The translations under genes were made by a program, and so were the position numbers. DNA of 64,000 bases from Myxococcales bacterium. Lineage in GTDB: Bacteria; Myxococcota_A; Polyangia; Polyangiales; Polyangiaceae. Positions 1-64,000 of the stretch are shown here, in pieces. Numbering within the stretch: position 1 is the first letter of the stretch; the number at the start of each line of letters is the position of its first letter. Location: positions 124,001 to 188,000 of the forward strand of contig JAEUKE010000207.1 of the NCBI GenBank assembly GCA_016794345.1. Reading direction: 5' to 3'. The notes under the pieces were generated by a model. The model had not been told where the DNA came from and did not search any database. It saw nothing but the letters and a program-made list of their open reading frames with translations.

Positions 1-1
1 C

Positions 2-325
2 TCAGCGGCCCGACGGGATGACCGCGCCGCTCTTCGCGACGCGAACCTTCTTGCCGTCACGCTCCTCGATCTTCACCCGGGTGGGCTTCTTCGACTCGGG
101 ATCGACGAGCATGAGCTTGGAGACGTGAATGGGCGCCTCCATGGTGATCTTGCCGCCCTGCTGGTTGCGGGCGTTGGGCTTCTGGTGCTTCGTCACCATG
201 TTCAAGCCCTCCACGATCGCCTTGTCCTGATCCTTCAGGAGCTTGGTGATCGTGCCCTGCTTGCCCTTGATGTCTTCGGCACCGCTGATGACCTGGACGA
301 GGTCTCCGACCCTGAGGCGTTGCAT
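2..325 (-). CDS. rplX: 50S ribosomal protein L24
   Basis: Large-subunit protein that binds 23S rRNA early in assembly. The 107 residues match the usual family length. The N-terminal KOW motif is visible (LRVGDLVQVISGAEDIKGKQG), as is the family segment NMVTKHQKPN. The ATG shares one base with the rplN stop (TGATG), so the two are translationally coupled. It is the last gene of this ribosomal block that lies inside the window; the stop is at the window edge and rplE would be expected next. Confidence 0.97.
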   Translation of the reverse strand: MQRLRVGDLVQVISGAEDIKGKQGTITKLLKDQDKAIVEGLNMVTKHQKPNARNQQGGKITMEAPIHVSKLMLVDPESKKPTRVKIEERDGKKVRVAKSGAVIPSGR

Positions 326-693
326 CAGAGCACCTCCGGCGCGAGGCTGATGATCTTCATGAACTTCTTCGCGCGGAGCTCACGGGCGACTGGCCCGAAG
401 ATGCGCGTCCCGATGGGCTCTTTGTCCTTGTTGATGAGGACAGCGCTGTTCGTGTCGAACTTGATGTAGCTGCCGTCCGGGCGCTGGTACTCGCGGGTCG
501 TGCGGACGACGACGGCGCGCGCGGTGTCGCCCTTCTTCACCTTGGTGCCCGGGAGGGCTTCCTTGATGGAGACGACGATGACGTCGCCGAGGGCGGCGTA
601 CTTGCGCTTCGATCCGCCGAGGACCTTGATGCACATCACGCGGCGGGCGCCGCTGTTGTCTGCAACCTCGAGGTTCGTGGTGACCTGAATCAT
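325..693 (-). CDS. rplN: 50S ribosomal protein L14
   Basis: Large-subunit protein at the inter-subunit interface that contacts 16S rRNA h14. It has the canonical 122 residues and the typical start [22 protein letters not shown]. Its end overlaps the rplX start by one base, and 3 bases separate it from rpsQ upstream, so it is translated within the same operon. Confidence 0.98.
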
Positions 694-696
694 GGC

Positions 697-1092
697 TCAT
701 GCCTCCACGGGACGAGAGATGAGGCGCGTGACCGTCCAGCGCTTCTGGCGCGAGATCGGGCGGTGCTCCATGATCTCGACGCGGTCGCCCGCCTTGAATT
801 GGTTGAGCTCGTCGTGCGCCTTGTACTTGTTCCGCACGCGAACGTACTTCTTGTAGACCGGGTGCATCGCCTTGCGGATGACCTCGACCACGACGGTCTT
901 GGCCATCTTGTTGGAGACGACGGTGCCGATGATCTTGCGGCGGAAGCCGTGCGCCTCGCGGCGGGCCTCCGTCGGCACGGGCTCCGCGACCGAGACGGGC
1001 GCGGCCGGCGCTGCAGCCGCAGCAGCCTTCTTCTTCGACTCCGCCTTCGGCGCTGCCGGGGGCTTGGACTTGATTGTCTTTCTCTCGGCCAT
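697..1092 (-). CDS. rpsQ: 30S ribosomal protein S17 with long N-terminal extension
   Basis: Primary 16S rRNA-binding protein. The S17 core (RRKIIGTVVSNKMAKTVVV onward, with the YKAHDELNQFKAGDRVEI segment) starts only at about residue 50. Before it lies a Lys/Ala/Pro-rich tail that standard S17 proteins of about 85 residues lack. I chose the ATG at 1092 because GGGAAG lies 8 bases upstream. A GTG at 1101 overlapping the rpmC stop (GTGA) is in frame but too close to that ribosome-binding site. The tail composition suggests a disordered, RNA-contacting extension (inference). Confidence 0.95.
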   Translation of the reverse strand: MAERKTIKSKPPAAPKAESKKKAAAAAAPAAPVSVAEPVPTEARREAHGFRRKIIGTVVSNKMAKTVVVEVIRKAMHPVYKKYVRVRNKYKAHDELNQFKAGDRVEIMEHRPISRQKRWTVTRLISRPVEA

Positions 1093-1097
1093 GACGC

Positions 1098-1304
1098 TCA
1101 CTTCCCTTCGGCGGCGGCGCGCGCACGCTGCGTCAAAATCGTCTTCACGCGCGCGAGGTCGCGGCGGGTGCGGATGATGCTCGCCGTGTCGTTGAGTCGG
1201 TTCGTGAAGTTCTTGAACCGAGCCTGGAAGATGTCCGCTTGGAGCGTCTTCTCCAGCTCTTTCAGAGCTTCATCAGTGCGGTCTCGCAGCTCTTTCGCTT
1301 TCAC
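1098..1304 (-). CDS. rpmC: 50S ribosomal protein L29
   Basis: Small helical protein at the rim of the polypeptide exit tunnel. Its 68 residues start MKAKELRDRTDEALKELEKT, matching the family's N-terminal helix, and the NDTASIIRTRRDLARVKT segment is the conserved C-terminal part. It lies 14 bases after rplP and directly precedes rpsQ, the standard order. Confidence 0.97.
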   Translation of the reverse strand: MKAKELRDRTDEALKELEKTLQADIFQARFKNFTNRLNDTASIIRTRRDLARVKTILTQRARAAAEGK

Positions 1305-1318
1305 GGTTCTGCTCCGAA

Positions 1319-1729
1319 TCAGTGGTCACGAGCGAGGAAGCGGCAGGCCATCGGGAGCTTGTGCGAGGCGAGGCGGAAAGCCTCCTTCGCCATCTCCTCC
1401 GGGACGCCGGAGATTTCGTAGAGGACGCGCCCCGGCTTCACGACCGCGGCCCACTCCTCCGGGTTGCCTTTTCCGCCACCCATGCGGACCTCGAGCGGCT
1501 TCTTGCTGATCGACTTGTCCGGGAAGATGCGGATGAAGAGCTTGCCGGCGCGCTTGCAGTGGCGCTGGACCGCCATACGAGCGGCCTCGATCTGGCGAGC
1601 CGTGACACGCGCGGGCTCGAGCGACTGGAGCGCGAAGTCGCCGAACGAGACGTCCGAGCCGGAGTTCGCGAGGCCGCGGTTGCGGCCCTTCTGCATCTTT
1701 CGGTATTTCGTGCGCTTGGGGGAAAGCAT
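1319..1729 (-). CDS. rplP: 50S ribosomal protein L16
   Basis: Large-subunit protein near the A site and the 5S rRNA region. The 136 residues match the family exactly. It starts [19 protein letters not shown] and contains the [13 protein letters not shown] and [19 protein letters not shown] segments. It is separated from rpsC by 124 bases that carry a palindromic repeat, unusually long spacing for this tightly packed operon. Confidence 0.98.
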
Positions 1730-1772
1730 GACGTTGTCTCTGTGCTGGGCAGCTGGAAGGTTCTTGCTGCTG

Positions 1773-1837
1773 TTTCACCCCCCGGCCCCCCCTCACGGAG
1801 TGAGGGGGGAGAGGGGCTGGGGGTGAGGGGGGTGAAC
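1773..1837. repeat. C/G-run palindromic repeat, full-length copy
   Basis: Both outer arms (TTCACCCCCC at 1774-1783 and GGGGGGTGAA at 1827-1836) and the inner hairpin (CCCCCTCAC / GTGAGGGGG around the GGA loop near 1798) are present. The copy sits between rpsC and rplP. Similar copies occur at 5831, 12438, 31356, 31448, 38484, 48125, 53221 and 54819. They could act as a processing or attenuation hairpin or be a REP-like mobile unit; the sequence alone does not decide. Confidence 0.8.
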
Positions 1838-1853
1838 TTGCGGGGAAGTCCCT

Positions 1854-2543
1854 TCAGATTCGTCGAGGCTTCCGCTGGAGAACCTCACCTTTGAAAATCC
1901 AGACCTTGACGCCGATCTGACCGACCTTCGTGCGGGCTTCGGCGAGGCCGAACTCGATGTCGGCCCGGAGGGTGTGCAGCGGGACGCGACCCTCGCGGTA
2001 GCTCTCCACGCGGCTCATCTCGCTGCCGCCGAGGCGGCCCGCGCAGCGGACACGGATGCCCTTGGCGCCGAACTTCATTGCCGTGGAGACGGCCTTCTTC
2101 ATGGCGCGGCGGAACGCGATGCGGCGCTCGAGCTGGGTAGCGATGTTCTCGGCCACGAGCTGGGCGTTCGTCTCGGCCTTGCGCACCTCCTGGACGTCGA
2201 TGAACACCTCGTTGTCGGTGAACTTCGCGACGCCGGGGAAGAGGGGCTCGCCCTTCTGAGCGGTCGACAGGTTGCCGCTCTTCAGGATCTCGATGCCCTT
2301 GCCGCCCTTGCCGATGACCATGCCCGGGCGCGCCGTGTAGACGATGACCTTGGCGCGGTTGGCCGCGCGCTCGATCTCCACACCGGCGATGTTGGCGTTG
2401 TAGAGGTACTGCTTGATCGCGCGCTTGATCCGAAGGTCCTGGTGCAGCCATTTCGTGTAGGCCGCGCCGTCCTCGTACCACTTGCTGCTCCACGTCTTGA
2501 TGACGCCGACGCGGAAGCCTTGCGGGTGGGTTTTCTGTCCCAT
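1854..2543 (-). CDS. rpsC: 30S ribosomal protein S3
   Basis: Small-subunit head protein at the mRNA entry channel. The 229 residues start [15 protein letters not shown]. The KH type-2 domain is visible ([17 protein letters not shown], about residues 75-90), and the C-terminal domain contains [17 protein letters not shown]. It lies 13 bases after rplV. Confidence 0.98.
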
Positions 2544-2556
2544 GAGAAGCCTCTAC

Positions 2557-2895
2557 CTAGCCCTTCTGATCCAGCTCGATGTGGATGTGGCTGACGCCCT
2601 TGGTCACGCGCGTGGCCCGGCCCATTGCGCGCGGGCGCCAGCGGCGCATGAAGCGGTTGGGCGCCTTGTCGACCGTGGCCTTCGAAACGAACAGGCGGTC
2701 GACGTCGGCGCCGGCGCGGAGCGCGTTCGCGACCGCGCTCTCGAGGAGCTTTTTGACGACGGGCGCGCCAGCCTTCGGCGTGAACTGGAGCATCTGGATC
2801 GCCTCGGCCGCGCTCTTTCCGCGGACGAAGTTGATGATCATGCGCGCCTTTCGCGGAGCGATCCGCGAAAACATCGCACTTGCCTTGCTCTGCAT
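2557..2895 (-). CDS. rplV: 50S ribosomal protein L22
   Basis: Large-subunit protein whose beta-hairpin lines the exit tunnel. The family core IAPRKARMIINFVRGKSAAEA and the C-terminal hairpin (RRWRPRAMGRATRVTKGVSHI) are clear. GAAGGAG lies 8 bases before the ATG at 2895. Another ATG at 2901 is only 2 bases from that site and less likely. Unlike the usual S10 operon, no rpsS, rplB, rplW, rplD, rplC or rpsJ precedes it: the next upstream gene is an unrelated lipoprotein on the other strand, so rplV is the promoter-proximal gene here. Confidence 0.96.
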   Translation of the reverse strand: MQSKASAMFSRIAPRKARMIINFVRGKSAAEAIQMLQFTPKAGAPVVKKLLESAVANALRAGADVDRLFVSKATVDKAPNRFMRRWRPRAMGRATRVTKGVSHIHIELDQKG

Positions 2896-2989
2896 CGACA
2901 TTGCTCCTTCATGACCCGCCTGCGAAGAGGCGGGAGCCCGGGCGACCAACGTGGTCACCTCGAGCACGGCTCCAGGCGGGCTCGTCGTA

Positions 2990-3095
2990 CGCTTCGAGGT
3001 TGCAGCCCGCCACCGGCGAGGTGGATTTTCCTGACCGCGTCACCGGGGCCCCACCTTTCGGTGGCTCCCGCAGCGGCCGGTCAGGCAAGCTGCTC
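2990..3095 (-). promoter_or_regulatory. Structured 5' leader of the rplV operon (candidate)
   Basis: Two hairpins share the same 5-bp stem: CCACC 3010-3014 with GGTGG 3020-3024, and CCACC 3051-3055 with GGTGG 3060-3064. The second is enclosed by an 8-bp outer stem (CCTGACCG 3030-3037 with CGGTCAGG 3078-3085). The repeated CCACC/GGTGG arms could pair in alternative ways. Lying between the candidate promoter and rplV, they would be in the leader RNA and could serve autogenous control. No known leader family was recognised. Confidence 0.4.
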
Positions 3096-3135
3096 TCGGA
3101 GCGCCGTTACGGGCGCGCGAGAAAACGGAGCGCGC

Positions 3136-3164
3136 GTACTACCAGCGGCGTGCAAGACCGGCAA
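3136..3164 (-). promoter_or_regulatory. Candidate sigma-70-type promoter for the rplV operon
   Basis: On the minus strand TTGCCG (3164-3159) and TAGTAC (3141-3136) are separated by exactly 17 bases. The match is 4/6 and 3/6 to consensus. Its position would give a leader of roughly 230 bases containing the paired hairpins at 3010-3085. The rest of the 2896-3363 gap shows no convincing gene. Confidence 0.3.
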
Positions 3165-3363
3165 GGAGAAAAATCGACCCTCCAAAAAGCGAGCCCAGAC
3201 GGGCACTTGGCAGGACGTTTTTCGATCTCTTCTTCATTTCCGGGCGAGGGGCGGCTCGGGTCGTGTGGGGCTCGACAGCGGAGGGAAACAAGGAGAGGGC
3301 CGGGCGCCGTCTCCTACCACCTCCGACAAGATGCGGTAAGGCCAGTCCGAAAAGGCTTGCCGG

Positions 3364-4365
3364 TTGGGCGTTTGCCGGAGAAAACTCCCGACGCCCGTGA
3401 GGAGCTCATCCCTCTTCCACGGTGCGGCGCTGGTTGGTGCAGTATTGACCATCGGCGGATGCGCCCCCCACGTCGCCAGCGCGCCGGCTGCGCCTGGCAC
3501 GGCGCATACCGCTCCTACGCTCGCGGCGCGTCCGATCATCCGTGTGACGGAGCCCGACGCGACCGTCGCGACCAGCCTGGCTCCGCTCGTCGAGGCCGCC
3601 GGGCCGGCTGCGCTGTTCGTGCCCGCTTCAGGTGTCCGCTGCCCCGAGGGGATGGCGCTCGTCGCCGATCGGGTCTGCATCGACCGGTGGGAGGCACACC
3701 TTGTTTCTCTCGTTCCTTCGACCACCGTTCCGCCCGGGGCGCTGTCGGAGCCCGGAGGCGCGGTCCGGCCTCCGCTCACCAAGAAGCTGACGGACCTGAC
3801 GCCGTTCGAGTCGGTGGACGGGGCGTTTGGCTTCCGGGCCGTGTCGGAGCCGAGCGCAGTCCCGCAGGGCTACATCAGCGGGCGCCAGGCGGAGTCGGCG
3901 TGCCGCGCTGCCGGCAAGCGCCTCTGTACGGCGAACGAATGGGAGCGCGGGTGTCGCGGACCGAAGGGTCTCCAGTTTCCCTACGGCAACGAGCGCACCG
4001 CCAAGGTCTGCAACGACGACATCCGCGAGCGACACCCGGTGATCGAGGCGTCGCGCCTCGCCGGCGTCCGCAGCGACCGCGTCTGGATGGATGGAATGAA
4101 CCTCCCGACCATCAACCAGCTCGAGGGCGGGCTCGAGAAGACGGGCGCGCGGGAGGGCTGCGTCACGTCGGAAGGCCTCTTCGACATGGTCGGCAACCTT
4201 CACGAGTGGGTGGCCGACGCGGACGGCACCTTCCGGGGCGGCTACTACATGGACACGTCAAAGAACGGCGACGGCTGCAGCTACCAGACGACCGCGCACG
4301 ACTTCGACTATCATGATTATTCGACGGGGTTCCGGTGCTGTGCCGACCCCGAGCCCGTCGAATGA
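3364..4365 (+). CDS. Lipoprotein with formylglycine-generating-enzyme (SUMF1-type) fold
   Basis: Secreted protein of about 330 residues. An N-terminal hydrophobic stretch ends in a lipobox (VLTIGGC, Cys near residue 33), then an Ala/Pro linker, then an FGE-sulfatase/PvdO-type domain from about residue 95. Family marks are the GMALVADRVCIDRWEAH start, the GKRLCTANEWERGCRG motif, the DMVGNLHEWVAD motif and the C-terminal TGFRCC. The start is TTG 3364, but GTG 3397 gives a more compact signal peptide and is plausible. In bacteria this fold often serves structural or binding roles, so sulfatase activation is not implied. It overlaps the next gene by ATGA, suggesting a two-gene operon. Confidence 0.85.
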   Translation: MGVCRRKLPTPVRSSSLFHGAALVGAVLTIGGCAPHVASAPAAPGTAHTAPTLAARPIIRVTEPDATVATSLAPLVEAAGPAALFVPASGVRCPEGMALVADRVCIDRWEAHLVSLVPSTTVPPGALSEPGGAVRPPLTKKLTDLTPFESVDGAFGFRAVSEPSAVPQGYISGRQAESACRAAGKRLCTANEWERGCRGPKGLQFPYGNERTAKVCNDDIRERHPVIEASRLAGVRSDRVWMDGMNLPTINQLEGGLEKTGAREGCVTSEGLFDMVGNLHEWVADADGTFRGGYYMDTSKNGDGCSYQTTAHDFDYHDYSTGFRCCADPEPVE

Positions 4366-5774
4366 GCCTCAGGTCGAGAGCGACTTTTCTAGCCCTCCTA
4401 AGCCTCGTCAGCTGCAAGAAGTGCGGCCAGGAGAAGCCACAGGAGGATCCGATCGGAGTGCCGCCCCCGCCGCGCGTCACGACGCAGCAGGAGATCGGCA
4501 CCGAGATCGGCGGCGGGCGCGCGCTCGACGTCGGGACGGTGGAGCTCTCGACCGCGATGCGGTGGACACGACAGTTCACCGACAAGGACACGGCGGTGCT
4601 CGCCGGCGACGTCGACGGTGACGCCTGCCTGCTCACGACAAAAGACGGGGGCCGCAGCTTCGTGGCGAGCTGCACGAAGAGCGATAGACCGATCCTGACC
4701 TGGTCCGTCGGGGCGGACGGCACCGCGGTGCTCACGACCGCGCGGCGGATGATCCCGAAGACCACACCGCCCAAGGGCCAGCTCCCGCCGATCGATACGC
4801 TCACCTTCTTCTTCGCCGCCCCGAACCAGAAGATCTCCGCGCCTGCGGACCTCCTGGCGCCGGATCCGAAAGGGGCCGCCACGCCGCTCATCGGTCGCGG
4901 GACCGGAATGGCGGCGGTGCTCGGCCCCACGAGCGCCTCGGTCGTCGTGGAGCTCCGCCCGAAGATGTACGCCCTGGCCTACAGCGCGGGTCCCGGCGAG
5001 CCGCTCCCGGCCCCGGTCGAGCTGCCTCGCGGTGAGGAGCCTGTCATGGCGCCTTATGGCCGAGCGCCCCAGCTGCTCACGGTGAACAAGAACAAGCTGT
5101 GGATCCGGCCCTGGCCGAAATCCGGCGAGAAGCTCGCCGAGCCGAAGCAGATCGACCGGGTCGGCGTGACCAAAGCCCTGCTCGATGATCTCTCACAGGG
5201 CCCCGAATGCGAGAGCGGCGCCTGGTCGTTCCGTCGAGTCGCGCAGCCGCCGAACAAGACGTTCCTGCTCGGGATCTCTCCTGACAAGCTCGTCTTCTTC
5301 GAGCTCCCCGAGACCACGGTGGCCGCCACGCCCATCGCGTGCAGCCCGGAGCGCGTCGTGGTGGAGGCGATCAACCCGACCGATCGACTCCCGAGCCTCG
5401 TCCCCTGCACGATCGACGGCGTCTGCACGCCGCCCGAAAATCGGCCTTTCCTCAAGCCTTGGCCCGAGCCGCACGAACGCCAGATCGCTTTTACCCTCGC
5501 CCCCAAGGGTGTGGTGGCCGTCCAGAACCTGAAGACGAAGCTGAAATGGGCGCTCTACGCGTCCGAGTCGGTGGACGGAGGAAAGCTGTACAACCTCGAG
5601 CGACGCTTCGGCGGCGGCGAAGGAAACACGCCGGACGGCTACGAGCTCAGCTCGCTTCTGTCGGTGGGGGACCGCGTCCTCCTCCTCATTCACGCGAAGG
5701 TGAAGGGATTCCCGCGCCGGTCCTGGTACGTGCTCGCGACGGACGACGGTGGGCTCACGTGGGCACCTCCCTGA
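4362..5774 (+). CDS. Putative lipoprotein of unknown function
   Basis: 470 residues starting at an ATG that overlaps the previous stop (ATGA), so it is coupled to the FGE-fold lipoprotein. The signal sequence MSLRSRATFLALLSLVSCKK ends in a Cys suitable for lipidation. The remainder looks secreted and mostly beta, with spaced phrases such as LLTTKDGGRSFVASC and VLATDDGGLTWAPP that resemble sialidase/BNR (Asp-box) or photosynthesis-stability-type propeller repeats. That resemblance is weak. No catalytic motif was recognised. Confidence 0.7.
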   Translation: MSLRSRATFLALLSLVSCKKCGQEKPQEDPIGVPPPPRVTTQQEIGTEIGGGRALDVGTVELSTAMRWTRQFTDKDTAVLAGDVDGDACLLTTKDGGRSFVASCTKSDRPILTWSVGADGTAVLTTARRMIPKTTPPKGQLPPIDTLTFFFAAPNQKISAPADLLAPDPKGAATPLIGRGTGMAAVLGPTSASVVVELRPKMYALAYSAGPGEPLPAPVELPRGEEPVMAPYGRAPQLLTVNKNKLWIRPWPKSGEKLAEPKQIDRVGVTKALLDDLSQGPECESGAWSFRRVAQPPNKTFLLGISPDKLVFFELPETTVAATPIACSPERVVVEAINPTDRLPSLVPCTIDGVCTPPENRPFLKPWPEPHERQIAFTLAPKGVVAVQNLKTKLKWALYASESVDGGKLYNLERRFGGGEGNTPDGYELSSLLSVGDRVLLLIHAKVKGFPRRSWYVLATDDGGLTWAPP

Positions 5775-5830
5775 CGTCGCACCGCGGCAGCAAGCCGGCG
5801 ATCTCCTTAGCGGCCGTCGGCCCTGCCATT

Positions 5831-5880
5831 TCTCCCCCCTTCGCCCCCCTCACGGCGTGAGGGAGGCCGGGGGGTGAAAC
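5831..5880. repeat. C/G-run palindromic repeat
   Basis: Copy of the intergenic palindrome with inner stem CCCTCAC / GTGAGGG and the outer arm GGGGGGTGAAAC. It lies between the convergent lipoprotein gene and the H1-like gene, where it could also act as a bidirectional transcript end. Confidence 0.75.
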
Positions 5881-5930
5881 GGCAGCGACGCCCCCGCCCC
5901 GACGAGGGACGTCGCCGGGTCGAGAAGGCG

Positions 5931-6566
5931 TTACTTCCGCTTCTTGCCCTTGAGGATCGGGCCGGCCGCCGTCTTGCGGGCGTTCTCGCTGGCCTGCTGC
6001 GCCGTGCGCGCGTCGCCGGCATAACGAGCGAACCGACGGTCGCCGCCCTGGAAGATACGCTTGGCGAGCTTGAGCTCCTTGATCGCCGCGGTCGCGCGCG
6101 ATTGCGGGATGCCGGCAGCCTTCGCCACGTCGCTCGCGGCCATGCCGTTGCCGCCCTTGATGGCGCGCTCGACCAGGTTCAAGAGCTCCGTGCGGTCGCC
6201 GCCGCGTGCGGGACGACCACGGCCGGCGGCCGCCTTGGCGGGCGCCTTCGCGGGGGCCGCCTTCTTGGCGGCCTTCGCGGGAGCCGCCTTCTTGGCGGGG
6301 GCAGCCGGCTTCGGTGCGGGCGCCGCCGGAGCAGCGGCCGGCTTCGGCGCGGGCGCGGGCTTCGCCGCCTTGACGGGCTTCGCCGCCTTGGCCGCCTTCG
6401 GCGGGCGACCACGGCGCTTCGGCGCCTGCGCGACCGCAGCGACCGAGACGAGGCCCTTGCCGCCGTCGAGGCCGAGCTGGTTCTTCACGAGGGCGAGGAT
6501 TGCGTCGTCCGGCATGGAGCGGACGAGCTTGATGATTTGTTGAGTGAATGCGTCGGGACTTGCCAT
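5931..6566 (-). CDS. Histone-H1-like DNA-binding protein with AT-hook and C-terminal winged-helix-like domain
   Basis: 211 residues in three parts. Residues 1-50 are a helical N-terminus (FTQQIIKLVRSMPDDAILALVKNQ). Next is an AT-hook (KRRGRPPK, about 50-57) followed by a long Lys/Ala/Pro tract like eukaryotic H1 tails, with a second GRGRPARGG hook near 120. From about residue 125 a helix-turn-helix-like domain follows (LLNLVERAIKGG, MAASDVAKAAGIPQSRATAAIKEL), ending in a basic KGKKRK tail. It is probably a nucleoid-associated or regulatory protein. Clean AT-hooks plus a C-terminal HTH set it apart from plain H1-like tails. Confidence 0.8.
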   Translation of the reverse strand: MASPDAFTQQIIKLVRSMPDDAILALVKNQLGLDGGKGLVSVAAVAQAPKRRGRPPKAAKAAKPVKAAKPAPAPKPAAAPAAPAPKPAAPAKKAAPAKAAKKAAPAKAPAKAAAGRGRPARGGDRTELLNLVERAIKGGNGMAASDVAKAAGIPQSRATAAIKELKLAKRIFQGGDRRFARYAGDARTAQQASENARKTAAGPILKGKKRK

Positions 6567-6607
6567 GGGATCTCCTCGCGTCGGTACCAGACCGGCGCAA
6601 TATGCGA

Positions 6608-6636
6608 GGACTAGGCACTTCGACAGTGACGGTCAA
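6608..6636 (-). promoter_or_regulatory. Candidate promoter for the H1-like gene
   Basis: Minus-strand TTGACC (6636-6631) and TAGTCC (6613-6608) are spaced by 17 bases, about 40 bases upstream of the ATG at 6566. The -35 is close to consensus and the -10 is weak. An inverted repeat TGACA-TTGG-TGTCA (6645-6658) lies just upstream and could be an operator. Confidence 0.4.
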
Positions 6637-6818
6637 GCAATACTTGACATTGGTGTCAGGAATTTTGCTGTCTGTTTCATACCCTGAAGGGTGTGAATTG
6701 CATCCGCCTCCGGGCCGGATTCCGCGCGCGCTCTCGCCCACGAGGATTGCCGCCGATCGCCCCGACGGCCCCGCCCACCGCCAATGAGAGCTTGATTCGT
6801 TTCGCCGCGGAGGCGAAT

Positions 6819-7421
6819 GTGCTCACGGTGCTTCGGCTCAAGCTCTCCGCCTTGTTGATTGCAGCCCACACCTCTTGCGGGCCAAACCAAGGCCCGGACC
6901 AGGAGAAGACGTCGGTGCCGCATTCTGCCTCGGGCTCGGCGGCCTCGGGCTCGGCCGCGCCGGCGCTGGGCGGCTCGGCGAGCGCGACCGCTTCGGCCTC
7001 GAGCCCGGCTCCGCCGGATTCCAAATGGGTCGGGAGCTGGGCGGGAGAGCTCGATTCCAAAAAGGCCAAGGTCTCGCTCGATCCAGGGGTCACCGAAAAA
7101 ACGTGGGCGGCGGACGACGGCCGAGCCGCGTCGGGAACGGGGACCGTGTCGCTCGTGGTCACCGAGGACGGCTCGGTGAGCGGCCGGGTCGAGGGGGCGC
7201 TCGGTCCCGGCAAGCTCGTCGGCGCGTTGGATCCGGCAGGGGAGCTCCTGTCGGCGACGCTCACCCCCGACCAGCCCGATTCGGCCCCGGCGATGAGCGG
7301 CACCCTGGTCCTCGCACCGCAATCGGGCGCCCCCGAGCTCACTGGCACGCTCCGCGCCTCCTCCGGCTCCGGCGAGGTCGTCCGCGAGGCGACGGTCAAG
7401 CTGAAGCGCAAAGCCCCTTGA
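6819..7421 (+). CDS. Small lipoprotein of unknown function
   Basis: 200 residues. GTG 6819 was chosen because GGAG lies 6 bases upstream and because the resulting N-terminus is a compact signal with a Cys (LKLSALLIAAHTSC). A Ser/Ala/Gly/Pro-rich spacer of about 45 residues follows. The C-terminal half looks like a beta-rich fold (WVGSWAGELDSKK, GTVSLVVTEDGSVSGRVEG, LTGTLRASSGSGEVVREATV), a pattern seen in small envelope proteins. Open reading continues upstream in frame, but nothing there looks like a signal peptide. No function is recognised. Confidence 0.7.
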   Translation: MLTVLRLKLSALLIAAHTSCGPNQGPDQEKTSVPHSASGSAASGSAAPALGGSASATASASSPAPPDSKWVGSWAGELDSKKAKVSLDPGVTEKTWAADDGRAASGTGTVSLVVTEDGSVSGRVEGALGPGKLVGALDPAGELLSATLTPDQPDSAPAMSGTLVLAPQSGAPELTGTLRASSGSGEVVREATVKLKRKAP

Positions 7422-7458
7422 GCCCGGGCGGCGCTCGCCGACCCGAGCGCGGGCGCCG

Positions 7459-9474
7459 TCAGGCGGAGAACCGCGTCGAACGCGGTTGGGGGGCGACGGT
7501 CTCCCAGATCCTGGCGCCGATAAAGATCTGAACCAGCTCGCCGTCCACGTGCTGGTCTTTCACCTCGAAGCCGAGGATGTCGAGCGCCTTCTCGATCGGG
7601 ACAGCACGCTTGTAGGGGCGATCCGAGGCCGTGAGCGCGTCGAAAATGTCGGCGATGCTCATCATCTTCGATTGAAGCGGGATCTCCTCCGCGTGGAGGC
7701 GATTCGGATAGCCGGTGCCGTTCAGCCGCTCGTGGTGCGCTCCTGCAATGTGCGCCACACGGCGGAACTGCTTGCCCCAGGGGATCTGGGAGAGGAACTC
7801 GAAGGTGTGGACCACGTGGCTGCGAATCTCGTCGATCTCGCCGGGCGTCAGGGAGCCGCGCGTCACCGAGAGGCTCTTGACCTCCTCCTGCGTCAGGAAC
7901 GGAAACGACTCGCCCGAGATGCTCGTGTACGTCTCGCGCGCGATGGCCTCGATACGCGCGAAGTCCCCGCCCTTCAGGACCGTCGGCTCGTTCGCGGCGG
8001 CGATGGCGGCGAACGCCGATTCGATCTCGGCCTGGCGCGCGACGAGCTCGTCGTCGAGCGCCGCGAGGTCCTCCTTTTTTCCTCCACGCTCGATGAGGTG
8101 CAGCTTGCGGCGGAGCACGTCGGCCTCGACCGTTCGGATCGCGAAATCGAACCGCAGCCGGATCGAATCGAGCTGGTGCGAAAAGAGCTTCTTCGCCTTC
8201 ACCAGCACCTCCTCGCGAACCCCGATCTTGCCGAAGTCGTGGAGGAGCGACGCGTATTCGAGCTCGCGGAGGTCGTCCTTCGACCAGGTCACCTTTCCGA
8301 ACGTCCCGTGGTCCACTCGCTCGACCGCGCGCGCCAACCCGACGGTCAGGTCGGCGACGCGGCGTGAATGACCGCTCGTCGTCGGATCGCGTTGCTCGAT
8401 CGCCTCCACGCTGGCGCGCACGAAGCCCTCGAGCATGCGGTTGATCTCCGCATAGAGGATGGCGTTCTCCAGGGCGATGCCGGCCTGCGAGGCGAGCGTC
8501 ATCAAGAGCTCTTCGCTCCGCTCGTCGAAGGGGACCACGATGTCCTCGGCGTCCGCCGCGTTCTGGATGCGCCGCTCGACGTCGCGCTTCTTGTTGATGA
8601 GCTGGATCACGCCGATCACGTCTCCCGCGCGGGAGAGCAAGGGCGCGCAGAGCATGCTCTTCGTCCGATAGCCGATCTTCGCGTCGAAGCTGGGGTCGAA
8701 GCCGAATGGGCTACGCGGAGGCAAGTCGTAGACGTCGGCGATGTTGAGCGGGCACTTGTGGAGCGCCACGTAGCCCGACATGCTGCGCGAGCTGACGGGG
8801 ACGCTGAACTCTCGCCAATCGAACTCGACCGAATCGTTCTGCGTGAGCTTGAAGCGGAGGGTGCGCCGCAGCGGATCGGGGTCGTCGCCCTCGACGACGT
8901 AGAGGCTGCCTGCGTCCGCCCCGGTGATGAACCGGCTCTTCTCCAGGATGAGATCGAGGAGCTTGTCGATCTCGCGCTCGGTGGAGAGCGCCTTGGAGAT
9001 CTCGATGAGCTCCCCTAGCTCGTATCGATACCGGCTCAGCCACCTTCCGCGGCTCTCCGCCCTCGATCGTGCCTCGAGGAGCTCGAACGCGGCGGTGATG
9101 GCCACGAAGAGCTCGTCGTCGGAGGGCTGCTCACCCAATAACGAGGCCAGCCCACGCGCCACCGCGCCGCCCAGATCGGGATCACGCGGCCGGCCCAGGA
9201 GCAGGAGCGCCGCCTCGCCTTCGGCGAGCTTGGCGGAGAACGGGCGGAGGAGGTGGCGCGCCCCGTCCCAGACCGAGGCCGGCGCGATGACGAGCGTCGC
9301 CGACTCGGCGCGGACCGAGAGGAGCAATGGGTGCGGCCGAACGATCGCCCTGCTCGCGAGCCGCGGCTCCGCCCGGAGGCGCTCGAGGAGGCGATCGAGG
9401 AAGGCGAGCTCCGCGGCGTGCCCCGGCGCCTCCGAAGGTCCCGGGCCGCGATAGGTGGCAGGCTCCGTCGTCAT
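7459..9474 (-). CDS. GAF and HD-GYP domain protein (probable cyclic-di-GMP phosphodiesterase)
   Basis: 671 residues. A divergent N-terminal region of about 150 residues is followed by a GAF domain (about 155-345) and an HD-GYP domain carrying HDFGKIG and HHERLNGTGYP, the metal-binding and signature motifs of c-di-GMP phosphodiesterases. Between these motifs lies a much longer stretch than normal, with roughly 80-100 extra residues rich in charged helix (AEADVLRRKLHLIERGGKKEDL and onward). The ATG overlaps the phoH stop (ATGA), so the genes are coupled. The N-terminal region could be a receiver-like or other sensor fold but lacks clear motifs. Confidence 0.88.
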   Translation of the reverse strand: MTTEPATYRGPGPSEAPGHAAELAFLDRLLERLRAEPRLASRAIVRPHPLLLSVRAESATLVIAPASVWDGARHLLRPFSAKLAEGEAALLLLGRPRDPDLGGAVARGLASLLGEQPSDDELFVAITAAFELLEARSRAESRGRWLSRYRYELGELIEISKALSTEREIDKLLDLILEKSRFITGADAGSLYVVEGDDPDPLRRTLRFKLTQNDSVEFDWREFSVPVSSRSMSGYVALHKCPLNIADVYDLPPRSPFGFDPSFDAKIGYRTKSMLCAPLLSRAGDVIGVIQLINKKRDVERRIQNAADAEDIVVPFDERSEELLMTLASQAGIALENAILYAEINRMLEGFVRASVEAIEQRDPTTSGHSRRVADLTVGLARAVERVDHGTFGKVTWSKDDLRELEYASLLHDFGKIGVREEVLVKAKKLFSHQLDSIRLRFDFAIRTVEADVLRRKLHLIERGGKKEDLAALDDELVARQAEIESAFAAIAAANEPTVLKGGDFARIEAIARETYTSISGESFPFLTQEEVKSLSVTRGSLTPGEIDEIRSHVVHTFEFLSQIPWGKQFRRVAHIAGAHHERLNGTGYPNRLHAEEIPLQSKMMSIADIFDALTASDRPYKRAVPIEKALDILGFEVKDQHVDGELVQIFIGARIWETVAPQPRSTRFSA

Positions 9475-10526
9475 TCTTTCCCCTTCTCGACCTTTCGCTC
9501 CTGATCGCGCCGATCATACGCGACGATGATCCGCTGCACGAGCGGATGGCGCACCACGTCCACCTCGGTGAAGTGGCAGAAGGCGATCCCCTCGATCCCG
9601 CCGAGGAGCTCGCGGGCCTCGGCCAGCCCGGATCGATGCCCTTGCGGAAGGTCCACCTGGGTGACGTCGCCCGTGACGACGGCCTTCGAGGAGTAGCCGA
9701 GCCGGGTCAGGAACATCTTCATCTGGTCGCTCGTGGTGTTCTGGGCCTCATCCAGAATGACAAATGAGTCATTGAGCGTGCGGCCGCGCATGAACGCCAG
9801 CGGCGCGACCTCGATCAGGCCCCGCGAGACGAGGCCGCTGGCCTTCTCGGTGTCCATCATGTCGTAGAGCGCGTCGTAGAGCGGGCGAAGATACGGGTTC
9901 ACTTTTTCGGCCAGATCGCCGGGCAAGAAGCCGAGCTTCTCGCCCGCCTCGACGGCGGGGCGCGCCAGGATGATGCGCTTGATGCGCCGCTCGAGGAGCG
10001 CTTGCACCGCCATCGCCATCGCCAGGTACGTCTTGCCCGTCCCGGCGGGGCCGATCCCGAACGTCAGGTCGTGGGCGCGAATGGCTTGCAGGTAACGCTT
10101 CTGGGCGATGCTCTTCGCGGCGATGGGCTTCTTGCGCGCCGGAATGACGACGACGTCTTCGAAGATCTCACGCAACGTCGCGCCGGGATGCTCGCGCACG
10201 GCGGCGACGGCGCGCGCGAGATCGTTGGGGGTGAGCTCCGTGCCGCTCGCCAGCATGGCGACGAGATCCGAGAGGAACCGCCGAGCGGCCTCCACCTCGG
10301 CCTGGGGCCCCACGATCTGCACGACGTTTCCGCGCACCCCGGCCTCGACCCCGAGCCCCTTCGTGAGCTGACGGAACTGCTCGCCTCGGGGCCCCATGAG
10401 CGTCGTCAGGATGCCCGTGTCGGCGACCTCGAGCTCGGCCTTGGTGCGAGCGCTCGCGGTCCCTTCCTCTTCAGCTTGACCTACGGCAAGCCGGGTGCGA
10501 GCGTCGGCGTCATCCATCGTGCCCAT
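9471..10526 (-). CDS. phoH: PhoH-like ATPase
   Basis: About 350 residues. The N-terminal KH-like part (MGPRGEQFRQLTKGLGVEAG, RGNVVQIVGP) is followed by the P-loop ATPase with Walker A GPAGTGKTYLA and Walker B FVILDEAQNTT, characteristic of PhoH proteins linked to RNA metabolism. Possible starts are ATG 10547, 10526 and 10517; the first abuts the divergent porin start, so 10526 is taken as a compromise. In many bacteria phoH precedes a membrane HD-domain gene and ybeY. Here it precedes a GAF/HD-GYP gene and no ybeY follows. Confidence 0.93.
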   Translation of the reverse strand: MGTMDDADARTRLAVGQAEEEGTASARTKAELEVADTGILTTLMGPRGEQFRQLTKGLGVEAGVRGNVVQIVGPQAEVEAARRFLSDLVAMLASGTELTPNDLARAVAAVREHPGATLREIFEDVVVIPARKKPIAAKSIAQKRYLQAIRAHDLTFGIGPAGTGKTYLAMAMAVQALLERRIKRIILARPAVEAGEKLGFLPGDLAEKVNPYLRPLYDALYDMMDTEKASGLVSRGLIEVAPLAFMRGRTLNDSFVILDEAQNTTSDQMKMFLTRLGYSSKAVVTGDVTQVDLPQGHRSGLAEARELLGGIEGIAFCHFTEVDVVRHPLVQRIIVAYDRRDQERKVEKGKE

Positions 10527-10545
10527 CTGGCGTCGGAGCTCTCCC

Positions 10546-12324
10546 ATGCTGCCACCCAAAGGCGTAACCGCGAGGCATCGCTCGGCCGTTCTCCTTTCCG
10601 TTCTTATCACGAGCGCGGTCGCCCTGCCGGCCCACGCCCAGCCGGCGCCAGCGCAGCCGGCCCCTCCGCCGCCCGCTCCGCCTCCCGCACAGCCCGCTCC
10701 GCCTCCCGCGCCGGGACAAGGAGCCCCTCCGTCCGCCGCGCCGCCCGCGGCGGGGCCGACCACCGCGCCGCTCGCCGTCCCGGAGGCCCCCCCGGCTCCG
10801 CCGCCGGCAGGCTCGGGCAAGCAGTCGGCGGCCTCCCCGCCCGCGCCGCCCAAGGCCTTCGCGGACGAGGCGGCGCTCGCCGTCCGCGACTCCAGCTCCG
10901 GCGAGCCCGTCGCGGGCTGGCACAACATGTTCTTCATCCGCGACCCGGACGGGCAGTTCCGGCTCTCGCCAACGGGTGACATCCAGCTCGATTTCAACTC
11001 GTGGTTCGGCAAGAACGTGGACTCGGTGCCGACGGTCAATGGCGGCGCGGGGCTCCATCCGCGGTTCTTCGCCAGGCGGATCCGCTTCGGCATGCACGGC
11101 GAGTTCTTGAAGCGATGGACCTTCCTCGCGAACTTCGACGTCACGTCGCCGCTCTCGAACCCCGTCGGCACGGACGAGGTGTCGGCCGCTCCCCCGGGCG
11201 TCGACCCGACCGCGGACACCGCCCGCTTCCGCGCCGTCCAGGGAGTCGACGGCGGTATCGGCATGCGCGAGGCGTGGATCAACTATTCGCTCTGCCCTTG
11301 CCTCAACGTGGAGTTCGGCCAGTTCCGACCGCCGATCTCGCAGGAAAACCGCACCGCCGACTGGAGCACGCCGCTGCTCGAACGGTCGCTCGCCGTCCGC
11401 ACCTTCATCGTCCCGGCCAACCGCGAAGCAGGCCTCATGCTCTGGGGCGATTTCGGCGACGACGTCTTCACCTACGAGGTCGCGGTCACCGGGGGCGACG
11501 GCCAGAATCGCTTCACGGTCGACGCCTCGCCCGACTTCATCGGACGGCTGCTCGTCGCCCCGCTGAAGGGGGTCAAGCTCATCGAGAACGCTCGCATCGG
11601 CATCAGCGCACGCCACGGCCAGCGCGATCAAGAGAACGTCGGCTACGACGTCGTGCCGATCAGCACGCAGCAGGGCTGGGTGCTCTGGAACAGCACCTAC
11701 GCCGATTCACGCGGCAATCGGGTCCACATCATCCCGTCGGGTGCGCAGAACGTCATCGGCGGCGAGCTGCTCGTCCCGGTGGGCCCGGTGGATATCGCTG
11801 CCGAAGGCTACTACGCCGCTTACCACACCCGCGAAGCGCTCGACGGCTTCGCCCTCACCAACACCGAGCGCCTCGGAACCCTGAGCGGCGTCGGCCTGAC
11901 GAGCTGGGTGGACTGGTGGGCCTTCGGCGACGAGCGCATCGGGGCCCCGGTGGGGCGGATGAAGCCGCAGAAGCTCAACCTCCGAAAGAAGGCCGAGTAC
12001 AAACGAGGCCTCCAGCTCACCGCGCTCTTCTCGGCCATCCTCGGCTCCTACGACGGGAACTCCCGCGGAGGCATCGACGACGCCGCGACTCCAGGCTCCG
12101 CCGGCAATCCGGCGACCGACATCGACGCCTTCCAGTTCGGACTGGGCGCCAACTATTGGCACACGCGGAGCGTGCGCCTCGCGCTCAACTACAACCTCTT
12201 CTTCACGCCGGGTAGCGGCGGACGAGAAAACCTCGCCGTGGTGCCGGGCAACATCGTCGAGCCGACGGACGCGGACGCGAACCTGCTCCACGAGCTCGGG
12301 ACGCGCGTCCAGCTCGCGTATTAG
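10546..12324 (+). CDS. Outer-membrane porin of the OprO/OprP (phosphate-selective) family
   Basis: 592 residues. A signal peptide (LLSVLITSAVALPAHA) is followed by about 60 residues of Ala/Pro/Gln, then the porin. The start of the barrel is typical (FRLSPTGDIQLDFNSWFG, followed by FARRIRFGMHGEFLKRWTFLANFD), and the MREAWINYS / LNVEFGQFRPPISQEN segment is a family hallmark. It ends LGTRVQLAY with a C-terminal aromatic residue, as required for BAM-dependent insertion. Substrate is not predictable: the family name implies phosphate, but many myxobacterial paralogues are uncharacterised. It is divergent from phoH. Confidence 0.88.
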   Translation: MLPPKGVTARHRSAVLLSVLITSAVALPAHAQPAPAQPAPPPPAPPPAQPAPPPAPGQGAPPSAAPPAAGPTTAPLAVPEAPPAPPPAGSGKQSAASPPAPPKAFADEAALAVRDSSSGEPVAGWHNMFFIRDPDGQFRLSPTGDIQLDFNSWFGKNVDSVPTVNGGAGLHPRFFARRIRFGMHGEFLKRWTFLANFDVTSPLSNPVGTDEVSAAPPGVDPTADTARFRAVQGVDGGIGMREAWINYSLCPCLNVEFGQFRPPISQENRTADWSTPLLERSLAVRTFIVPANREAGLMLWGDFGDDVFTYEVAVTGGDGQNRFTVDASPDFIGRLLVAPLKGVKLIENARIGISARHGQRDQENVGYDVVPISTQQGWVLWNSTYADSRGNRVHIIPSGAQNVIGGELLVPVGPVDIAAEGYYAAYHTREALDGFALTNTERLGTLSGVGLTSWVDWWAFGDERIGAPVGRMKPQKLNLRKKAEYKRGLQLTALFSAILGSYDGNSRGGIDDAATPGSAGNPATDIDAFQFGLGANYWHTRSVRLALNYNLFFTPGSGGRENLAVVPGNIVEPTDADANLLHELGTRVQLAY

Positions 12325-12337
12325 CAGTCTTCTGAAA

Positions 12338-12399
12338 TTCGCTCGGGTCACCGAGCGAAAGCGAATTTGCTCCTTGATTCACCTGGCAAGCCAGGTGAA
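12338..12399 (+). terminator. Tandem hairpins after the porin gene
   Basis: Two perfect stem-loops lie 14-75 bases after the stop: TTCGCTCGG-GTCA-CCGAGCGAA (12338-12359) and TTCACCTGGC-AA-GCCAGGTGAA (12378-12399). Neither has a long T-run, so they may be mRNA-stabilising 3' ends or a bidirectional terminator between the convergent genes. Confidence 0.5.
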
Positions 12400-12437
12400 C
12401 TGGCGACGTGACGCCGCTGGGTGGGGTTGTTGCCGCT

Positions 12438-12478
12438 CTTTCACCCCCCAGCCCCCCTCACCTTCGTTGAGGGGGGAG
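12438..12478. repeat. C/G-run palindromic repeat
   Basis: TTTCACCCCCCAGCCCCCCTCA followed by a short loop and TGAGGGGGGA. Intergenic, between the convergent porin and EnvC-like genes. Confidence 0.75.
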
Positions 12479-12484
12479 CACCCG

Positions 12485-13507
12485 TCAGAGCCCGAACCAC
12501 GGTCCGGGCTCGACTGCCCGGCCGTCTTTTCGCAGCTCGAAGTAGAGGACGGCGCCGTCGAGGCCGCGCGAGCCGACAGGGCCGATGGGCGTGCCGCTGC
12601 CGATCGAGTCGCCCACCTTCACGTCCGAGCGCTCGAGGTTGCCGTAGATCGTGAAATGGCGCTCGCCGTGGTCGACGACCACCGTGACGCGCAGATCCTG
12701 GTAGTCGTCCGCGAAGACGACCCGACCGGCCGCGACGCTGCGCGCCGAGGCGCTGCCCGTGGCGCGAAGCTCGAGCGCCGGTCCCGCGCCGCCCGACGCG
12801 TCCAGCTTCTTCACCTCGGTGCGCCCCGCGATCGGCAGCGGCAGCCGCCCGAAGAGCGACGGGAATGCCTGGCCCGAGGCCCCGTCGCTGGGGCCCAGGT
12901 CGGCGCCATAGATGGCGACGTAGTCCGGCGGCGCGGTCGAGCTCTCGAATGCGCGGTCGAAGGCCGCGCGGCGCTCGTCCGCCATTTTCATCACGGTCTT
13001 CGCCTTGGCGACCGCCTCGCGCTGCATCGCCAGTGGCGCGCGCTCGACCTTGAGCCGCGTCAGCCGATCGGCGAGGAAATCGCGCTTCTTGCGGAGGACC
13101 TTCTGCTGCTCCAGATCGCGCGAGAGCGCCAGACGCGTCCGCTCGACGCGCGCCGCGTGATCGACGAGCTCGTCGAAGCCCCCTCCGGCCGGCAAGAGGC
13201 CGGCGCGCACCTGCTTGAAGTACGCCTTTCCGCGGGCCACGACGCGCTCGTCCAGGACGGCGAGCTCCTCTTCGATGGCCGCGAGCTCGGCGCCGATGCG
13301 TTTCTCCTCCTCGTCGTATTTCTTGAGCGCGCCCTCGATCTCATAAGGCGAGGTCGGAGGCGGCACGAGGGGTTGGGGTGCGGCTGCGGGGTCGGACGCG
13401 CCGTTCGGCAGCGCCGAGAGGGGGTCGGATCCGGCTGGCACGCCGAAGGCGACGCCGCTCGCGAGCGCCAGGCTGAGGACGACCGAGGTACCGCCGAGCC
13501 GCTTCAT
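12485..13507 (-). CDS. EnvC-like murein hydrolase activator (degenerate M23/LytM domain)
   Basis: 340 residues. A signal peptide (about 1-24), a long coiled-coil region (about 60-210) and a C-terminal LytM/M23 fold are visible. The zinc-ligand positions are lost: the family YAH appears as YGN (HFTIYGNLERS) and the HLHFE motif as VLYFELR. This is the hallmark of EnvC-type activators, which switch on amidases rather than cut peptidoglycan. The gene directly follows ftsX and ftsE, fitting FtsEX-controlled cell-separation signalling. A catalytic role is unlikely given the missing ligands. Confidence 0.85.
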   Translation of the reverse strand: MKRLGGTSVVLSLALASGVAFGVPAGSDPLSALPNGASDPAAAPQPLVPPPTSPYEIEGALKKYDEEEKRIGAELAAIEEELAVLDERVVARGKAYFKQVRAGLLPAGGGFDELVDHAARVERTRLALSRDLEQQKVLRKKRDFLADRLTRLKVERAPLAMQREAVAKAKTVMKMADERRAAFDRAFESSTAPPDYVAIYGADLGPSDGASGQAFPSLFGRLPLPIAGRTEVKKLDASGGAGPALELRATGSASARSVAAGRVVFADDYQDLRVTVVVDHGERHFTIYGNLERSDVKVGDSIGSGTPIGPVGSRGLDGAVLYFELRKDGRAVEPGPWFGL

Positions 13508-13526
13508 TGGTTCATACCCTCGCGGC

Positions 13527-14408
13527 TCATACCGAGGTGAGGCGGCGGAGGCTGAAGAAGGCCGTCGCGGCGCCGAGCGCGCCGCCGAGCGCGACCATTC
13601 CGAGGGCCATCGGCCAGGGCAAGAAGCTCGGCATCACCCCGAGGAGGTTCGCGAGGTGGGTGTCGAAGCGCTGGCGGACGAGCAGGAACATGACGCCCAA
13701 CATGGCCAGCGCGAGCGTGGCGCCGAGCGCGCCTTGTGTGGCGCCTTCCATGACGAACGGGCGGCGTACGAAGTGATCGGTGGCTCCGACGAGCCGGAGC
13801 ACCTCGACCTCGATCTTGCGACGCTGCAAGAGCAGCCGCATCGTCGACGCGACGACGCTGATCACGGCCGCGAGAACGATGATCGCGAGGCAGGCGGCGG
13901 CGGTGACGCCGCCCCCGAGCACGGAGGAGAGCCGCTCCGTCCAGCGCTCGTACGTCTCGACGGACTCGACGGACGGGAGGGCTCGCAGCTTGAGCGCGAT
14001 CGTCTTGAGCTGCTCGTCGGTGACCGAGTCGTCGAACGCGACCTCGATCGAGGCCGGGAAGGCGCGCGCCGGGAGCGAGGCGAGCGCCTCGTCCGCGGCG
14101 ACCACCTCGCGGCGCGCCTCGTCGCTCGAGACGTGCCGCACACGGGCGACGCCCTCGGTCTGTTCGAGGGCCTGCGTGAGCGCGCCCACGTCCGCTTCTT
14201 TCGTGACGTCTTTCAGGTAGACGGTGGCGCGTCCGGCGCGCGACCAGCGGTCGCGAAGCGCCTCCACGTTCGTCACGACGAGCAGCGACGCCGCCAGACA
14301 GACGAAGGCGACCGAGAGCGAAAACACGGTGAGGACCTGCAAGCGCCAATCGCTGCGGCCCGCTCGCCAGGTGCCGAATGTCGCAGGACCCAAGCCTCCG
14401 GTCGTCAT
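13527..14408 (-). CDS. ftsX: Cell-division protein FtsX
   Basis: Membrane half of the ABC-type FtsEX division complex. The 293 residues comprise an N-terminal TM (about 23-45), the periplasmic extracytoplasmic loop (about 46-165, with SVTDEQLKTIALKLRALPSVESVE) and three C-terminal TMs. The cytoplasmic RLVGATDHFVRRPFVMEG segment is typical of FtsX. It lies 10 bases after ftsE and 19 before the envC-like gene, consistent with FtsEX recruiting the EnvC-type activator. Confidence 0.93.
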   Translation of the reverse strand: MTTGGLGPATFGTWRAGRSDWRLQVLTVFSLSVAFVCLAASLLVVTNVEALRDRWSRAGRATVYLKDVTKEADVGALTQALEQTEGVARVRHVSSDEARREVVAADEALASLPARAFPASIEVAFDDSVTDEQLKTIALKLRALPSVESVETYERWTERLSSVLGGGVTAAACLAIIVLAAVISVVASTMRLLLQRRKIEVEVLRLVGATDHFVRRPFVMEGATQGALGATLALAMLGVMFLLVRQRFDTHLANLLGVMPSFLPWPMALGMVALGGALGAATAFFSLRRLTSV

Positions 14409-14418
14409 CTCGTCCTCG

Positions 14419-15249
14419 TCAAGCGACGGCCAGGTCGCCGTCAGTTTCGAAGTCTGCGTACGGGTCTTCCTCGTCCGCGCTCTCCGGATCGTCTTCGCCG
14501 AGACCGCTGGGGACGTCGGTCGCCTTGCCTTCGTCGAGGATCACGACGCGCCGCGGCCGCACGTCGAGCAACGAGCGATCGTGTGTCGCGAAGAGCACCG
14601 TCGCCCCCGTCTCGTGGATGTCCTCGAACATCCCGAGGATGTCGATGGCCAGCTGCGGATCGAGGTTGCCTGTCGGCTCGTCGGCGAGGATGAGCGCCGG
14701 CTCGTGGACGATGGCCCGCGCGATCGCGACGCGCTGCTGCTCGCCGCCCGAGAGGACACGCGCCGGATCGCCGCCGCGTCCGGCGAGGCCCACCCGTTCG
14801 AGCGCCTCGCCGACCCGTGTGCGAACGAGGCGCTGCGGCAGGCCGATCACCTCGAGCGCGATCGCCACGTTGTCGTAGACCGTCCAGCCGGGGACGAGTC
14901 GGAAGTCCTGGAAGACGACGCCGATGTTTCGCCGCAGGGCGGGGATGGCGCTCTCCGGGAGCCTCGCGACGTCGCGGCCGAGGAAGAGGAGCCGGCCGTC
15001 GTCGACCGCCTCGGTCCTGTGAATGAGCCGCAGGAGCGTGCTCTTGCCCGACCCCGAGGGGCCGGTGACGAACACGAACTCGCCGCGCTCCACCGTGAGC
15101 GACATCCCCCGGAGGACGGGCTGATCGGGTCGATACGACTTGTAGATGTTGTCGAAGACCAGGATCGGCCTCGACGCCGCGGAGGGGTCGTAGCGATGCC
15201 CCTGGCGGATCGCCTGGTTGCGGAAACGGCTCGCGACAGTAGCGACCAT
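14419..15249 (-). CDS. ftsE: Cell-division ATP-binding protein FtsE
   Basis: ABC ATPase with all motifs: Walker A GPSGSGKST, Q-loop GVVFQDFRLVPGWTVYDNVA, signature LSGGEQQRVAIARA, Walker B LILADEPTGN and switch ATHDR. FtsE usually starts almost at the ILVFDNIYKSY strand. Here an extra N-terminal segment precedes it. ATG 15249 is used because 15306 would leave only 9 bases to the divergent gene. An acidic tail after the ATPase (DDPESADEEDPYADFETDGDL) is also unusual. Start is uncertain. Confidence 0.92.
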   Translation of the reverse strand: MVATVASRFRNQAIRQGHRYDPSAASRPILVFDNIYKSYRPDQPVLRGMSLTVERGEFVFVTGPSGSGKSTLLRLIHRTEAVDDGRLLFLGRDVARLPESAIPALRRNIGVVFQDFRLVPGWTVYDNVAIALEVIGLPQRLVRTRVGEALERVGLAGRGGDPARVLSGGEQQRVAIARAIVHEPALILADEPTGNLDPQLAIDILGMFEDIHETGATVLFATHDRSLLDVRPRRVVILDEGKATDVPSGLGEDDPESADEEDPYADFETDGDLAVA

Positions 15250-15315
15250 CTGCGAGGCAACTACCTGCTCGCGCAGGGACTGGAAAACTTTTCGGCGAGC
15301 TGCCATAGCCCCCGC

Positions 15316-16200
15316 GTGCGCGTCGCATTCCTCGGGCTGCCCCTGGCTGCTTGCCTCCTCGCGGCGGATGGTCACGAGATCGTCGTCGCGGGCCTCAGCC
15401 GCACCGACACCGTGGGCCGGAGGCGCCTGCGCAGGCTGCTCGGTCCGGAGCGGGTCCTCGACAAACCCAAGCTGGACCGCGCCTTCGCCGCCCGCATCGC
15501 CGATCTGCGCGCCGACCTCCTGGTCAGCTGGTTCTGGACGAACCGGATCCCCGCGTCGGTCGTGGCGGCCGCGCGCGAGGGCGGCATCGGGGTACATCCG
15601 TCGCTCTTGCCCCGTCACCGAGGGCCCGACCCCACGGCCTGGGCCATCTTGCTCGGCGACGCGAAGACCGGCGTGACGTGTCACCGCATCGCGGACGAAT
15701 ACGACACCGGCGACATCCTGGCACAGGAGGAGCTCCCGATCGGCGAAGACTGGGACTCCTGGCGCCTCGCCCGCGCCCTCGACCGCCCGAGCCTCCGTGT
15801 GCTCCGTGACGTGTGCCGGAGGTTTGCGGTGGGCGATCCTCCCATCGCCGTCGCCCAGGACGAGGCGCGCGCGACGGCGGCGCCTTTCCTGGACGAGGAA
15901 GAGCAGACGATCGTGTGGGACGCCCCCACCACGCGTGTCATCCGGCAGATCCGCGCGCTCTCGCCCTCCCCGGGGGCCTTCACCGAGATCTCGGGCCAGA
16001 CCGTCACCGTGCTCCGAGCGTCGAGCCGGGCCGCGTCCCCCTTGCTGGAGACGCCCGGCGAAGCAGCCTGGCTCGACGGGCGCGCGGTCGTCCGCACGCG
16101 CGACGGCGCGGTGGCGCTCGACGTCGTCGAGCGAGACGGCGTTCGACTGGCCAGCGAGGAGCTCTTGGCCCTGCTCACACGCACCAGCCCTTCAGCCTGA
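15316..16200 (+). CDS. Formyltransferase-like protein (Fmt/PurN fold)
   Basis: 294 residues from GTG 15316. The formyltransferase signature HPSLLPRHRGPDP and the DEYDTGDIL motif (catalytic Asp) are present, followed by a C-terminal FMT_C-like region ending near VLRASSRA. The conserved catalytic Asn two residues before the motif His (as in NVHGSLLP of E. coli Fmt) is replaced by Gly (IGVHPSLLP). The N-terminal part is also compact. It may transfer formyl groups to a substrate other than Met-tRNA or be inactive (inference). It is divergent from ftsE. Confidence 0.8.
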   Translation: MRVAFLGLPLAACLLAADGHEIVVAGLSRTDTVGRRRLRRLLGPERVLDKPKLDRAFAARIADLRADLLVSWFWTNRIPASVVAAAREGGIGVHPSLLPRHRGPDPTAWAILLGDAKTGVTCHRIADEYDTGDILAQEELPIGEDWDSWRLARALDRPSLRVLRDVCRRFAVGDPPIAVAQDEARATAAPFLDEEEQTIVWDAPTTRVIRQIRALSPSPGAFTEISGQTVTVLRASSRAASPLLETPGEAAWLDGRAVVRTRDGAVALDVVERDGVRLASEELLALLTRTSPSA

Positions 16201-16320
16201 GGCCGTTCGTGCCGCTGACGAGCCTGGAGCGTGACCCAGTCCCACCCGCCCCCCAGCCCTCTCGCCCTCGGCCACCAGGGTGGTACGCTCGCCCGCGTAC
16301 CGTCCCCGAGGAGGTCTGTC

Positions 16321-17544
16321 TTGTCGAACCCCGAGACCTTGGCCAAATCCGCGCGCGAGCGCCTGGCCCAGGCGCTGTCCGCGCTGCAAGGTGATCCAGC
16401 CACGCCGCAGGCGCTGCTCGATCTGGCCGATCCGATCGCGGAGTCCATGGGGATCCTGCACCGGATCGAGCGGTCGAAAGGAGCAGACTTGAACGGGCGC
16501 GACGCGGCGCTCGCCCATGTCCGCACGGCCCTCAACGCGCTCCAGCAGATGACCTTCGATCATCCGGCGCTCGACATGGTCATGGACCAGGTCGCGGGGT
16601 GCCTCTCGAGCGTGCACCAGCTCGCCCGATACCAACCGCCCGCTGGCCCGGCGCCCGCTGGCCCGGCGGCCGCTGGCCCGGCGCCCGCCCACGCAGCGCC
16701 TCAGGCCGTCCACGCAGCGCCTCAGGCCGCGCCGGCTCATGACGGAGCTGTCACGGTTTCCGCGCCCGCGGGGTACGCAGTCGCGGCAGCAGCCACGGCG
16801 CCGGTCGCGCTCGGCGGCACGCAGGTGCTCTCCGCGCCCTCGCCGGCCGCCTTCCCTGCGCCGCAGCCGGTTCCCCAGCCGGCGCCGCACCATCATCAGC
16901 CGGTCCCGCAGCCCGCTCCGCAGGCGGCGTTCCAGGCGCCCATCCCGCAGCCCGCCCCCGCGCCGCAGCCGACGGCCGCGCCTCATCAGCCGGCCTTCAG
17001 CTCCCCGAACCAGACCGTGCGCCTGCAGCCCAACGCGCAGCAGGCTGCAGCACAGGCGGCCCAGGCCGCGCACGCGGCCGTGCAAGCGACGGCCCCAGCG
17101 CCCTATGCCCAGCCGGCGGCCCCCGCCGCTCCCGCGCCGGCGCAGCAAGCCGCTGCCCCGGCCGCGGCGCGTGCGCCGCTCCCGTCGACCCCGCAAGCGT
17201 CGCCGAGCCAGTCGGGCAACGTCGTGGTGGAGCTCGGGACACACAGCGTCTCCAACTTCTACAAGGGCCTGGGCGGCAACGACGTCATCGAGCACGGCGG
17301 CATCTTCGTCGCCACCTACAAGATTCCGAAGATGGGCGCGCAGGTGAACCTTCGCGTCCTCTTGCCGGGTGACTACGAGTTCCAAGCCGCAGGCGTGGTC
17401 CAATGGATCCGCGAGCCGCACAGCGGAGGAGACTCGTCTGAGCCCGGCTTCGGCGCCCGTTTCGTCCAGATCACGCCCGAAGGTCGCCAGCTCGTCTATC
17501 GGTACACGCGGAATCGCGAGCCGATGTTCTACGACGACCTGTGA
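16321..17544 (+). CDS. PilZ-type domain protein with Pro/Ala/Gln linker
   Basis: 407 residues from TTG 16321, chosen because GGAGG lies 6 bases upstream. Residues about 1-105 form a helical N-terminus; 106-310 are a Pro/Ala/Gln/His-rich linker with small repeats; the last 110 residues are a PilZ fold of the myxobacterial TIGR02266 type (GGIFVATYKIPKMGAQVNLRVL, GVVQWIRE, GFGARFVQITPEGRQLV). The RxxxR and [D/N]xSxxG c-di-GMP-binding residues are not canonical, so nucleotide binding is doubtful. Its stop overlaps the next start (GTGA). Confidence 0.85.
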   Translation: MSNPETLAKSARERLAQALSALQGDPATPQALLDLADPIAESMGILHRIERSKGADLNGRDAALAHVRTALNALQQMTFDHPALDMVMDQVAGCLSSVHQLARYQPPAGPAPAGPAAAGPAPAHAAPQAVHAAPQAAPAHDGAVTVSAPAGYAVAAAATAPVALGGTQVLSAPSPAAFPAPQPVPQPAPHHHQPVPQPAPQAAFQAPIPQPAPAPQPTAAPHQPAFSSPNQTVRLQPNAQQAAAQAAQAAHAAVQATAPAPYAQPAAPAAPAPAQQAAAPAAARAPLPSTPQASPSQSGNVVVELGTHSVSNFYKGLGGNDVIEHGGIFVATYKIPKMGAQVNLRVLLPGDYEFQAAGVVQWIREPHSGGDSSEPGFGARFVQITPEGRQLVYRYTRNREPMFYDDL

Positions 17545-20500
17545 GGTCGATCGCCGCCGTCGTCGCGACGCTGCTCGTCGCGACGCTCCTGTCGCTCTCG
17601 CGCGAGGCGTACGCCGTCGATGATCCGTCCCTCGAGTATTGGACGCTCGAGACGGCTCATTTCAAGCTGACCTACCCGCACCCGCTCGAGCCGGTCGCGC
17701 GCCGCATCATCGTGATGTCGGAGACGATCCACGAGCGCGTCAGCGGAGGCATGGCCTACTCGCCCGACGTGAAGACGGAGATGGTGCTGACCGACAACAC
17801 CGACTCCGCGAACGGGTCGGCGACGCCGGTGCCCTACAACGCGATCAACCTCTTCGTCACGGCCCCCGGGGACATCTCGGCGCTCGGCGACTACGACGAC
17901 TGGTACCTCGGCCTCGTCACGCACGAGTACACGCACATCCTCCACACGGGGAACATCAGCGGGATCCCCGCGATCGCAAACGCGATCTTCGGGCGGAGCT
18001 TCGCGCCGAACTCGGCGCAGCCGCGCTGGATCATCGAGGGCCTGGCCGTCCTGTTCGAGAGCGACTACTCGAGCGGCGGGCGAATCCGCTCGAGCCTCTT
18101 CGACACGTTCATTCGTGCCGACGTGCTCGAGGACAACTTCGCGCGGCTCGATCAGATCTCCGCCAGCGCGCAGCGCTACCCGTTCGGAAACCTCTTCTAC
18201 CTCTACGGCTCGCGGTTCCTGAGGTGGGTCGCCGACGTGTACGGGGACGACGTGATGCCCGCGGTGTCCGCGGACTATGGCGCGTCGCTCGTTCCCTTCG
18301 GCGTCAACCGCGCGATCCGCAGGCAGACCGGGCGGACCTACGAAGACCTGTACGGCGCGTGGCACGAGCACCTGCGCATCCACTACGGCGAAATGGTGAA
18401 GGAGGTGGACGCGCGTGGCAGGCGCGAGGGCGCCCGCATCACCTTCCACGGGCACTCCGTCGTCTATCCGCGGTTCGTGCCGCCGGCGTTCCGGAGCGAG
18501 CCAGGCCGCGAAGAGCTCGTCTACTACCGGAACGATCAGAGCGAGCGACCGGGCATCTACCGCCTCGTCCTCGGCGATCCGAAGGTCGCGGGCGAGCGCG
18601 ACGAGTCGTTGCTCATCCGGACGAACACCGACGCCATCGCCTCGTTCACGCCGGAGGGAGGCATCGTCTTCCCGAACCAGGACGCCTGGCGGAACCTGTG
18701 GACGCGGCACGATCTCTATTCGGTCCCGCGCGGCGAGTCCTCCACGTTCGGGACGGAGCCTCAGCGCAAGCGCCTCACCGACGGGATGCGCGCGAACGAG
18801 CCCGACGTCAGCCCCGACGGTCGCCTCGTCGCGTTCACGATCAACTCACGCGGAACGACCCGGCTCGTGGTCGCCACGCGTGACCCGCAGGACAACCTCG
18901 GTGAGCCGCGCACCCTCGATCCCGGGCAGCCGCTCGACCAGGCCTACACGCCGCGCTTCTCCCCGGATGGTCGCCAGATCGCGTACAGCGCCTGGCGAGC
19001 CGGCGGCTTCCGAGACATCCGCGTGGTCGACGTGGCGACCGGCGCCGCCACCGCGATCACGAGCGACAGGGCCGTGGACATGCACCCGGTATGGTCACCG
19101 GACGGGCGCACGCTCTTCTTCAGCTCGGATCGCACCGGGATCTTCAACGTCTACGCGTACGACGTCACGAAGAAGACCTTCCAGATGGTGACGAACGTCG
19201 TGGGCGCCGCGCTGACGCCCGCGATCAGCCCCGACGGCAAGACGCTCGTCTACACCGGCTACACGCACCAGGGCTACGACCTCTACGCCATGCCGCTCGA
19301 CCCATCGCGTTTCCTCGAAGCGCCGGCGACCGGTCAGGAGCGGCCCGCTCCGTTGCCCGAGCCGCGGCAGATCCCGGTGGAGAAGCGCCGGTACAACCCG
19401 CTCGTGACCTTCGGGCCGCGGAGCTGGTTCTTCTCCCTCGGACAGGGCTACTTCGGCTCGCTCGCCGTCACCTTCGAGACCACCGCGCAGGACATCGTCG
19501 GCCATCACCGCGTGAGCGCGAGCGCGACCTTCGACCCGGACGCGCCCGAGCCGCGCGGCGGCGTCTCGTACACGTACGCCCGGCTGCCGGTGGATCTGAG
19601 CGCCAGCTTCTCGCGGACCGTCCTGCCCCGCGTGGGCGGCTACCGGATCTCCAGCCAGGAGCCCTCGTTCAACGAGACGCGCACCACGGCCGGCACACGT
19701 GTCGACGTCCCGATACGCCGCGCCTTCGTCGATCAGAACGTCGCGCTCGCCTACAACGCGACAGTCTTTCACACGGACCTGCCCATCCCCGACAATCTGG
19801 ATCCGCAGGCGCCCGTCACGGTGAAGCCGGAGGAGGGCTTCCTGAGCGAGGTGCGCTTCTCCTACGGGCTCAACACGGCCGAGGGCGGCGTGAACGCCGC
19901 AGGGAGCAAGCGTGGCTTCTCGCTGCGCGTCGGCGCGTCGATGGCCGACGACGCGCTCGGCAGCACCCAGAGCCTCTACGCCTTCGATTTCGGCACCTCG
20001 GCCTACGTGACCATGCCGTGGCCGGGCGAGCAGACCCTGGCGGCCCGCGCGTCGGGCGGGGTGTCCGGGGGTGCGTACGCGCGCCGCGGAATCTACTTCG
20101 TCGGAGGCTACGATCTCGCAAACGCGAGCGAGCTCGATCTGCTCATCGACGGCGTCTACGACGGCGCCTTCGTGCTGCGTGGCTACCCGCCCGGCGCCTA
20201 CGGCGGCAGCGCCTTCTTGCTCGGGACCCTCGAGTACCGCGCGCCCATCTGGATACCGAACTGGGGGCCATCCACGTTGCCGCTCTTCTGGCGTCGGCTC
20301 GATGCCGCCGCGTTCATCGACTACGGCGGCGCGTTCGACGAGCTCGACTCGGACGGCGTGGAGGCGTTCGCGAAGGGCGACCTGATCCATATCCCGGGCC
20401 TCCACACCGCCGTCGGGATGGAGCTCTGGTTCGGCTTCACGCTCGCGCACAGGATCGATACCAATTTCAAGCTCGGGTACGCCTACGGCACGAGCCGCGA

Positions 20501-20549
20501 GGCGGTCGAGAACGGGCAGGTGTATTTCCTCGCCTCGAGCGCGTTCTGA
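17541..20549 (+). CDS. Three-part surface protein: gluzincin-like peptidase, TolB-type propeller, outer-membrane barrel
   Basis: 1002 residues with a signal peptide (about 1-25). The N-terminal peptidase-MA-like domain has HEYTH (128-132) and a downstream Glu in WIIEGLAVLFE (E166), i.e. HExxH plus E. A beta-propeller follows (about 330-610) with TolB/WD40-like SPDGR repeats (VSPDGRLVAFT, FSPDGRQIAYS, WSPDGRTLFFS, ISPDGKTLVYT). The last 360 residues form an Omp85/surface-antigen-like barrel (FVLRGYPPGAYGGSAFLLGTLEYR) ending in SSAF. It overlaps the PilZ gene by 4 bases. Probably an outer-membrane anchored protease with a binding propeller (inference). Confidence 0.85.
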   Translation: MRSIAAVVATLLVATLLSLSREAYAVDDPSLEYWTLETAHFKLTYPHPLEPVARRIIVMSETIHERVSGGMAYSPDVKTEMVLTDNTDSANGSATPVPYNAINLFVTAPGDISALGDYDDWYLGLVTHEYTHILHTGNISGIPAIANAIFGRSFAPNSAQPRWIIEGLAVLFESDYSSGGRIRSSLFDTFIRADVLEDNFARLDQISASAQRYPFGNLFYLYGSRFLRWVADVYGDDVMPAVSADYGASLVPFGVNRAIRRQTGRTYEDLYGAWHEHLRIHYGEMVKEVDARGRREGARITFHGHSVVYPRFVPPAFRSEPGREELVYYRNDQSERPGIYRLVLGDPKVAGERDESLLIRTNTDAIASFTPEGGIVFPNQDAWRNLWTRHDLYSVPRGESSTFGTEPQRKRLTDGMRANEPDVSPDGRLVAFTINSRGTTRLVVATRDPQDNLGEPRTLDPGQPLDQAYTPRFSPDGRQIAYSAWRAGGFRDIRVVDVATGAATAITSDRAVDMHPVWSPDGRTLFFSSDRTGIFNVYAYDVTKKTFQMVTNVVGAALTPAISPDGKTLVYTGYTHQGYDLYAMPLDPSRFLEAPATGQERPAPLPEPRQIPVEKRRYNPLVTFGPRSWFFSLGQGYFGSLAVTFETTAQDIVGHHRVSASATFDPDAPEPRGGVSYTYARLPVDLSASFSRTVLPRVGGYRISSQEPSFNETRTTAGTRVDVPIRRAFVDQNVALAYNATVFHTDLPIPDNLDPQAPVTVKPEEGFLSEVRFSYGLNTAEGGVNAAGSKRGFSLRVGASMADDALGSTQSLYAFDFGTSAYVTMPWPGEQTLAARASGGVSGGAYARRGIYFVGGYDLANASELDLLIDGVYDGAFVLRGYPPGAYGGSAFLLGTLEYRAPIWIPNWGPSTLPLFWRRLDAAAFIDYGGAFDELDSDGVEAFAKGDLIHIPGLHTAVGMELWFGFTLAHRIDTNFKLGYAYGTSREAVENGQVYFLASSAF

Positions 20550-20602
20550 GCTGCGCACAGAAGTTGGCCCGGGCGCGGCGGGCGTGGGATTCGGGCCTCA
20601 CC

Positions 20603-21055
20603 ATGCGAAGCCATGCCCTGCTCCTCGGCGCGGTCCTCACGGCGGTCGGCTGCATCAGCCCGCCCTCGGCCGGCGAACGCCTGATCGCGGACGCCAACCA
20701 GGTGGTCACGGCGGCGCGCTTCGGCCGCATGGACCTGGTCCTCGCTTGCGTGAAGCCCGAGCTGCGGAGCGGCTTCATGCTGTCGCACGCGGAGTGGGGC
20801 GGAAAGATCCGCATCCTCGACATGGAGTACAACGGCGCGACGCCGCTCGAGGACAAGAAGGCCGCGGTCGCGGTCTCCGTCGCGTGGTCACGCCTCGACG
20901 AGACGATCGTCCGGACGACGTCGCTCAAGCAAACGTGGGAGTTCGGCGAGGAGCGCTGGCAGATGATCGGCGAAGAGATCGTGGACGGCGATCCCAAGCT
21001 CCTGTCGACGGGCTCCACCTCGTCGCGGGACGGAGAGCTCGCGTCGGCTCCTTGA
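20603..21055 (+). CDS. Small lipoprotein of unknown function
   Basis: 150 residues from ATG 20603. The N-terminus MRSHALLLGAVLTAVGCIS is a classical lipoprotein signal (AVGC). The mature part alternates helix and strand (LIADANQVVTAARFGRMD, KAAVAVSVAWSRLDETIV, WQMIGEEI), a SnoaL/NTF2-like or DUF-type small envelope domain pattern, but no family was identified. It sits 53 bases after the barrel protein on the same strand and may be co-transcribed. Confidence 0.75.
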   Translation: MRSHALLLGAVLTAVGCISPPSAGERLIADANQVVTAARFGRMDLVLACVKPELRSGFMLSHAEWGGKIRILDMEYNGATPLEDKKAAVAVSVAWSRLDETIVRTTSLKQTWEFGEERWQMIGEEIVDGDPKLLSTGSTSSRDGELASAP

Positions 21056-21112
21056 CGGAAGCGAAGGGCAGCGCCGCCTGAATGACGGCGCTGTCAACTT
21101 CGCTCGACTCGT

Positions 21113-21247
21113 TCAGGAGGAGGACTTCTTGCCCTTGGCGGCCGGCTTCCGGTTCGCCGCGCGACGACGCGCGAGGCGCTCCTTCTTCTTCGTCTGAGCC
21201 TTCTTGCGCCTCATCTTGTTCGACTTCCTGCGATCGCCTTTCGCCAC
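21113..21247 (-). CDS. 44-residue highly basic small protein
   Basis: GTG 21247 has AGGAG 7 bases upstream, an excellent ribosome-binding site. The product begins MAKGDRRKSNKMRRKKAQ and ends in an Arg/Lys/Ala tail (RRRAANRKPAAKGKKSSS). More than 40% of residues are Lys or Arg. The MxKGDRR opening recalls the tiny ribosomal protein bTHX, but the rest does not match. It is likely an RNA- or ribosome-associated protein (inference). Confidence 0.65.
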   Translation of the reverse strand: MAKGDRRKSNKMRRKKAQTKKKERLARRRAANRKPAAKGKKSSS

Positions 21248-21374
21248 GTGGCTTCTCCTTGATGTTGGTGCCAGAGCCGACCGGCTCGAGCGCGCCGCAC
21301 CCGACGGGGAGCTGCGGGCCCGAGCTAATGGGCGGTCGGTGGGCATCCCATGGCGCCGCCGACGAAGCAACCCG

Positions 21375-21638
21375 TCAGCGGTCGCCGCCGCCGCTCGCCG
21401 CGCCGTCGAGCGCGAGCTCGCGGCCTCGGACCTCGAGGCGGTAGCGGGAGTTCACGGTCTCGATGTAGAAGACCTCTTTGCCGGCCAGTCGAAGCACACG
21501 TTTGACCGGAGTGGTCACGTACTCGTGCATCCCGTCCGAGAACTCGATCACGACCACGGAGCCTTTGCGTGGAGCTCGGACCAGCCGCCCAACGACGGCC
21601 CTCGAGCCACGACCTAGCTTCCGCAGCACCACCTGCAC
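21375..21638 (-). CDS. Conserved-looking small protein, function unknown
   Basis: 87 residues from GTG 21638 with AGGA 7 bases upstream. The sequence is compact and beta-rich (GSVVVIEFSDGMHEYVTTPVK, EVFYIETVNSRYRLEV), suggesting an SH3-like or small-barrel domain. It lies upstream of the 44-residue basic protein on the same strand with 127 bases between them. No family is recognised. Confidence 0.6.
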   Translation of the reverse strand: MQVVLRKLGRGSRAVVGRLVRAPRKGSVVVIEFSDGMHEYVTTPVKRVLRLAGKEVFYIETVNSRYRLEVRGRELALDGAASGGGDR

Positions 21639-21815
21639 GGCTTCATCCTAGCACGGCTACGCGGGCTGGCACGATAGCCGCGCAGTCGATCAAAAATAGA
21701 CCGTCCTTCCCTACCGGCAGGAAGCGGGCGATGCGGGCCCCGGCACGGGGCCGCAAGCCGAGGCGGTTTTTCCCACTCTTCCCTCCGGGCCCGATGCCCT
21801 CTAAGCGAACCCGCC

Positions 21816-22415
21816 ATGGTTCGGCCGGTCTTCGCGGGATGTATCGAGGTTATCACTGGCTCGATGTTCAGCGGCAAGACCGAGGAGCTGATCCGGCGGG
21901 TGAAGCGCGCCCGGTTCGCGCGCCAGCGCATCCAGGCGTTCAAGCCACGGATCGACGACCGGTACGACAGCTCGAGCATCGTGTCGCACGCGGCCGCCGA
22001 GGGCGGCGACAAGAGCGGCATCCTCGAAGCGGTCGCCGTCGCGACGAGCGAGAGCCTCGAGAGCCGCGTCCTGGAGGAGACGCAGGTCGTTGCGATCGAC
22101 GAGGCCCAGTTCTTCGACCGCGGGATCGTGGACGTGGCGCAGCGGCTCGCCGACCGCGGCGTCCGCGTCCTCGTCGCAGGGCTGGACCAGGACTACCTCG
22201 GCCGTCCGTTCCACCCCATGCCCGAGCTGATGGCCGTCGCCGAGCTCGTGACGAAGGTCCACGCCGTCTGCACGGTGTGTGGTGACACCGCGAGCCGGTC
22301 GCAGCGTCTGGTTGCGGAAGGAGCGACCGTGCTCGTCGGCGGCAGCGAGTCTTACGAGGCGCGCTGCCGCGCGTGTTTCGAGCCGCGCGACGTGACGCCC
22401 ACGCGGCCCGTCTGA
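21816..22415 (+). CDS. tdk: Thymidine kinase (type II)
   Basis: 199 residues; phosphorylates thymidine for pyrimidine salvage. Walker A ITGSMFSGKTEELIRR, Walker B VVAIDEAQFFD and the lasso-side motif DQDYLGRPFHPMPEL are all present, as are the zinc cysteines CTVCG and CRACF near the C-terminus. The length fits the tetrameric TK1/bacterial type. It stands alone; convergent neighbours follow. Confidence 0.97.
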   Translation: MVRPVFAGCIEVITGSMFSGKTEELIRRVKRARFARQRIQAFKPRIDDRYDSSSIVSHAAAEGGDKSGILEAVAVATSESLESRVLEETQVVAIDEAQFFDRGIVDVAQRLADRGVRVLVAGLDQDYLGRPFHPMPELMAVAELVTKVHAVCTVCGDTASRSQRLVAEGATVLVGGSESYEARCRACFEPRDVTPTRPV

Positions 22416-22422
22416 TCGCCGA

Positions 22423-23673
22423 TCATTTCGACGCGATCGGGTTCACGACGCCCTTGACGCCTTTGTCGGCGAAGTAGACCCGCAACATGTCCGAGGCCAC
22501 CTGCGTGCCCTTCACGCGCCAGTCGCCGCGGTTCGCCACGAGGACCGAGAGCGCGACCTCAGGCTTGTCGGCCGGCGCGAAGCCGACCCACCACGTGAAG
22601 AGGTAGCCCTTGCCCTCGAGCGTCCCGGTCTTGCCGGCGACGCGGACGTCCTTGAGGAAGGCGCGGCCCGCACGATCGTGGAACGTCGTGAAGCTGGTGC
22701 CGCCTTCGACGGTCGATTCCATCATCGTCGTCACGGCGCGTGCCGTCTGCTCCGCGGTCGCGCGGCCGAGCACGTGTCGTTCCTGCGGTCCGACGTACAG
22801 GTCGCCCTGCGCGTCGCGCACCTTGTCGACGATGTAGAGCTGGATCGCCTCGCCGTCGTTGGCGATCGTCGTCGCGAGGTTGGCGCCCTGGAACGGCGAG
22901 AGGGTCGTGTGCCAGAAGCCCGCCGCGACCTTCGCGCGCTCGTTGGGCTCCTCCGGGATCTCGAGGCGGCTCTTCTCGATCGGGACGTCGAAGGGCACCT
23001 CGCGCTCCCAGCCGTAGCGCTTGGCGATGCTCTCGATATCGTCCTTCTCGAGGTGATCGAGCGCATGCCGCGCGAAGACGACGTTGAGGCTCCGACCCAT
23101 GGCCTCCGAGAGGGTCGCGCACCATTTGTCGCGCCGCTCGTCTCGGACGAGGTCGCTGTCGTCGACCTTGCTCTTGCCACCTCGGTAACACTCGCGTGTC
23201 GTCGGCGTCAGGCCCTTCTCCATGAGCGCGGAGCCGGTCACGATCTTGAAGATGCTGGCGGATGGCGCGAACGCCTCGCTGGCGATATCGCGGAGCGGAG
23301 CCTCCTCCGAGTAGCTCGACCAGACCAGGACGCGCCCGGTCTTGATGTCGGTCATCACGATCGCGCCCTCCGCGACGGCGCCGTCGCGGAGCAAGCGGTT
23401 CGCCGCGCGCTGGTACTTCGGGACGACCGTGAGCTCGGCAACCCGATCCCCCCAAGCCGGCGCGGTGGCGACCTCGCCGCGCACGTCGATCTTGGCGAGA
23501 TCGATCTTGTGGAGCGCAGGCGGAGTGACCTCGCGCTTCGTGGTGCCGGCAGGGCCACGCTCCCCGAACGCGAGCTTCGCGAGCCCGAAATCGGGCACCG
23601 TCTCTCCGCGCACGAATGGGACCGTCAAGCCCACGACGAGGGCCGCGGCACCGATGGCGATCCACGGGCGCAT
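22423..23673 (-). CDS. Penicillin-binding transpeptidase-domain protein
   Basis: About 416 residues from ATG 23673. One N-terminal membrane anchor (IAIGAAALVVGLTVPFV) is followed directly by a transpeptidase domain with SIFK (SxxK), SLN (SxN, in GRSLNVVFARHAL) and KTGT motifs, all intact. It has no glycosyltransferase or dimerisation domain, so it is shorter than PBP2/PBP3. Probably a minor peptidoglycan transpeptidase. The gene convergent to tdk ends 7 bases away. Confidence 0.9.
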   Translation of the reverse strand: MRPWIAIGAAALVVGLTVPFVRGETVPDFGLAKLAFGERGPAGTTKREVTPPALHKIDLAKIDVRGEVATAPAWGDRVAELTVVPKYQRAANRLLRDGAVAEGAIVMTDIKTGRVLVWSSYSEEAPLRDIASEAFAPSASIFKIVTGSALMEKGLTPTTRECYRGGKSKVDDSDLVRDERRDKWCATLSEAMGRSLNVVFARHALDHLEKDDIESIAKRYGWEREVPFDVPIEKSRLEIPEEPNERAKVAAGFWHTTLSPFQGANLATTIANDGEAIQLYIVDKVRDAQGDLYVGPQERHVLGRATAEQTARAVTTMMESTVEGGTSFTTFHDRAGRAFLKDVRVAGKTGTLEGKGYLFTWWVGFAPADKPEVALSVLVANRGDWRVKGTQVASDMLRVYFADKGVKGVVNPIASK

Positions 23674-23740
23674 ACAACGCCGGTAATCCGACGTGACGCG
23701 CCGGGCCAAGTTTCGGCGCGCCGGGTGTAGACTTCGCGGC

Positions 23741-24634
23741 GTGTCGATCACGCGCCGCGCCGCGCTCGGTGGGCTCGCCGCGCTCGCCGGCTGCTCTCAT
23801 CGCGCCGACAAGCCCGCGGGGAAGCCAACTCCGGACTGGCACGACCTCGCCTTCTCCTCGGGCGGCGAAGGGGACGGCGAGCAGCGGGCGCTCGTCTACG
23901 CGCCGCCCGGCTCGGCGAGCTGGCCGGTGCTCGTCGCGCTGCACGGCCGCGGCGAGGCCGGCCGCGGCGTGGAGGCGGGCGCGCGGGGCTGGCGCGACGA
24001 CTACGATCTCCAGAAGGCGGTCGACGCGCTCCGCTCGGGCGAGATCCGCTCCGAAGACGCCGGGCACATGCTCTCACTGGAGCGGCTCGAGGCGCTCAAT
24101 CGATCGCTCCGCGCAGCGCCGTTCGTGGGCCTCGTGATCGCCTGCCCCTACACGCCTGTGCCGCGCGGCAGAGCCCCGGAGGACGCCGCGCCGTTCGCCC
24201 GGTTCCTGACCGACTCCCTCCTGCCGAAGGTGGCCGAGGTGCGCGGCGGCGCGGTCGAGAGGAAGGCCACCGGGATCGACGGCGTGAGCATGGGCGGTCG
24301 CTACGCCCTCTCGATCGGCCTGACGAAGACGGAGACCTTCGCTTCGGTCGGTGGGCTCCAGCCGGCCATCCAGGTCGGCGAGGCGGACGCCTTCGCCGAT
24401 CTCGCCGCCCGCGCCGCCGAGCGAGCGCCGTTTGCGATCAGGCTCGTGTCGAGCGAAGAGGACCCGTTCCTGGAGCCGACCCGGGCGCTCGCGAGCGCCC
24501 TCGACGCGCGGAAGATCGTGCACCGGCTCGTCGTCACGAGCGGCCCACACGACTACGCCTGGAACCGCGGCCCGGGCTCGCTCGAGCTCCTGATTCACCA
24601 CGAGCGGGTCTTGCGCGGCTTGCCTGCCCCCTGA
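23741..24634 (+). CDS. Tat-type lipoprotein, alpha/beta-hydrolase (esterase-like)
   Basis: 297 residues from GTG 23741. The N-terminus SITRRAALGGLAALAGCSH combines a twin-arginine motif with a lipobox Cys. The mature enzyme has an alpha/beta-hydrolase pattern: oxyanion start VLVALHGRGE, nucleophile elbow GVSMGGRYAL (Ser), and a C-terminal catalytic His in TSGPHDYAWNRG. This resembles the esterase D/PHB-depolymerase-like hydrolases. The substrate is unknown. Confidence 0.83.
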   Translation: MSITRRAALGGLAALAGCSHRADKPAGKPTPDWHDLAFSSGGEGDGEQRALVYAPPGSASWPVLVALHGRGEAGRGVEAGARGWRDDYDLQKAVDALRSGEIRSEDAGHMLSLERLEALNRSLRAAPFVGLVIACPYTPVPRGRAPEDAAPFARFLTDSLLPKVAEVRGGAVERKATGIDGVSMGGRYALSIGLTKTETFASVGGLQPAIQVGEADAFADLAARAAERAPFAIRLVSSEEDPFLEPTRALASALDARKIVHRLVVTSGPHDYAWNRGPGSLELLIHHERVLRGLPAP

Positions 24635-24653
24635 GCTCGGGTCGGCCGCGCCG

Positions 24654-24878
24654 TCACTTCTCGGCGAACGCTCGCAGCGAGCGCGCCAGATCGAGCGCCT
24701 CGTCCTGGGTGAGCTTGTAGGTGAGCGCGGTCCCGAAGTTCGTCGGCGGGGCCGCGCGGACCTCGATGCGCAGGACCCCGTCGTCTTCGTCGAAGGTGCA
24801 CGAAAGGAGGAGGTCGGTGTGCTTGGGTGACTTCGCCAGCTTCATTTCGCCCTCGATCCTACGCCACCGAACTTCCAT
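24654..24878 (-). CDS. Small hypothetical protein
   Basis: 74 residues from ATG 24878, with GGAG 6 bases upstream. The sequence is an alternation of short strands and one C-terminal helix (LLSCTFDEDDGVLRIEVRA, LTQDEALDLARSLRAFAEK). No family is recognised. It lies between convergent and divergent neighbours. Confidence 0.65.
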   Translation of the reverse strand: MEVRWRRIEGEMKLAKSPKHTDLLLSCTFDEDDGVLRIEVRAAPPTNFGTALTYKLTQDEALDLARSLRAFAEK

Positions 24879-24928
24879 GCTCTGCTCCAAACGCCTGTGC
24901 TACCCACCCAATGGCGCACGCAGGAACC

Positions 24929-27736
24929 ATGGCTACCCCCCCGCTCCACCCGCTGCCGGAGGACGTGACCGCCGTCCTGTCGCCGCTCCTCGCGGTGGCG
25001 GCGCTCAAGCAGCCCTCCCCGAGCAAGACGGCCTCGCGCGCGGCGCGCTTCGGGCACAAAGCGGTGATGCTCGCGGACCTGGCGGCGGAGGGGCACCCGG
25101 TTCCGCCCGGTTGGGTCCTCGAGGCGAAGCTCTTCACGCGGTTCGTCGACGAGGCGCTGCCGAAGGGCCACGACATCGGCGCGCTCCTCAAGCTCGCCGG
25201 GACGCGCGAGGGCACGGATCGCTCGGCGCGAGCGCGTGATCGCATCCTCCGGACGGCGCTCCCGAGCGAGCTCACGCGTGCGCTCGAGGCGCTCTGGCGC
25301 ACGGTGGAGCCCGAAGCGCCGTGGGGACTGTCCGTTCGCTCGAGCGCGACCTGCGAGGATGCGCACAACTCCTCCCTCGCCGGCCTGGCGACCTCCATCC
25401 TCGGCGTGCACGGCCCCGAGGGACTCGCGGACGCCGTTCGGCAGGTCTGGGCGAGCTTGTATCTGCCACGCACGCTCCTCTATCTGCAGCGGTGGGGGAC
25501 CCGCAGCGCGGCGATGGCCGTGCTCGTGATGCCGGTGGTGCGCGCGAAGGCGGCCGGCGTCCTCTTCACGTCGCCTCCGGCCGGCCTCGCCGGCCCGCGG
25601 TGGCGAGACGGGGAGCGGCTCGTCCACGCGACGCTGGGCCTCGGTTCGCCCGTCGTCGACGGCGCAAACGTGGTCGACACCTACCGCCTTCATCAGGACG
25701 GTACCGTCATCGAATCGGTGATCGCCCAGAAGACGACGGAGCTGACGGTCGAAGGCGCGCAGCTCGTGGCGCGCACCGTGGACATCGACCGAGCGCGGCG
25801 TCCCGCGCTCTCGCCCGGCGCGCTCGCCGACCTGTCTCGGATCGCGGGCCGGCTCGTCGTCCGGGCGCGCGAGGCCCTCGACATCGAGTTCGCGGTGGAA
25901 GACGAGGGCGGCGCCGATCACGTCGTCGTGCTCCAGGCCCGCCCCATCACCGGCGGCCCGTTCCCCGAAGGCGGCGACGACGAGACGGTCTGGTCGCGCG
26001 CCAACGTCGGCGAGGCGCTGCCCGGGGCCGCCACGCCGCTCACGTGGTCGGTCGCGCGCGGGTTCAGCGACCTCGGCTTCCGCGCGGCGTTCGCGGCGCT
26101 CGGTTGCCGTGTCCCCAAGGGCGTCACCCTCGTCTCCAACGTCTTCGGGCGGTTCTACCTGAACCTCACCGCGTTCATGGACGTAGCCGGCCAGGTCCCC
26201 GGGCTCTCGCCGAGGAGCTTGCTCGAGCAGAGCGGCGGCGCGCCCGACTCCATCATCGAGGCGCTCGAGCGACGCGCCGCGCGGGTGTCGAAGCGCGGCT
26301 TCTACATGCGCGCGCCGCTCTTCCTGCCGGGCCTGCTCGCCAGGCAGCTGCGCCTCGAGCGCGAGGTGGCGGCCTGGGAGGCGGAGGCCGAGGCGCGGAG
26401 GCGGCGCCTCGTGGAGATGGACCTGGGCCTCCTCCCCGACGACGCGCTCGCGCAGACGCTGAGCGGCGCTCGGGAGCTCCTCGTCTCGGCCGGCGAGCTC
26501 ATGCTGACGTGTGCGTCATCTTCGCTCGCCTCACACCTCGGCCTCACCACCGCGCTCTCGAAGCTCGTCCGCCTGCACGACGGCCGCGGCGAGGGCAGCC
26601 TCCCGGCCGACTCGCGCCGTGAGGCCGCCCGCTCGGCCCAGGCCCTGATGGGCGGCATCGCCGAGGTCGAGAGCGCGAACCCGGGTCTGGCGTTGCTCCG
26701 CGTCGCGAGGATCGCTCGCCGTGAGCCGGAGGCCGCCGAGGCGATCCTCGCCGGGGCCGCGCTGACCGTGGCGGACGTGCCGGCGGGCCCCACACGCGCG
26801 GCCTTGCTCGAGTTCCTCGAGGGCTTCGGCGATCGCGCGGTCCGCGAGGCGGAGCTCATGACCCCGCGCTGGCGCGAGGACCAGGCCTCCCTCCTCGCCA
26901 TGCTCGCGGCGGCGCTGCGCGGTCCGGAGATCGATCCCGACGCGGGCCCCGCTCGGGCTCGAGCCCTCGCCGACCGGGAGCTCGCCCGGCTCGAAGGTGT
27001 GCTCACCGGGGTCGAGCTGTCGGCCATCCGCGCGCTCGTCGGGCTCTGCCAGACGTACACTCGCCTGCGCGAGAAGATGCGCGCTTGGGTGACGCGTACG
27101 CTGGGCCTCGTGCGCCTCGTCGCGCTCGACATCGATCGCCGCCTCCGCCGCATCGATCCATCGCTGCCGGACGGCAGCGTCTTCTTCTGCACCTACGAAG
27201 AGCTCGTTGCCGCCCTGCGGGTCGGCCGCGCGGAGATCGCTCACGTCATTCGCCTTCGACGCGCCGAGTACCAGCGAGACGTGGCTCGGCCGGATCCGCC
27301 CTTCACGTTCGTGGGGAGACCGCCGCCGGTCACGCTGCCGCCTTCGTCTGCGCCCAAGCTCGTCGGCCTCGCTGCCAGCCCGGGCGTGGTGGAGGGCCCC
27401 GCGCGCGTGGTGGTGACCGGCAGCACGGCCAACCACACGAGGCCAGGAGAGATGGCGACCGCGATCCAACCGGGCGAGGTGCTCGTTGCCCGCGCGACCG
27501 ACATCGGCATGTCGCCGCTCTTCTTGCTGGCGGCGGGTGTGGTGACGGAGCTCGGCGGGCCTCTGTCTCACGCGGCCATCGTCGCGCGCGAGTACAGCGT
27601 GCCCGCGGTGGTCAACGTCGAGGGCGCGACGCTCAGCATCCGCACCGGCGATCGGGTCCGGGTCGACGGCGATCGCGGGACCGTCGAGAAGCTCACCTCG
27701 GTCACGGACGGGTCGACGGGCGATGGCTCGTCCTGA
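24929..27736 (+). CDS. PEP-synthase-type phosphotransferase (PPDK / rifampicin-phosphotransferase-like)
   Basis: 935 residues from ATG 24929; ATG 24911 is also possible. The N-terminal ATP-grasp half shows VRSSATCEDAHNSSLAG and the VLFTSPP-type strand; a helical, variable middle follows (about 330-800); the C-terminal swivelling domain has GGPLSHAAIVARE with the phosphorylated His at about 881. The order ATP-grasp, substrate-specific middle, His domain is that of PEP synthases and rifampicin phosphotransferases. The middle does not match PEP/pyruvate binding clearly, so the accepted substrate is open. The stop overlaps rluA by 14 bases. Confidence 0.83.
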   Translation: MATPPLHPLPEDVTAVLSPLLAVAALKQPSPSKTASRAARFGHKAVMLADLAAEGHPVPPGWVLEAKLFTRFVDEALPKGHDIGALLKLAGTREGTDRSARARDRILRTALPSELTRALEALWRTVEPEAPWGLSVRSSATCEDAHNSSLAGLATSILGVHGPEGLADAVRQVWASLYLPRTLLYLQRWGTRSAAMAVLVMPVVRAKAAGVLFTSPPAGLAGPRWRDGERLVHATLGLGSPVVDGANVVDTYRLHQDGTVIESVIAQKTTELTVEGAQLVARTVDIDRARRPALSPGALADLSRIAGRLVVRAREALDIEFAVEDEGGADHVVVLQARPITGGPFPEGGDDETVWSRANVGEALPGAATPLTWSVARGFSDLGFRAAFAALGCRVPKGVTLVSNVFGRFYLNLTAFMDVAGQVPGLSPRSLLEQSGGAPDSIIEALERRAARVSKRGFYMRAPLFLPGLLARQLRLEREVAAWEAEAEARRRRLVEMDLGLLPDDALAQTLSGARELLVSAGELMLTCASSSLASHLGLTTALSKLVRLHDGRGEGSLPADSRREAARSAQALMGGIAEVESANPGLALLRVARIARREPEAAEAILAGAALTVADVPAGPTRAALLEFLEGFGDRAVREAELMTPRWREDQASLLAMLAAALRGPEIDPDAGPARARALADRELARLEGVLTGVELSAIRALVGLCQTYTRLREKMRAWVTRTLGLVRLVALDIDRRLRRIDPSLPDGSVFFCTYEELVAALRVGRAEIAHVIRLRRAEYQRDVARPDPPFTFVGRPPPVTLPPSSAPKLVGLAASPGVVEGPARVVVTGSTANHTRPGEMATAIQPGEVLVARATDIGMSPLFLLAAGVVTELGGPLSHAAIVAREYSVPAVVNVEGATLSIRTGDRVRVDGDRGTVEKLTSVTDGSTGDGSS

Positions 27737-28454
27737 CGAGCCCGCGCTCGGGCAGCTCGTCCTCTACTTGTCGGACGACGTCGCGGTCGTGAACAAGCCG
27801 CCGGCCATCTCGACCGAGCCGGCGAGGAGCGGCGAGCCCAGCCTCCGCGACAAGGTCACGGCGCTCCTGAGTCGCGGCGCTCGCGCCCCACACGCGGTGT
27901 CCCGGCTGGACACGAACGTGACGGGCGCCGTCGTGTTCGCCCTCACCGAGCGCGGCGCCCGCGCCCTGGCGGAGGCGAAGCAGGGCGGCCGATACCGACG
28001 CGTGTACGTCGCGCTCGCGAGCGGAAAGCTCATCTCGGCCGGGCGCTGGACGGCGGACGTCGGCGGGCAAGACGCGGAGACCGCGGTCTGGCCGATCGCG
28101 CAGGCCGGCCCCGACAAGCGCCCGACCAGCCTGCTCGCGCTGATGCCGCAAACCGGACGCACCCACCAGATCCGGATCCACGCCTCCGGCGCGGGCGCCC
28201 CGCTCGCCGGCGACAAGCGGTACGGCGGCCCGAGCACGGTGCCGACGAAACGCGGGGCGATGCTCGGTGTCTCGCGCCCGATGCTCCACGCCGCGGCCGT
28301 CGACTTCCCCGACCCCGCGCGCGGCGCCGTCGTCGTCCGCGCGCCCATTCCGGCAGACATGACCGATCTCTGGTCAGCCCTCGACGGGCGACCGGAAGCA
28401 TGGGAAGAGGCCCTCGTCGCATGCGGCGTCGCCTCTTCGTCGCCACCGCCCTAG
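27723..28454 (+). CDS. RluA-family pseudouridine synthase
   Basis: 243 residues. Catalytic motif SRLDTNVTG (Asp in RLD) is present; the usual first residue His is Ser here. The strands RYRRVYVALASGK and QTGRTHQIRIH are typical of the family. It lacks an S4 domain at the N-terminus, like the shorter RluA-type enzymes. It modifies rRNA or tRNA uridines, but the target cannot be named. It overlaps the dikinase gene upstream by 14 bases and the following gene by 34. Confidence 0.9.
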   Translation: MARPDEPALGQLVLYLSDDVAVVNKPPAISTEPARSGEPSLRDKVTALLSRGARAPHAVSRLDTNVTGAVVFALTERGARALAEAKQGGRYRRVYVALASGKLISAGRWTADVGGQDAETAVWPIAQAGPDKRPTSLLALMPQTGRTHQIRIHASGAGAPLAGDKRYGGPSTVPTKRGAMLGVSRPMLHAAAVDFPDPARGAVVVRAPIPADMTDLWSALDGRPEAWEEALVACGVASSSPPP

Positions 28455-29062
28455 GCAGCACGCTCGGGGCGCTCGGAGCCGTGCTCGTCGCGGGGCCGGT
28501 GAGGCGTGCCTTCGCGGAGCCCCCGCGCGAAGGTTTCCCCCCGGACCCTGCGCCCAAGGCCAACACGAAGCAGTGGGTCTTCGAGGTCCTGGTGAAGCAG
28601 GGGGTCCCCACCATCGGCACCCTCACCAAGGTGACGCTGAAAAAAGCCGAGGCGACGCCCCGGGTGATGGGCCGCTACGCGCTCGAGCTCTACGTCGGTA
28701 CGGAGCTCCTCGATCGTTTGCGCTTCAACGTTCCTCTCGGCGGAGACGGCCCCCGCGAAGGGGACGACCAGCCCGGCCGCAAGCGGCCCAAGTTCCGCGC
28801 GAACACGAAGATGTTCGTTCGGATGGCCGATCACGCCCGCGCCAGCCGCCTCCGCTTCGTCGACCGCGCGACAGGCGAGGTGGAGGTGTTCTTCTGGCCG
28901 CCGGACGGGACGGGCAAGCTGCGCAAGGCCGACGCGGACGGCGGGAAGGCAGACGCGGGCAACAGCGACGCGGGCAGCAGCGACGCGGGCAACGCGGACG
29001 GCGGGAAGACGGGCGACGCCGGCACGAAAGACGGCGGCAAACACGACCCCGTGGAGCCCTGA
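28421..29062 (+). CDS. Secreted protein with Asp/Ala/Gly-rich C-terminal tail
   Basis: 213 residues from ATG 28421, whose first 34 bases overlap the end of the pseudouridine synthase. A signal peptide with an Arg-rich start (MRRRLFVATALGSTLG, cleavage near AFA) is followed by a mostly beta middle (VFEVLVKQGVPTIGTLTKVT, YALELYVGTELLDRLRFN). The tail is a low-complexity run of DAGN/DGGK units (about 165-205). No family is recognised; it looks envelope- or surface-associated. Confidence 0.68.
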   Translation: MRRRLFVATALGSTLGALGAVLVAGPVRRAFAEPPREGFPPDPAPKANTKQWVFEVLVKQGVPTIGTLTKVTLKKAEATPRVMGRYALELYVGTELLDRLRFNVPLGGDGPREGDDQPGRKRPKFRANTKMFVRMADHARASRLRFVDRATGEVEVFFWPPDGTGKLRKADADGGKADAGNSDAGSSDAGNADGGKTGDAGTKDGGKHDPVEP

Positions 29063-29086
29063 GGGCGCCCGCGCCTGGCCTGTGTC

Positions 29087-29983
29087 TCAGTCCACCTCGT
29101 AACGTCCGTCTGCCGCGATGCGGACGCTCGGGATGCGCTTGGTCTCTTCGAAGGCGTCGTGCCCGACCTTGAGCTCGCGCCAGAAGTCGCGGTGCGCTTC
29201 GTACTTGGTGTCCGCGAGGAGCGCGTCCATGTCGCGGCCAGGGAAGATGTGGACGTGGACCGGGCGCCGGTTCAGGAACGTCGCCCACCCGACGAGGTAG
29301 ATCTCCTCGATGCGCTCGTCGGACATCGCGACGCACCCGATCGAGGCGCAGCTCCCGTGGATGAGGATCTCGCCGCCGGGCTGCGGACCGCCGCGGAGCC
29401 GATCGGAAGCGTTCGGGTAGTCGACGAGCATCGCCAGGTGGAACGCGCTCGTCGGATCGAAATAACCGATCTTGTAGAAGCCCTCGGGGACCTGACGATC
29501 CCCCTCGCGCCGCTTCGGTCCAAGATCGCCGCTCGCTGCGCAGATGGCATACGTGGTGACCAGCCGAAGCGGCTCGTCGCCGCCGCCGGCCCAGAGCTCG
29601 AGCTCGGCCTCCTGCTTGAAGACGCGGAGCAGGGTGTCCTTGGGTGGGTACGCGACGCCGGCCTCTTCGAAGAGCGCCTTCACCTCCGCGAGCTTCGAGG
29701 TCCGCGCGTGGGCGACGCGGTCGGGCCCGGAAAGGCGACGATCACCGTTCCACTCCGTGGGCTCACGGAGCTCCCGCGCGGGCGGGGCGACCGGAGGCTT
29801 CTGCAGATCTGCCGCAACGTTGGGTTCCGCGCCGTGCTCGTGCTCGACCGGGAGCGCGAAGACCGCCGGCAGCAGCGAGGGGGTGCCGGCCTCGGGCGGG
29901 AGACGTGCGTCTTCCGACGTCTCCGGAGTGACCGCGAAGCAACCCGCGAGCGTGAGCGCCAAGACACCGAAGATCGACCGCAT
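29087..29983 (-). CDS. Lipoprotein L,D-transpeptidase (YkuD family)
   Basis: 298 residues. Lipoprotein signal LTLAGC at residues 10-15, then a Pro-rich spacer and a YkuD domain from about residue 100. The catalytic motif appears as ILIHGSCASIGCVAMSDERI (HGxxxxxGC). The domain makes 3-3 peptidoglycan cross-links or attaches envelope proteins. The gene faces the secreted protein upstream in convergent orientation. Confidence 0.9.
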   Translation of the reverse strand: MRSIFGVLALTLAGCFAVTPETSEDARLPPEAGTPSLLPAVFALPVEHEHGAEPNVAADLQKPPVAPPARELREPTEWNGDRRLSGPDRVAHARTSKLAEVKALFEEAGVAYPPKDTLLRVFKQEAELELWAGGGDEPLRLVTTYAICAASGDLGPKRREGDRQVPEGFYKIGYFDPTSAFHLAMLVDYPNASDRLRGGPQPGGEILIHGSCASIGCVAMSDERIEEIYLVGWATFLNRRPVHVHIFPGRDMDALLADTKYEAHRDFWRELKVGHDAFEETKRIPSVRIAADGRYEVD

Positions 29984-30046
29984 GCCCGTCTGTCGGAGCA
30001 GGCCGACAGAGCGTGACAGAGCGGTGGGGCGGACGCGCCGCCCGAC

Positions 30047-30928
30047 TCAGCGCTTGAACGCGGGGACCGGGCCGTCGTCCGTCCAGCGGTAGAAACCCTC
30101 GCCGGACTTCTTGCCGAGCTTTCCGGCCCGCACCATCTGCCGGAGCAAGGCGGGCGGCCGGAACTGCTCGCCCACCTCTTTGTGGAGGTGCTCGAGGATG
30201 CCCAGGCGCACGTCCAGGCCCACGAGATCGCCCAGCTTGAGCGGGCCCATGGGGTGGCGGTAGCCGAGCTCCATCGCGCGGTCGATGTCCTCCACCGAGG
30301 CGACGCCGGCTTCGAGCATGCGAATGGCCTCGCACCCGAGCGCGACGCCGAGGCGGCTCGTCGCGAAGCCCGGGCTGTCGTTCACCACGATGGGCGTCTT
30401 GCCGAGGCGCTTGGCCAGCGCCAGGCTCGCCTCGATCGACTGCTCGCTGGTCTTGAGGCCGCGGACGATCTCGAGCAGCTCCATCACGGGCGGCGGGTTG
30501 AAGAAGTGCAGGCCCACCGTGCGGTCGGCCACGCCGATGCGCGCGCCGATCTCGGTGACCGAGAGGCTCGAGGTGTTGGTGCCGATGATCGCGGCGGCCG
30601 GCGCCGCCGCCACGACGCGCGAGAGCACCTCCACCTTGAGGTCCATCTTCTCGGGGATCGCCTCGATACAGAGGTCGATGCCGAGCGAGCCTTCCTCCAG
30701 CGAGCCAGCGGGCGCGAGCTTGGTGAGGAGGGCGTCGCGCGCGGCCGCGTCCATCTTGCCCTTCTCGACGAGCCGCGAGGTGGCCTTCTCGATGGCCTTG
30801 ATGGACGAGGTGACCTTGGCCGCGTCGACGTCGAACAGGCGTGCCTGGATCCCCGCGGCGGCGCAGACCTGGGCGATGCCCTGGCCCATCGTGCCGGTGC
30901 CGAGGACGAGCGCGCGATCGACGGTCAC
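30047..30928 (-). CDS. hbd: 3-hydroxyacyl-CoA (3-hydroxybutyryl-CoA) dehydrogenase
   Basis: 293 residues from GTG 30928, which overlaps the previous stop (GTGA) and has GAGG just upstream. The NAD-binding Rossmann start (ALVLGTGTMGQGIAQVCAAAG), the catalytic HFFNPPPVMELLEIVRG segment with its His, and the C-terminal helical domain (HPMGPLKLGDLVGLDVRLGI) match the short Hbd/PaaH type. Acts in butyryl/acyl-CoA or fatty-acid metabolism. No thiolase or crotonase neighbours are present. Confidence 0.93.
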   Translation of the reverse strand: MTVDRALVLGTGTMGQGIAQVCAAAGIQARLFDVDAAKVTSSIKAIEKATSRLVEKGKMDAAARDALLTKLAPAGSLEEGSLGIDLCIEAIPEKMDLKVEVLSRVVAAAPAAAIIGTNTSSLSVTEIGARIGVADRTVGLHFFNPPPVMELLEIVRGLKTSEQSIEASLALAKRLGKTPIVVNDSPGFATSRLGVALGCEAIRMLEAGVASVEDIDRAMELGYRHPMGPLKLGDLVGLDVRLGILEHLHKEVGEQFRPPALLRQMVRAGKLGKKSGEGFYRWTDDGPVPAFKR

Positions 30929-31341
30929 GGCGCCCTCGGCGGCTGGGGCGCCGGCGGCTGCCCCGGCTGGCCTTGCATCCGCGTGCGGAGCTGGTCGATG
31001 AGCTTCTGCCGCTCGGCGGGGTCCTGCGGAGGAGGAGCCTTGCCGGAAAGCGCGCTGCTCGGAGCGGCGCGGTTGCGTTCGTTGGAGAAGGGGCGTGCGG
31101 TGCGAACCGGCGCTGCCGACGCGCTCGCGCTGGCGCTCCCCGCCGTCTGCGCGTCCGCGTCCGCACCGCTCGCGAAGAAGTACACGCCGCCGACGAGGAA
31201 GAGGACGGCCCCGAGCAGCGGGACCCAGCTCGGCGTGCGCGGCTCCCCGGGGGAGAGCTCGCGCGCCGGCTCGGGATCGAAGTCGTCGTGACCATGCGCT
31301 TCGTGCGCGTCGTGGTCGTCGTGGTGGTCGGACGCTGCCAT
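30925..31341 (-). CDS. Small membrane protein with His-rich N-terminus
   Basis: 138 residues. A His/Asp-rich start (DHHDDHDAHEAHGHDDFD) precedes one TM (VPLLGAVLFLVGGVYFFASG, about 40-60) and a Ser/Ala then Pro-rich tail. The His/Asp run could bind metal, but no family or motif is recognised. Its stop overlaps the hydroxyacyl-CoA dehydrogenase GTG, so translation is probably coupled. Confidence 0.65.
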   Translation of the reverse strand: MAASDHHDDHDAHEAHGHDDFDPEPARELSPGEPRTPSWVPLLGAVLFLVGGVYFFASGADADAQTAGSASASASAAPVRTARPFSNERNRAAPSSALSGKAPPPQDPAERQKLIDQLRTRMQGQPGQPPAPQPPRAP

Positions 31342-31355
31342 GGCTGACGGCTATA

Positions 31356-31400
31356 GCACCCCTCCCCGCTGAGGGGGGAGGGGCCGGGGGTGGGGCAAAA
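31356..31400. repeat. C/G-run palindromic repeat (variant)
   Basis: CACCCCTCCCC followed by GAGGGGGGAGGGG and a trailing GGGGGTGGGG. A degenerate copy of the intergenic palindrome, forming a pair with the next copy between the small membrane protein and the vWA protein gene. Confidence 0.65.
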
Positions 31401-31447
31401 GCGGCAGGAGCGGATCTGGCTTCGACAAGACCAGACCCGCTCCTCTG

Positions 31448-31491
31448 CACACCCTCCCCCCGTCCCCCCTTCATTTCGTGGAGAGGGGAGC
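31448..31491. repeat. C/G-run palindromic repeat (variant)
   Basis: CACACCCTCCCCCCGTCCCCCC followed by a short loop and GAGAGGGGAG, a diverged copy directly before the stop of the vWA protein gene. Two copies in tandem with the one at 31356. Confidence 0.6.
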
Positions 31492-31500
31492 AGGCACGCG

Positions 31501-34500
31501 TCAGAACGTGGTCGGGCCCCGCCAGCCGCCGCCGCCGAACTGATCGATGGGGACGAGCCTGGACTCGAAGAAGACCCGGACCGACCCGACCTCGACACGG
31601 TTGTTCGTGAGGGTGAAGGGGACCTTCCGAGTCTGGCCGCCGGGCAGGGTGATCGTGAGCTCACCGGTGACCGGGATCTTCGAGCCGTCGGTCGAGGCGC
31701 GGACCACCTCGAGCGCCAGGTTGCCGTTCTGCAGGCCGCTCACCGCGATTGTCTCCGTGCTCGTGCTGCCGGCATCCTTCGCGGTCACGCCGATCGACGG
31801 GACCGTCGAGCCGAGCCAGGAGAAGCGCCGGCCATTTTTGTCCACGAGGGCGAGGTCGAGATCGACCGGCGCGCTCCAGGTCGCCGTGACGCGGAGGTCT
31901 CCGAGGAGGGCCGGCACGTCGTTCAGCTTGAGGTCGCGGGCGGTCGTGTCGATGCGGTCGCGGATGCTCGAGGGGGCGTTGCTGACGATGGTTCGTGACA
32001 GATCCGTCAGGCCTTGCTCCCCGGAGCAGCGGACCGCCGCCGCGACCGTCTTGAGGTCGCCCACGTCGAGGTCCGCCAGCGCGAGCCGGTGCTGGCAGGC
32101 GAGGTCCGGCGCGCCGAGCTGGGTGAACGCGCTCGCCAGGCGGCGCTGCACGTTCTTGTCGCCCGGGCGCACGTCCGAGAGGCCGGAGAGGATGCGCATG
32201 GCGCGCGAGCGGTCGCCGTTCATCGCCGCGAGGTCGGCGCGAGCGAGGAGCGCGTCGGGGTCGAGCGCGTCGCGTTCGCTCCACTTCGCGGTCAGCTCCT
32301 GCGCCTCACCGATCCGGCCCGAGGCCATGAGCGCCTTGTAGAGCGCCACCGTGCGGTCGCGGCTGTCGGGCGCGGACTTCTGCGCGGTCTCCGCCTCGGC
32401 GAGCAGGTTCGCGACCTCCTTGGCGAGCGCGTTGTCGGCGCTGAACGTCGCCTTGCGATCGAAGACCCGGCGCATCGGGACGAGGTTGGGCTGCGGACGC
32501 GGGCGGCGGCGCTGGTCGTCGCGACCCCAGCCGGGGCTGAACGGGTCGTCGGCGGGTTGATTCGTGGGCTTCGCGGCCTTCGCCGGGGGTGCAGGCGCCG
32601 CCGCTTCGGCGGCCGGGGCGCTGGTGGGGGCGGGCCTGGCGAGGCCGCCCGAGGCGCGGCTGCCGCCGCCGCCGGAGGGCCCGAAGCCCGCGCCGACGTC
32701 GCCCTTGGCCTTCTTGTCCGCGAGGTCGAGCCCGGTGGAGTCCTCCTCCTTTGCGGCCTCGTTCTCGGCGGTCTGAAGCTCGTCTTCGCCCTCCGCGTCG
32801 GCGCTCGAGCTCTGCGCGCCCGACTCACCGCTGAAGCTGGAGGTCGAGGTCTTGCGGTCGAGGCCAAACGCCTTGTCCATCGCCTCGCTCTCGAGCACGA
32901 GGAGCGACGTGTGGCGGCTCGCCACCTGGAAGTGTTTCGAGAGCGCGACGATGCGCTCGCGGTCGTCGGCCACGCCGGCCGTCTCGAGCTCGTTGATCTT
33001 GGCCGACGCGAAGAGCCGGGGGACGAACGCGTTGCCGGCGTTCGTCGTCGACGCGATGTTGGCCGGGTACTTCTGCTCGAAGCGATCGCGGCCGATGCGG
33101 CCGCGCACCACGACGTCGCCCTTGACCTCTTTGCCGCCCGTCATCCGGGCGAAGACGAAGGCCTCGCCGCCGGCGGGGATCGGGTCGACCCGGACGGGCG
33201 TGACCTCGGCGAGCCCGGGCGGGAGCACGACCTCGATGTCGGAGAGAACCGAGCCGTAGGCGGAGGCGAGGACGTTCACCGCCGCCGTGCCGACCGTCTC
33301 TCCGGGGACGAACGGGACCACGACGCCGTTGCCGCCCCGGGCCAGCGCGCCGAGCGTGGTGGTATCCGCGTCCGACCCGAGCGCCACGGCAATGACAGAA
33401 CCGTCACCGCCAGGCAGCGTGTGTCGAACCGCGCTCTCGAGCGAGGCGGCCTTGGTCGGGCCGACCGTGGGCGTTCCGTCTCCGAGGTAGATGATGCGCA
33501 GCTCCTTGCCCGCGGCGGTGCTCGCCGCATGGCGCGCGGCCTTCACCGCGGCCAGGAGGTTCGAGCCGCCCTCGGGGTCGATCGCCCCGAGGAAGGCGTC
33601 GACCTGACCGGCGGCCTCGGCGCCAGGCGCGGAGGGGGCCGGGATTGTCCGCGCCGTCGAGGCGCCCATCGCCTGGCACGTCGTGTCGCACGCGAGCAGG
33701 AGGAAGCTGTCGCGCCGGTCCATCTCCTTCACGACGTTCGATGCGAGCTGGCGGGCACGGGCGTATCGCTCCCCGACCATCGAGCGAGACGAGTCCACCA
33801 CGATGACGTGGAGGCGCTCGCGGCCCTCGGGGAAGCGCGGGAGCTTCGGTCGAAGCGAGAGGGCGACGAACGGCCGCGTGTCGTCGACGAAGGCCTTCGC
33901 CTCGGCCTCGGCCTGCTTGGCGCGGTCACCGGAGGTCACGGCGCCGGTCGCCGGCTTGCCCGACGAGATCTTGTCGTTCGAGGAGATCGCCGGCGTCTGG
34001 TTGGTCGCCGTCGTGGTGCTCGGCGACGCCTCGAAGGCCCAGGCCGTCAGCTCCGCCTTGCGATCCGGCAGGGCGTATTCGATGGTGAGGTCGCCAGCCG
34101 GGACGAAGCCCTTCTCGTTCATGACGAAACGGTCACCGCCGCTCGAGGAGTCGGCCTTGGTGAGCTGGTAGCCGCGCTGCTCGACACCGAACGAAGCGTC
34201 GTTGCCGAGGACCTGCACGTCGAAGGAGAAGTCGTCGATCTTCGTGCTGCCGCTCGCGTCGTGAGCGAGCGGGTACGAGAAGCGCCGCACGCCGCCAGAC
34301 TGGGGCACCGTCTGCGTGTACGAGAGCACGACGCGGCGCGAGCCCTTCTTCGGGATCGGGAAGATGCGGAGCTCGAAGCGCCCGCCGCGCTGCCACTCGA
34401 GCAGCGCCGGGTCGCGCCACGGGCCGGGCACCCAGACGATCTCTTCGCGAGGCCGCGGGGTCTTCGGCGCCGCGTTCTGAATCACGCCGCGCCAGATCGC

Positions 34501-36240
34501 CGCGCCGCGGTCGCGGTCGACGAATGCGCCGGAGCGCAGCTGCCCGTCAACCTCGAGCGAGAGGTTCTCGATCTGCGCGTCGGGCGGGAGCGGGAAGCGG
34601 AAGATGCCCTCGAGCTCCTCGTCGGTCTGGTTCGTGAACGTCTCGTCCACCTCGACGCGCGCCACGAGATCGACGACGCGCACCTTCACCGCGGCCTTCT
34701 CGAGCTTCACGGCCTTGACGCGCTCGGTCTGCTCCCCCGGCTTCTTCGCGCGGAGCTCGCCGAGGCCGCGGAGCGCGAGCGCCTCCTCGGTCTTCGGGCC
34801 TTCGGTCGTCCAGGCGATGCTGTCGCTCAGGTTCGCGTTCGAGGCGACGACGGGCTCGCCGCTTCCTTCGACTGTCGCCTCCTCGCCCGAGCGGACCTTC
34901 ACCGTCTTGCCCGAGGCGCTGGTGACGTCGACCCAGCCGCGAACGACCTCCACCGAGGCGCGGCGGTCGGTGACGGTGGCGGCGACCTTCGTGTTGGGGA
35001 CGGTGACCTCACCCTGCGGGAGGATGAGCTTCGCCGGCTGCGCGCCCGCGACCTCCTTCACCTCCGCGACGACGAGGCCACGCTCGATCTTCGCTTGGCG
35101 CGTGGTCCCTGCCGGGAGCACGACCTCCGAGTTGCGGTCGATGGCGATCCAGGAGTCGTCCGCGAGCTTGATGCGCGCCCGCGTCTTGGAGTCCGTCTTC
35201 AAAGTCGAGCCGGGCTCGATCGTCGCGCCCTGCGCCACGGTCTTGCAGCCGTCCTTGCAGACCTCGAGGCCCTCGCCGCCGTCGGACGCGGCCCGGCTCA
35301 GGACGGCGACCGTGCCGCTCCATGCGCCCTCCGAAAACGCGGTCTCGGTCGCGTTTTCGGTCAGGCCGTCTTTCTTGATGAGGAAGCCGCCGACCGCCGC
35401 GGCGGCGGCCATGCCGCCGACGAGCGCGGCCAGGAAGCCCTTGCGACGGAAGAGCGAGACCACCGGCGCGCTCTGCGCGGGTGAGGTCGCGACCTTCTTC
35501 TCCGGCGCGCGGACGTCGAGGTCCGGGACTCGCGCCTCGGCCGGACGGGCGCTGCCAGCCGACGGCTGCGTGCTGAAGCCCCCCGACGGGCCGGTGTTGT
35601 TGCGTCCCGTCACGGCGTCCACCGGGCGCCCGGCCTCGGACTCGGCCGGCGCGGAGACGGGGGTGACGTGGGTGGCCGGCGCGCTGCGGCGGTCGAGGAC
35701 AGCCGAGAGCGGGACGGTCTTCACCGTGGGCACGAAGGGGTCGTCGATCTTCTCGGGCAACGGCTTGGGCGCCGCGGGCTGCGGCGCGGCAGCGGCGTCC
35801 TCCTCGGCGAACCGGTTCGGCTCGAAGACGGTGGCGTTGTTGTCGACCGCGGGCTCCGCCGCGGCGCCGGCGAACACCGGCTGCTCGGCGAGCATGGTCG
35901 GCGCGGTCGGGTCGGCGGACGTGGCCGTCATGACGGCGCTCGTGCGCGGCGCGGCGACGGAGGCGGGCCCCGAGAGCGTGATCGACTGGCTCGGCTGCGG
36001 CCCTTCAGGGCGCAGATCGAGGACGTGAGCGAGGATGCGCTCGGGGTCGAGATCGGCGGGGCGGAAGTCGCCGCCCGCGTGCGCGACCATCTCCGCCACC
36101 TGCTCCGCTTCGTAGCGGAGGTCGCGGCAGCGATCACAGTCGGCGATGTGGTCGACGATCCTGGTGGGAGCTTGGCCTTCGAGGATGTCGGCCATCGACT
36201 CCTCGACTTCGCGGCACAGTTCTTCGTTGTTGCTGTTCAT
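31501..36240 (-). CDS. Anti-sigma zinc-finger / FecR / VIT / vWA transmembrane protein
   Basis: 1579 residues. Residues 1-50 carry a ZAS-type zinc motif (C9, H31, C35, C38 in HIADCDRCRDL). After an acidic/Pro-rich segment comes one TM (about 268-288, AALVGGMAAAAAVGG). Outside it follow a FecR-like domain (about 305-460), a VIT domain (about 505-640, LEGIFRFPLPPDAQIENLSL), a vWA domain (about 805-1000) with MIDAS VVDSSRSM at 816-820, then Ser/Asp/Pro-rich linkers, a TPR-like part and a C-terminal beta domain. It lies 24 bases after an ECF sigma gene, so it is probably the cognate anti-sigma. The MIDAS and VIT parts suggest sensing of an extracellular ligand (inference). Confidence 0.88.
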   Translation of the reverse strand: MNSNNEELCREVEESMADILEGQAPTRIVDHIADCDRCRDLRYEAEQVAEMVAHAGGDFRPADLDPERILAHVLDLRPEGPQPSQSITLSGPASVAAPRTSAVMTATSADPTAPTMLAEQPVFAGAAAEPAVDNNATVFEPNRFAEEDAAAAPQPAAPKPLPEKIDDPFVPTVKTVPLSAVLDRRSAPATHVTPVSAPAESEAGRPVDAVTGRNNTGPSGGFSTQPSAGSARPAEARVPDLDVRAPEKKVATSPAQSAPVVSLFRRKGFLAALVGGMAAAAAVGGFLIKKDGLTENATETAFSEGAWSGTVAVLSRAASDGGEGLEVCKDGCKTVAQGATIEPGSTLKTDSKTRARIKLADDSWIAIDRNSEVVLPAGTTRQAKIERGLVVAEVKEVAGAQPAKLILPQGEVTVPNTKVAATVTDRRASVEVVRGWVDVTSASGKTVKVRSGEEATVEGSGEPVVASNANLSDSIAWTTEGPKTEEALALRGLGELRAKKPGEQTERVKAVKLEKAAVKVRVVDLVARVEVDETFTNQTDEELEGIFRFPLPPDAQIENLSLEVDGQLRSGAFVDRDRGAAIWRGVIQNAAPKTPRPREEIVWVPGPWRDPALLEWQRGGRFELRIFPIPKKGSRRVVLSYTQTVPQSGGVRRFSYPLAHDASGSTKIDDFSFDVQVLGNDASFGVEQRGYQLTKADSSSGGDRFVMNEKGFVPAGDLTIEYALPDRKAELTAWAFEASPSTTTATNQTPAISSNDKISSGKPATGAVTSGDRAKQAEAEAKAFVDDTRPFVALSLRPKLPRFPEGRERLHVIVVDSSRSMVGERYARARQLASNVVKEMDRRDSFLLLACDTTCQAMGASTARTIPAPSAPGAEAAGQVDAFLGAIDPEGGSNLLAAVKAARHAASTAAGKELRIIYLGDGTPTVGPTKAASLESAVRHTLPGGDGSVIAVALGSDADTTTLGALARGGNGVVVPFVPGETVGTAAVNVLASAYGSVLSDIEVVLPPGLAEVTPVRVDPIPAGGEAFVFARMTGGKEVKGDVVVRGRIGRDRFEQKYPANIASTTNAGNAFVPRLFASAKINELETAGVADDRERIVALSKHFQVASRHTSLLVLESEAMDKAFGLDRKTSTSSFSGESGAQSSSADAEGEDELQTAENEAAKEEDSTGLDLADKKAKGDVGAGFGPSGGGGSRASGGLARPAPTSAPAAEAAAPAPPAKAAKPTNQPADDPFSPGWGRDDQRRRPRPQPNLVPMRRVFDRKATFSADNALAKEVANLLAEAETAQKSAPDSRDRTVALYKALMASGRIGEAQELTAKWSERDALDPDALLARADLAAMNGDRSRAMRILSGLSDVRPGDKNVQRRLASAFTQLGAPDLACQHRLALADLDVGDLKTVAAAVRCSGEQGLTDLSRTIVSNAPSSIRDRIDTTARDLKLNDVPALLGDLRVTATWSAPVDLDLALVDKNGRRFSWLGSTVPSIGVTAKDAGSTSTETIAVSGLQNGNLALEVVRASTDGSKIPVTGELTITLPGGQTRKVPFTLTNNRVEVGSVRVFFESRLVPIDQFGGGGWRGPTTF

Positions 36241-36264
36241 GACCGTGTTCCTCCGACCATCCCG

Positions 36265-36849
36265 TCACACGTCCGCGAGGGACTCTCTGAGCCTGATCAA
36301 GGCGCGGCTGACTCGCTTGCGCGCCGCCGCCTCGTCGACGCCACACGCCACCGCGACCTCGCGGAAGCTCATGCCTGCGTCGTAACGGAGCACCACCGCC
36401 TCACGCTCGCTGGGCTTGAGCTGCGCGAGGGCGTTGCGCGCTCGAACCGCACGCTCGCGCTCGATGGCGAGCTCGCCGGCGTCGGCGCCTCGCCCCGTGT
36501 CGTGCACGAGCCGAAGGCGAGCCTGCCGCCGGTTCTTCATCTCGTTGTGCCGGCCGCATATCCGCCGCGCGATGCCGAAGAGCCACGCGCGGATCGATCC
36601 TTCGAACCGGAACCCGGGGAAGCCGTCGTAGGCGGCGAGCAGGGTCTCCTGCACCAGCTCCTCCGCCTCCGCCTGGGAGCCAGTCAGCGCGGTGCAGAGC
36701 CGCCCGAGCGGGGCCGAATAGGCTCGGGTACAACGGGCGAGAGCCTCCTTGTACCGTGACTCCGCGATCAGACCCTCGATCTCGGCGGCCTCGTCGGCCG
36801 TCTCGGTTCGCGCGACCGCCTTCACCATCTTACCCTCATCGTCCGTCAT
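36265..36849 (-). CDS. ECF-type RNA polymerase sigma factor
   Basis: About 194 residues from ATG 36849; ATG 36828 has a better ribosome-binding site (GAGG 5 bases upstream) and may be the true start. Region 2 (AEELVQETLLAAYDGFPGFRFEGSIRAWLFGIARRI) and region 4 (LAQLKPSEREAVVLRYDAGMSFREVAVACGVDEAAARKRVSRAL) are clear. It precedes the zinc-finger anti-sigma/vWA gene by 24 bases, the usual arrangement of a sigma/anti-sigma pair. Confidence 0.93.
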   Translation of the reverse strand: MTDDEGKMVKAVARTETADEAAEIEGLIAESRYKEALARCTRAYSAPLGRLCTALTGSQAEAEELVQETLLAAYDGFPGFRFEGSIRAWLFGIARRICGRHNEMKNRRQARLRLVHDTGRGADAGELAIERERAVRARNALAQLKPSEREAVVLRYDAGMSFREVAVACGVDEAAARKRVSRALIRLRESLADV

Positions 36850-37050
36850 GTGCCTGTGGCCCGAAGGTTCGTGACTGTCTGTTTGGAGGCGTGCGGAAAG
36901 GATCGCATCGCCCCGTTCGTACTCGGGACGACCGAGATTCCCCGCTGACCCCGGCGCTGGCCATCCAATCAGCTGGCCTGGGCCCACGACTTGCAGTGCG
37001 CTCTCTCCGACGACCGCTTAGAATCGGTCGTCGGTAGGGAGCCGTCAGCC

Positions 37051-38430
37051 ATGACCAACGCATTTGCCTCTCGATTCGCACCCTCACGAGTGCTCGCGTG
37101 CGCCCGTGACCTGATCACCCAACGGAGCGGGTCGACAGAAGGCTACACGTGGAGCGTGAACGGCCGTCAACACCCCCTGCTGTCGACGTTGCTCGCGGCG
37201 GCGCTCGTGGTGGGCGGCGCCGGGACGGCGTCCGCTCAGCAAGCGCCCGCAGGCAAGCAACCGGCAGGGCAGAAGGCCCCCGCCAAACCCGCGCAGGCAG
37301 CCAAGCCCGCCAAACCCAAGGCGCCCGCGAAGGCGGACGACATCGATCCCGTCGAGGAGGAAGCGCCGGAGGTCCGAGCGCAGCGGGGCATCGTGGTCCT
37401 GCAGCGCGCCGGACAGCCCCTCGGGCTCGGCGTGGTCCTCGGTGGCGACGGTCGCATCCTCAGCGCGCTCTCCCCTCTCGGCTCGGGGAACGAGCTCGAG
37501 GCGAAGTTTGCTGACGATACTGTCCACAAGGTCAAGCTCGGCCACCACGACCGCATCTGGGACCTCGCGCTGCTCGTCCCGCAGTCGGGCAAGTGGACGG
37601 ATGGCCTCGGCGCCTCGAGCGCCGACCCGCTACGGGAGGACGCGACGGTCCGCGCGTTCTCCGCGGCGACGAAGGGCAAGCCCGTCGCGTCGCCGGTCGA
37701 TCTCCGGTCGCGGCGCTCGCTCATCGGCGGCGACGACCAGACGCTCGCGAACGCGATCGAGCTCGGCAGCCGCATCAACGCGCGTGACCTGGGCTCCCCG
37801 CTCATCGACGAGAAGGGTCGCGTCGTCGGCATCCTCGGCCGGGCCTGCCTGCCAATCGAGGGAAAGCCGTGCTCGCCGGTCGCCTTCGGCGTCCCGGTCC
37901 CGATCATCAAGTCGTTCCTCAAGAGCGTGCCGCCCGACGCCGTCCCGCCGGTCCCGTGGCTGGGCGTCCAGGGCGTGTCCGAAGCGACCCCGGTCGTGAA
38001 GGGCGTGCGCCTCCTCTCGATCGCCAAGAACAGCCCCGCGGCGAACGCGAAGCTCAAGGCGGGCGAGAAGGGCACCGGCGACCTCATCGTCGCGGTGGGC
38101 GGCCAGCCCGTCACCTCGCCGGAAGAGCTCGCCTCGGAGATCAAGAAACACGCGATCGGCGAGAAGGTCCCGCTCACGGTGTTCAACAAGGGCGGCTACA
38201 AGAACGTCGACGTCGTGCTCCGCGCGCCGCCCGACCCCGCGAAGCCGGCAGAGCCGAAGGCGAAGCTCGTCGACAAGCCGTCCGCGCCCGCCGCGCCGCC
38301 CAAGAAGAAGGGCGAGAAGGCGGGGAAGCCCGGAAAGCCGGCAGCCAAGCCCAAGGCCAAGCCCGCCGCGGAGGAGTCCGAGCAGTCCGGTCCGCCCGCC
38401 GAGAACGACCCCTTCAGCGAGCAGCTCTGA
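37051..38430 (+). CDS. Trypsin-fold/PDZ protein lacking catalytic residues (pseudo-HtrA)
   Basis: About 459 residues from ATG 37051 (GGGAG 9 bases upstream); GTG 37156 would give a shorter signal peptide. A secretion signal (LLSTLLAAALVVGGAG) is followed by Lys/Ala/Pro sequence, an HtrA-like barrel and one PDZ domain (about 310-400). The Asp motif is present (DRIWDLALLV), but the His region is SALSPLGSG and the Ser motif reads ARDLGSPLID rather than GNSGGPL. It is therefore a probable pseudoprotease with scaffold or regulatory roles. A Lys/Pro-rich tail follows. The gene is divergent from the ECF sigma gene. Confidence 0.82.
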   Translation: MTNAFASRFAPSRVLACARDLITQRSGSTEGYTWSVNGRQHPLLSTLLAAALVVGGAGTASAQQAPAGKQPAGQKAPAKPAQAAKPAKPKAPAKADDIDPVEEEAPEVRAQRGIVVLQRAGQPLGLGVVLGGDGRILSALSPLGSGNELEAKFADDTVHKVKLGHHDRIWDLALLVPQSGKWTDGLGASSADPLREDATVRAFSAATKGKPVASPVDLRSRRSLIGGDDQTLANAIELGSRINARDLGSPLIDEKGRVVGILGRACLPIEGKPCSPVAFGVPVPIIKSFLKSVPPDAVPPVPWLGVQGVSEATPVVKGVRLLSIAKNSPAANAKLKAGEKGTGDLIVAVGGQPVTSPEELASEIKKHAIGEKVPLTVFNKGGYKNVDVVLRAPPDPAKPAEPKAKLVDKPSAPAAPPKKKGEKAGKPGKPAAKPKAKPAAEESEQSGPPAENDPFSEQL

Positions 38431-38483
38431 CCTTGCGCTGAGCCTGGCGGCGACACGCCGCAAGGAAAGGCTTGGTGCTGCTC

Positions 38484-38524
38484 TTTCACCACCCCCCTGC
38501 CCCCCTCACGTTCGTGAGGGGGGA
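38484..38524. repeat. C/G-run palindromic repeat
   Basis: Near-perfect copy: TTTCACC then CCCCCCTCACG (38500-38510), loop TT, CGTGAGGGGGG (38513-38523). An 11-bp stem with a 2-base loop. Intergenic, after the pseudo-HtrA gene. Confidence 0.8.
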
Positions 38525-38540
38525 GCGGGACAGCTGGTCG

Positions 38541-38574
38541 CGGGGACGCCGAAGGTGTCCCCGTTTCGCTTTTG
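38541..38574 (+). terminator. Hairpin terminator candidate
   Basis: CGGGGAC (38541-38547) pairs with GTCCCCG (38557-38563), followed by TTTCGCTTTT. A GC-rich stem with a T-rich tail fits a rho-independent terminator for the pseudo-HtrA transcript, just before the PP2C gene. Confidence 0.45.
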
Positions 38575-38588
38575 TGGGGCCCAAGTCG

Positions 38589-38617
38589 TTGACACGGATG
38601 CCCTTCCCCGCGACCAT
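38589..38617 (+). promoter_or_regulatory. Candidate promoter for the PP2C gene
   Basis: A perfect TTGACA (38589-38594) is followed after 17 bases by GACCAT (38612-38617), a weak -10. It would leave only about 12 bases of leader before the ATG at 38636. Suggestive but not strong. Confidence 0.3.
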
Positions 38618-38635
38618 CGCTCACCCGCTTTGGCC

Positions 38636-39439
38636 ATGGCCGTCCCCGGCACGAACATCCACGCGCAGTTCCGAATCGAGGTAGCCGGCGAAACCAACGT
38701 CGGCCGCAAGCGGAACCACAACGAAGACAACTTCTCCATCCTGGCGGAGTACGGTCTCTTCGTCGTGGCCGACGGCATGGGCGGTCACGCCTCCGGCGAG
38801 GTGGCCTCGCAGATGGCGCTCGACGCGTTGAAGGAGTTCTTCTCCGCGACGCAGGACGACCCCGAGCGCACGTGGCCCTACAAGATGGACCGGACCAAGG
38901 GCTATGAGGAGAACCGGCTCATCACGGGCATCAAGCTCGCGAACCTGCGCATCTACGAGACCGGCCAGCGCGAGCTGAAGAAGCGGAACATGGGCACGAC
39001 GCTCGTGAGCATCTTCACCGCAAACGACGGCGTCTACGTGGCCCACGTCGGCGACAGCCGAGTCTACCGGTTCCGCGCCGGCAAGCTCGAGCAGCTCACC
39101 GAGGACCACTCGCTGCTCAACGACTACATCAAGATGAAGCGCCTGACGGAGGAGGAGATCGCCAACTTCCCTCACAAGAACGTCATCGTCCGCGCGCTCG
39201 GCATGAAGGATACGGTCAAGGTCGACACCCGGTTCGAGCTCCCGCAGCTGAACGACACCTATCTCCTCTGCTCCGACGGCCTCTCGGGCCCCGTCTCCGA
39301 CCCCGAGATCGCGGAGATCCTCGGCCAGTACGCGGATCTGAAGACGGCGAGCGCCAAGCTGATCGAGCGCGCGAACGAAAACGGCGGACCGGACAACGTG
39401 ACGTGCGTTCTGGTCCGCTGGATGCGCGGCGCCGGTTAG
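38636..39439 (+). CDS. PP2C-family Ser/Thr protein phosphatase
   Basis: 267 residues from ATG 38636. All PP2C metal-ligand motifs are present: GRKRNHNEDNF, VVADGMGGH, GTTLVSI, VAHVGDSRVYRF, LCSDGLSGPV and the C-terminal GGPDNVTCVLV. Such phosphatases reverse Hanks-kinase phosphorylation, and three such kinases lie downstream in this window. The 44-base gap to the giant TPR gene on the same strand suggests co-transcription. Confidence 0.95.
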   Translation: MAVPGTNIHAQFRIEVAGETNVGRKRNHNEDNFSILAEYGLFVVADGMGGHASGEVASQMALDALKEFFSATQDDPERTWPYKMDRTKGYEENRLITGIKLANLRIYETGQRELKKRNMGTTLVSIFTANDGVYVAHVGDSRVYRFRAGKLEQLTEDHSLLNDYIKMKRLTEEEIANFPHKNVIVRALGMKDTVKVDTRFELPQLNDTYLLCSDGLSGPVSDPEIAEILGQYADLKTASAKLIERANENGGPDNVTCVLVRWMRGAG

Positions 39440-39482
39440 CGATTGCATCGCCTTTTTCGAGCGTGGTGGGTAGCATCCGCGG

Positions 39483-42400
39483 GTGGCGGAAGACAAAGAC
39501 CGACCCTCGAGCCCGACCGCTGAGCCGGCTGCCGAGGAAGGCAAGAAGGCGCGCACGCTACACGGGCACCGGCCGCTCGCGGACGCGCAGCAGCCGGTGC
39601 CGCCGCCCGCTCCTTCACCCGCACCTTCCCCGCGCCCTCTCGGACCTCCGCCGCGCCTTCGTCCGCCGCGCGTAGGAGGCTGGGCCGCGCCCGGCACGCC
39701 GCCAGCGCCAGGCGCGCCGACCGCGCCCGGCGGCACGGTCAAGCCTCCGATCGTGCGGTCGAAGACGCCGCCGCCGCTGCAGCGCGTCTCGCCGGTGCCA
39801 GCCGCTTCGCCGCCGCAACGGACGGTCCTGTACGGCACGAAGGTCGAGGAACAGACGCAGGTCGAGGCTCCGAAGGAAGAAGAGCCGGTCGAGCTCGAGG
39901 AGACCAGCGAGGCCGAGCTGCTCGAGGAGGACTGGGATCGCCCGACCGAGACGCGCGCCGAGGCGGAGAAGGAAGAGAAGACCGAGCCGAACAAACGCGA
40001 GCGTCAGCCGCGCGCCGCCGTGGAGCCCGCGCGCTCCGCGCGGCCTCAGTCGGTGAGCCCCGGCGCGTACACGATGACCTCCGAGCCGCAGTTCGCCGGC
40101 GCGGCCGCCGGCGCGAGCGAGGCGCCGCCGCCGCCCTCGTCGAAGGAGGCCGCGAGCCCCCTCGAGCGAGAGCTCGTCGCGCGCGCCGACCGCATCAAGC
40201 AGGACGACCCGATCGGCGCCGCGCGCGCGCGCGTCGAGGCCGGCCTGGTCTCCGAGTGGATGCTCGCCGATCGCGACCAGGCGCGCGGCCACTACGCCGC
40301 GGCGCGCACGCTGGTGCGCACGCTCCAACCGGCGCTCACGCGCATCCGGCGCATCGGGTCTGCGCAAACAGCACTGTCAGGATCATCCGGCGCGGCCGGC
40401 GAGGTGCTCGCGGTCCTGGAAGACGAGCTCGCGATCGCGGAGACCGACGAGCTCCGGGCGGATCTGCACGCCGCGAAGGCGCGCGCGTTCGAGTCGCAGG
40501 GCAACCTCGAGAAGGCGCGCGCCGCCTACCGCGAGGCGCTCCGCTTCACGTCGAGGCACCCCGCCGCGCTGCGCGGGCTCGAGACGACGCTCCGCCGCGA
40601 GCTGGCGGACGACGGCAAGCCCCTCTACGGCGAGCTCGCCTCGCACCTCGTCACGCTCTCCGAGTCGTTCGCGCCGGACGGCACCGACGGCGACGCGGCG
40701 CTCGCGGCCTGGATCTGCGTCGAGCGGGCGGAGCTGGCCGAGCGCCACATGAAGGACGCCGCCGCCGCCCACGAAGCGTTGAAGCGCGGCGTAGCCCTCG
40801 CACCAGGCCCCGGTCCAGTCCGGTCCGCGCTCGTGCGGCACCTCTCGAAACACGACCGCGACAACGGGCTCGCGGAGGCGTTGCGGATCGAGGCCGAGCG
40901 CGAGAGCGACCCCGATCGCGCTGCGCGCCTCCTCTACGCCAGCGCCCGCATCACGCTCGACCGTCTCGGCGCCCGCGGCGACGGCATGGCCGCGCTCGTG
41001 CGCGCCGATCAGCGCGCATCGCAAGGCTCGCCCGTCCAGGCGCGCATACTCGCCGAGCTCTTGAGCCAGCTCGAAATCGACGGTGACCACGCCAAGATCG
41101 TCGAGGTGCGCGTCAAGCGGCTCGGGCTGCTCGTCCGCCCCGAGGCGATCGCGTTCGAGTACCTGCGCCTCGCGGAGGCCTACGGTCGCCTCGGCCGCGC
41201 GGACCTCGCGGCCGACGCCGCGGCGCGCGCGCTCACCCAGGACCCTGCGAGCGTCACCGCGCGCAGCACGCTCGATCTCGCGCTCCAGCGGCTCGGCCGT
41301 CACGCCGAGCGGGTCGCCACCTGGCTCCGCGAAGCAAACGGCTCCGCGCCGACGAGCGCGCGCGTGCGCGCCTTCCTCCGCGCAGCCGACATCGCCAACC
41401 GCCACCTCGGCCGCCGCGATCAGGCGATCGACGCGCTGCGCGCCGCGGCGCTCCTCGACCCCGGCCACGGCGAGATCTTCGACTCGCTCTCCGCGCTGCT
41501 CGCGGCGCCGCCGCAGACGGAGGAAGCAGGGATCAAGAACGCAGGCGAGCGGGTCGACCTCTATTATCAGGCTGCCGAGCGAGAGACCGACGGCGAGCGC
41601 AAGCTCGCGCTGCTCGAGAAGGTCGCGGCGATCTACGAGGACGAGCTCGGGCGCGCCGACCTCGCCATCGACGTCGCCGAGAAGATGCTCGCCGTCGACT
41701 CCAAGCGGCGCAGCGCGATCCTCATCCTCGAGCGCAACGCCCGGCGAGCCGGCGACCACGCGCGTCTGACGAAGGCGCTCCTCGACGAGGCCGCGAGCGC
41801 CACGGACGCCGCGCTCAAGGCGCGGCTCTTCCTCGAGGCGGCGCTCGTCGCCGACCAAGAGGGCGACCACGACCGAGCGCTCGCCCTGATGGATCGGGCG
41901 ATCGCCGCGCGCGTCGGCAACGTGGAGGCCATGCGGGCCCGCGTCGAGCTGCTCAAGCGGATGAACCGCTTCGACGAGGCCCGCAAGACGCTGGCCTCGC
42001 TCGTCGAGCACGAGCCCGAAGCCGCCTTCGAGACCTGGCTCGAGATCGCGGACCTCGACGAGTCCTTCCGCAAGGCGCCGATCGACGCGGTCGAGGCCTA
42101 CCGCGCGGCGCACAAGGCGAGGCCCGAGCACCCGCTGCCCTCCCTCGCGATGATCCGGCTCTTGCGGACCACGAAGAGCTACAAGCGGCTCGTCAGCGAG
42201 CTGAAGCTCCTCGCGAAGTCCGAGCACGTGCTGACGAGCCTCTCGCAGCTCCACCTCATGGCCGCCGAGGTCGAGGAGTGCTGCCTGGGGGACGACGACG
42301 CAGCCCTCAAGAGCCTCGAGGCCGCCGACGAAGCGCTGGGGAAGGCCCCGGATCCTGCGTGGGACGCCGCCATCCTCGAGTCGACCGAGCGCATCCTGTT

Positions 42401-45332
42401 CCGGGTCGGCGACGACGACGGCCTCGTTCGGCTCTACGCAAAGTGGCTCGAGCGCAAGCCGCCCGCCACGATCGACCACACGCTCCGCATCGCCCTCGCG
42501 ACGACGCTCGAGAGCTCGAGCCCGACGCAAGCCATCGAGGTGCTCGAAGCGCTCGTCGGCGTCGTCCCCACCAACATCCCCGCGCTGCGCCGGCTCGAGC
42601 ATCTGCACCGCGCGCGGCGGAGCTACCAGCCGCTGTCCAGCACGCTCTACGCGGAGGCGAACGTCGTCTCGTCCAAGCTCGCGCGGGCTGGCGCCCTCTG
42701 GGAGATCGTCACGCTCGAGGAGCGGCTCGGCGCGAGCGTCACGCTCGACGCGCTCTCGCGCATCGTGCGTGAGTTTCCGTCGGACGTCGGCGCGCTCGAC
42801 ACCATCATCCGCGTGGCGAGCCGCCTCGTCTCCAACGTCGGTGTCCCCCACCCGGCCCTCCTGGCGGCGCGCTCGCAGCTCGTCGCCGCGATCCGTGCCC
42901 GGCGCGACCTGACGCTCGACCCCGTCGCGCGGGCGGCCTACCAGCTCGAGGAGGCCATCTTGCTCGAGTCGGCCGAGGTCGAGCCGGACGCGCGCGGCGC
43001 GCTCGACGCCTACCGCGAGGCGCTCGGGTTGTGGCCCGACAGCATGCTCGCCGCCCGGGGCGTGGAGCGCCTGGCGGAGGCGCTCGGGGATCACCAGGCG
43101 CTCATCGCCAGCCAGCTCGCGCTCTCCAAGCTCGTGGACGGCGCGGTGGCCAAGGCCGGGCACCTGGTCCGCGCCGCCGATCTCACCGCGAAACACGCGC
43201 GCGACGATCGCACCGCGCTCGAGCTCTTCGAGGTCGCGCTCTCGACCGATCCGTCCAATCGGGACGCGGCGCGTGCGCTCGCGCAGATGCTCGCGAACGA
43301 CCCGAAGCGTCTGCTCGAGCAGCTCCGCCCGGCGATGGAGCAGGCCACAGCGAAGGAGCAGGTGGTGTTGCTCGGTACGGAGATCGGCAACGCCTACCTG
43401 AAGCTCGCCCAGCAGGAAGGCGAGGCGGCGCGCATCGACTACGCGCCCGGCATCCAGGCGGTCCGCCGGGTGCTCACCCAGAACACCAACGACGTGTCCA
43501 CGCTGTTCCTCTTGTCTCGGCTCTACGGCGCGCAGAAGGCCTGGGGCGAGGCGCGCGAGACGCTGCAACACATCGCCGAGATCGCCGGCAACACCGACGT
43601 CAAGACGCGGCAGCGCGCCCTGTTCTCCCTGGCCGATCTCTACGAAGGCCCCATCGGGGATCTCAAGCTCGCCGAGTCCACCCTCGTGAGCGTCCTGTCG
43701 ACGGAGCCTTCGAACAAGACGGCGCTCGAGCGGCTCTATTCGATCGGCGCGAAGTCGGGCGACAAGAAGCTCGCGCGGTCCAGCCTCGAGCGGCTGGCGG
43801 AGTTCGAGACCGATCTCTCGCAGCGCACGGAGTACCAGCTCCGCGTGGCCGAGGTCTGCCGCGAGGCGAACGACGGCGCCGGCATGCTGCGCGCGCTCTC
43901 GGACGCCGTCGTCTCGCTCCCCACGGATCTCCGCGCCTGGACGCTCCTCTCGCGCCTCTACCGCGCGGACACACAGGAGGGCGCCGCGGGCCTCGCGCAC
44001 GCCATCGAGCAGATCGTCGAGATGGCCAAGGCGCGTCGGCGCCCCGTCGAGACGCGGTGGCTGGTCACGCTGGGCCTGCTCCAGGTGAACATGCTCAAGC
44101 GCCACACCGACGGCCTCGCCAACCTGCACGCCGCGGTCTCCGCGAGCGCGACCGGCGGCACGGCGCACCCCGAGGTCCGCGCCGCACTCGGGTCGGGCCT
44201 CCTCTCCGCAGGCCGCAACAAGGAGGCCATCCAGCTCCTTCGCGAGCTCGTCACCTCCGACGCCGAGACGTTGCTCAGGCTCGCCGAGCCGAGCGCGTTC
44301 AGCACCGTCCGCACCGCCACCGTCGCCGCGACCGGCACCGTGCTCGGCGCCTGCCTCTCGTGCCTCGACGCCGCGCTCGGGACCGAAGGGCGGCCCGAGG
44401 AGCGCCTCGCCGTGGAAGAGGTGCGCGCCGCCCTCGGCGAGCTGCCGAGCGACAGGCTTGGCAAGCTCCGGTCGCGGAGGCTGGAGCCGGAGATCCCCTT
44501 CGGCGGCGCCCTCGCCGGCAGCGAGCTCGTCCACACGCTGGTGCCCGAGGCGCGCTCACCGCTCATCGATATCGCCGTCGCCATCCAACCCATCGCCGCG
44601 AAGGCGCTGCGCTTCGAGCTCGGGGCGCTGGGCATCGGCTCGCGCGAGCGCATCGGTCCTCGCGACGGTCACCCCACGCGCCACTACGCCGACAAGATCG
44701 CCCGCTGCCTGGGGATCGAGGCGTTCGAGCTCTACCTCACTCCGTCCTGGAACGGCGCCATCCGCGTCTACCCCGGCGATCCGCCCGCGCTCGTCGGTCC
44801 GCTGCTCCTGGCGGAGCTCTCGGAGTCGGAGCAGATGTTCGCGCTCGGCCGCCTGCTCATGCGCGCGGCGCTAGGCGTCACCTGGCTCGACGAGGTCTCG
44901 ACCGAAGTCGCCGATGCGCTCCTGCTGAGCGCCGTGCGGTGTGTCATCCCGCAGTTCGGAGCCGGGGAGATCTCGGCCCAACGAGAGCAGGCCACGCAGG
45001 CGCTCCTGCCCGCCATGCAGCGAGCCATCGGCCGGCGTCAGCGCCGCGCGCTCGAAGACCTCGCGCCCGCCCTCACGTCCGCGTGGGACTTCCGCGCCTT
45101 CTCCATCGGCGTGAGGCGGAGCGAGTACCGGACGGCCTACGTCCTCTCCGGCGACCTGCTCGGCAGCCTGGATTACCTGAAGCGATTCGACGCCGACATC
45201 GGCAGGGCCACGGACAACCCGCGCGTGTTCCTGCAGCACCCCGTGACGAACGAGCTCATCCGCTATGCGCTCTCGGCGGAGGGCTACACGGAGAGGCGGC
45301 GCGTGGGCACCGTCTGGGCGCTGCCGGGCTGA
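39483..45332 (+). CDS. Giant TPR-repeat protein, function unknown
   Basis: 1949 residues from GTG 39483. About 200 residues of Pro/Ala/Glu-rich disorder come first, then a very long run of TPR-like helical pairs (about 230-1650), recognisable by repeated A..A.. patterns (e.g. EKARAAYREALRFTSRHPAALRGLE). The last 300 residues form a non-repeat domain (YADKIARCLGIEAFELYLTPS, ELSESEQMFALGRLLMRAALG) that I could not assign; no HExxH is present. No signal peptide, so probably cytoplasmic. It sits between a PP2C phosphatase and a convergent Ser/Thr kinase, fitting a scaffold in phospho-signalling (inference). Confidence 0.78.
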   Translation: MAEDKDRPSSPTAEPAAEEGKKARTLHGHRPLADAQQPVPPPAPSPAPSPRPLGPPPRLRPPRVGGWAAPGTPPAPGAPTAPGGTVKPPIVRSKTPPPLQRVSPVPAASPPQRTVLYGTKVEEQTQVEAPKEEEPVELEETSEAELLEEDWDRPTETRAEAEKEEKTEPNKRERQPRAAVEPARSARPQSVSPGAYTMTSEPQFAGAAAGASEAPPPPSSKEAASPLERELVARADRIKQDDPIGAARARVEAGLVSEWMLADRDQARGHYAAARTLVRTLQPALTRIRRIGSAQTALSGSSGAAGEVLAVLEDELAIAETDELRADLHAAKARAFESQGNLEKARAAYREALRFTSRHPAALRGLETTLRRELADDGKPLYGELASHLVTLSESFAPDGTDGDAALAAWICVERAELAERHMKDAAAAHEALKRGVALAPGPGPVRSALVRHLSKHDRDNGLAEALRIEAERESDPDRAARLLYASARITLDRLGARGDGMAALVRADQRASQGSPVQARILAELLSQLEIDGDHAKIVEVRVKRLGLLVRPEAIAFEYLRLAEAYGRLGRADLAADAAARALTQDPASVTARSTLDLALQRLGRHAERVATWLREANGSAPTSARVRAFLRAADIANRHLGRRDQAIDALRAAALLDPGHGEIFDSLSALLAAPPQTEEAGIKNAGERVDLYYQAAERETDGERKLALLEKVAAIYEDELGRADLAIDVAEKMLAVDSKRRSAILILERNARRAGDHARLTKALLDEAASATDAALKARLFLEAALVADQEGDHDRALALMDRAIAARVGNVEAMRARVELLKRMNRFDEARKTLASLVEHEPEAAFETWLEIADLDESFRKAPIDAVEAYRAAHKARPEHPLPSLAMIRLLRTTKSYKRLVSELKLLAKSEHVLTSLSQLHLMAAEVEECCLGDDDAALKSLEAADEALGKAPDPAWDAAILESTERILFRVGDDDGLVRLYAKWLERKPPATIDHTLRIALATTLESSSPTQAIEVLEALVGVVPTNIPALRRLEHLHRARRSYQPLSSTLYAEANVVSSKLARAGALWEIVTLEERLGASVTLDALSRIVREFPSDVGALDTIIRVASRLVSNVGVPHPALLAARSQLVAAIRARRDLTLDPVARAAYQLEEAILLESAEVEPDARGALDAYREALGLWPDSMLAARGVERLAEALGDHQALIASQLALSKLVDGAVAKAGHLVRAADLTAKHARDDRTALELFEVALSTDPSNRDAARALAQMLANDPKRLLEQLRPAMEQATAKEQVVLLGTEIGNAYLKLAQQEGEAARIDYAPGIQAVRRVLTQNTNDVSTLFLLSRLYGAQKAWGEARETLQHIAEIAGNTDVKTRQRALFSLADLYEGPIGDLKLAESTLVSVLSTEPSNKTALERLYSIGAKSGDKKLARSSLERLAEFETDLSQRTEYQLRVAEVCREANDGAGMLRALSDAVVSLPTDLRAWTLLSRLYRADTQEGAAGLAHAIEQIVEMAKARRRPVETRWLVTLGLLQVNMLKRHTDGLANLHAAVSASATGGTAHPEVRAALGSGLLSAGRNKEAIQLLRELVTSDAETLLRLAEPSAFSTVRTATVAATGTVLGACLSCLDAALGTEGRPEERLAVEEVRAALGELPSDRLGKLRSRRLEPEIPFGGALAGSELVHTLVPEARSPLIDIAVAIQPIAAKALRFELGALGIGSRERIGPRDGHPTRHYADKIARCLGIEAFELYLTPSWNGAIRVYPGDPPALVGPLLLAELSESEQMFALGRLLMRAALGVTWLDEVSTEVADALLLSAVRCVIPQFGAGEISAQREQATQALLPAMQRAIGRRQRRALEDLAPALTSAWDFRAFSIGVRRSEYRTAYVLSGDLLGSLDYLKRFDADIGRATDNPRVFLQHPVTNELIRYALSAEGYTERRRVGTVWALPG

Positions 45333-45336
45333 CGCC

Positions 45337-47103
45337 TCACTTCGTCGGTCGGCCCGGCGTGGGGCGCTTGGGCTTTCCGATCGGCGCGGGCTCGAAGGCG
45401 GAGCCGGGCGTGGCGGGGCGCGTCGGAGAGCCGCTCTTCGACGTGGCCGCCGGCTTGGCAGGCGCGGGCTCCGAGGGAAGCGGCGAAGGCGGCGCGGGCT
45501 CCTCGCGGTCCTCCTTCGCCTCCTTGTCCGCCTTCTCCTCCCGGTTCTTCTCCGGCTCCTCGGTGGGAGCGGCAGGAGGCGTCGCCGCCGGCGGCGCAGC
45601 CTCGGTCGTCGCCGCAGGCTTGGGCTCTTCCGTCTTCTTCTTTCTCTTCACCGGCTCGTCGTCGCGCTCGTCCGCCTCGGCGACCGCCGCGCCGGAAGAA
45701 GATGACGAGCTCGTCATGTAAAACGCGCCCACGACGAGCGCGCCGAGGCCGACGATCGCCGCGATCCCGATCACCACGCCCATCCCACCCGTTTTCTTGG
45801 GAAGGATCGGCGCCGGGGTCGCGAACCCCTGAGGCGTCACGGGCGCGGCGCTCACGTACGCCGAGCTGACCGGTCCCGACACGGGCGGTCCACCGAGCTG
45901 GGAAGGTGGCGGTGTCCACGCGCTCGGAGGATGTGGGGTCGCCATCGAGCTCGGCGGCGCCGCCATCGAAGTTGGCGCGGGCGCGAAGCCGGCGGCCACG
46001 CTCGCGACAGGCGTCATGAGCGACCCGGGCGGAGGGGTGGGCGTGCGGAGCGCCACCGTGCCCCCGACGCGCGGCCGCACGGATTGCGGCGCGATCGCCG
46101 GACCGGGAATCGCCGGCTCCGCGCGCGTCGGGTCGGTCGCGGCGGCGAGGTCCAGCGCCGGTCCCCGCGGCGCGGAGAGCTGATCCCCGAAGACCGTGGC
46201 CTTGTCCGCGACCTGCTCGCGCGCGAGCGCAAAAGGCGGGAGCTCGCCGGTGATGAGCGCGCGGACGTCCCCCTGCATCGTGAGCGCGTTGGGGTACCGC
46301 TGCTCTCGGTCGAACGCGAGCGCACGATCCACGACCAGCGCGAGGCCGCGATCGACGTCGGGAGCCACGCTCGCGATCGGCGGCGCAGGATCTCGGCCCA
46401 TCTTCACGAGCAGCTCCGCTTCGCTCGCCGCCTCGTGGATACGTCGCTTCGCGAGCAGCCGGAACATCGTCGCGCCCACCGCGAACACGTCGGTGCGCGC
46501 GTCCACCTCTTCCCCGCGGACCTGCTCCGGCGCCATGTAGGCGGTGGTCCCGAGGCGCGCGCCGTGTTTGGTGAGCGCGGGCCCGGAGGTGATCCGAGCG
46601 ATGCCGAAGTCGAGCACCTTCAGCTTGCCGTCCGTGGTAACGAAGAGGTTGTCCAGCTTGATGTCGCGGTGAACGATGCCCTGCGCATGGGCGGCGGCGA
46701 GGACGTCGAGCAGCGAGTCGACATGGCCGAGCATCTCTTCCCGCGGCAGCCCTCCGAAGCGACCGGCCCGCTCGGCCAGGTTCTCCCCCTCGAGCAGCTC
46801 CATGACAAGGAACGGACAGCCGTCCTCCGAGGCGTCGATGTCCCGGATCTCCACCGCGCCCGGGTGGGCGAACCGGTTCACGGCCTGCGCTTCCTGCTCG
46901 AAGCGCGCGCGCAGCTCCTTCGAGCGAGCGATCTCGGGGTGGAGGATCTTGATGGCCTCGCGGCGCCCGATCTTGTGGTGGGCCACGTAGACCGCCGCCA
47001 TGCCGCCGACGCCGAGCAGCTTCTCGAGCGTCCACTTTCCGTTCAGCACTCGGCCGATGCGCGACTCACACGCGGCCTGAAGCGAGGGCTCGCCCAAGGT
47101 CAT
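45337..47103 (-). CDS. Hanks-type Ser/Thr protein kinase (STK1)
   Basis: About 588 residues from ATG 47103. Kinase domain (about 20-285) with G-loop GVGGMAAVY, Lys in REAIKIL, catalytic HRDIKLDN, DFG as VLDFGIARI and APE as YMAPEQV. After the kinase come a Pro-rich segment, one TM (VVIGIAAIVGLGALVVGAFY) and an acidic/basic low-complexity extracytoplasmic tail. Its 3' end is 4 bases from the convergent TPR gene stop. The two need not share a transcript, but antisense overlap at the ends is possible. Confidence 0.94.
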   Translation of the reverse strand: MTLGEPSLQAACESRIGRVLNGKWTLEKLLGVGGMAAVYVAHHKIGRREAIKILHPEIARSKELRARFEQEAQAVNRFAHPGAVEIRDIDASEDGCPFLVMELLEGENLAERAGRFGGLPREEMLGHVDSLLDVLAAAHAQGIVHRDIKLDNLFVTTDGKLKVLDFGIARITSGPALTKHGARLGTTAYMAPEQVRGEEVDARTDVFAVGATMFRLLAKRRIHEAASEAELLVKMGRDPAPPIASVAPDVDRGLALVVDRALAFDREQRYPNALTMQGDVRALITGELPPFALAREQVADKATVFGDQLSAPRGPALDLAAATDPTRAEPAIPGPAIAPQSVRPRVGGTVALRTPTPPPGSLMTPVASVAAGFAPAPTSMAAPPSSMATPHPPSAWTPPPSQLGGPPVSGPVSSAYVSAAPVTPQGFATPAPILPKKTGGMGVVIGIAAIVGLGALVVGAFYMTSSSSSSGAAVAEADERDDEPVKRKKKTEEPKPAATTEAAPPAATPPAAPTEEPEKNREEKADKEAKEDREEPAPPSPLPSEPAPAKPAATSKSGSPTRPATPGSAFEPAPIGKPKRPTPGRPTK

Positions 47104-47183
47104 GACGTTACCAGAGACGAGGGAAGCAAGGAGCATCGCCCACCGGGGTAGCCAGAAGGTCGATTCACTCCTACGTTTCGTGC

Positions 47184-48119
47184 ATGAGCGCGCTTCCCGA
47201 CGACCTCGAGGCGGCCATCGCCGACCTCAAGAAACAGAAGAACGCGGTTCTTCTGGCGCACTACTACCAGGACGCCGACATCCAGGACGTGGCGGATTAC
47301 CTAGGAGATTCACTGCAGTTGGCGCAGGCGGCCAAGAAGACCGAGGCGGCGGTCATCTGCTTCGCCGGGGTCCACTTCATGGCCGAGACAGCGAAGATCC
47401 TGAACCCCGACCGCGTCGTAATCGTGCCCGACCTGGAGGCAGGCTGCTCCCTGGCGGACGGCTGCCCGGGTGACCGGTTCAGCGCCTGGCGCGCCCAACA
47501 CCCCGACGCCGTCTCGGTCTCGTACATCAACTGCTCGGCCGAGGTGAAGGCCGCGAGCGACTACATCTGCACGTCGTCGAACGCCGAGAAGATCATCCGG
47601 GCCATCCCGGAGGACAAAGAGATCCTCTTCGCGCCCGACAAGAACCTCGGCCGGTACCTCATGCAGAAGACCGGCCGCAAGATGCGGCTCTGGCAAGGGA
47701 GCTGCGTCGTCCACGAGACCTTCAGCGAGCGCCGCCTCGTGGGGCTCCGCGAGCGCTACCCCGACGCGAAGATCATCGCGCACCCCGAGTGTGAGGAGCC
47801 CATCCTCAAGATGGCGGAGTTCGTCGGCTCCACCACCGCGCTCCTCAAGTTCACGATCTCGGACCCGGGCAAACAATACATCGTGATGACGGAGGACGGC
47901 ATCCTCCACCAGATGCGCAAGGCCTCGCCCGACAAGGAGTTCATCTCCGGGCCGCCGCAGCAGAACAGCTGTGCCTGCAACGAGTGCCCCTTCATGAAGA
48001 AGAACACCATGGAGAAGGTCTACCTCGCGCTGCGCGACCTCGAGCCGCGCATCGAGATGGATCCGGTCCTGCGCGAGCGCGCGCGAGTCCCGATCGATCG
48101 CATGCTCGCCCTCAGCTGA
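47184..48119 (+). CDS. nadA: Quinolinate synthase NadA
   Basis: Makes quinolinate from iminoaspartate and dihydroxyacetone phosphate using a [4Fe-4S] cluster in NAD synthesis. The 311 residues have the [19 protein letters not shown] start, the cluster Cys motifs ([12 protein letters not shown], and the terminal [10 protein letters not shown]) and NCSAEVKA. No nadB or nadC lies alongside. Divergent from STK1. Confidence 0.97.
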
Positions 48120-48124
48120 CCTCG

Positions 48125-48165
48125 TCTCCCCCCTCGCGAGCGAGGGGGGTTGGGGGGTGAAAAGT
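48125..48165. repeat. C/G-run palindromic repeat
   Basis: TCTCCCCCCTCGC-GA-GCGAGGGGGG followed by TTGGGGGGTGAAAA, with the outer arm retained. Intergenic, between the convergent nadA and STK2 genes. Confidence 0.75.
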
Positions 48166-48214
48166 GCAGAAGATCAAGTCGTGCGAAGGACCGGCTCGCC
48201 CGTTCCTCGATGCG

Positions 48215-50029
48215 TCACTGCCAGAGCATGCGGCCGGTCTGCAGGTAGTGGATCACCGCCGCTGCCACCGCGAACCCCACCACCGCAAACGCGAGCACGC
48301 CGAGGATCATCCCCAGCCGGCCGCCCGAGGCTCGCCCCTCCGGAGCGGCGGGGATCTGCCGTCCCGGCTGCGTGGTCGCGGTCGACGACTTCTCTCGCCG
48401 GTACACGGTCGTCAGATCGGCCTCCCCTTGCCCTGCGGTGGGCGCGCCTGGCGACATCTGCGGCGACACGCCCGACACCGGCCGGCCGGCGGCCGGCCGA
48501 GGCGCTGGCGGACCAGGGTTCGGTGTCGCGCGGAGCGCGTGCGACATGAGCTGCGTCCCGCCCTGGTCGGGGTTGTCGTCGTGGACGCGCGGGATCCCGC
48601 CCGATGACTGTCTTGTCAGCATCGAGCCGACCTGCGCCTGCAGCGCGACCTGGCGCAGAGGCATCGCCACGGTGGCCGCTTGATCGGCGCCGCCTTCGCT
48701 CGTCGTGTCCGCCGAGACGACCGGCACGCTGATCCCCTTGCCTCGCGGGTAGGCGCCCGACTGCGGGACCGGGGTCGGCTGGGCGGGGAGCGCGACTGTG
48801 CCGCCGAAGTTCTTCACCTGCTGCGCGCTCGCCGGTGCGCTGTACGCGCCGCCGGGCGGAGGAGTCGGGTTGCGCGGATCGGCCAGCATGACGGTCGCGC
48901 CCGGGCGAATCACCTGCCCGCTGTTGACCGGCGCCGGCGCAGGCTGGGCGTAAGCGGCTGCGCCCGCATATTGGGGCGCGACGTAGGCTTGAGGCCCGGG
49001 CGTCATGCGGCGGGCAGGATCGGGCTGCTGGGCGTAAGGCCCGCCGTGCGCGCCGGAGGGCATGACGAACCCAGGAGCCGGCTGCCCCGACGGTTGCTGT
49101 GGCTGCGCGACCTGCTGCGGGGCCTGAGGCGCCGGCGACGGCGCTTGCGCCGCGGACGATCGGGTAACCGCCGTCGCGCCTCGCAGCTCTCGCCAGGCCT
49201 CGAGAGCCTCCTGTCCGGACTGGTACCGATCGTCCGGGTTGCGGGCGAGGGACTTTCGCAGGAAGGCCTCGAGGCGCGGATCGATCGTGCCGTCGAGCAC
49301 GCTCGCGAGAGACCGCGGCTCGCTCTTCGTCTTGAGGTCGACCATCTGCAGGATGTTCTTCGCCGCGTACGGCAGCTGCCCCGAGAGCGCCTGGTAGATG
49401 AGCGTGGCGCAGGCGTAGATGTCCGCCCTGTGATCGACCGTCTTCGCCTTGCCGATCTGCTCGGGGGGCATGAAGGAGAACGTGCCGAGGCTCTGCCCCA
49501 TCTCGGTGAGGGTGTCGCCGCCGACCTCCTTCGGGAGCTTGGAGATGCCGAAGTCGAGGATCTTCACGCGCGTCGTGCCGTCGTTCGCGCGCTGCAAGAA
49601 CACGTTCGACGGCTTCAGATCGCGGTGGATCACGCCCGCCTTGTGCGCGTCCGAGAGGCCCATCCACACCTGCTCGACGATGGGGAAGAGCTCGTCGAAC
49701 GTCATCGGGCCGGTCCGCTTGAGCCGATCGATGAGGCTCTCGCCTTCGAGCAGCTCGAAGACGATGACGATGCCGTGCTCCGCGTCCTCCTCGACGTCGA
49801 GCACCTGCGTCACGTAGTCGCTGTTGATGGCGCCGGCGGCGCGCGCCTCGCGGCGGAACCGGGCGACGGCCGAGCTCTTCTGCTTCGAGTCGGCGCGCAG
49901 CACCTTGACGGCGACCGTTCGCCCGGTGCGGATGTTCTCCGCCGCGAACACCTCACCCATGCCGCCGCGGCCCAGCTGACGCTGGATCCGATAGCGCTGT
50001 GCGAGGACGACTCCGGACTCGAGCTCCAA
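48215..50029 (-). CDS. Hanks-type Ser/Thr protein kinase (STK2)
   Basis: 604 residues from TTG 50029 (AGAGG 5 bases upstream). The kinase domain (about 10-280) has G-loop GRGGMGEVF, VAVKVL, HRDLKPSN, DFGISK and a PPE in the activation-segment end. It carries a long Pro/Gln-rich linker with several VPQSG/SAPASAQ-type low-complexity stretches and one C-terminal TM (LGVLAFAVVGFAVAAAVI) near residue 580. It starts 8 bases after the TPR/PEGA-like gene. Confidence 0.93.
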   Translation of the reverse strand: MELESGVVLAQRYRIQRQLGRGGMGEVFAAENIRTGRTVAVKVLRADSKQKSSAVARFRREARAAGAINSDYVTQVLDVEEDAEHGIVIVFELLEGESLIDRLKRTGPMTFDELFPIVEQVWMGLSDAHKAGVIHRDLKPSNVFLQRANDGTTRVKILDFGISKLPKEVGGDTLTEMGQSLGTFSFMPPEQIGKAKTVDHRADIYACATLIYQALSGQLPYAAKNILQMVDLKTKSEPRSLASVLDGTIDPRLEAFLRKSLARNPDDRYQSGQEALEAWRELRGATAVTRSSAAQAPSPAPQAPQQVAQPQQPSGQPAPGFVMPSGAHGGPYAQQPDPARRMTPGPQAYVAPQYAGAAAYAQPAPAPVNSGQVIRPGATVMLADPRNPTPPPGGAYSAPASAQQVKNFGGTVALPAQPTPVPQSGAYPRGKGISVPVVSADTTSEGGADQAATVAMPLRQVALQAQVGSMLTRQSSGGIPRVHDDNPDQGGTQLMSHALRATPNPGPPAPRPAAGRPVSGVSPQMSPGAPTAGQGEADLTTVYRREKSSTATTQPGRQIPAAPEGRASGGRLGMILGVLAFAVVGFAVAAAVIHYLQTGRMLWQ

Positions 50030-50037
50030 CCGTTCCT

Positions 50038-51087
50038 CTAGAAGGTGCCGGAGAGGGTTACGCCGCCTGCGCCGGGGCCCACGGCGGGCACCACCAGGAT
50101 GGCCGTGTCCTGGGTGACCGGAACCTCGGGGCGGGTGAAGTAGAGGATGAGCGTCGTGCCGAGCGATGCGGCGGTGACGCCGAGCATCACGTCCGCCACG
50201 ACGTTCTTCGTCGTGACGTCGCTCCGCAGGTCCTCGAGCTCGGCGCGCGGCGCGTTGCCGTTCTTGTCGTCGTACTCGGACTTGGCCGCGGCCGAGAGCC
50301 CCATGAAAGTCCCCCACACACCGGCGGAGGCGATCGTCACGCCGGTCATGATCCAGACGTAGACGGGCACGGGGCGCTCCACCTCGGGCGCCTTGTCGGG
50401 ACCGGGCCCCGGACCAGGACCGGGACCAGGGCCGGGCGCCGTCACGGGCCCCGGCTTGAACTCGAGCAGCTTGTTGTATTTGCCGCCGTTCTGGATCTCT
50501 GTCTGCCAGGTGATGTCGGGGAAGCCCTCGGCGGTCGCGGTGAAGCTGTATTGACCCGGGTGGATCCCGAGCGTGGAGCCCTCGAGCGTGACCACGTAGC
50601 GGTTGGTCACCGGGAGCCCTTGTGAGGGCTGACGAACGGCCACCACGCGCGTGTTGGGGCGGTTGGTCCGGATCGTCAGCTCCGCGACCGCGCTCTTGAG
50701 CGCCGTGAGGTCGCGTTCGATCTGGGCCTTGTCCGCGGCCTCGATCTGCGTCCCGCCGAGCCGGAGCACCTCGTCGTAGTGTTTGATTGCGTCGCCGTCG
50801 CGCTCGAGCTCCAGCTCGCAGATCGCCATGGCGCGCAGGGCCTTCCACGAGCCGGAGAGCTCGTAGGCCTTGGAGAACTCGCGCAGAGCCTCCTCGCACT
50901 TGTGACCGGCCGGGTCGTTGTAGAACGCGCTCCCTGCCGCCATGTGCTGCTTGGCCTCCTCGAGCTTCTTGGGATCCGGCTGGCCTTGAGCGTAGGCCGA
51001 GGGCACGGAGTAGCAGAACGAGGTGGTGAAGAACGTCACCACCCCGATGAGGAGGAGCGCACACCACGACGCAGACGCGCGGACCAT
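50038..51087 (-). CDS. TPR-like / PEGA-type membrane-associated protein
   Basis: About 349 residues from ATG 51087. N-terminal hydrophobic segment (CALLLIGVVTFFTTSFC), then TPR-like helices (about 40-110), a PEGA-like beta part (NRYVVTLEGSTLGIHPGQYSFTATAEGFP), a GPGPGPGP run and two further hydrophobic segments (VWIMTGVTIASAGVWGTFMG and AASLGTTLILYF). Its stop is 8 bases from the STK2 TTG, so it is likely co-expressed with the kinase and may localise or regulate it. Confidence 0.75.
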   Translation of the reverse strand: MVRASASWCALLLIGVVTFFTTSFCYSVPSAYAQGQPDPKKLEEAKQHMAAGSAFYNDPAGHKCEEALREFSKAYELSGSWKALRAMAICELELERDGDAIKHYDEVLRLGGTQIEAADKAQIERDLTALKSAVAELTIRTNRPNTRVVAVRQPSQGLPVTNRYVVTLEGSTLGIHPGQYSFTATAEGFPDITWQTEIQNGGKYNKLLEFKPGPVTAPGPGPGPGPGPGPDKAPEVERPVPVYVWIMTGVTIASAGVWGTFMGLSAAAKSEYDDKNGNAPRAELEDLRSDVTTKNVVADVMLGVTAASLGTTLILYFTRPEVPVTQDTAILVVPAVGPGAGGVTLSGTF

Positions 51088-51169
51088 CCCGCGGAGAGTA
51101 TCCCCGACGCCGGGGGAGGGAAAGGACACGTTGACCTTTCCCTCGGCACGGCCTCCGGGCCGTGTGCGC

Positions 51170-53176
51170 CTATTCTTCGTCCGCTCGGAGCTTCGCCAGG
51201 ACCGAGAGATCCTCGAGCGTCGAGGTGTCGCCCTTCGACTCCCTACCTGCGGCAACGTCCTTCAACAGGCGACGCATGATCTTGCCGCTGCGGGTCTTGG
51301 GCAACGCGTCCGCGAACCGGATCTGATCGGGCTTGGCGAACTTGCCGATCTCGTTGCTGACGTGGTCGCCGAGCTTCTCAGCCAGCGTCGAGTTCGGGGT
51401 GTGGCCCGGCTTCACCGTCACGAACACGACGAGGGCCTGGCCCTTGAGCTCGTCGGGCTTGCCGACCGCCGCCGCCTCCGCCACCGCGGGGTGCGACACC
51501 AGCACGCTCTCGATCTCCGCCGTTCCGATGCGGTGGCCCGCGACGTTCAGTACGTCGTCGATGCGACCGACGACCCAGTGGTAGCCGTCCGCGTCGCAGC
51601 GCGCACCGTCGCCCGTGAAGTAGCGGCCGTCGATCTCCGAGAAGTATTGCTTCACGAAGCGGTCGTCGTCGCCCCAGACCGTCCGCAGCATGCTGGGCCA
51701 GGGCCGCTCGAGGATGAGGAGCCCGCCCTGGTTCGCCTCCACGCGCCGGTAGCCGCCGGGCGCGGCCGGGTCCTTCGCGACGACGGCCGGCTGCACGCCG
51801 AACATGGGCAGGCCGGTGGAGCCCGGCTTGGTGAACGACGCGCCCGGGAGCGTCGACATCATGATGGCGCCCGTCTCGGTCTGCCACCACGTGTCGACGA
51901 TGGGACAGCGCTTCTGTCCGATGACGTCGAAGTACCACATCCAGGCTTCCGGATTGATCGGCTCGCCGACGCTGCCGAGCAGGCGCAAGCTCGACAGATC
52001 GCTCTTCTGCGGCCACTCGTCCCCCTGGCGCAGGAACGCGCGGATGGCGGTGGGCGCGGTGTAGAGGATGGTGACGCGGTGTTTCTCGATGATGCGCCAG
52101 AAGCGTCCCCAGTCGGGGTAGTTCGGCGCGCCCTCGTACATCATGCAGGTCGCGCCGTTCGAGAGCGGCCCGTAGACGAGGTAGCTGTGGCCGGTGACCC
52201 AGCCGACGTCCGCCGTGCACCAGTAGAGGTCGTCCTCCCGGATGTCGAAGACGTACTTGAAGGTGACGTGTGTCGAGACGAGGTAACCGGCCGTGCTGTG
52301 GAGCACGCCCTTGGGCTTTCCCGTCGAGCCCGAGGTGTAGAGGATGAAGAGCGGGTGCTCCGCGTCGACGGGCGTCGCCTCGCGCGCGGGGCCCGCCTCC
52401 GTGTCCGAGACGATCTCGTGCCACCACAGATCGCGCCCCTCGTGCATGTGGACCTGGGGCCCGCGATCGCCGAGGTGCTTGAGCACGATGACCTTCTCGA
52501 TGCTCTTCGCCTCGGGCTGGCTGACGGCCTTGTCGACGACGTCCTTCAGGGCGAGGACGTGGCCGCGGCGGTAGCCGCCGTCCTGCGTGATGACCACCTT
52601 GGCCTGGCAGTCCGCGATGCGATCGCGGAGCGCGTCGGCCGCGAAGCCGCCGAAGACGACCGTGTGCACGGCGCCGAGGCGAGCGCACGCGAGCATGGCG
52701 ACGGCCACCTCGGGGACCATGCCCATGTAGATCGCGACCCGATCGCCTTTCTTCACGCCGTGCTCGGCGAGCGCGTTCGCGAAGCGGATGGTCTCGCGGT
52801 GGAGCTCGCCGTAGGTGATCGTCCGCGTCGCCCCGAGCTCGCCTTCCCAGATGATCGCAGCCTTGTTGCGGCGCGCCGTCTTGACGTGCCGGTCGAGGCA
52901 GCTCTCGGTCACGTTGAGCTTCGCGCCCACGAACCACTCCACGAACGGGAAGCTCGCCGGCTCGCCGCCGCCCTTCGTGCGGCTGGTGACCGTCCAGGGC
53001 TCGCGGAAGACCAGCTCGGAGGACTCGCGACGCCAGAACGTCTCGGGGTCGTCGAGGCTCTCCTTGTACAGGCGGTCGTACTCTTCGCGAGACGAGATCC
53101 GCGCGCGTGAGACGAACTCCGCGCTGGGCTCGAATCGCCGGTCTTCCTTGAGCACGCTGGTGATCGACTCGCTCAT
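51170..53176 (-). CDS. acs: Acetyl-CoA synthetase
   Basis: 668 residues from ATG 53176; activates acetate to acetyl-CoA through acetyl-AMP. P-loop [12 protein letters not shown], the [14 protein letters not shown] and [10 protein letters not shown] motifs and the C-terminal TRSGKIMRR with the regulatory acetylatable Lys (K632) are present. It is embedded in a run of signalling genes on the same strand, between two TPR/PEGA-like genes. Whether it is transcribed with them is unclear. Confidence 0.97.
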
Positions 53177-53220
53177 GGGCCGGGAGAATAAGCGCGAACC
53201 GAGGGGATTGTCTGCGGCCC

Positions 53221-53252
53221 TCACCCCGCTCCCCCTCCGTCGGGAGCGGGGA
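53221..53252. repeat. C/G-run hairpin (variant of the palindrome)
   Basis: CCCCGCTCCC (53224-53233) pairs with GGGAGCGGGG (53242-53251). A diverged relative of the intergenic palindrome, between acs and the upstream TPR/PEGA gene. Confidence 0.55.
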
Positions 53253-53261
53253 CCTCGTTCC

Positions 53262-54758
53262 TCACCAGAACGCGTAGCCGATGTGGATGCGCGGCCCGAC
53301 CATGGGCAGGAGCTTGTTCTCGTACGGCTCCTGGATGCGGGCCTGCACCCGATCGCTGTTCCTGTCGAAATCGTCCATCCCCTTGGTGCCGGAGATGTAC
53401 CCCGCAAGGCTCAGGCCGATGAGCACCCCGTCGATGTCCACCTCGAAGCCGGCCTCGGTCATGGCGAAGAAGTCCACGCCGTTGGTCGCGCAGTCCTTGC
53501 TGTCGAGGCCCGGGCACACCGTCTCGGAGTCGAGGCCCTCGTAGCTCATGAAGTGGACGGCGAGGCCGCCGCCGAGGGTCCCGACGAAGCGGATGACGTC
53601 GCCCGGGCTCATGAGCCGCAGCACCGGACCGAGGCGGATCGTCGACAGCGAATAAGACGTGTCCTCGGTTCCGTTCGCCGGCCCCTGCACGTTGCCGTAT
53701 TCGATCAGCCCTTCGAAGCCGGCGTAGGTGTGAACGCGGTAGCCCGGGCGAAGGCCGACGTAGCCGCCGCTGGACACCCCGCCGAGCAGCTCGCCGTCGA
53801 TCTCCTGATCGAAGAACTGGGGGTGGCGCGTCGGGAAGAGGATGGCCCCGTTCACCGAGCCGTAGAAGCCGCGCTTCACCTCGGGCTCCTCGGCCTTCTT
53901 CTTGGGGTCGGGGGGCCTGGGCACCGGCGGCAGCGGGCTGAAGCCGGCGCCTTCGGCGAGATCGAGGACGATGGTGCCGCCCGAGACGATCTCCACCCGT
54001 CCGACGCCCGACTCGCCCACCGCGCGGACGTCGTGCGGTCCCGCCGGCAGGGGCCCCGTCCACGTGCCGGTCCCGAGGATCTTCCCGTCGACCTCGATCG
54101 GCGTCGTCTTCTTGGCGGCGATGACGCGCAGCGTGCCGTTCGCGACCGCCAGCTCGAGGTCAACGGTCTTTTCGCTGCCGCTCACCACGCGCACCGTGAC
54201 CCGCTTCGAGGCGTAGCCCGACATCGAGGCCTCGATCACGTGATCGCCCGGCGTGAGCGGGATCTTCCCGTCGCGCGCGGGCGCGGCCACCTCTTCGTCG
54301 TCGATCTTCAGCGCCGCCTCCGCGGGTGACACCCGCACGGTGACGAAGCCGAAGACGGCCTTCATCTCCTCGATCGCGCGCTCGGCCTCCTTCTTGTCGG
54401 CCTCGCTCATCTCGGCGCCGTGCTTCGAGAGCGCGAGCTCGAGCGCGCCGACCGCCTTCGTGAAGCGGTTCAGCTCGCGGTAGCAGAGCGCTTGGTTGAT
54501 GAGCGGGCTCGACTTGGGCACCGCCTCGTACGCGGCCTCGAACTCGGCGAGCGCGGCCTTGAAGTCGTTCGCGCGGAAGAGGCGCACCCCCACGCTCATG
54601 TGGCGGTCGTAGTCGTCCTCCTGCGGCGACCTCGGCGCGGGCTCGGCCGGAGCCGGCTTCTTGGGCGGCTTCCTCGGCTGCGCAGCCGCAGGCCCCGCGA
54701 CGAGCGCGAGCGCTGCGAAGAAGACGAGAGCGGAGAGCCGGCGCACCGTTCGCGGCAA
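53262..54758 (-). CDS. Secreted TPR/PEGA protein with C-terminal barrel-like domain
   Basis: 498 residues. Signal peptide ([16 protein letters not shown]), TPR-like helices (about 50-130), PEGA-like beta repeats (about 140-270, [29 protein letters not shown]) and a C-terminal 180-residue outer-membrane-barrel-like domain ending HIGYAFW with a terminal aromatic. It probably resides in the periplasm and outer membrane. It follows STK3 by 113 bases and precedes acs. Its function is unknown. Confidence 0.76.
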
Positions 54759-54818
54759 TCTAGCAGCATGTCGCGAAAGGCGAGGCGGGAGTGCTCGTGG
54801 AGGTCCGTCCCCGTCGAT

Positions 54819-54857
54819 TCACCCCCCGAGCCCCCCTCCCCTGCGGCGAAGGGGGGT
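54819..54857. repeat. C/G-run palindromic repeat
   Basis: TTCACCCCCCGAGCCCCCCTCCCC followed by GCGAAGGGGGG. The left arm is well conserved and the right arm partial. It lies between STK3 and the TPR/PEGA gene. Confidence 0.7.
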
Positions 54858-54871
54858 GCTCGGCTCGAGGG

Positions 54872-56272
54872 TCACTTCTCGCGGAGCCGAAGCCCTTCGC
54901 CGAGGCCCGTGCCGGCAGGCGCGCTCGTCGTGGCCGGAGGGGTCTTCTTGTGAACGGCGGGCGCGGCCGGGGCGACCGATGGGGCGACCGCGACCGACGA
55001 CGAGCCCGCGGCGGGCGGCGCGGCGCTCGATGACGGTTCTGTCTCGATCTCGACGGCGGACGCAGCAGGCAGAGCGCTCGCTTCGGGCCGCGCGGAGGAC
55101 ACGACCACGAAGGTGATGGCGGGAACGGGCGCGCCGGCGACGGCTTGCCCGCTCTTCTCCGAGCCGCCCGAGAGCGAAATGACGGCGAAGACGGCCCCAG
55201 CCACGACCGCGGCCACGCCGACGAGGAGGTAGGTGTTGCGGCTGGAGCGGGCGCCCCCGGTGATCTCGGGTGACGCCGGCGTCGCGGCCACGGTGCTGAC
55301 GGCCGCGAGCGTCCGCGGGCCGAACGTCGGATCGACCGGGCGGACGACGGTCTTCTTCAGTGCCTCGCTCTTGAACGAGTCCGCGAGCAGGCCGTCCGAC
55401 TCACCCACGAGCGCGTCGAGCATGTCCCGCGCGGAGGCGAACCGCTCGTCGCGCTCGCGCGCGCGCGCGCGACGGATGACCTGCGCGATGCCCGGCGCGA
55501 CGGCGGGGTTGTGCGCCCGGACGTCGTCGGCGTCGCGCGAGCAGATGCCCACGATGACCTGCTCGTAGGTGGCGCCGGAGAAGGGGGGGCGGCCGGCGAG
55601 GCACTCGTAGAGGATGGCGCCCACGGACCAGAGATCCGTCCGCGCGTCGACGTCGGGCAGCGCCTGGGCCTGCTCCGGCGACATGTAGATCGGCGTGCCG
55701 AGCACGACCCCTTCGCGCGTGATGGTCTGCGCGGGGGCGCCGCCGCGTTTGTCGATCTTGGAGACGCCGAAATCGAGGATCTTGGTGAACGTCGAGTCGT
55801 CGTCGCGATCGACCAGGAACACGTTGTCCGGCTTGAGGTCCCGGTGGACGATGCCCGCCTCGTGGGCACGCGCGAGGCCGCGGAGCAGCTGCCCGACGAT
55901 GCGCAGGGCGTCCGGCGCGTCGAGCCGTCCGAGGCGCCGGATGCGGTGGCCGAGGTCCTCCCCCCGCAAGAGCTCCATCACGATGTAGGGTCGCCCGTCG
56001 TCCGTCTCGCCGACGTCGTACACCTCGACGATGTGCGCGCTCTCGATGGCACCTGCGGCCTGCGCCTCCCGCTGGAAGCGCTGGATCGCCTCGGGCGTGA
56101 CGCTCTCCTGATCGATGAACTTGAGCGCGGCCCGCTTGCCGATCGCGCCGTGCACGCCTTCGTACACGCGCCCCATGCCTCCGACCCCAAGGAGGCGCAC
56201 GAGCGTGTATTTCCCGACGGTCCTGCCGACGAGGTCGTCCGTCTCTTCGGCCCCCGCTTCGGAGCGACCCAT
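54872..56272 (-). CDS. Hanks-type Ser/Thr protein kinase (STK3)
   Basis: 466 residues. The kinase domain (about 18-290) has GVGGMGRVY, AALKFI, HRDLKPDN, DFGVSK and SPE. Then a short linker, one TM (YLLVGVAAVVAGAVFAVI, about 360-378) and a Ser/Ala/Pro tail. Third kinase of the window, all with this cytoplasmic-kinase, TM, low-complexity layout. The downstream gene on the same strand is the TPR/PEGA/barrel protein. Confidence 0.94.
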   Translation of the reverse strand: MGRSEAGAEETDDLVGRTVGKYTLVRLLGVGGMGRVYEGVHGAIGKRAALKFIDQESVTPEAIQRFQREAQAAGAIESAHIVEVYDVGETDDGRPYIVMELLRGEDLGHRIRRLGRLDAPDALRIVGQLLRGLARAHEAGIVHRDLKPDNVFLVDRDDDSTFTKILDFGVSKIDKRGGAPAQTITREGVVLGTPIYMSPEQAQALPDVDARTDLWSVGAILYECLAGRPPFSGATYEQVIVGICSRDADDVRAHNPAVAPGIAQVIRRARARERDERFASARDMLDALVGESDGLLADSFKSEALKKTVVRPVDPTFGPRTLAAVSTVAATPASPEITGGARSSRNTYLLVGVAAVVAGAVFAVISLSGGSEKSGQAVAGAPVPAITFVVVSSARPEASALPAASAVEIETEPSSSAAPPAAGSSSVAVAPSVAPAAPAVHKKTPPATTSAPAGTGLGEGLRLREK

Positions 56273-56351
56273 GCGGCCGTGAGGCTAGCAGAGTCGGCGG
56301 GCCGCGCAGCGCTCCGAATGGATCAGACCGCGACGGGTCGCCCGTGGCGGA

Positions 56352-56642
56352 TCAGACCTTGAGCGCGGCGTCCGCCTCGGCGGCGGCCGGAGCCGCCAGC
56401 AAGGTGTCGAGCTTCCCGGCGCGGTCGAGCGCCGCGATGTCCGTGTACCCGCCGAGCGGAGCCCCGTTCACGAAGACCTGGGGCACCGTTCGCTGCTGGG
56501 TCCGCTCGGCCAGCCACACCCGGATATCAGGGCGGCTGTCGACGTCGATTTCTCGGAACGTGACGTTCTTGTCGCGCAGGAGGTCTTTTGCCCGCGCGCA
56601 GAAGCCACACCAAGGGGTCGTGTAGATGGTGACGGCAGCCAT
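56352..56642 (-). CDS. Glutaredoxin
   Basis: 96 residues from ATG 56642. Redox motif CGFC in YTTPWCGFCARAKDLL, cis-Pro in TVPQVFVNG and the GGYTDIAALD glutathione-site segment are clear. A dithiol (CxxC) GrxC-type protein reducing disulfides with glutathione. The short C-terminal Ala-rich tail is additional. Confidence 0.95.
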   Translation of the reverse strand: MAAVTIYTTPWCGFCARAKDLLRDKNVTFREIDVDSRPDIRVWLAERTQQRTVPQVFVNGAPLGGYTDIAALDRAGKLDTLLAAPAAAEADAALKV

Positions 56643-56702
56643 GAGGACTCGAGCCAATATGCCCATGGCATCGCCGGCAGCAAGCGGGGTATCTCTCGGG
56701 CG

Positions 56703-57620
56703 GTGGAGTTTCGCGCCCCCGAGCCGCGATCGTGGGCGGAGGTCGTCACCTCCCTCGGCGTCGTGCTCGGAACGACTCGGTTCGTAGGGGGCCAGCCGCT
56801 CCCGGTCGTCGCGTTGCCGGTGGCGCCCCACCTGCGGGCCTACGCGACGTTCGGCGAGAGGCTCGTCGAGGCGGAGGCCGCGACGAGGTGGGGAAAGTCG
56901 TTCGTGGAGATCGTCGGTCACGCCGTGACCAACCTCACCGAACACCCGCCGGAGCTCGTGCGAGAGGGGCGGCTGCTCCGGATTGTCGCGGGCGATGGAG
57001 CGGCGGCTGCCCGGCTGCTCGTCCCCGGCTTCGTGGCCGCAGCCCAGGAAGAGGTGGACGGCCGCGCGATCTTCGCGATCCCCGAGCGCGGGACGTGCCT
57101 CGTCGCCGGCGCGATCGATCCGGAGGAGGTCGCGCTGCTCTTCGACGCGGCCCTGACCACGTGGCACGAGAGCGACGAGCCGCTCTCGCCCGTCGTCTAC
57201 ACGAAGACGGACGAAGGCGACGCGTTCGAGCCGCTCCAGCTCGGTGAAGACCACCCGTCTTTTCTCCGCGCGAGGCGCGCCGAGGTGCTCCTCCTCGGCT
57301 CGGTGTACGCGGAGCAGCGCGCCTCGCTCGAGGGCCTGGCAGACGCGCCGGAGCTCGCGCCCTTCGAGGTGACGAGCCACGACGGGCTCGGGGTCGTCAC
57401 GGCCTCGGTCGCGCTCGAGCAGGAGCCGGCCCTCTTGCCCGCGAGCGAGCTCGTCCTGTTGCGTCCGGCGTCGAACGCCGAGCCCGTGATCGTTCGCGCC
57501 GCAAGCCTGGCGGAGAGCCACCTGCTCGTTCGCGTCCCGGACTTCGACCCGCCCCGGTACGCCCTCGTGCGGTTCCCGTCTCCTGGAGAGATCGCCGCGC
57601 TCGTGGCCGCAGGCGCCTGA
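56703..57620 (+). CDS. Hypothetical protein
   Basis: 305 residues from GTG 56703. The sequence has conserved-looking blocks (WGKSFVEIVGHAVTNLTEH, FAIPERGTCLVAGAIDPEEVA) and a Pro-rich C-terminal end, with an alpha/beta pattern and no signal peptide. It resembles cytoplasmic proteins of the UPF0354/DUF1444 kind only loosely. No function can be named. It precedes the ClpB-like gene by 35 bases. Confidence 0.62.
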   Translation: MEFRAPEPRSWAEVVTSLGVVLGTTRFVGGQPLPVVALPVAPHLRAYATFGERLVEAEAATRWGKSFVEIVGHAVTNLTEHPPELVREGRLLRIVAGDGAAAARLLVPGFVAAAQEEVDGRAIFAIPERGTCLVAGAIDPEEVALLFDAALTTWHESDEPLSPVVYTKTDEGDAFEPLQLGEDHPSFLRARRAEVLLLGSVYAEQRASLEGLADAPELAPFEVTSHDGLGVVTASVALEQEPALLPASELVLLRPASNAEPVIVRAASLAESHLLVRVPDFDPPRYALVRFPSPGEIAALVAAGA

Positions 57621-57655
57621 CCTGCCCTCGAGAGTTGCGCTACGCTCCGCGGCCC

Positions 57656-60253
57656 ATGGCGGAAAAGACCCTGCAGCTCGAGAAGTACACGGCCGACGCG
57701 CGGCAGATCGTCGGCTCGGCCCAGCAGCTCGCGGACGAGCAGAAACACGCCGAGCTCACGCCTCTCCACCTGCTCGTGCGGCTGCTCGAGCGCGACCGCG
57801 GGGTCCTCGAGATCTTCCGGCGCGCGGGCGCCGACCCGAACGAGGTCCGCGATCTGGCCGAGCTCGGCCTCCGCCGCATGCCCAAGGAGGCCGCCGGCGT
57901 CGCCTACGTGAGCTCGCGCATGCTCGATCTCCTGAGCCGCGCGGAGCGCGAGGCGCAACGCGACAAGGCCGAGCTCGTCGGGATCGATCACGTCTTGCAC
58001 GCGCTCGCCCAGGAGATCCGCGGCCCCGCCGGCGAGATCCTGAGCGCGCAGGGGATCGGGCCGGGTGCGTTCCGCCCGCACGTCTCCGTCCTCACGCAGG
58101 GAGGACCGGAGCCCAAGAACGGCGAGCAGAAGACCGGCGGGGTCGGCTCGACGCAGGACTTCTTGCGCGACCTCGTGGCCGAGTCGCGCGCCGGCCGCTT
58201 CGATCCCGTCATCGGCCGCGACACCGAGGTGCGGCGCCTCATGCAGATCCTCGAGCGTCGCTTCAAGAACCACCCGCTCCTCATCGGGGAGCCTGGCGTC
58301 GGCAAGACCGCGATCATCCGCTCGCTCGCCGATCGTGTCGGCACCGGAGACGTCCCCTCGAACCTGGCAGGGGCCCGCTTCTTCGAGCTCGACACCGGGG
58401 CGCTCGTCGCCGGCGCCAAGCTGCGCGGCGAGATCGAGGCCCGTCTCAAGGTCCTCATCGACAAGCTGAAGAGCATGCAGGACGAGGTGGTGCTCGTCGT
58501 GGAGGACGTCGACACGCTCTTCGGCCAGGGCGTGCAGGGCGCCGGGGTGGGCGATCTGCTCAAGCCCCTCCTCGCGCGGAGCGAGATCCGGATCATGGCG
58601 ACGACCACGCCGGAGGGCTTCAAGCGCATGCAAGAGCGGGACGGCGGCGCCATCCGTCGGTTCACGCCCATCACCGTCGATCCGCCGAGCATCGATCAGG
58701 CCATGGAGATCCTGCGCGGCATCGCGGAGCGCTACGAGAAACACCACAAGGTCCGCGTGAGCGAGGGGGCCATCGTCTCCGCGGTGACGCTGGCCAAGCG
58801 CTACCTGTCCGATCGCGCGCTCCCCGACACCGCGGTCGATCTGCTCGACGAGACCGCCTCCCACAAACGCGTCGAGGTCGACGGCGTGCCCGCCGAGCTC
58901 GACTCGATGATCCGCCGCCTCGACGCGGTGAAGGCGCAGATCGCGAGCCTCGTCGACGACGACGACAAGCTCAGCGTGAAGGTCCGCACGCGCCTCGAGA
59001 AAGAGGCGACCGAGCTCGAGCCGAAGGTCTCTGACGTGCGGGCGAAGATCGCCTCGCGACGCGGGGTCGTCGCCGCCGTGCAGGCGCTCAGGAAGGAGCT
59101 CCGCGAGGCGGAGAGCTCGCTGGAGACCGCCCGCAAGGACAAGAACTTCGCGAAGCTCGGCGAGCTCGAGCACGTCACCATCCCCGACATCAAGCGGCGG
59201 CTCGGCGCCGCGGAGGAGGCCGCGACGAAGGCCGGCGTCGAGTCGTCCAACAACGTCGTCACCGAGAACGACATCGCCGCGACGCTCGCCGACTGGACGG
59301 GCATCCCGGTCAACAAGATGCTCGAGGGCGAGGCGGAGAAGCTCCTCAAGATGGAGGAGCGCCTCGCCAAGCGCGTGGTCGGCCAAGACGAGGCGGTGCG
59401 CGCGCTCTCCAAGGCGGTCCGGCGCGGCCGCGTCGGCCTGCGGGATCCGGGCAAGCCCATCGGCTCGTTCCTCTTCCTCGGCCCGAGCGGCGTCGGCAAG
59501 ACCGAGCTCGCCAAGGCCCTCGCGGAGTTCCTCTTCGACGACGAGCTCGCGCTCACGCGCCTCGACATGAGCGAGTTCATGGAGCGGCACATGGCGCAGC
59601 GGCTCATCGGCGCCCCGCCCGGCTACGCCGACAGCGAGCAGGGTGGCTTCCTCACGGAGGCGGCGCGGCAGAAGCCGTACAGCGTGCTCCTCTTCGACGA
59701 GGTCGAGAAGGCCCACCAGGACGTGTTCAACCTGCTCCTCCAGGTGCTCGACGACGGCCGCCTGACCGACGGCCGCGGCCGCACGGCGGACTTCTCCAAC
59801 ACGGTCGTCATCATGACGAGCAACATCGGCTCCGGACGCATCCTGGAGACCGATCCCAAGCTCTTCGAGAGCGAGGACGGCCGCGAAGCCCTGAAAGACG
59901 TCCTCCTCGAGGAGCTCCGCAAGTTCTTCCGGCCGGAGTTCTTGAATCGCATCGACGATACCGTCGTCTTCAAGGCGCTGACGAAGCCCGACCTGCGGGG
60001 TATCGTCGACATCCAGCTGCGGCGCCTCGAGAAGCTCCTCGCCGACCGCGAGCTCCGGGTCGAGCTGACCGAGCAGGCCAAGGCCCGCCTCGTGGAGGAA
60101 GGCTACGATCCGCAGCTCGGCGCGCGTCCGCTCAAGCGCGCCATCCTCAAGGAGATCCAGAACCCGCTCGCCGAGGCCATCCTGCAGGGCGGGTACGGCC
60201 CCGGCAAGGTCATCCAGGTCGACGTCAAAGATGACGATTTCGTCTTCTCTTGA
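57656..60253 (+). CDS. ClpB-like AAA+ ATPase with degenerate first ATPase domain
   Basis: 865 residues from ATG 57656. N-terminal Clp repeats (about 1-150), NBD1 (Walker A GEPGVGKTA), a middle coiled-coil (about 420-520) and NBD2 (Walker A GPSGVGKTE, Walker B VLLFDEVEKAH, arginine finger FLNRIDD). In NBD1 the Walker B reads LVVEDVDTL where ClpB has LFIDELHT (Asp-Glu swapped to Glu-Asp), and pore loop 1 is KLRGE instead of KYRGE, losing its aromatic. The NBD2 pore loop is GYAD rather than GYVG. No IGF/IGL ClpP loop is seen, so a disaggregase-type role is more likely than proteolysis. Confidence 0.9.
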   Translation: MAEKTLQLEKYTADARQIVGSAQQLADEQKHAELTPLHLLVRLLERDRGVLEIFRRAGADPNEVRDLAELGLRRMPKEAAGVAYVSSRMLDLLSRAEREAQRDKAELVGIDHVLHALAQEIRGPAGEILSAQGIGPGAFRPHVSVLTQGGPEPKNGEQKTGGVGSTQDFLRDLVAESRAGRFDPVIGRDTEVRRLMQILERRFKNHPLLIGEPGVGKTAIIRSLADRVGTGDVPSNLAGARFFELDTGALVAGAKLRGEIEARLKVLIDKLKSMQDEVVLVVEDVDTLFGQGVQGAGVGDLLKPLLARSEIRIMATTTPEGFKRMQERDGGAIRRFTPITVDPPSIDQAMEILRGIAERYEKHHKVRVSEGAIVSAVTLAKRYLSDRALPDTAVDLLDETASHKRVEVDGVPAELDSMIRRLDAVKAQIASLVDDDDKLSVKVRTRLEKEATELEPKVSDVRAKIASRRGVVAAVQALRKELREAESSLETARKDKNFAKLGELEHVTIPDIKRRLGAAEEAATKAGVESSNNVVTENDIAATLADWTGIPVNKMLEGEAEKLLKMEERLAKRVVGQDEAVRALSKAVRRGRVGLRDPGKPIGSFLFLGPSGVGKTELAKALAEFLFDDELALTRLDMSEFMERHMAQRLIGAPPGYADSEQGGFLTEAARQKPYSVLLFDEVEKAHQDVFNLLLQVLDDGRLTDGRGRTADFSNTVVIMTSNIGSGRILETDPKLFESEDGREALKDVLLEELRKFFRPEFLNRIDDTVVFKALTKPDLRGIVDIQLRRLEKLLADRELRVELTEQAKARLVEEGYDPQLGARPLKRAILKEIQNPLAEAILQGGYGPGKVIQVDVKDDDFVFS

Positions 60254-61265
60254 TCGGCTCGACGCTCGGACGGCGGTCCGCCTCCTCTCTCTGAGCCTGC
60301 TCCTCGCGGCCTGCGGCGACTCCAAGGCGACGGCCTCGGCTTCGGCCTCCACGTCGGCGGCGCCGCCGCCGCGCTGCAGCGACTCGCTTCCTCAGGAGCA
60401 GCGCGTCGAGCGCTGCAAGCAGGGAGAGGCGCTCTGCTGCACCGCGATGATGAGCGGAGTCCCGAAGACCGCGCCCGACTACTTCGACAAGCTCGCGCTC
60501 GCCTGCAAGGGCGGGGACGAGTCGTCCTGCCAGGTCGTGCGCGACTCGGATCGCGACGCCGCCTACAAGCTCGACGCGCTCGCGCAGGCGTGCACGATGA
60601 TCGGCCGCTGGCCGTGCCGGACGGCGGCCATGCTCGCGGTGCTCGTCGCGCCGGAGCGCGCCCCGAAGGTCATCGACAACTACTGCCGGCAGACGGACGA
60701 CAAGACGTTCCGCATCGCGGCCGAGTCGATCGACTGCAACAAGATCGACAAGGCCGCCCTCGCGCCGCTCGAGGCTGACGCGGCCGCATGCCGCGAGGGC
60801 GATCTCGCCGGGTGCAAGGCGCTCGCCGGGGTCGACGGCGGCGCCCGCGAGCTCTTCTACGACGTGGCCTGGATCGCGCGCGGCGTGCCGCGCGCCGAGG
60901 CCGAAAAGGACCGGGCGGAGAAGTCCCACGATCCGCCGAGCGAGCCCAAGGGTCGTATCCGCGTCGCGACGAAGTCGGGGTCGGACGAGGACCAGAAGGC
61001 CGTTCGGAAGGCCGTCGAGGCGGAGGACGAGGCGCTCCGCCGCTGCGTGGGGGTCGCGCTCGACTCCGACGAGAAGCTCGCGGGCACGCTCGAGCTCGAG
61101 CTGCTCCTCGACAAGACGGGCCGCGTCGCCACGACGAAGGTCGTGAAGGACCTCGAGAGCCTCTCGTTCTCGAGGTGCTTGCGCCTCGCCATCCAGGATC
61201 GCAGAGTCGTGGAGCCAGGCGGTGGCGCTCGCACCGTCGGCGTCGCCCTCGCGCCGAGCCGCTGA
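60231..61265 (+). CDS. Cys-rich lipoprotein with Sel1-like part and AgmX/PglI-type C-terminus
   Basis: 344 residues overlapping the ClpB-like gene by 23 bases. Lipoprotein signal LLLAACGDS, Ser/Ala linker, then Cys-containing Sel1-like helices (about 50-210, CKQGEALCC, CKGGDESSC, CREGDLAGC). The C-terminal 100 residues (GTLELELLLDKTGRVATTKVV, SFSRCLRLAIQDRRVVEPGG) match the TonB-like AgmX/PglI domain of myxobacterial gliding proteins. The overlap suggests translational coupling. The role is unknown. Confidence 0.78.
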   Translation: MTISSSLDRLDARTAVRLLSLSLLLAACGDSKATASASASTSAAPPPRCSDSLPQEQRVERCKQGEALCCTAMMSGVPKTAPDYFDKLALACKGGDESSCQVVRDSDRDAAYKLDALAQACTMIGRWPCRTAAMLAVLVAPERAPKVIDNYCRQTDDKTFRIAAESIDCNKIDKAALAPLEADAAACREGDLAGCKALAGVDGGARELFYDVAWIARGVPRAEAEKDRAEKSHDPPSEPKGRIRVATKSGSDEDQKAVRKAVEAEDEALRRCVGVALDSDEKLAGTLELELLLDKTGRVATTKVVKDLESLSFSRCLRLAIQDRRVVEPGGGARTVGVALAPSR

Positions 61266-61347
61266 CGGCGCCGGAATCACGACGCGAGCCTGTCCGCATG
61301 CACAGGTCAAGACCGCTTGTCTACGAGGGCTTGATCGGAGCGGCGGC

Positions 61348-61366
61348 GGCGGCTATACATGCCGCC
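61348..61366 (+). promoter_or_regulatory. rplU leader hairpin
   Basis: GGCGGC-TATACAT-GCCGCC (61348-61353 with 61361-61366), followed by CCTTTT just before the ribosome-binding site of rplU. It could be an attenuator-like L21 leader element, but the stem is short and no family was recognised. Confidence 0.35.
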
Positions 61367-61388
61367 CCTTTTGGAAGGACCCTGATCC

Positions 61389-61703
61389 ATGTACGCGGTG
61401 TTCAAGACGGGCGGCAAGCAATACAAGGCCGCTGTCGGGCAGAAGCTCCTGGTGGAGAAGCTCCCGGCTGGCGAAGGCGACGAGGTCACGTTCGGCGAGG
61501 TTCTCCTCCTCAGCGGCGAGGAAGGCAAGGCGAAGGTCGGCCAGCCTCTCGTGAGCGGCGCCAAGGTCTCGGCCAAGATCGTCAAGCAGGGCCGCGGCCC
61601 GAAGGTCGTGGTCTTCAAGTTCCGCCGCCGGAAGAACTACCGCAAGAAGAACGGTCACCGGCAGCCCTTCACCGAGCTGCTCATCACGGGCATCTCCGCC
61701 TGA
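61389..61703 (+). CDS. rplU: 50S ribosomal protein L21
   Basis: Binds 23S rRNA domain VI. The 104 residues start [20 protein letters not shown] and include the [19 protein letters not shown] signature. It precedes rpmA by 20 bases, the standard pair. GGAAGGA lies about 10 bases upstream of the ATG. Confidence 0.98.
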
Positions 61704-61723
61704 TCGGACAGAGGTAGCAAGCC

Positions 61724-61984
61724 ATGGCACACAAAAAAGGCGGCGGCTCTTCCCGCAATGGTCGTGACTCGAACTCGCAGCGCCGCGGCGTGAAGGTGTT
61801 CGATGGCCAGACGGTCCCGGCTGGCAGCATCATCATTCGTCAGGTCGGCGCCAGCATCCACGCCGGCAAGAACGTCGGCACGGGCCGCGACTTCACCCTG
61901 TTCGCCCTGGTGGACGGCAAGGTGAAATACGAGTGGCAGACGAACACCAAGAAGAAGGTGTCCGTCTACCCCGTCGAAGCCTGA
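61724..61984 (+). CDS. rpmA: 50S ribosomal protein L27
   Basis: 86 residues, near the peptidyl-transferase centre. It starts [22 protein letters not shown] and continues with [22 protein letters not shown]. It has no N-terminal leader needing cleavage. obgE, its common partner, does not follow; a broken serine-hydrolase gene does. Confidence 0.98.
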
Positions 61985-62126
61985 GCCAACCGCGTCGGCG
62001 GCTCGATCGACTCGTCGAGCCCAGCAACTCGAGGCGGCGTCCCACCGGGCGCCGCCTTGTCGCGTTCCATGTGGGCGCCCGATACCGGGAGTTGCGACGG
62101 GGCGGGCAGGACGTTAGACGGGGCCC

Positions 62127-62920
62127 ATGACGATCGGCGGGCGGGGCAGCAGGGCGCGACCGCAGGGGAAGCGGTGGATGGTTTGCCTCGCCCTGATGGC
62201 GGGCTGCTCGGGCTCGCCGCCGGCGTGGTGAAGGCGGCGTCCGGCCGACCGCTCGACGAGTACGTGGGCGCGGAGATCCTCGATCCGCTCGGCATCACAC
62301 GGCGCTCGTGGGCGCGCGACGCGACCGGGACGCGCGCGGCGTCCTGGGGGCTCTCGATCGAGGCGGCGGATCTCGCGAAGATCGGCGCCATGCTCCTCGC
62401 ACGCGGAAAATGGGGCGATCGCCGCATCCTCGCCGAGTCGTGGATCGACGACATGGCGAAGCCGGTGCGAGACGACGTCAACTGGCACGGCCTGCTCGCG
62501 TGGCTGCGTCACGACGGCCCGTACCGCGTGCAGACGCCCGAGCGCCGCAAGGTCTACGCCGACCTCGGCTTCACGGCCTCCGCAGATCTCGCCCCGCTCG
62601 ACGGGCGTCGCTTCGAGACCTTCGCCGCGTATTGGCTGGAGGCCGGAGCCCTGCTCGACGCAGCCGAGCGCGCCTCGTTCGCCTCGCTCGTCCGCGACGA
62701 TCGCCTCCCGGTCGAGCTCACGAGGGCCACGTACGCGGGGTTCGACTTCAACGGCTGGCTTGGCCAGTACCTCGTCGTCCTGCCGAGCCGCGGCATCGTC
62801 GCGGTGCGCCAGCGCCCCGAGCCGCCTGGCGGCGGAGACGACGCCGACAACAAGAAAAACGGCCTGCAGGACTTCGTGCGGCTCGTCATGGCGTCGGCGA
62901 GGCCCGCCGCGACCGACTAG
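62127..62920 (+). pseudogene. Serine beta-lactamase-family gene, disrupted by internal deletion
   Basis: From ATG 62127 the reading frame encodes a lipoprotein signal (CLALMAGCSGS) but ends at TGA 62229. From 62204 another frame continues to 62920 and encodes the C-terminal half of a class-C beta-lactamase/serine-hydrolase domain (LLGLAAGVVKAASGRPLDEYVG, ILDPLGITRRSW). The catalytic SxxK and YxN parts are missing. The same bases (GGGCTGCTCGGGC) read both ways, as expected after a deletion between short repeats. Most likely inactive. Confidence 0.75.
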
Positions 62921-64000
62921 GGGGCGCGCTGCTCGCTAGGCGTCGCGGTCAGCGTCTTCAAGAAGGGGACGAGCCCCCATTGAGCGGTCTCGGTGAAGGG
63001 CGGCAGCCAGGGCTCGCCGCCCTCCCCTCTCCCGTAGGTCTCGGTGACGCTCGCGAGCCCGGGGTGCGATCCGTCGTGTCCGAGGAATGCGAGCTCCGCC
63101 ACGCCGCGCAGGCTCGGCGTCCGGAACTGACCAAAGGCCGTGAGGGTGGGCGCGGGCGCCGGAGCGCCGACGGGTGCGTCGGCCCACGGCCCGTCCGCGC
63201 GGAACTCGCTCGCCTGCCAGCGCTCGATCCCGCCGAGCCGACCCGCGTCCACCGAGCCGGGCGCGGCCGAGCCCGTGTCGTGGAACGCGTCGTCCGTCAG
63301 GCGCGGCCCCCAGTGGCACTGCGTGCACCCGGACCTCACGAAGAGGAGGAGACCGTACTTCTCCTCGTCGGAGAGGGCCTGGGCGTCACCGTGCACGTAG
63401 CGATCGAAGGCGGTCGGCGCGACGCGGAAGGTGCGCTCGTACGCGGCGATCGCCTTCCCGGCGTGCACGAAGACGCGAGTGATAACGATTTTGTCATTCT
63501 CCGAGAGCGCGTCATAGCCGGCATCCCCTGGCTTGCCTGCGGCCGGCCAAGCGTCGGCGCTCGGGAGCGGAGCGTCCGGGAACGCGGCCGCATAAGCGGC
63601 GGCGTGGCTGATGATCACGCGGCGGGCGACGAAGACGCGCGAGGAGTCGAACTCGGCCGGGTTCTCGAGCGGCCCGAGCGCCTGCGCCCACAGCGAGTCG
63701 GCCTTGCCGTCCCAGTCCTGCCAGCGCGCGTGGGCCGAGAGCGCGATCGAAGGCGTTCGCCGCGAGCCGACAGCCATCGCTTCGGCGAGCGGTCTGCCGT
63801 CCGTGAGGGCCTTGTCCGGGTCGTGACAGGTCGCGCACGACACGGTCCCCGAAGGCGAGAGCCCGAGATCGAAGAACAAGGCCTCACCGAGCGCTGCCGC
63901 AGCGTCGGAGTCGGCGACGGCGTTTGTCGGGTCGGGGGGTGGCGCTCCGGGGACCTGAGCCATGGCCTCCAGCATCGCCCACTCGTTCTCCTCGAAGAGA
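62917..64000 (-). CDS. Di-haem cytochrome-c peroxidase (MauG/CcpA-like), 5' partial
   Basis: The frame remains open to the window edge past the ATG at 63975, so the true start lies beyond. Haem sites CATCH and CTQCH, the LGEALFFDLGLSPSGTVSC segment and the RTPSLRGVAELAFLGHDG region identify the family. A periplasmic peroxidase or MauG-type oxidase. Its stop overlaps the stop of the convergent pseudogene by two bases. Confidence 0.92.
   Translation of the reverse strand, partial: LFEENEWAMLEAMAQVPGAPPPDPTNAVADSDAAAALGEALFFDLGLSPSGTVSCATCHDPDKALTDGRPLAEAMAVGSRRTPSIALSAHARWQDWDGKADSLWAQALGPLENPAEFDSSRVFVARRVIISHAAAYAAAFPDAPLPSADAWPAAGKPGDAGYDALSENDKIVITRVFVHAGKAIAAYERTFRVAPTAFDRYVHGDAQALSDEEKYGLLLFVRSGCTQCHWGPRLTDDAFHDTGSAAPGSVDAGRLGGIERWQASEFRADGPWADAPVGAPAPAPTLTAFGQFRTPSLRGVAELAFLGHDGSHPGLASVTETYGRGEGGEPWLPPFTETAQWGLVPFLKTLTATPSEQRAP

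What the first reader, a model, noticed from the sequence alone, without database searches (positions are those of the whole stretch)
31501..36849. ECF sigma factor paired with a 1579-residue zinc-finger/FecR/VIT/vWA protein
Seen: an ECF sigma gene 24 bases upstream of a single polypeptide joining a cytoplasmic ZAS-like zinc motif (C9, H31, C35, C38), one membrane span, and outside it FecR, VIT, vWA with intact MIDAS (816-820), TPR-like sequence and a C-terminal beta domain. Known: zinc-finger anti-sigmas and FecR-type regulators control ECF sigma factors. Inferred: a surface VIT/vWA head that binds a ligand or partner cell and relays it to the sigma factor through the membrane, without a separate sensor.
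Basis: partly seen in the sequence, partly recalled or inferred. Interest (0 to 1): 0.72.

Follow-up and report, generated by a model that had tools for sequence, protein, structure and literature searches.

The report
Periplasmic VIT/vWA anti-sigma factor system
This is an apparently undescribed family of membrane-anchored switches, conserved across one order of myxobacteria, in which a giant periplasmic protein built like the core of human inter-alpha-trypsin inhibitor heavy chains carries at its cytoplasmic end a small domain predicted to hold a transcription (sigma) factor inactive, with a recognisable promoter and a candidate set of exported-protein target genes.

Summary
A 1579-aa ORF (31501-36240, -) lies 24 bases after an ECF sigma gene. 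It has an N-terminal zinc anti-sigma domain, one membrane span, then FecR, VIT, vWA (complete MIDAS), TPR and a beta-sandwich. It is not a one-off: in public genomes 64 of 68 homologous loci with upstream DNA have an ECF gene directly upstream, all in Polyangia-type myxobacteria. The anti-sigma reading is well supported: a profile of the N-terminus finds the RsiW anti-sigma domain (E 2.8e-5), and 12 orthologues keep the domain without the zinc ligands, so zinc is probably structural. The ectodomain model matches human inter-alpha-inhibitor heavy chain 1 (E 1.9e-27). I found a conserved promoter, GGTCACGAA-N15-SCACNTG, before the sigma genes (the real sigma start is probably 36828), and further copies before exported proteins (vWA, DUF2330, DUF4139, lipoproteins). 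The 'surface head touching a partner cell' idea is not supported: topology puts the head in the periplasm. A cytoplasmic linker of 14-245 residues favours proteolytic release over a rigid relay. No earlier description turned up in the papers searched. Ligand, protease and sigma binding are untested.

The parts
36847..36876 (-). Predicted autoregulatory promoter AGTCACGAACCTTCGGGCCACAGGCACATG (-35 GTCACGAA, -10 CACATG)
   Evidence: Conserved GTCAC-N18-CAC upstream of most orthologous ECF genes; best bipartite k-mer in 26 of 63 regions against at most 11 in shuffles; E 4.1e-4 in the own genome with a model that includes it
36265..36828 (-). ECF sigma factor (longer called start at 36849; ATG at 36826-36828 preferred)
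   Evidence: Sigma70_r2 E 4.6e-11 and r4_2 E 1.4e-12; start revised from promoter and Shine-Dalgarno position
31501..36240 (-). Membrane-anchored anti-sigma factor with FecR-VIT-vWA-TPR-beta ectodomain, 1579 aa
36016..36240 (-). Class I zinc anti-sigma domain, residues 1-75 (C9, H31, C35, C38)
   Evidence: Profile hits RsiW 5wuq E 2.8e-5; zf-HC2 in 13 of 15 members
35449..36015 (-). Pro/Ala/Ser/Thr-rich cytoplasmic linker, about residues 76-264
   Evidence: Composition and 14-245 residue length range among 71 sequences
35377..35439 (-). Single membrane span, residues 268-288, preceded by FRRKGF (positive inside)
   Evidence: Hydropathy
34930..35205 (-). FecR domain, residues 346-437
   Evidence: Pfam E 4e-9; fold match to PupR ectodomain 6ovk_R E 1.2e-7 and putative anti-sigma 4m0n
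34318..34701 (-). VIT domain, residues 514-641
   Evidence: Pfam E 7.2e-14; with vWA matches ITIH1 6fpy E 1.9e-27
33322..33807 (-). vWA domain, residues 812-973, MIDAS complete, invariant C851 and C855
   Evidence: Pfam E 6.9e-12; 81/81 keep both Cys, 75/81 the MIDAS
31933..32430 (-). TPR-type helical repeat, about residues 1271-1436
   Evidence: AlphaFold2 model pLDDT 93.8; Foldseek hits TPR proteins such as MamA
31549..31896 (-). C-terminal beta-sandwich, about residues 1449-1564
   Evidence: AlphaFold2 model; no Pfam family
36991..38430 (+). Divergent neighbour: exported HtrA-type pseudoprotease with PDZ; possible accessory part, unproven
   Evidence: Trypsin_2 plus PDZ; beside the pair in 16 of the 80 public loci with a strong match, mostly Polyangiaceae; catalytic His and Ser missing in all 17 aligned sequences

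Best explanation
The gene pair is a sigma/anti-sigma switch. Residues 1-75 hold the co-transcribed ECF sigma factor at the inner membrane, through a long flexible cytoplasmic tether. The periplasmic ectodomain (FecR, then an inter-alpha-inhibitor-like VIT-vWA core with a metal site, then TPR and a beta-sandwich) monitors some protein or envelope condition in the periplasm. When its state changes, the anti-sigma factor is most likely cleaved (regulated intramembrane proteolysis, as for RseA and E. coli FecR), freeing the sigma. The sigma then transcribes its own operon from a GGTCACGAA-N15-SCACNTG promoter and a small set of exported proteins. Shown by computation: architecture, homology of the anti-sigma domain, conserved pairing, conserved promoter. 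Inferred: sigma binding, periplasmic location, proteolytic release, ligand, regulon membership.
For: Pairing in 10/10 and 64/68 loci against about 62 sigma r4_2 genes per genome. Anti-sigma domain profile to RsiW E 2.8e-5 and zf-HC2; a profile built only from zinc-bearing members still finds the domain in 12 zinc-less orthologues. Promoter motif. Motif presence tracks presence of the family across 97 genomes (39/7/14/37, p 1.4e-8), though self promoters drive much of this. Non-self hits in family-bearing genomes at E<=0.02 and within 60 nt of a start precede proteins with an N-terminal hydrophobic stretch in 14 of 19, against 124 of 343 background (p 0.0014). Targets by Pfam: DUF2330, vWA, DUF4139. 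Ectodomain fold like ITIH1, FecR part like PupR. Linker 14-245 residues, variable and Pro/Ala-rich, which argues against a rigid relay. Site-2 protease family present in the genome, best E 3.1e-64. RseP cleaves E. coli FecR (PMC8144685).
Against: No binding, cleavage or expression data. The sigma/anti-sigma-domain identity correlation is not above that of other domains once distance is controlled and the divergent loci are left out. Two loci (L118, L144) have the domain but no ECF upstream. Motif hits also occur in 7 genomes without a strong family match. The six Labilithrix-type loci keep the ectodomain and anti-sigma domain but have a divergent sigma and promoter. M50 peptidases are near-universal (14 of 14 control genomes), so their presence is weak support.
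Confidence: 0.68

Rival explanations
1. Pro-sigma variant: the cytoplasmic domain is needed for sigma activity, as in FecR-type surface signalling, so the protein is an activator and not mainly an inhibitor.
For: FecR ectodomain present and structurally like PupR; FecR-type proteins show pro-sigma activity (PMC8144685).
Against: The cytoplasmic domain is zf-HC2/RsiW-like, not the FecR N-terminal type; no TonB-dependent receptor among the scanned neighbours.
Confidence: 0.14
2. Redox or zinc switch: the Cys/His cluster senses oxidation or metal in the cytoplasm, as in RsrA or ChrR, and the ectodomain has a separate job.
For: All four ligands present in the window protein and in most orthologues.
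Against: Twelve orthologues keep the domain without the HxxxCxxC ligands; a huge conserved ectodomain would be unexplained; mixed zinc and zinc-less groups are taken as structural zinc (PMC7406223).
Confidence: 0.06
3. The protein is mainly a structural or export scaffold and the ECF gene only controls its expression; the anti-sigma domain is vestigial.
For: Sigma-free FecR-VIT-vWA paralogues, several of them lipoprotein-like, exist in the same genomes.
Against: The anti-sigma domain is conserved through the clade and absent, together with the sigma, in the nested exception L270, which suggests that the two are kept or lost as a unit.
Confidence: 0.08
4. Surface adhesion sensor: the head is exposed outside the cell and relays ligand or partner-cell contact.
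For: vWA with MIDAS and ITIH-like core, classes that include adhesion proteins.
Against: Single inner-membrane span and cytoplasmic N-terminus place the head in the periplasm; no outer-membrane anchor seen.
Confidence: 0.04

Closest known systems
RsiW/SigW and other class I (ASDI) membrane anti-sigma factors
   Same: N-terminal zinc-type anti-sigma domain, one span, gene directly after its ECF sigma, predicted autoregulated promoter
   Different: Ectodomain is about 1290 residues of FecR-VIT-vWA-TPR-beta instead of a short extracytoplasmic part; long, variable cytoplasmic linker
FecR/FoxR/PupR cell-surface-signalling regulators
   Same: FecR domain next to the membrane; fold match to PupR; probable proteolytic control
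   Different: Different cytoplasmic domain (zf-HC2 type); VIT-vWA follows instead of a receptor-contact domain; no TonB receptor among the scanned neighbours. A Gly-Thr pair in the FecR domain is kept in 72 of 81 sequences but is Asn-Thr in the window protein; its relation to the FoxR Gly191-Thr192 self-cleavage site was not aligned
Inter-alpha-trypsin inhibitor heavy chains (ITIH1, 6fpy)
   Same: VIT plus MIDAS-bearing vWA core, best fold match of the ectodomain
   Different: Only 14% identical; here tethered to the bacterial inner membrane and to an anti-sigma domain
ECF41 sigma promoters (TGTCACA-N16-CGTC)
   Same: Shared GTCAC core in the -35 element (PMC3426412)
   Different: Here 18 nt to a CAC(A)TG element; these sigma factors are short and lack the ECF41 C-terminal extension; ECF group not assigned
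TIGR03788 marine proteobacterial sortase target (VIT-vWA)
   Same: Weak similarity in the vWA and downstream region (E 8.3e-25)
   Different: 87 bits against a cut-off of 552; no LPxTG; no anti-sigma domain

Membership tests
Class I anti-sigma factor (ASDI, zinc type) | HxxxCxxC within an N-terminal domain homologous to known anti-sigma domains | tested here: met
   H31-C35-C38 plus C9; profile to RsiW E 2.8e-5; zf-HC2 in 13 of 15 members, though the window protein alone is below the Pfam cut-off, 14.8 against 22.2 bits
Class I anti-sigma factor (ASDI, zinc type) | Adjacent cognate ECF sigma gene | tested here: met
   Window, 10/10 near relatives, 64/68 public loci
Class I anti-sigma factor (ASDI, zinc type) | Binds and inhibits the sigma factor | not testable with these tools
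   Identity-correlation attempt was inconclusive
FecR-type cell-surface-signalling regulator | Periplasmic FecR domain | tested here: met
   Pfam E 4e-9; fold match to PupR
FecR-type cell-surface-signalling regulator | FecR-type N-terminal cytoplasmic domain | tested here: not met
   No such Pfam match at E<=1; the N-terminus is zf-HC2/RsiW-like
FecR-type cell-surface-signalling regulator | Partner TonB-dependent transducer nearby | tested here: not met
   Scanned neighbours are HtrA-PDZ, PP2C, TPR, 3HCDH; wider surroundings of orthologues were not scanned for it
VIT/vWA (ITIH-like) proteins | VIT followed by vWA with MIDAS | tested here: met
   Pfam, MIDAS 75/81, Foldseek ITIH1 E 1.9e-27
ECF sigma factor | Sigma regions 2 and 4 without the others | tested here: met
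   ECF group number not assigned
Sortase-target VIT-vWA protein (TIGR03788) | Full-length model score over cut-off and LPxTG | tested here: not met

The most novel reading that the evidence does not exclude
An ITIH-like metal-dependent VIT-vWA head works as a periplasmic gauge for exported proteins: it binds a MIDAS ligand that belongs to the sigma factor's own regulon (for example a secreted vWA or DUF2330 protein), so that loss or damage of that exported protein frees the sigma factor and restores it. The module was captured once from a sigma-free FecR-VIT-vWA protein by fusion to an anti-sigma domain.
Probability: 0.15. Interest if true: 0.8.

Novelty: new variant of a known kind. Interest (0 to 1): 0.6.

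Why it matters
Anti-sigma factors are a main way bacteria sense their envelope, but what most ectodomains sense is unknown. Here an order of myxobacteria, including cultured genera such as Sorangium and Polyangium, keeps a single-gene sensor with an adhesion-protein-like metal-binding head, a readable promoter and candidate targets. That makes both the sensed condition and the function of bacterial VIT-vWA and DUF2330 proteins directly testable.

Tried and rejected
Full-length searches of 300 and 60 genomes gave no answer from the tool; shorter pieces worked. A mirror-tree test of sigma against anti-sigma domain was not specific (partial correlation 0.12 with the divergent loci left out, lower than FecR at 0.41). 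Zinc as the sensor was rejected because of the zinc-less orthologues. The neighbouring HtrA as site-1 protease was rejected because its catalytic His and Ser are gone. Sortase-target family rejected. Paper searches for FecR/VIT/vWA with ECF sigma found no description; the main ECF reclassification paper is not held, so a group number, and whether this group is mentioned there, could not be checked. Some lower-scoring target loci (L241, L242, L245 among them) were picked after their sequence had been seen, so they are left out of the 14/19 count; the 23/31 figure includes them and is biased.

Full report
Observation. The 1579-codon ORF and the ECF gene are exactly as described. Pfam gives FecR, VIT and vWA above cut-off and weak TPR; the sigma protein has regions 2 and 4. 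The N-terminal zinc motif, one span at 268-288 and the MIDAS residues are present.

Family. In near relatives, every locus that reaches the start of the gene (10 of 10) has an ECF gene directly upstream, and all modules align end to end. A scan of one genome per species found 80 kept loci, all from records labelled as Polyangiaceae, Sorangium, Polyangium, Minicystis, Labilithrix, Sandaracinaceae, Kofleriaceae or less precisely named Myxococcota/delta-proteobacteria. Of 68 with more than 700 bases upstream, 64 have an adjacent ECF gene. Of the other four, L128 shows a sigma-like stretch by tblastn, L139 has no detectable anti-sigma domain, and L118 and L144 have the domain without an ECF. In 96 genomes across the phylum, matches stronger than 1e-70 were only in the same order. 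The scan used two conserved peptides, so distant relatives elsewhere may be missed.

Anti-sigma domain. A profile built from zinc-bearing members recovers the domain in nearly all full-length orthologues, including 12 that lack HxxxCxxC. A 15-member profile finds RsiW at E 2.8e-5 and, weakly, RsrA; zf-HC2 is seen in 13 of 15 members. This is the best evidence that the N-terminus binds a sigma factor. In the literature the zinc motif of such mixed groups is taken as structural (PMC7406223).

Ectodomain. The model of residues 318-1135 (55 sequences, pLDDT 89.1, pTM 0.90) matches human ITIH1 first (6fpy, E 1.9e-27) and, in its FecR part, PupR (6ovk) and a putative anti-sigma factor (4m0n). Residues 1255-1579 form a TPR solenoid plus beta-sandwich (pLDDT 93.8; TPR hits). 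MIDAS is complete in 75 of 81 and C851/C855 are in all 81. The cytoplasmic linker runs from 14 to 245 residues (median 79; 196 in the window) and in the window protein is rich in Pro, Ala, Ser and Thr. A rigid signal is unlikely to pass such a tether, which is why I favour proteolytic release; this is inference.

Origin. In a tree of the VIT-vWA part, the anti-sigma-bearing proteins form one clade with one sigma-free member nested inside (L270, a long branch) and sigma-free lipoprotein-like relatives as neighbours (L271, L272). The simplest reading is one capture of the module by an anti-sigma domain and one later loss; the root is not fixed, so direction is inferred. A separate lineage in the same genus (L046, L047, L053) also pairs an ECF with a TM-FecR-VIT-vWA protein but has a different, zinc-less N-terminus.

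Promoter and regulon. The best bipartite element upstream of the sigma genes lies in GTCAC-N18-CAC, with one k-mer pair in 26 of 63 regions against 7-11 in shuffled controls. It reads CGGTCACGAA...SCACATG and overlaps the called start codon; 51 of 55 loci have a Shine-Dalgarno-like site and start codon downstream, median 21 nt. A sequence model (R1) was searched over 13 and 97 genomes. Twenty-six inspected hits precede the sigma gene itself; this is partly by construction. Others precede exported proteins: DUF2330 (L219 and L223 by Pfam; L220, L252, L253 by visible similarity), vWA proteins (L243, L222), DUF4139 (L235; L236 alike) and small lipoproteins. Restricting to E<=0.02, family-bearing genomes and starts within 60 nt, 14 of 19 have an N-terminal hydrophobic stretch against 36% background (p 0.0014). 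The regulon is therefore a moderate-confidence prediction. Own-genome candidates are C233:63533 (161 aa, exported), C308:4535 and C212:17426 (lipoproteins), the last two below the strict threshold. In Labilithrix-type loci the sigma is divergent (28% mean identity to the main group, which has 51% within itself) and the upstream element is different (AAAACTTTT...GCGTCC), so sigma and promoter changed together.

Verdict. A real, conserved, apparently undescribed sigma/anti-sigma family. It is a new variant of a known kind: a class I anti-sigma factor with an ITIH-like periplasmic sensor. It is not a FecR-type regulator by its cytoplasmic domain, and it is not shown to be a surface receptor.

Noticed in passing
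window 36991-38430 (+): Exported HtrA-type protein with a PDZ domain whose catalytic His and Ser are missing in all aligned homologues; sits divergently beside the sigma gene in many Polyangiaceae loci.
   Followed up: partly
L046 77-5949, L047 6659-12585, L053 6209-11976: A second lineage of ECF plus TM-FecR-VIT-vWA protein with a short zinc-less N-terminus, in three genomes of the window's genus.
   Followed up: partly
L097, L098, L101, L126, L134, L136 upstream of the ECF gene: Divergent sigma factor; in those inspected a different upstream element (AAAACTTTT...GCGTCC), while the anti-sigma domain and ectodomain stay conserved.
   Followed up: partly
L242 (own genome C212:17426) and L254 (G002 C51): Small lipoproteins sharing PWFLRPAG and a C-terminal RAACGRG, both preceded by a GGTCAC-type element.
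   Followed up: no
window protein residues 416-417 (34990-34995): A Gly-Thr pair of the FecR domain kept in 72 of 81 sequences is Asn-Thr in the window protein.
   Followed up: partly
vWA residues C851 and C855 (33676-33690): CxxxC pair invariant in all 81 sequences, possibly a disulfide or metal site.
   Followed up: no
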